DNA of 10,060 bases from Candidatus Electrothrix marina (GTDB taxonomy: Bacteria > Desulfobacterota > Desulfobulbia > Desulfobulbales > Desulfobulbaceae): contig MTKS01000037.1 of assembly GCA_004028495.1 (NCBI GenBank), positions 1 through 10,060 on the forward strand, read 5' to 3'. The notes under the pieces were generated by a model, which worked only from the letters and a program-made list of their open reading frames with translations, had not been told where the DNA came from and did not search any database. The stretch's first letter is position 1, and every line of letters begins with the position of its first letter. This document shows positions 1-10,060 of this stretch, piece after piece. The position numbers and the translations under genes are program-made.

Positions 1-267
1 GGCTTCCAGGTTTTCCGTGGTCGTTCCTATGGTTCCGGCAGGAAAGGAAGCCTGCACTTCCACCTCACCACCTTCAAGCAGCTTAAACAGGCTCTTGGCG
101 TGGGCCCGTTCCTGCTCAGCTGTTTTTTCAAAGATGTTGGCAATCTGCACCAACCCTTCCTTTTTAGCCACTTTTGCCGCAAACGAGTAGCGGTTTCTGG
201 CCTGGGATTCTCCGGCGAACGCGGTAAGGATATTTTTCTCTGTCCTGGAACCTTGCAATGCGGTCAT
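1..267 (-). CDS. rbr: Rubrerythrin, N-terminal part (runs off the left edge)
   Basis: Diiron peroxidase that reduces hydrogen peroxide in the cytoplasm of anaerobes. The 89 residues seen are the first half of the ferritin-like four-helix domain. They show the helix motif GESQARNRY with Glu20, and AEQERAH with Glu53 and His56. These positions match the known diiron ligands of Desulfovibrio rubrerythrin (Glu20, Glu53, His56). The remaining ligands and the C-terminal rubredoxin-like Fe(SCys)4 domain would lie beyond position 1, since family members are about 190 residues. The ATG at 267 is preceded by a GGAGA ribosome site about 9 nt upstream. The gene starts 21 nt after the stop of the Fur-family regulator on the same strand, with no terminator between, so the two are probably co-transcribed. 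A PerR-type regulator next to rbr is a common arrangement and supports a peroxide-stress role. The family call is secure. Whether the C-terminal rubredoxin domain is present cannot be seen. Confidence 0.95.
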   Translation of the reverse strand, partial: MTALQGSRTEKNILTAFAGESQARNRYSFAAKVAKKEGLVQIANIFEKTAEQERAHAKSLFKLLEGGEVEVQASFPAGTIGTTTENLEA

Positions 268-288
268 AATTATATTGTCTCCTTTTTG

Positions 289-948
289 CTAAAATGCTGC
301 TTTTCCAGCTTCGGTTATTTTATATTTACAACGGACCGGGCTTGCAACAAACCCTTTCTTTTTCAGCGCGGTGAGCTGACAACTGATCTGCTTGGGGTCC
401 AACGAGGTGACAGCGGCAATGTCTTTATTGGCACAGACATCATCTGATTTTGCCAAGACCTCAAGAACCTCGCGCTGCCGACCACTCAATCCTTTCTTTT
501 TACAGGTAATCTTTACCCCCCCCCCGTTACATTCTCCCTTGCCTGCCTGCTTTTTTCTGTTCTTCGTCTGACATTTCGGACAAACTCCGTAAAATTCCAC
601 CCGGCAGCCGGAAATTTTGTATCCCTGACTTTGCTCTTCCTCTAAAGAGAATAACCGACTCTGATCAAACTTAATATCATCAACACGCCGACATTGCACA
701 CAGAAAATATGGTCGTGCTGCTCAATTTCCTTATCGAACCGCTTCTGACGCCCGCTGATTTCCAGCTTCCTGATCATTCCTGCTTCGGACAGAATCTCAA
801 GATTCCTATACACGGTGGCCAAGCTGATACGCGGTAATTTTTTTTTGATCCGCTCATACAGTGCATCAGCAGTAGGATGGTTGTGGCAATTTCCAAGCTC
901 TTCAAGAATCAATTCACGCTGGTGGGTCATTCGTAAGATATTTTTCAT
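289..948 (-). CDS. Fur-family (PerR-like) metal-dependent repressor with an extra C-terminal winged-helix-like domain
   Basis: Cytoplasmic DNA-binding sensor, 219 residues against the usual 130-150. Residues 1-130 are a full Fur domain: recognition region SLATVYRNL (42-50), dimerisation domain, and two CxxC pairs (Cys83/86 and Cys123/126) for the structural zinc. By alignment to Bacillus PerR, the sensory-site candidates are His24, Asp72, His78, His80 and Asp91. Aspartate at the position of PerR Asp104 and the rubrerythrin neighbour favour PerR over Fur, but this is an inference. Residues 130-145 form a basic linker ending in GGG. Residues 145-219 look like a small winged helix: GRQREVLEVLA, a DIAAVTSLDPKQIS helix-turn-helix, then a LKKKGFV wing and ITEAGKAAF. 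The linker glycines are encoded by ten consecutive G; loss or gain of one base would end the protein at residue 144 or 149, a normal Fur length. ATG 948 follows AGGTGAT at 3 nt; Met7 is an alternative start. Confidence 0.9.
   Translation of the reverse strand: MKNILRMTHQRELILEELGNCHNHPTADALYERIKKKLPRISLATVYRNLEILSEAGMIRKLEISGRQKRFDKEIEQHDHIFCVQCRRVDDIKFDQSRLFSLEEEQSQGYKISGCRVEFYGVCPKCQTKNRKKQAGKGECNGGGVKITCKKKGLSGRQREVLEVLAKSDDVCANKDIAAVTSLDPKQISCQLTALKKKGFVASPVRCKYKITEAGKAAF
516..525 (-). repeat. Ten-base poly-G tract inside the Fur-family gene
   Basis: Ten C on the plus strand are ten G in the coding strand, codons 142-145 (Gly-Gly-Gly plus the first base of Val145). The tract lies at the junction of the Fur domain and the extra C-terminal domain. 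With nine G the next codon is TAA and the protein ends at residue 144. With eleven or eight G the reading continues as Lys-Asp-Tyr-Leu and stops, giving 149 or 148 residues. Only ten G (or a multiple of three away) allows the long form. G tracts of this length are typical sites of slipped-strand replication and of transcriptional slippage. They are also typical places for sequencing errors, so the count itself needs confirmation. Confidence 0.9.
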
Positions 949-984
949 CGGATCACCTGCTGTTAGTTATTATTATTCTCTTAA

Positions 985-1011
985 AGTAATTAAGAATTAT
1001 TACTGTGTCAA
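985..1011 (-). promoter_or_regulatory. Promoter -35 and palindromic operator candidate of the Fur-family/rbr operon
   Basis: Read on the minus strand, a perfect TTGACA lies at 1011-1006, followed after 17 nt by TACTTT (988-983), a weak -10. The spacer and -10 region contain a 20-bp near-palindrome at 985-1004 with outer arms AGTAAT/ATTACT and one mismatched pair further in. A second, overlapping repeat is CTTAA/TTAAG at 980-994. An A+T-rich dyad between -35 and -10, upstream of a Fur-family gene, is where an autoregulatory Per/Fur operator is expected. It does not match the TTATAATnATTATAA Per box closely, so binding by this protein is inferred from position only. Confidence 0.5.
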
Positions 1012-1224
1012 GAGTAATGTCGACACCGCAGGATATCTTAAAAAGAGACGAAAATAAAAACAAAAATACAATAACTAGTTGATATCAAAAAGTAACACAG
1101 GCAGGAAAGAGGAAATTTATCGGGCATTTTTCCTCTATAAAAAAAATCTTTTTGATGACCGACAGAAAAAAGAAGGAAAAAAAGGAAAAAAAGGAAAAGA
1201 GAGAGTTTTACGGAAAAAACGCTT
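1012..1224. other. A-rich gap between the regulator promoter and the csp terminator, with a 9-bp triplicate
   Basis: No gene is seen. The most regular feature is a 9-bp direct repeat, AAGGAAAAA, at 1173-1181, 1182-1190 and 1191-1199 (the last copy ends in G instead of A). On the minus strand this is a pyrimidine tract downstream of the csp terminator. The plus-strand reading through it is an open frame made of Lys, Arg and Gly codons. It is a by-product of the A-rich composition and has no ribosome site. Confidence 0.5.
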
Positions 1225-1263
1225 AAAAAAAATCATCAAGAGTGCAGCTCGTGCACTCTTGAT
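1225..1263 (-). terminator. Intrinsic terminator of the cold-shock gene
   Basis: On the minus strand a perfect 12-bp stem (ATCAAGAGTGCA with TGCACTCTTGAT, 1263-1252 and 1246-1235) has a 5-nt loop. It is followed after two bases by a run of eight U (plus-strand A at 1225-1232). It lies 58 nt after the csp stop codon and points the right way to end that transcript. Confidence 0.93.
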
Positions 1264-1320
1264 CCAACGAAACCTTCCCCTGAAAAAAGGAGGGGATTTC
1301 ACCTTAAAAAAAACAAGACG

Positions 1321-1521
1321 TTACAGAGAAACAACATTCTCTGCGGCAGGCCCTTTCGCACCGTCAACAACATCAAAAGTTACTCGTTGACCTTCCTGCA
1401 GGCTCCTGAACCCATCGGCCTTAATTGCCGAATGATGGACAAAGACATCTGATCCGCCATCTTGCTCAATAAATCCGAATCCTTTGGAATCGTTAAACCA
1501 TTTTACTGTTCCTTCTGCCAT
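1321..1521 (-). CDS. CspA-family cold-shock protein
   Basis: Single-stranded RNA/DNA-binding protein of 66 residues, a five-stranded OB-fold that acts as an RNA chaperone in the cytoplasm. It has the family hallmarks: [15 protein letters not shown] near the N-terminus with RNP1 (KGFGFI), then VFVHHSAI as RNP2, then [15 protein letters not shown] at the C-terminus. Its length is normal for the family (65-70 residues). The ATG at 1521 has a strong AAGGAG site 8 nt upstream. The gene is monocistronic: its own terminator follows, and a long leader lies upstream. Whether it is cold-induced or constitutive cannot be told from the protein. Confidence 0.96.
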
Positions 1522-1703
1522 TGTGATACTCCTTGCTACGCGGTTTCCTTATGAAACCATTTTAAAAAAAAGCGGATTCCTGTTACGAAGTCCCGGTGCA
1601 GGACTGCAAACTCAGCCTGCGGTTTACAAGATCAACTCCAGCCAAGGCCGCAATTAATCAGTACAGATGAATACCATATATAAGCTGCACAGCAAAAAAA
1701 CAA
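1522..1703 (-). promoter_or_regulatory. Candidate csp promoter and long structured 5' leader
   Basis: On the minus strand TTGTTT (1703-1698) and TATATG (1680-1675) are spaced by 17 nt and would start the RNA near 1668, giving a leader of about 145 nt. Long leaders are typical of cold-inducible csp mRNAs. A perfect 6-bp hairpin, GGTTTC/GAAACC with a 5-nt loop (1558-1542), sits just upstream of the AAGGAG ribosome site, preceded by a run of eight U (1571-1564). Assignment of the promoter is weak (4 of 6 at the -10). The hairpin is directly visible. Confidence 0.4.
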
Positions 1704-1887
1704 GCATTTTTTCAGCGTAACCACCCAAAAACAAAGGGAAGATCCGAGCGATTCCGAGATTTCCCCTTGTGCCGCAAGAAAATTCCAGCTTTTAAAAAAA
1801 GAGAGCGTCGGTTACTTTTTTCAGGCTGCATCAGGCAGCATTATCAGATGAGAGCAGACGACCGGTTTAACAAGCTCCGCATATTTC
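1704..1887. other. Gap between csp promoter and RND operon end, nothing convincing
   Basis: This stretch lies downstream of the permease stop and upstream of the csp promoter. It has a short GCTGC/GCAGC hairpin at 1825-1839, but no U tract follows on the minus strand, so I see no clear intrinsic terminator for the efflux operon. Transcription may run on into csp or end in a factor-dependent way. No coding signal. Confidence 0.4.
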
Positions 1888-4800
1888 TCATTCCATCCGA
1901 TCCACCCTTCTCGCAGCGGCAGGCTCCACCGCCTCGCGTTCCAACCAAATACCGGTCTGCAAGCGACCGATCACCCGGCGCCAGTCGTTCACAATAGCCA
2001 ACAGGCTGGGGATCAAAACCAGGGTCAGGACAGTCGACCCGACAACCCCGCCTGCCAAGGAGAGGGCCATAGGAATAAGAAACCGGGCCTGCATATCGGT
2101 CTCCAGAATCAACGGTGCCAGCCCGCCCACTGTGGAAACAGAAGTCAGGAGGATAGCCCGGAAACGGCGTGCTCCCCCCTTGATCACTGCATTGAAAAAA
2201 GACATCCCTTCGGCCAGGTTCTCGTTGATGCGCTCAATAAGAACAATGGCGTCATTGACCACTACCCCGGTCAGGGCGACCATACCGAACATGGACATCA
2301 TAGACAGATCAAAGCCCAGTAGGAGATGGGCCAAAATTGCCCCGATAATACCGAAGGGTATGCTCACCAGAATAACCAGCGGCTGGATATAGGAGCGAAA
2401 AACAGTGGCCACGATAACAAAAATCCCCAGCACGGCCAAGGGCACAGTGACTTTGAGCGGGGCAAAGGATTCCCGCATATTTTTCTTTTCCCCTTGGGTG
2501 GAGACATGCAGCCCCGGATATTGTCCCTCAAGCTGCTGAAAAAAAGATGTCAGATCATCAAAGACTTCCTGGGCATTGGCCCGTTTCGGATCCACATCCG
2601 CTGTAACCGCCACCCGACGCATACCGTCAGTGCGGGTAATGGCGGAAAATCCCGGCCCGAATTCCATATCCGCCACCGAGAGCAAGGGGACTTCCTGCCC
2701 GGCGGAAGTACGGATGCGCATCCGCTGAAAATCCGTGACCCGGCTTCGTTCCTCCAGAGTATAACGCACCTTCACCCGAATATCGTCCTGCCCCCGCTGC
2801 ACCCGAAAGGCCTCTCTCCCGTAAAAACCGGCATTGACCTGTAAGGCCAAATCCTCAACAGTCAGGCCCAGGGATCTGGCCTCCGGCTTCAGGGTCAGGC
2901 GAAATTCATTTTTTCCCGGAGTATTATCGGAACGTATTTGAACAACCCCGCTATAGCTGCGCAATTTCTCTTGGAGCTGCTCTGCGGCGGCAGTGATATC
3001 CGCCATCCTGCTCCCCTGAATCCAGAACTCCAGCTCCGCACCGCCCGGCCCGTGTGATTCCCCTTCAAAGATCAATGATTTTGCCCCGGCAACAGAACCG
3101 ATCTCCTCTTCCCAAGCGACCATCAGATCATTGGAATGCATCCCTCGTTTTTCTTCGGGAAGCATGATGAACTGGACCGAGCCGAGATGCGACCCAGTCT
3201 GCCCCCGCTGCAAGGAACTCAGGCTCTGACCGACCAGGATCATCCGCTGTTCAATCAAGGGGTCACCGCTCACCGTTTGCGTGCGCCCGGCCACCCGGAG
3301 AAAAGCCTGCTCAATCCTTTTCAACGCCTGAAGCGTCACGTCCAGCGGCGTTCCTTCAGGGAAGGAAACATTGGCCGTGACCACAAAACTGTCTGTTTTC
3401 GGAAAGACCTGAAATTTGACCAGCCCGCCCTGAACCAGCCCGGCAGCCAGGAGAAGAGAGGCGATGGATATTGCGAGAAAGATATAACGCCAGTGCAGGG
3501 CCCAGGCGAGAAAAGGGAGATAGATTCGGTTGATGAACAGATCAAGCGCAGCCTGGACAAACCGCTGAAGCTGATACAGAGGATTCCATTTGGGAACGGG
3601 ACGATTTAAGTCCGGGAGATGGCTGAGATGGGCAGGCAGCAGAAAGAGGCATTCCCAGAGGGAAACCAGCAGACTGGCAATGACCACAGTGGGCAGGATC
3701 TCGATAAACTTTCCCATGACCCCGCCGACAAAGGCCAGCGGAATAAAGGCCACAACCGTGGTGGTCACGGCCGCGAACACCGGCATGGCTACCTCCGCCA
3801 CCCCCTCCACTGCAGCCCGCAACGGAGACAGCCCTTTTCTGCGGTGAACATAGATGGCTTCGCCCACCACAATGGCATCATCCACCACAATGCCGAGTAC
3901 CATGATAACCCCGAACAGGGAAATCATATTCATTGTTTCGCCCAGGTACCAAAGAATGAACATGGCACCGGAAAGGGAGATAGGGATTCCCATCCCGCTC
4001 CAGAAGGCTAAGCGCAGATCAAGAAAAAGCCAAAGAAGACAGAAAACCAGGATCAGCCCCACCGTCCCGTTCCGGGTGAGCAAGCTGATTCGGGCTCGCA
4101 GGGCTCTTGTGTTATCAAAAAAAATTTCCAGATGCACACCGGGAGGCAGCAGCGACTGTTTATCTTTTACGTATTCCTGCACACTGTCTGCAATATGGAT
4201 TGCATCTTCCTCTTCGGTTTTAAAAACCATGACAAAGGCGGCAGGCTCGCCGTTCACCTCGGAGATGATCGGATCCTCGGTAAAACCGTCCCGAATGGTC
4301 GCCAGCTGCCCGAGCCGAAGCAGCTCACCCGAGGCATCAGCCCGCACAATAATTTCAGCAAGCTCCTCCCCGGTATATTTCCGCCCCACAGTGCGGAGAC
4401 GGATTTCTTCCTCTTCAGTACGCAGGGTGCCACCGTGCAGATTAATGCTGGATCGGCGCACAGCTTCGGCTACCTGAGTAAAGGTCAATCCGTAGCGTCT
4501 AAGCTGCTCTTCCGGAACCTCGATGGAAATCTCGTAATCCCGTGTGCCGAAGGTATCCACCTGGGAAATACCGTCTAAGGAACGAATTTCATCCTTCAGG
4601 CGTTCCGCCTGGACCTTGAGCTGTTTCTCCGACATTCTGCCGGACAGGGCCAGCAACACCACGGAGTTCCGCATGGTCAGTTCGGTGATCACCGGTTTTT
4701 CCGCATCAACCGGAAAAGTGGAGACGGCATCAATCTTGGACTTTACATCATCGAGAATCTCATCAACATCAGCCCCTTCCTGGACATCCACCAAGGCCGA

Positions 4801-5070
4801 CCCCATATTTTCGGCTGCTGTGGTTGTGTACTGTTTGATCCCCTCAACGCCTTCCAGGGCCTCCTCAATTTTAAGAATAACGCCCTCTTCCACCTCCTCC
4901 GGATCAGCACCGGGATAAGCAACCCGGATCATTATTTTATCAACAGAAAAATCCGGGAAGTTTTCCCGCCGCATGGTAGACAGGGCCATGACACCGCCCA
5001 CCATAATCATCAGCAAAACAATATTGGCAAAGACGGTATTGGAGGCAAAGGCAGTAAGAATTTTTTTCAT
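1888..5070 (-). CDS. RND-family efflux permease (AcrB/AcrD/AcrF type)
   Basis: Inner-membrane proton/substrate antiporter of the resistance-nodulation-division superfamily, 1060 residues, full length for the family. TM1 is at about 10-31 (NTVFANIVLLMIMVGGVMAL). The first periplasmic loop begins with the porter signature near FPDFSVDKIMIRVAYPGADPEEVEEGV. TM4 has the proton-relay pair Asp397-Asp398 in GIVVDDAIVVGE. A second large periplasmic loop spans about 550-870. TM10 reads GVVVNDAIVLIERIN (935-949), so the lysine of AcrB (Lys940) is replaced by Asn939-Asp940. The relay therefore differs from classical AcrB. The ATG at 5070 overlaps the adaptor's TAA by one base (TAATG) and is preceded by GGGAG, implying translational coupling. 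Substrate cannot be deduced. No outer-membrane TolC-type channel is encoded nearby, so the pump probably shares one. It belongs to one transcript with the adaptor, under the Fur-box promoter. Confidence 0.96.
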   Translation of the reverse strand: MKKILTAFASNTVFANIVLLMIMVGGVMALSTMRRENFPDFSVDKIMIRVAYPGADPEEVEEGVILKIEEALEGVEGIKQYTTTAAENMGSALVDVQEGADVDEILDDVKSKIDAVSTFPVDAEKPVITELTMRNSVVLLALSGRMSEKQLKVQAERLKDEIRSLDGISQVDTFGTRDYEISIEVPEEQLRRYGLTFTQVAEAVRRSSINLHGGTLRTEEEEIRLRTVGRKYTGEELAEIIVRADASGELLRLGQLATIRDGFTEDPIISEVNGEPAAFVMVFKTEEEDAIHIADSVQEYVKDKQSLLPPGVHLEIFFDNTRALRARISLLTRNGTVGLILVFCLLWLFLDLRLAFWSGMGIPISLSGAMFILWYLGETMNMISLFGVIMVLGIVVDDAIVVGEAIYVHRRKGLSPLRAAVEGVAEVAMPVFAAVTTTVVAFIPLAFVGGVMGKFIEILPTVVIASLLVSLWECLFLLPAHLSHLPDLNRPVPKWNPLYQLQRFVQAALDLFINRIYLPFLAWALHWRYIFLAISIASLLLAAGLVQGGLVKFQVFPKTDSFVVTANVSFPEGTPLDVTLQALKRIEQAFLRVAGRTQTVSGDPLIEQRMILVGQSLSSLQRGQTGSHLGSVQFIMLPEEKRGMHSNDLMVAWEEEIGSVAGAKSLIFEGESHGPGGAELEFWIQGSRMADITAAAEQLQEKLRSYSGVVQIRSDNTPGKNEFRLTLKPEARSLGLTVEDLALQVNAGFYGREAFRVQRGQDDIRVKVRYTLEERSRVTDFQRMRIRTSAGQEVPLLSVADMEFGPGFSAITRTDGMRRVAVTADVDPKRANAQEVFDDLTSFFQQLEGQYPGLHVSTQGEKKNMRESFAPLKVTVPLAVLGIFVIVATVFRSYIQPLVILVSIPFGIIGAILAHLLLGFDLSMMSMFGMVALTGVVVNDAIVLIERINENLAEGMSFFNAVIKGGARRFRAILLTSVSTVGGLAPLILETDMQARFLIPMALSLAGGVVGSTVLTLVLIPSLLAIVNDWRRVIGRLQTGIWLEREAVEPAAARRVDRME

Positions 5071-6257
5071 TATTCTCCCGCCTCCTCACTGGCCGGCTCA
5101 AGGATACTGACAAGACTGTTCTCCAGCGGATTTTCCAAGCGGGTGATGATGACCTGTTCGCCTTCCTTGAGACCAGCAATAATAAAGGCCGTACTTTCCT
5201 CAATCCGCGCCACCTCTACGTTACGGGTGTGCAGACGGTTTTCCTCAACAACATAGACCGTCTGCTCAAAGCTCACCGCTGCTCGGGGAAGGGCAAAGAC
5301 GTTTTCCAAAGAACGCCCCTCAATATCCACCCGGCAAAACATGCCCTGAACTAACGGAAAGGAAGCATCCTTATCCGGTTGCAAACGAATCGCCACGGTC
5401 AGACTTCTGGTCCGGGGATCAAAACGGATAACACGGTCGAGACTCCCCTGCACTCGCGCGTTTTCTCTTTCGGTCCAGGTAACAGTACAGGCGGTTTTTT
5501 CCGGAAGACCGAACCAGGATTGGCCCTCCTTACCGGGTTTAAAACGCAACCATTCCAGTGCGTCACTACTGTCCAATGGTACCTTAAGCTCAAGATTGCT
5601 GTCATCGGTCAGGGTGAGCAGATTTTTCCCTGGTGTGACATATTCATCCTGATCCGCAGCCAGTTCAGTAATACGCCCGTTAAAAGGAGCGTAAATAACG
5701 CAGCGGGAAAGCTGAAGCTTTGCCTGATCAATACTCTGTTTCACCTGAATGATCTGATTACTGATGGCGTTGACCGCCTGTTCACCCTTTTCCACAGTGG
5801 ACTGAGTCCCGACCTTTTTCTTTGCATACAGATTCCTGACCCGCGTATATTCCTTGCGGGCAAGCTCAAGATCACGAACCAAACTTTTCAGACGGGCCTG
5901 CGCACTTTCCAGGTTCAGGCGAAAATCCTGCTCATTGATTCTATACAGAATTTCTCCTTTCTCAATGACGGCTCCTATCTGGAGATCCTGATGAGCAAAG
6001 ATGATACGACCGGCCACCTCGGCAGGTAGCGTGACCTCAGTACGCGAAACGATTTCCCCGTAACCGGAAATGCTCACCGGAACCGTTTTCGCCTGCACCC
6101 GAACCGCCTGAACCGGCAGAGCGGATTCTTTTCTCTCCACCTTTTGCGGTGATTTTTTCATTTTCTTCAGCTTTTTCATGCCGAAAACGCCGCCGGCAAG
6201 AATCAGCAGACAGAGAATAATGCGCACGAGTACCAAGCCTGTTTTTTTTACCTGCAT
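5070..6257 (-). CDS. RND periplasmic adaptor (membrane fusion protein, HlyD/AcrA family)
   Basis: Links the inner-membrane permease to an outer-membrane channel; 395 residues. It has an N-terminal membrane anchor at 8-26 (LVLVRIILCLLILAGGVFG) with no lipobox cysteine in the expected place, so it is probably an uncleaved anchor or signal peptide. A Lys-rich linker follows. The first half of the lipoyl domain is at about 60-110 (GYGEIVSRTEVTLPAEVAGRI, then GAVIEKGEILYRIN). A coiled-coil hairpin runs from about 112 to 185. The returning lipoyl half is YAPFNGRITELAA (189-201), and beta-barrel and membrane-proximal domains follow to the end. The ATG at 6257 follows GGGAAG at 5 nt and AGGAG further up. 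It is the first gene of a two-gene operon; its TAA shares one base with the permease ATG. The leader is about 50 nt and begins at the Fur-type box. Confidence 0.95.
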   Translation of the reverse strand: MQVKKTGLVLVRIILCLLILAGGVFGMKKLKKMKKSPQKVERKESALPVQAVRVQAKTVPVSISGYGEIVSRTEVTLPAEVAGRIIFAHQDLQIGAVIEKGEILYRINEQDFRLNLESAQARLKSLVRDLELARKEYTRVRNLYAKKKVGTQSTVEKGEQAVNAISNQIIQVKQSIDQAKLQLSRCVIYAPFNGRITELAADQDEYVTPGKNLLTLTDDSNLELKVPLDSSDALEWLRFKPGKEGQSWFGLPEKTACTVTWTERENARVQGSLDRVIRFDPRTRSLTVAIRLQPDKDASFPLVQGMFCRVDIEGRSLENVFALPRAAVSFEQTVYVVEENRLHTRNVEVARIEESTAFIIAGLKEGEQVIITRLENPLENSLVSILEPASEEAGE

Positions 6258-6307
6258 ATTTACTTCCCTTTGCTCCTCTTTTCAAAAGGAGTCTCGTTGT
6301 ATCGAAG

Positions 6308-6322
6308 AGATAATTATTATCC
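6308..6322. promoter_or_regulatory. Fur-type operator overlapping the efflux promoter -10
   Basis: GATAAT-T-ATTATC at 6309-6321 is a perfect 6-1-6 inverted repeat. In the 7-1-7 frame it is identical at 13 of 15 positions, counting the free centre base, to the classical Fur box TGATAATnATTATCA; only the two outer bases differ. It lies across the -10 hexamer and the predicted start site, so binding would block transcription. A Fur-family repressor is encoded in the same window, though which regulator binds is inferred. Confidence 0.7.
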
Positions 6323-6344
6323 TGTTTAATAATGAACCTGACAA
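6316..6344 (-). promoter_or_regulatory. Sigma-70-type promoter of the RND efflux operon
   Basis: On the minus strand TTGTCA (6344-6339) and GATAAT (6321-6316) are 17 nt apart, five of six matches to consensus in each. A second -35-like TTGACA at 6355-6350 lies 11 nt upstream and would pair with TATTAA at 18 nt. Transcription from the first would begin near 6309, about 50 nt before the adaptor ATG. Confidence 0.65.
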
Positions 6345-6459
6345 CCTGCTGTCAACCCAAAACGCTCCCGACAATTCAAGGATCACGACAGAATACCATT
6401 AATGATATCACATCGTCTCCTCAAAGACAGGCACTCCCTCTCAAAAACACCTCGCCCGC

Positions 6460-6480
6460 ATTGAGTCATTTTTACTCAAT
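6460..6480. repeat. Perfect 7-bp inverted repeat in the divergent intergenic region
   Basis: ATTGAGT and ACTCAAT flank a 7-nt T-rich spacer. There is no U tract on either side, so it is not an intrinsic terminator. It lies between the two divergent promoters, about 105 nt upstream of the efflux -35, and could be a regulator site. The surrounding stretch from 6345 to 6680 is A+T-rich and holds no gene I can support. Confidence 0.4.
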
Positions 6481-6680
6481 CAAAAAACACAGATGACCCC
6501 TTACGACTCAACAAAAAGAGCAGGGCTAAAAAATCTGTCATCGCCATACAATACAGAGCCAACCCGCCAATCCAATCAACATATTGATACAACATATATT
6601 ATACAATAAATACAAATCCTCTTCTTTCATTCTCTATAAAAATACACATCAGCAAACACCCTCGGCATCCACAAAAAAAC

Positions 6681-6710
6681 TTGACTTTTTTACCCACCAT
6701 GCCTGATTAT
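6681..6710 (+). promoter_or_regulatory. Promoter of the riboswitch-led binding-protein operon
   Basis: TTGACT (6681-6686) and GATTAT (6705-6710) are spaced by 18 nt. Transcription would begin around 6717-6720, just ahead of the first hairpin of the structured leader. The -35 matches five of six positions and the -10 four of six. Position relative to the leader is the main support. Confidence 0.5.
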
Positions 6711-6738
6711 ACAACTAAGGGGCTGAGCTTGTTTATTT

Positions 6739-6775
6739 AAGCAGGCACCCTGCTTTCCGGTTAAAAACGGAAAGC
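6739..6775 (+). ncRNA. Two mutually exclusive leader hairpins upstream of the riboswitch core
   Basis: The first hairpin is AAGCAGG-CAC-CCTGCTT (6739-6755). The second is GCTTTCCG (6752-6759) with CGGAAAGC (6768-6775) around an 8-nt A-rich loop. They share bases 6752-6755, so only one can form fully. The 8-mer CGGAAAGC occurs again at 6807-6814 inside the riboswitch core, so the strand 6752-6759 has two equal partners. Confidence 0.5.
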
Positions 6776-6849
6776 TGACAAAGCCACAGCCGTCGTGAGG
6801 CGGTGTCGGAAAGCCACGGATCTCTCGGGAGGAGACCGCCGGGTTGCCA
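6776..6849 (+). ncRNA. Cyclic-di-GMP-I (GEMM) riboswitch candidate
   Basis: Regulatory RNA in the leader of the downstream operon. Elements in GEMM order are as follows. A 5' segment TGACAAAGCC (6776-6785) resembles the consensus GGCAAACC. A hairpin CCGTC-GTGA-GGCGG (6790-6803) has a GNRA tetraloop. A joining segment CGGAAAGCC (6807-6815) stands in for ACGCAAAGCC, followed by ACGG. A second helix, GGATCTC/GAGACC, is closed by TCGGGAG (6818-6837). The 3' segment GCCGGGTTGCC (6838-6848) equals a common GEMM ending. The GNRA loop, AAAGCC and GCCGGGTTGCC are the strongest points. The deviations are GA for GG in the 5' segment and GGAAA for GCAAA in the junction, both near the known ligand pocket. 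Ligand identity (c-di-GMP, cGAMP or a variant) is therefore open. A covariance-model scan would decide. Confidence 0.62.
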
Positions 6850-7017
6850 TTTTGTCCTTCTCGTTGCCCGGAAGTGTCGAATTATGACATCAATGAACAG
6901 AGAAATCTGTCCGGCCCAAACCGCCGGCCATATGGACAGCCACCCCTTCTGCTTGAATTTCTCCTCCCTCACCCTTTTAACCCAACTCATACTCATTTTT
7001 TAAAGAAGAAAAGGAGG
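6850..7017 (+). promoter_or_regulatory. Likely expression platform and ribosome site of the phnD-like gene
   Basis: The 168 nt after the riboswitch core hold no gene. CCGGG inside the core's 3' strand (6839-6843) can pair with CCCGG at 6867-6871, an alternative fold that would break the core. A GC-rich hairpin with arms CTGTCCGGCC and GGCC...GGACAG (6907-6939) has no U tract, so an intrinsic terminator is not evident. TCCTCC at 6962-6967 is fully complementary to GGAGGA (7013-7018), which contains the strong Shine-Dalgarno AGGAGG (7012-7017) placed 8 nt before ATG 7026. Control at the level of translation is therefore plausible. This is inference from complementarity. Confidence 0.4.
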
Positions 7018-7025
7018 AAGGTGTA

Positions 7026-7928
7026 ATGATAAAAAAGATTTTGGCAGTACTTGCTCTGTTGCTCGTCTTTATCGCACCAAGTTCAGCCGCCCAAAAAAAT
7101 ACTGATGATAACGTCAAAATAGGAATTCTTTCCTGGAGAGGACCGTTAGGTTTCAAGAAGAGCTGGGAGGGCACTGAAAAATATCTTACCAAAGAACTCG
7201 GGAGACCGGTGACCGTGCTGCCTCTGGAGTTCGAAGATGTCCTGCCCGCTGTGAAGAAAGGAAAGGTTGATTTTTTTACCGCCGACCCTTCCATGTTCAT
7301 GAGTGCCAAGATGAAATACGGTGCAAGTGAAATATTGACCATGAAACTTATCAATGCCGATTCAGTCGGGGCTGTACTCTTTACAGGAGCGGATAATCCG
7401 ACTGTAAATTCATTAACCGATCTCAACGGAAAGAGGTTCGGCGCGTTACAGCGTTGGTCGTTCGGCGGCTGGCAGATGGCGGAAAAAGAGTTCCGTAATG
7501 TGGGGATTGACCCCTACCCCTTTCTCCACACGCTGCGCTTCTTCGACAAACCCGATGCTGTGGTGAGGGCCGTCCTTCGCGGACAGGTTGACGCCGGTAC
7601 CGTGCCTTCCAGTATTCTGGAAAGAATGGCAAAAGCAGGGGAAATAAAAATGAGGGATGTGAAAATCCTGAGACAAAAAGCCTACCCTGACTTTCCTTAT
7701 ACATGCTCAACCGAGCTTTATCCCGGTTTTCCTTTAGCCAAAACAGCAGCTGTCGGCCATCCCCTGGCCCATGAGCTTGCCGATGCACTCAAGGCCATAC
7801 AACCGGGAGACAACATTCTGAAGGCGGCCCGAATCACAGGCTGGGTTGATCCGCTTGACTACACAGACATTGAAATCGTCCAATCACAGCTCAGAGGCGG
7901 CGGATACACCGGGCGACGAATTCATTAA
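7026..7928 (+). CDS. PhnD-like periplasmic substrate-binding protein
   Basis: Exported binding protein of the phosphate/phosphite/phosphonate ABC-transporter family (Phosphonate-bd), 300 residues. A Sec signal peptide (MIKKILAVLALLLVFIAPSSA, cleavage near residue 21) is followed by KIGILSWRGPLGFKKSWEGT, a first-lobe start. The pocket-lining segment is VDFFTADPSMFMSAK (81-95). The hinge motif is LTDLNGKRFGALQRWSFGGWQMAEKEF (130-156), and the second lobe carries DAVVRAVLRGQVDAGTVPSSILE (177-199). Members of this family also serve as sensory domains. No ATPase or permease gene lies in the operon, so the protein may sense rather than transport. The true ligand cannot be read from sequence. ATG 7026 has AGGAGG at 8 nt. 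It is the first gene behind the c-di-GMP-type leader, and the next gene starts 12 nt after its stop. A PhnD-like domain is clear; the name phnD is not justified. Confidence 0.88.
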   Translation: MIKKILAVLALLLVFIAPSSAAQKNTDDNVKIGILSWRGPLGFKKSWEGTEKYLTKELGRPVTVLPLEFEDVLPAVKKGKVDFFTADPSMFMSAKMKYGASEILTMKLINADSVGAVLFTGADNPTVNSLTDLNGKRFGALQRWSFGGWQMAEKEFRNVGIDPYPFLHTLRFFDKPDAVVRAVLRGQVDAGTVPSSILERMAKAGEIKMRDVKILRQKAYPDFPYTCSTELYPGFPLAKTAAVGHPLAHELADALKAIQPGDNILKAARITGWVDPLDYTDIEIVQSQLRGGGYTGRRIH

Positions 7929-7940
7929 GCAGGAGCCGCC

Positions 7941-8360
7941 ATGAAATATCAGCTGATCTCCTCCGGACGTTTACTGGTCGGGTCCGAAGAAAAAGAGAGT
8001 ATCGCTCGGATTCAGCGAATAACAAAGCTGCCTGAAGAGCAGGTCCGAAAATCGCTGCTGAACGGCAAGCCGAAAAAGCTGCTCAGTTCCGATGATAAGG
8101 AAAAAGTTAAAAAAGCCGCTCTTGCCTTGCGCAGGGCAGGCCTGGAGGTGAAGGTGCAAGTCCGCCAATCCCCCACGGTGGAGAGGGTTGAAGGGCCGGG
8201 AGATATTTCGCCGAACAAAGAAAAAAGCAGCATAGAAAAAGAACGAATAGACATGTTGCCCTATTCCGTTGCTCCTCCCCAAAAAAAATCTCATCCCGGA
8301 CGTTATCTGGCAGGCCTCCTCCTCTTCCTTATCATCATGCTCTTTCCGACACCTCTATAG
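7941..8360 (+). CDS. Small membrane protein with an L7/L12-like N-terminal module
   Basis: Protein of 139 residues in three parts. Residues 1-75 look like the alpha/beta module resembling the ribosomal L7/L12 C-terminal or ClpS-like fold. This module often heads small bacterial membrane proteins: a strand (KYQLISSGRL), helix (ESIARIQRITKLPEEQVRKSLL), turn (NGKPKKLL), helix (DDKEKVKKAALALRRAG) and strand (LEVKVQV). Residues 76-119 are a polar, probably disordered linker. Residues 121-137 are one hydrophobic segment (RYLAGLLLFLIIMLF), so the protein is likely anchored by its C-terminus with the module in the cytoplasm. ATG 7941 has AGGAG at 6 nt, 12 nt after the binding-protein stop, so the two share a transcript and the riboswitch. 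It may couple the periplasmic binding protein to the membrane, but no function is known to me. No hairpin-plus-U terminator follows. Confidence 0.75.
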   Translation: MKYQLISSGRLLVGSEEKESIARIQRITKLPEEQVRKSLLNGKPKKLLSSDDKEKVKKAALALRRAGLEVKVQVRQSPTVERVEGPGDISPNKEKSSIEKERIDMLPYSVAPPQKKSHPGRYLAGLLLFLIIMLFPTPL

Positions 8361-8408
8361 CCCCTCCGACAGCCTTATTTTTCTTTGATTTTTCAACGTA
8401 ACGATTCC

Positions 8409-8424
8409 ATATCCAGGTGGATAT
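8409..8424. repeat. Short inverted repeat between two convergent genes
   Basis: ATATCC and GGATAT flank a 4-nt loop. It lies in the 155-bp gap (8361-8515) between the convergent membrane-protein and PilZ genes, where a shared terminator would be expected. Neither side has a U run directly after the stem, so its terminator role is doubtful. Confidence 0.3.
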
Positions 8425-8515
8425 ACGGCATCCTGTATCAAACTCAGGTTACACCCGACTGATGACCGGCAAAAAAAGCAGTTGAATGGTGAAATGCACA
8501 CAGGAACATAATATC

Positions 8516-8935
8516 TTATTGTGTCTCGAACATTTTCTGGCGAACAAAGGATTGCCAACTGACAGAACTCTCAGGAATTTTAAATCCTATTTCCAAATTA
8601 TTATCTATCACACTCCTCCATCGAGGGTATGCCGACACCAAACAGCTTTTTTTCGTTCGGTTCGATAGATCTCCGGTATTATCATTATCGCTGACGACAC
8701 TTGTAAGAATTACAATTCTGAACTTTCTGATACGCCAAATCGTCGCACTAAAAAACAATGAAAGGTTCGGCCAGAAAATTAACTGCGAAGCTATCGAGGG
8801 GAAAGTTACCCGGAATCCGTCATAGGACACATCGCCAACAAAACCCTTGTAATAACAACCATAATCCAAGAAAATAGCTAGGTCCCCCGATAGATTGACT
8901 CGCTGGAATCTACGCTTATCAAGTTTTACATTCAT
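8516..8935 (-). CDS. PilZ-domain protein, probable c-di-GMP receptor
   Basis: Single-domain cytoplasmic protein of 139 residues. Both PilZ signature motifs are present. In residues counted from ATG 8935, RRFQR (8-12) gives RxxxR and DVSYDG (35-40) gives DxSxxG; these are the c-di-GMP contacts of the family. The C-terminal part reads EIGFKIPESSVSWQSFVRQKMF, which fits the last strand and helix of PilZ proteins. The central strands (45-85) are less typical, with a hydrophobic stretch LIFWPNLSLFF. The frame stays open up to a TTG at 8968, but ATG 8935 is preferred because a purine-rich GAGGAAAAGAGGG lies just upstream and the PilZ domain starts right after it. It is convergent with the riboswitch-controlled operon. 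The partner protein it controls (flagella, pili, polysaccharide) cannot be inferred. Confidence 0.8.
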   Translation of the reverse strand: MNVKLDKRRFQRVNLSGDLAIFLDYGCYYKGFVGDVSYDGFRVTFPSIASQLIFWPNLSLFFSATIWRIRKFRIVILTSVVSDNDNTGDLSNRTKKSCLVSAYPRWRSVIDNNLEIGFKIPESSVSWQSFVRQKMFETQ

Positions 8936-9007
8936 AGCACCCTCTTTTCCTCTGCAAAGCAACGCCAAAAAAACATTAGACCTTATTTTCCTTTTAATAT
9001 CTACAGA

Positions 9008-9036
9008 TAGATACGCTGTAATTATCCACCTGTCAA
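9008..9036 (-). promoter_or_regulatory. Candidate promoter of the PilZ gene
   Basis: On the minus strand a perfect TTGACA (9036-9031) is followed after 17 nt by TATCTA (9013-9008), which matches the first three bases of the -10 consensus. Transcription would begin near 9001, giving a leader of about 65 nt before ATG 8935. A small TATCT/AGATA inverted repeat overlaps the -10. Confidence 0.45.
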
Positions 9037-9146
9037 CTCTTCGTATTCATTCTTATCGGAGAAGAGCACGATCACCGATGAAGTCGGTATTCAATTCGGG
9101 CGGCGAAAAACGGCAAAATCACCGAAAAGGCGAGCGGATGGTCTTG

Positions 9147-9164
9147 AAAAAAAAAGGGGGGGGG
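9147..9164. repeat. A9G9 compound homopolymer tract
   Basis: Nine A (9147-9155) are followed directly by nine G (9156-9164), with no interruption. It is the second long G/C homopolymer in the window. It lies about 245 bp upstream of the cotransporter start and about 130 bp upstream of the PilZ -10, in a region where no gene is supported. Length variation here would change spacing in the intergenic region or in an undetected small gene. Confidence 0.85.
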
Positions 9165-9409
9165 TCTGCAACTGGTGCAACTCAGGCAGTCTCGCTCGGG
9201 CTGTTTCCATCTGAAGACAACTCATTGCTCAACTTGTCTGATTTCGCTCCGCTTAATCAAACGTTACACAATTGGTTTTATAACTTGTCTTTTCGGATGC
9301 GCGCAAGAGTGCAGTGTGGTATCGTGTGAAAATTCAGAAAACACCTTAACTTTCAGTTCCACTCAACTTGTTGAGATTGCTGGCTTCAAGATAACTCTTT
9401 GGAAAAAGT

Positions 9410-10060
9410 ATGACCACGAATATAAACAAAATTCTAGACAAGATTCCTGCCGGTGCCTTAGCCTTGGCAGGTCTGGCTGTCCTTATTCCCGCAAGATCGA
9501 TTTGGGCGGGCAACAACAACGACGCCGAAGCCATCTCCTGGGTGATGTTGTTTCTGGGGATAACCGGAGGCCTGGCCTTTTTCCTGTACGGCATGGAACT
9601 GATGAGCGAGGGGCTCAAAAAAACGGCTGGCAACAAGATGCGCTCCATCTTGGCTGCTCTGACCAAAAACCGATTCATAGGTCTCCTGATGGGTGCCTTT
9701 GTCACCACGGTCATCCAGTCGTCCAGTGCCACCACCGTGATGCTGGTCAGCTTTGTCCAGGCGGAACTGATGACCTTCGCCCAGTCCCTGGGCGTCATCC
9801 TGGGGGCCGACATCGGCACCACCATCACGGCCCAGCTGGTCGCCTTCAAAGTGACCGACTATGCCCTGGGCATGATCGCCGTAGGCTTTGGCGTGCGCAT
9901 GTTCGGCAAGAATGAAAAAATCAAGAGCATCGGCGACATCCTGTTAGGCTTCGGCGTCCTCTTTTACGGCATGAAGCTTATGAGCGATTCCATGACGCCG
10001 TTGCGCACTTACCCGCAGTTCATCGACATGATGAAGTCCATGGAAAACCCGCTGCTGGGC
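9410..10060 (+). CDS. Na+/phosphate cotransporter, N-terminal part (runs off the right edge)
   Basis: Inner-membrane sodium-coupled phosphate carrier of the NptA/SLC34-related family (Na_Pi_cotrans). The window holds its first 217 residues. A hydrophobic segment that may act as TM1 or a signal is at about 12-32. Next come GITGGLAFFLYGMELMSEGLKKTAG and the first QSSS repeat, VIQSSSATTVMLVSFV, the substrate- and sodium-binding signature. GVILGADIGTTITAQLVAF follows, then a second pair of membrane segments. Bacterial members are usually 540-600 residues and many end in a PhoU-like domain, which would be outside the window. The chosen ATG at 9410 has only a weak GGAAAA site at about 3 nt, but the reading frame matches the family from there on. 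No pho regulon box was recognised upstream. Its relation to the PhnD-like protein next door (both phosphorus-linked families) may be coincidental. Confidence 0.92.
   Translation, partial: MTTNINKILDKIPAGALALAGLAVLIPARSIWAGNNNDAEAISWVMLFLGITGGLAFFLYGMELMSEGLKKTAGNKMRSILAALTKNRFIGLLMGAFVTTVIQSSSATTVMLVSFVQAELMTFAQSLGVILGADIGTTITAQLVAFKVTDYALGMIAVGFGVRMFGKNEKIKSIGDILLGFGVLFYGMKLMSDSMTPLRTYPQFIDMMKSMENPLLG

Follow-up and report, generated by a model that had tools for sequence, protein, structure and literature searches.

Do ten consecutive G in the gene for a Fur-family regulator of the cable bacterium Candidatus Electrothrix marina act as a switch, or do they occupy their place for some other reason? 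The run lies near the beginning of a stretch of 10,060 nucleotides (hereafter the window, meaning the whole stretch that was analysed; contig MTKS01000037.1 of assembly GCA_004028495.1), and a sequence-only reading of this DNA had proposed that slippage on it toggles the protein between a one-domain and a two-domain form. We consider it probable that the tract (G10) is instead a homopolymer peculiar to this species and produced by drift, situated in the linker of a constitutively fused PerR-type regulator and over the old start of the gene for its C-terminal winged helix-turn-helix (wHTH) domain, and that it is no programmed switch. The features on which the argument turns are as follows, all on the minus strand.

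1..267, minus: rubrerythrin gene rbr, 21 nt downstream of the fusion gene, its 3' part cut by the contig end
289..948, minus: gene for a PerR-like Fur + wHTH fusion protein of 219 aa (open reading frame; Pfam)
298..489, minus: C-terminal wHTH domain (ArsR/MarR-like), residues 154-217 (Pfam)
490..558, minus: fast-evolving linker, residues 131-153 (alignment A1)
516..525, minus: G10 tract; in the alignment, the columns of its codons 142-144 hold the internal start codon and two further codons of non-cable relatives
532..540, minus: Shine-Dalgarno-like AAGGGAGAA (codons 137-139), with no in-frame start after it (linker scan)
559..939, minus: Fur/PerR domain, residues 4-130 (Pfam and NCBIfam; residues 5-130 aligned with residues 18-143 of Bacillus subtilis PerR, PDB 2fe3)
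985..1011, minus: candidate operator AGTAAT-N8-ATTACT (985-1004) beside a TTGACA -35-like box (1006-1011) (upstream alignment)

A PerR-like regulator with a second DNA-binding domain

The suggestion that the gene codes for a Fur-family regulator with an additional DNA-binding domain is borne out by domain searches: Pfam recovers a FUR domain (E 1e-30, 106.6 bits) at residues 4-120 and an HTH_5 domain at residues 158-202, and the protein is a PerR-like Fur domain fused to a wHTH. Its best match among solved structures is Bacillus subtilis PerR (PDB 2fe3), which it resembles in the Fur domain and in the aligned positions of the PerR metal ligands His37, Asp85, His91, His93 and Asp104, which are kept together with the CxxC pairs. 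It differs from PerR in possessing the second DNA-binding domain and in scoring under the cut-offs of the NCBIfam PerR equivalog models (115.6 against 180 and 99.7 against 200). The wHTH has a single match in the genome of the window species (2.05 Mb in 472 contigs, about 70% complete) and, when searched alone against solved structures, finds weak sequence matches (best E 0.013). Against four congeners it shows a dN of 0.03-0.09, a dS of 0.26-1.3 and a dN/dS of about 0.06-0.12; it is under purifying selection in the window's lineage. The linker, set as residues 128-153 for this comparison, has a dN of 0.21-0.25 between the window species and the same four congeners, as against 0.02-0.09 for the two domains, and of 0.05-0.23 among the four congeners themselves.

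We observed rbr directly after the fusion in all eight Electrothrix and all four Electronema loci, and in 45 of 92 loci overall, which makes the link to rbr common, not general. Desulfovibrio vulgaris likewise has its regulator beside this gene, in the order perR-rbr-rdl, and the passages of PMC545781 on delta-proteobacterial PerR report predicted PerR sites and perR-rbr operons in other delta-proteobacteria; a PerR-wHTH fusion is unmentioned in these passages. Upstream of the fusion gene, the candidate operator and the TTGACA box are largely conserved in seven aligned Electrothrix upstream regions (of eight loci, L077 being left out), and the operator recurs in an altered form in two other genera. 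The conserved inverted repeat by the TTGACA box suggests self-regulation of the fusion gene, and the fusion protein may regulate rbr as well. In the open-licence literature, the combination of Electrothrix and rubrerythrin led only to work on magnetotactic consortia, and among the papers listed on cable bacteria none was by its title on a PerR-type regulator. Elsewhere in the window, a c-di-GMP-I riboswitch (Rfam RF01051, 51.9 bits, gathering threshold 35) lies at 6773-6851 on the plus strand, about 175 nt upstream of a gene (7026-7928) that by eye is like those for phosphate/phosphonate-type periplasmic binding proteins.

Fused and split forms, and a probable start within the junction

Among 73 genomes of the family, 56 have the fusion, two have adjacent separate genes (G013 and G071), one has the Fur part only (G029) and in one the locus is cut by a contig end (G015); the others have more distant Fur proteins only, or nothing. 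Across the order, the search recovered the wHTH from 148 of 242 genomes, many of which have it as a free gene about 76-85 codons long. Five contexts of the free gene were inspected by eye: it lies beside a peroxiredoxin gene in three (G042, G047, G048) and beside a rubredoxin-like reading frame in G037, the context in G050 being less clear. G013, a family member with split genes, shows perR - wHTH - rbr - peroxiredoxin in this order, with the peroxiredoxin confirmed by Pfam. A reading frame beside a free wHTH gene (L064:2194-2631) was considered by eye as a superoxide-reductase-type gene, an idea that was dropped when Pfam gave no hit for it at E 0.01. Among the free wHTH proteins inspected (L162-L165, L169, L170, L062-L066), most begin with a Cys-rich motif, e.g. 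M(A/G)C..., and this Cys-rich start corresponds to the linker in the fusions.

For a tree of the locus, 47 of the 90 wHTH matches outside the family were taken (genera g25 and g33 in full, with 16 and 13, and 18 picked by hand), and the resulting set of 92 loci leaves out L030 and L160 (contig end), L031 (Fur only), L062-L066 (free wHTH), L149, L162-L165, L169 and L170 (wHTH only in the stretch) and L032-L043 (12 apparent duplicates). The fused state is found in 78 loci and the split state in 14, and on the tree, which is a quick maximum-likelihood one with SH-aLRT support only and has 30 weak branches among its 87 inner ones, the two states need at least nine changes. In this set, g25 has 10 fused and six split loci, and g33 nine fused and two split. 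A 2-nt indel separates split L061 from fused L136, and L134, L140, L143 and L144 are split through an in-frame stop ahead of the second start. In g33, what sets the split L152 and L161 apart from the fused L028, L156 and L155 is a single A, in a run where the Fur domain ends, together with a stop. The expectation of one-domain and two-domain forms thus holds at the level of relatives, where both states exist and this one sister group differs by a single A. Runs of A7-A9 are common in the fused perR-wHTH coding sequences, some of them in the linker (L010, L015, L016, L018, L023, L024, L028 and others), and may be natural slippage places between fused and split products; the protein clusters P0122 and P0134 resemble, by eye, one-base frame changes near an A-run.

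We posit that the PerR-wHTH junction is an old gene boundary at which fusion and fission would be easily reversible, the linker marking what used to be the beginning of an independent small wHTH gene. One-gene and two-gene states alternating through short indels or stop codons are likewise a feature of the GeneTack frame-transition clusters, as these are presented in PMC3711429; the locus differs from them in that the wHTH gene, whether fused or split, retains a ribosome-binding site and a start of its own.

In non-cable relatives, the junction of the fused gene itself reads like a gene start, e.g. AAAGGAGAA, with an ATG 6-9 nt on. A first scan recovered a linker ATG (41) or GTG (one) in 42 of 42 parsed non-cable fused loci, and L075, L119 and L126 proved by tblastn to be fused with a junction ATG too. 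A Shine-Dalgarno (SD) dG of -6 or below was obtained for 36 of the 42 junction starts, against six of 44 other in-frame internal ATGs; the genes' own upstream starts, which were picked by a simple rule and are possibly wrong in places, reach this value in only eight of 41, which means that expression here does not depend on a strong SD. Within the 92-locus set a junction ATG or GTG is present in 66 of 66 non-cable fused loci (L011 included, with ATG), the SD dG being -6 or below in at least 59 and the SD weak or absent at six (L016, L029, L076, L078, L084 and L128, the last with -0.2), and the split genes begin at the same SD-ATG (ATG in 14 of 14, dG of -6 or below in 13 of 14); as the loci are related, all these counts are not independent and are inflated. 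Under a null of synonymous codons (seven upstream codons, 42 loci, 400 rounds) the simulated mean dG was -6.05 against an observed -7.77, with none of the 400 rounds as low (z -5.3). The Gly codon next to the junction start is GGA in 34 of 39 cases against 79 of 398 outside the linker, and the sisters L023 and L024 keep AAGGAGA although the reading frame over it and the residues differ.

Since changes of state recur while the SD-ATG signal stays, the junction start would be in use, with ribosomes presumably initiating at it. In the other Desulfobulbaceae and the Desulfocapsa-type relatives the wHTH gene would keep its own SD and ATG whether fused or split, and because of this the non-cable fused genes with a nested start probably give two products, the PerR-wHTH fusion and a free wHTH. 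We found no published record of such a nested start in a PerR-wHTH fusion in the open-licence literature. A comparable arrangement, as set out in PMC11899642, is Cas11b inside cas8b, where an in-frame start in a longer gene likewise has the C-terminal part predicted as a separate small protein; the differences are that in our case the product is predicted for relatives only, the start being absent from the window gene, and that two DNA-binding domains are concerned.

The internal ATG is absent from all 12 cable-bacterial loci examined, eight of Electrothrix and four of Electronema. One Electrothrix locus has a TTG in its stead and two Electronema loci a GTG or TTG, all without a strong SD, and the linker of the window gene has no ATG, GTG or TTG that could serve as an in-frame start at the junction, such that its SD-like element at 532..540 may be vestigial. 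With the loci labelled by genus, a single change on the tree accounts for the kept or lost start, and the branch concerned has an SH-aLRT of 93. Two Electrothrix-like database proteins (P0007 and P0030) keep a Met at the start column, and hence the loss is either not universal in Electrothrix or occurred more than once. We propose that in the cable bacteria, with the internal start missing in the loci examined, only the fusion would be made.

The G10 tract in the window species

The ten C at 516-525 of the plus strand form a G10 on the coding strand, which supplies codons 142-144 (GGG GGG GGG) and the first base of GTA145 in the 219-aa reading frame 948..289. As claimed beforehand, the tract sits at the domain junction, in the linker flanked by the Fur domain (Pfam 4-120) and the wHTH (about 152-217), and the arithmetic of its frames is correct: with nine G the sequence runs ...GGG TAA and ends at 144 aa, and with eleven it ends at 149. 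In an alignment, the relatives' ATG GGT TGC corresponds to GAG GGG TGC in congener L003 and to GGG GGG GGG in the window, a column match that is a MAFFT alignment of a fast-evolving stretch. The tract is placed exactly at the junction because it covers the lost start codon; in the window species, the codon that replaced the ATG and the next two would have become GGG. Relative to L003, which reads GAGGGGTGCGCAAAG where the window has G10 followed by TAAAG, the site is of the same length and the region differs by substitutions only.

A long G run in a coding sequence with stops in the other frames is typical of homopolymer contingency loci, and the window gene is alike in this; ten G are also long enough to slip as they do in such loci. 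Phase variation by slippage, which within a population would toggle the fused PerR-wHTH and a Fur-only PerR, accordingly draws on the immediate stops in both other frames, on the Fur-only and fused states of relatives, with the single A and stop that separate them in g33, and on a Fur-only database protein of the Electrothrix gigas type (P0121, 124 residues). The last could be a truncation or frameshift, a contig end or a sequencing error. The off state would remove the wHTH also, the internal start being gone. Read from codon 142, the other two frames of the seven congeners run for 0 to 15 codons before a stop (codon 142 is not the exact homologue in L008 and L009, whose linkers differ in length), so that out-of-frame stops come with the Lys-rich linker as such, and we reject them as a designed feature.

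The sequence-only reading asked whether homologues share the fusion and the tract: the two-domain fusion is present in seven of seven congeners, with one genome per species, and a G tract at the junction in none (the proteins of G005 and G007 being identical). Gly-Gly-Gly at the tract site is absent from 32 other Electrothrix-like protein clusters (P0002-P0033), and no truncated form of the window species occurs among the best 120 proteins for either the full-length or the 144-residue query, searches that list 90% clusters, with the members inside the window species' cluster invisible. The gene thus differs from poly-G contingency loci: the tract is missing from the relatives searched, the protein searches brought up no length variants, and its genome is not enriched in such tracts. 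With the tract missing from congeners, its origin without net length change and the purifying selection on the wHTH, the phase switch is not supported, and we regard it as very improbable. By title, no fitting report of phase variation of a Fur-family or PerR regulator by poly-G or another homopolymer was found in the open-licence literature.

The recurrence of fused and split states could be carried further, with the junction as a recurrent length-sensitive switch point where slips in homopolymers decide between a fused regulator and two regulators, the nested start securing a free wHTH in most relatives, and, in the window species, with that start lost in the cable bacteria, the G10 as a true on/off switch of the wHTH. 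We give this little credence; if it were true, the oxygen-stress programme could vary from cell to cell along a single filament.

An artefact, be it a wrong tract length, wrong G calls (e.g. from dark cycles) or two misjoined genes, is a concern in a draft genome fragmented into 472 contigs, the more as the congener assembly G007 has stretches like homopolymer garbage. The fusion in all seven congeners refutes an assembly error that joined two genes. The reading frame is intact, the alignment with close congeners is free of gaps on both sides of the tract, and the 90% protein cluster of the fusion has five members on three contigs, one of them of 33.9 kb and so longer than the window's contig, although members are not necessarily identical. 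Hence, we deem an artefact unlikely.

How often would such a tract arise by chance? Of 200 shuffles of the window that preserve its dinucleotides, 11 contained a G10 on either strand. The genome of the window species has 15 G9 positions, making up 10 tracts of G9 or longer in 2.05 Mb, near the 15.7 or so positions expected from equal base frequencies (the real genome composition not being used); long G tracts are not enriched against this expectation, and the idea of a genome rich in poly-G switches is not borne out for it (G000). By eye, nine of the ten tracts lie outside recognisable genes, overlapping at most short reading frames, the exception being the G10 of the window; if a stop-free stretch of 150 codons is taken as a cruder criterion, two of the ten pass, the G10 and one at 9156. 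The latter is a G9 at window 9156-9164 (plus strand), directly after an A9 run and about 250 nt upstream of a transporter-like gene at 9410, and the stop-free frames around it resemble no recognised gene. Two others (L068 and L069, on G000:C45 and C55) belong to intergenic sequences that closely resemble each other, carry G10 or G9 and read TGTCTCACCCCCC(C)AAGGGGGGGGG...; they probably represent a dispersed repeat.

The number of G9 positions per congener ranges from 10 to 57 in six of the seven and is 460 in G007. In this last, a single-contig Electrothrix assembly, L175 and L176 (G007:C1 near 1.36 Mb and 3.894 Mb) are several hundred bases of dense homopolymers, with up to 62 G or 76 C, apparently assembly garbage. 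In a sample of 21 distinct congener tracts, covering only the first places of each genome, 12 fall within stop-free stretches of at least 150 codons, and in the eight of these 12 that were inspected by eye (at least 257 codons) the runs mainly translate into two or three Gly or Pro residues. Coding G9/C9 runs are by this count ordinary in the genus, and they are a base rate against over-reading the single one of the window.

A last alternative leaves the DNA unchanged: RNA polymerase might slip on the G run and yield a steady mix of fused and Fur-only protein. This would provide two products, as the nested start of the relatives may, and A7-A9 runs, too, are common in the genes of the relatives, with some of them lying in the linker. 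The tract, however, is not conserved, and slippage by RNA polymerase is best known on A/T runs, which counts against a G10; we hold this for extremely unlikely. The reading that we favour is the G10 as a product of drift in the linker, where it would have no selected role.

Implications for the PerR-wHTH family

A suggestive homopolymer may thus occupy a meaningful place without being a switch, that of the G10 being meaningful as a former gene boundary. For the family at large, fusion and fission of PerR and the wHTH are predicted to be easily reversible, and the likely nested start predicts that one gene gives rise to two proteins for a peroxide-type regulator of sulfate reducers. This two-protein output is predicted to have been lost in most or all of the cable bacteria, whose habitat spans oxic and anoxic layers.
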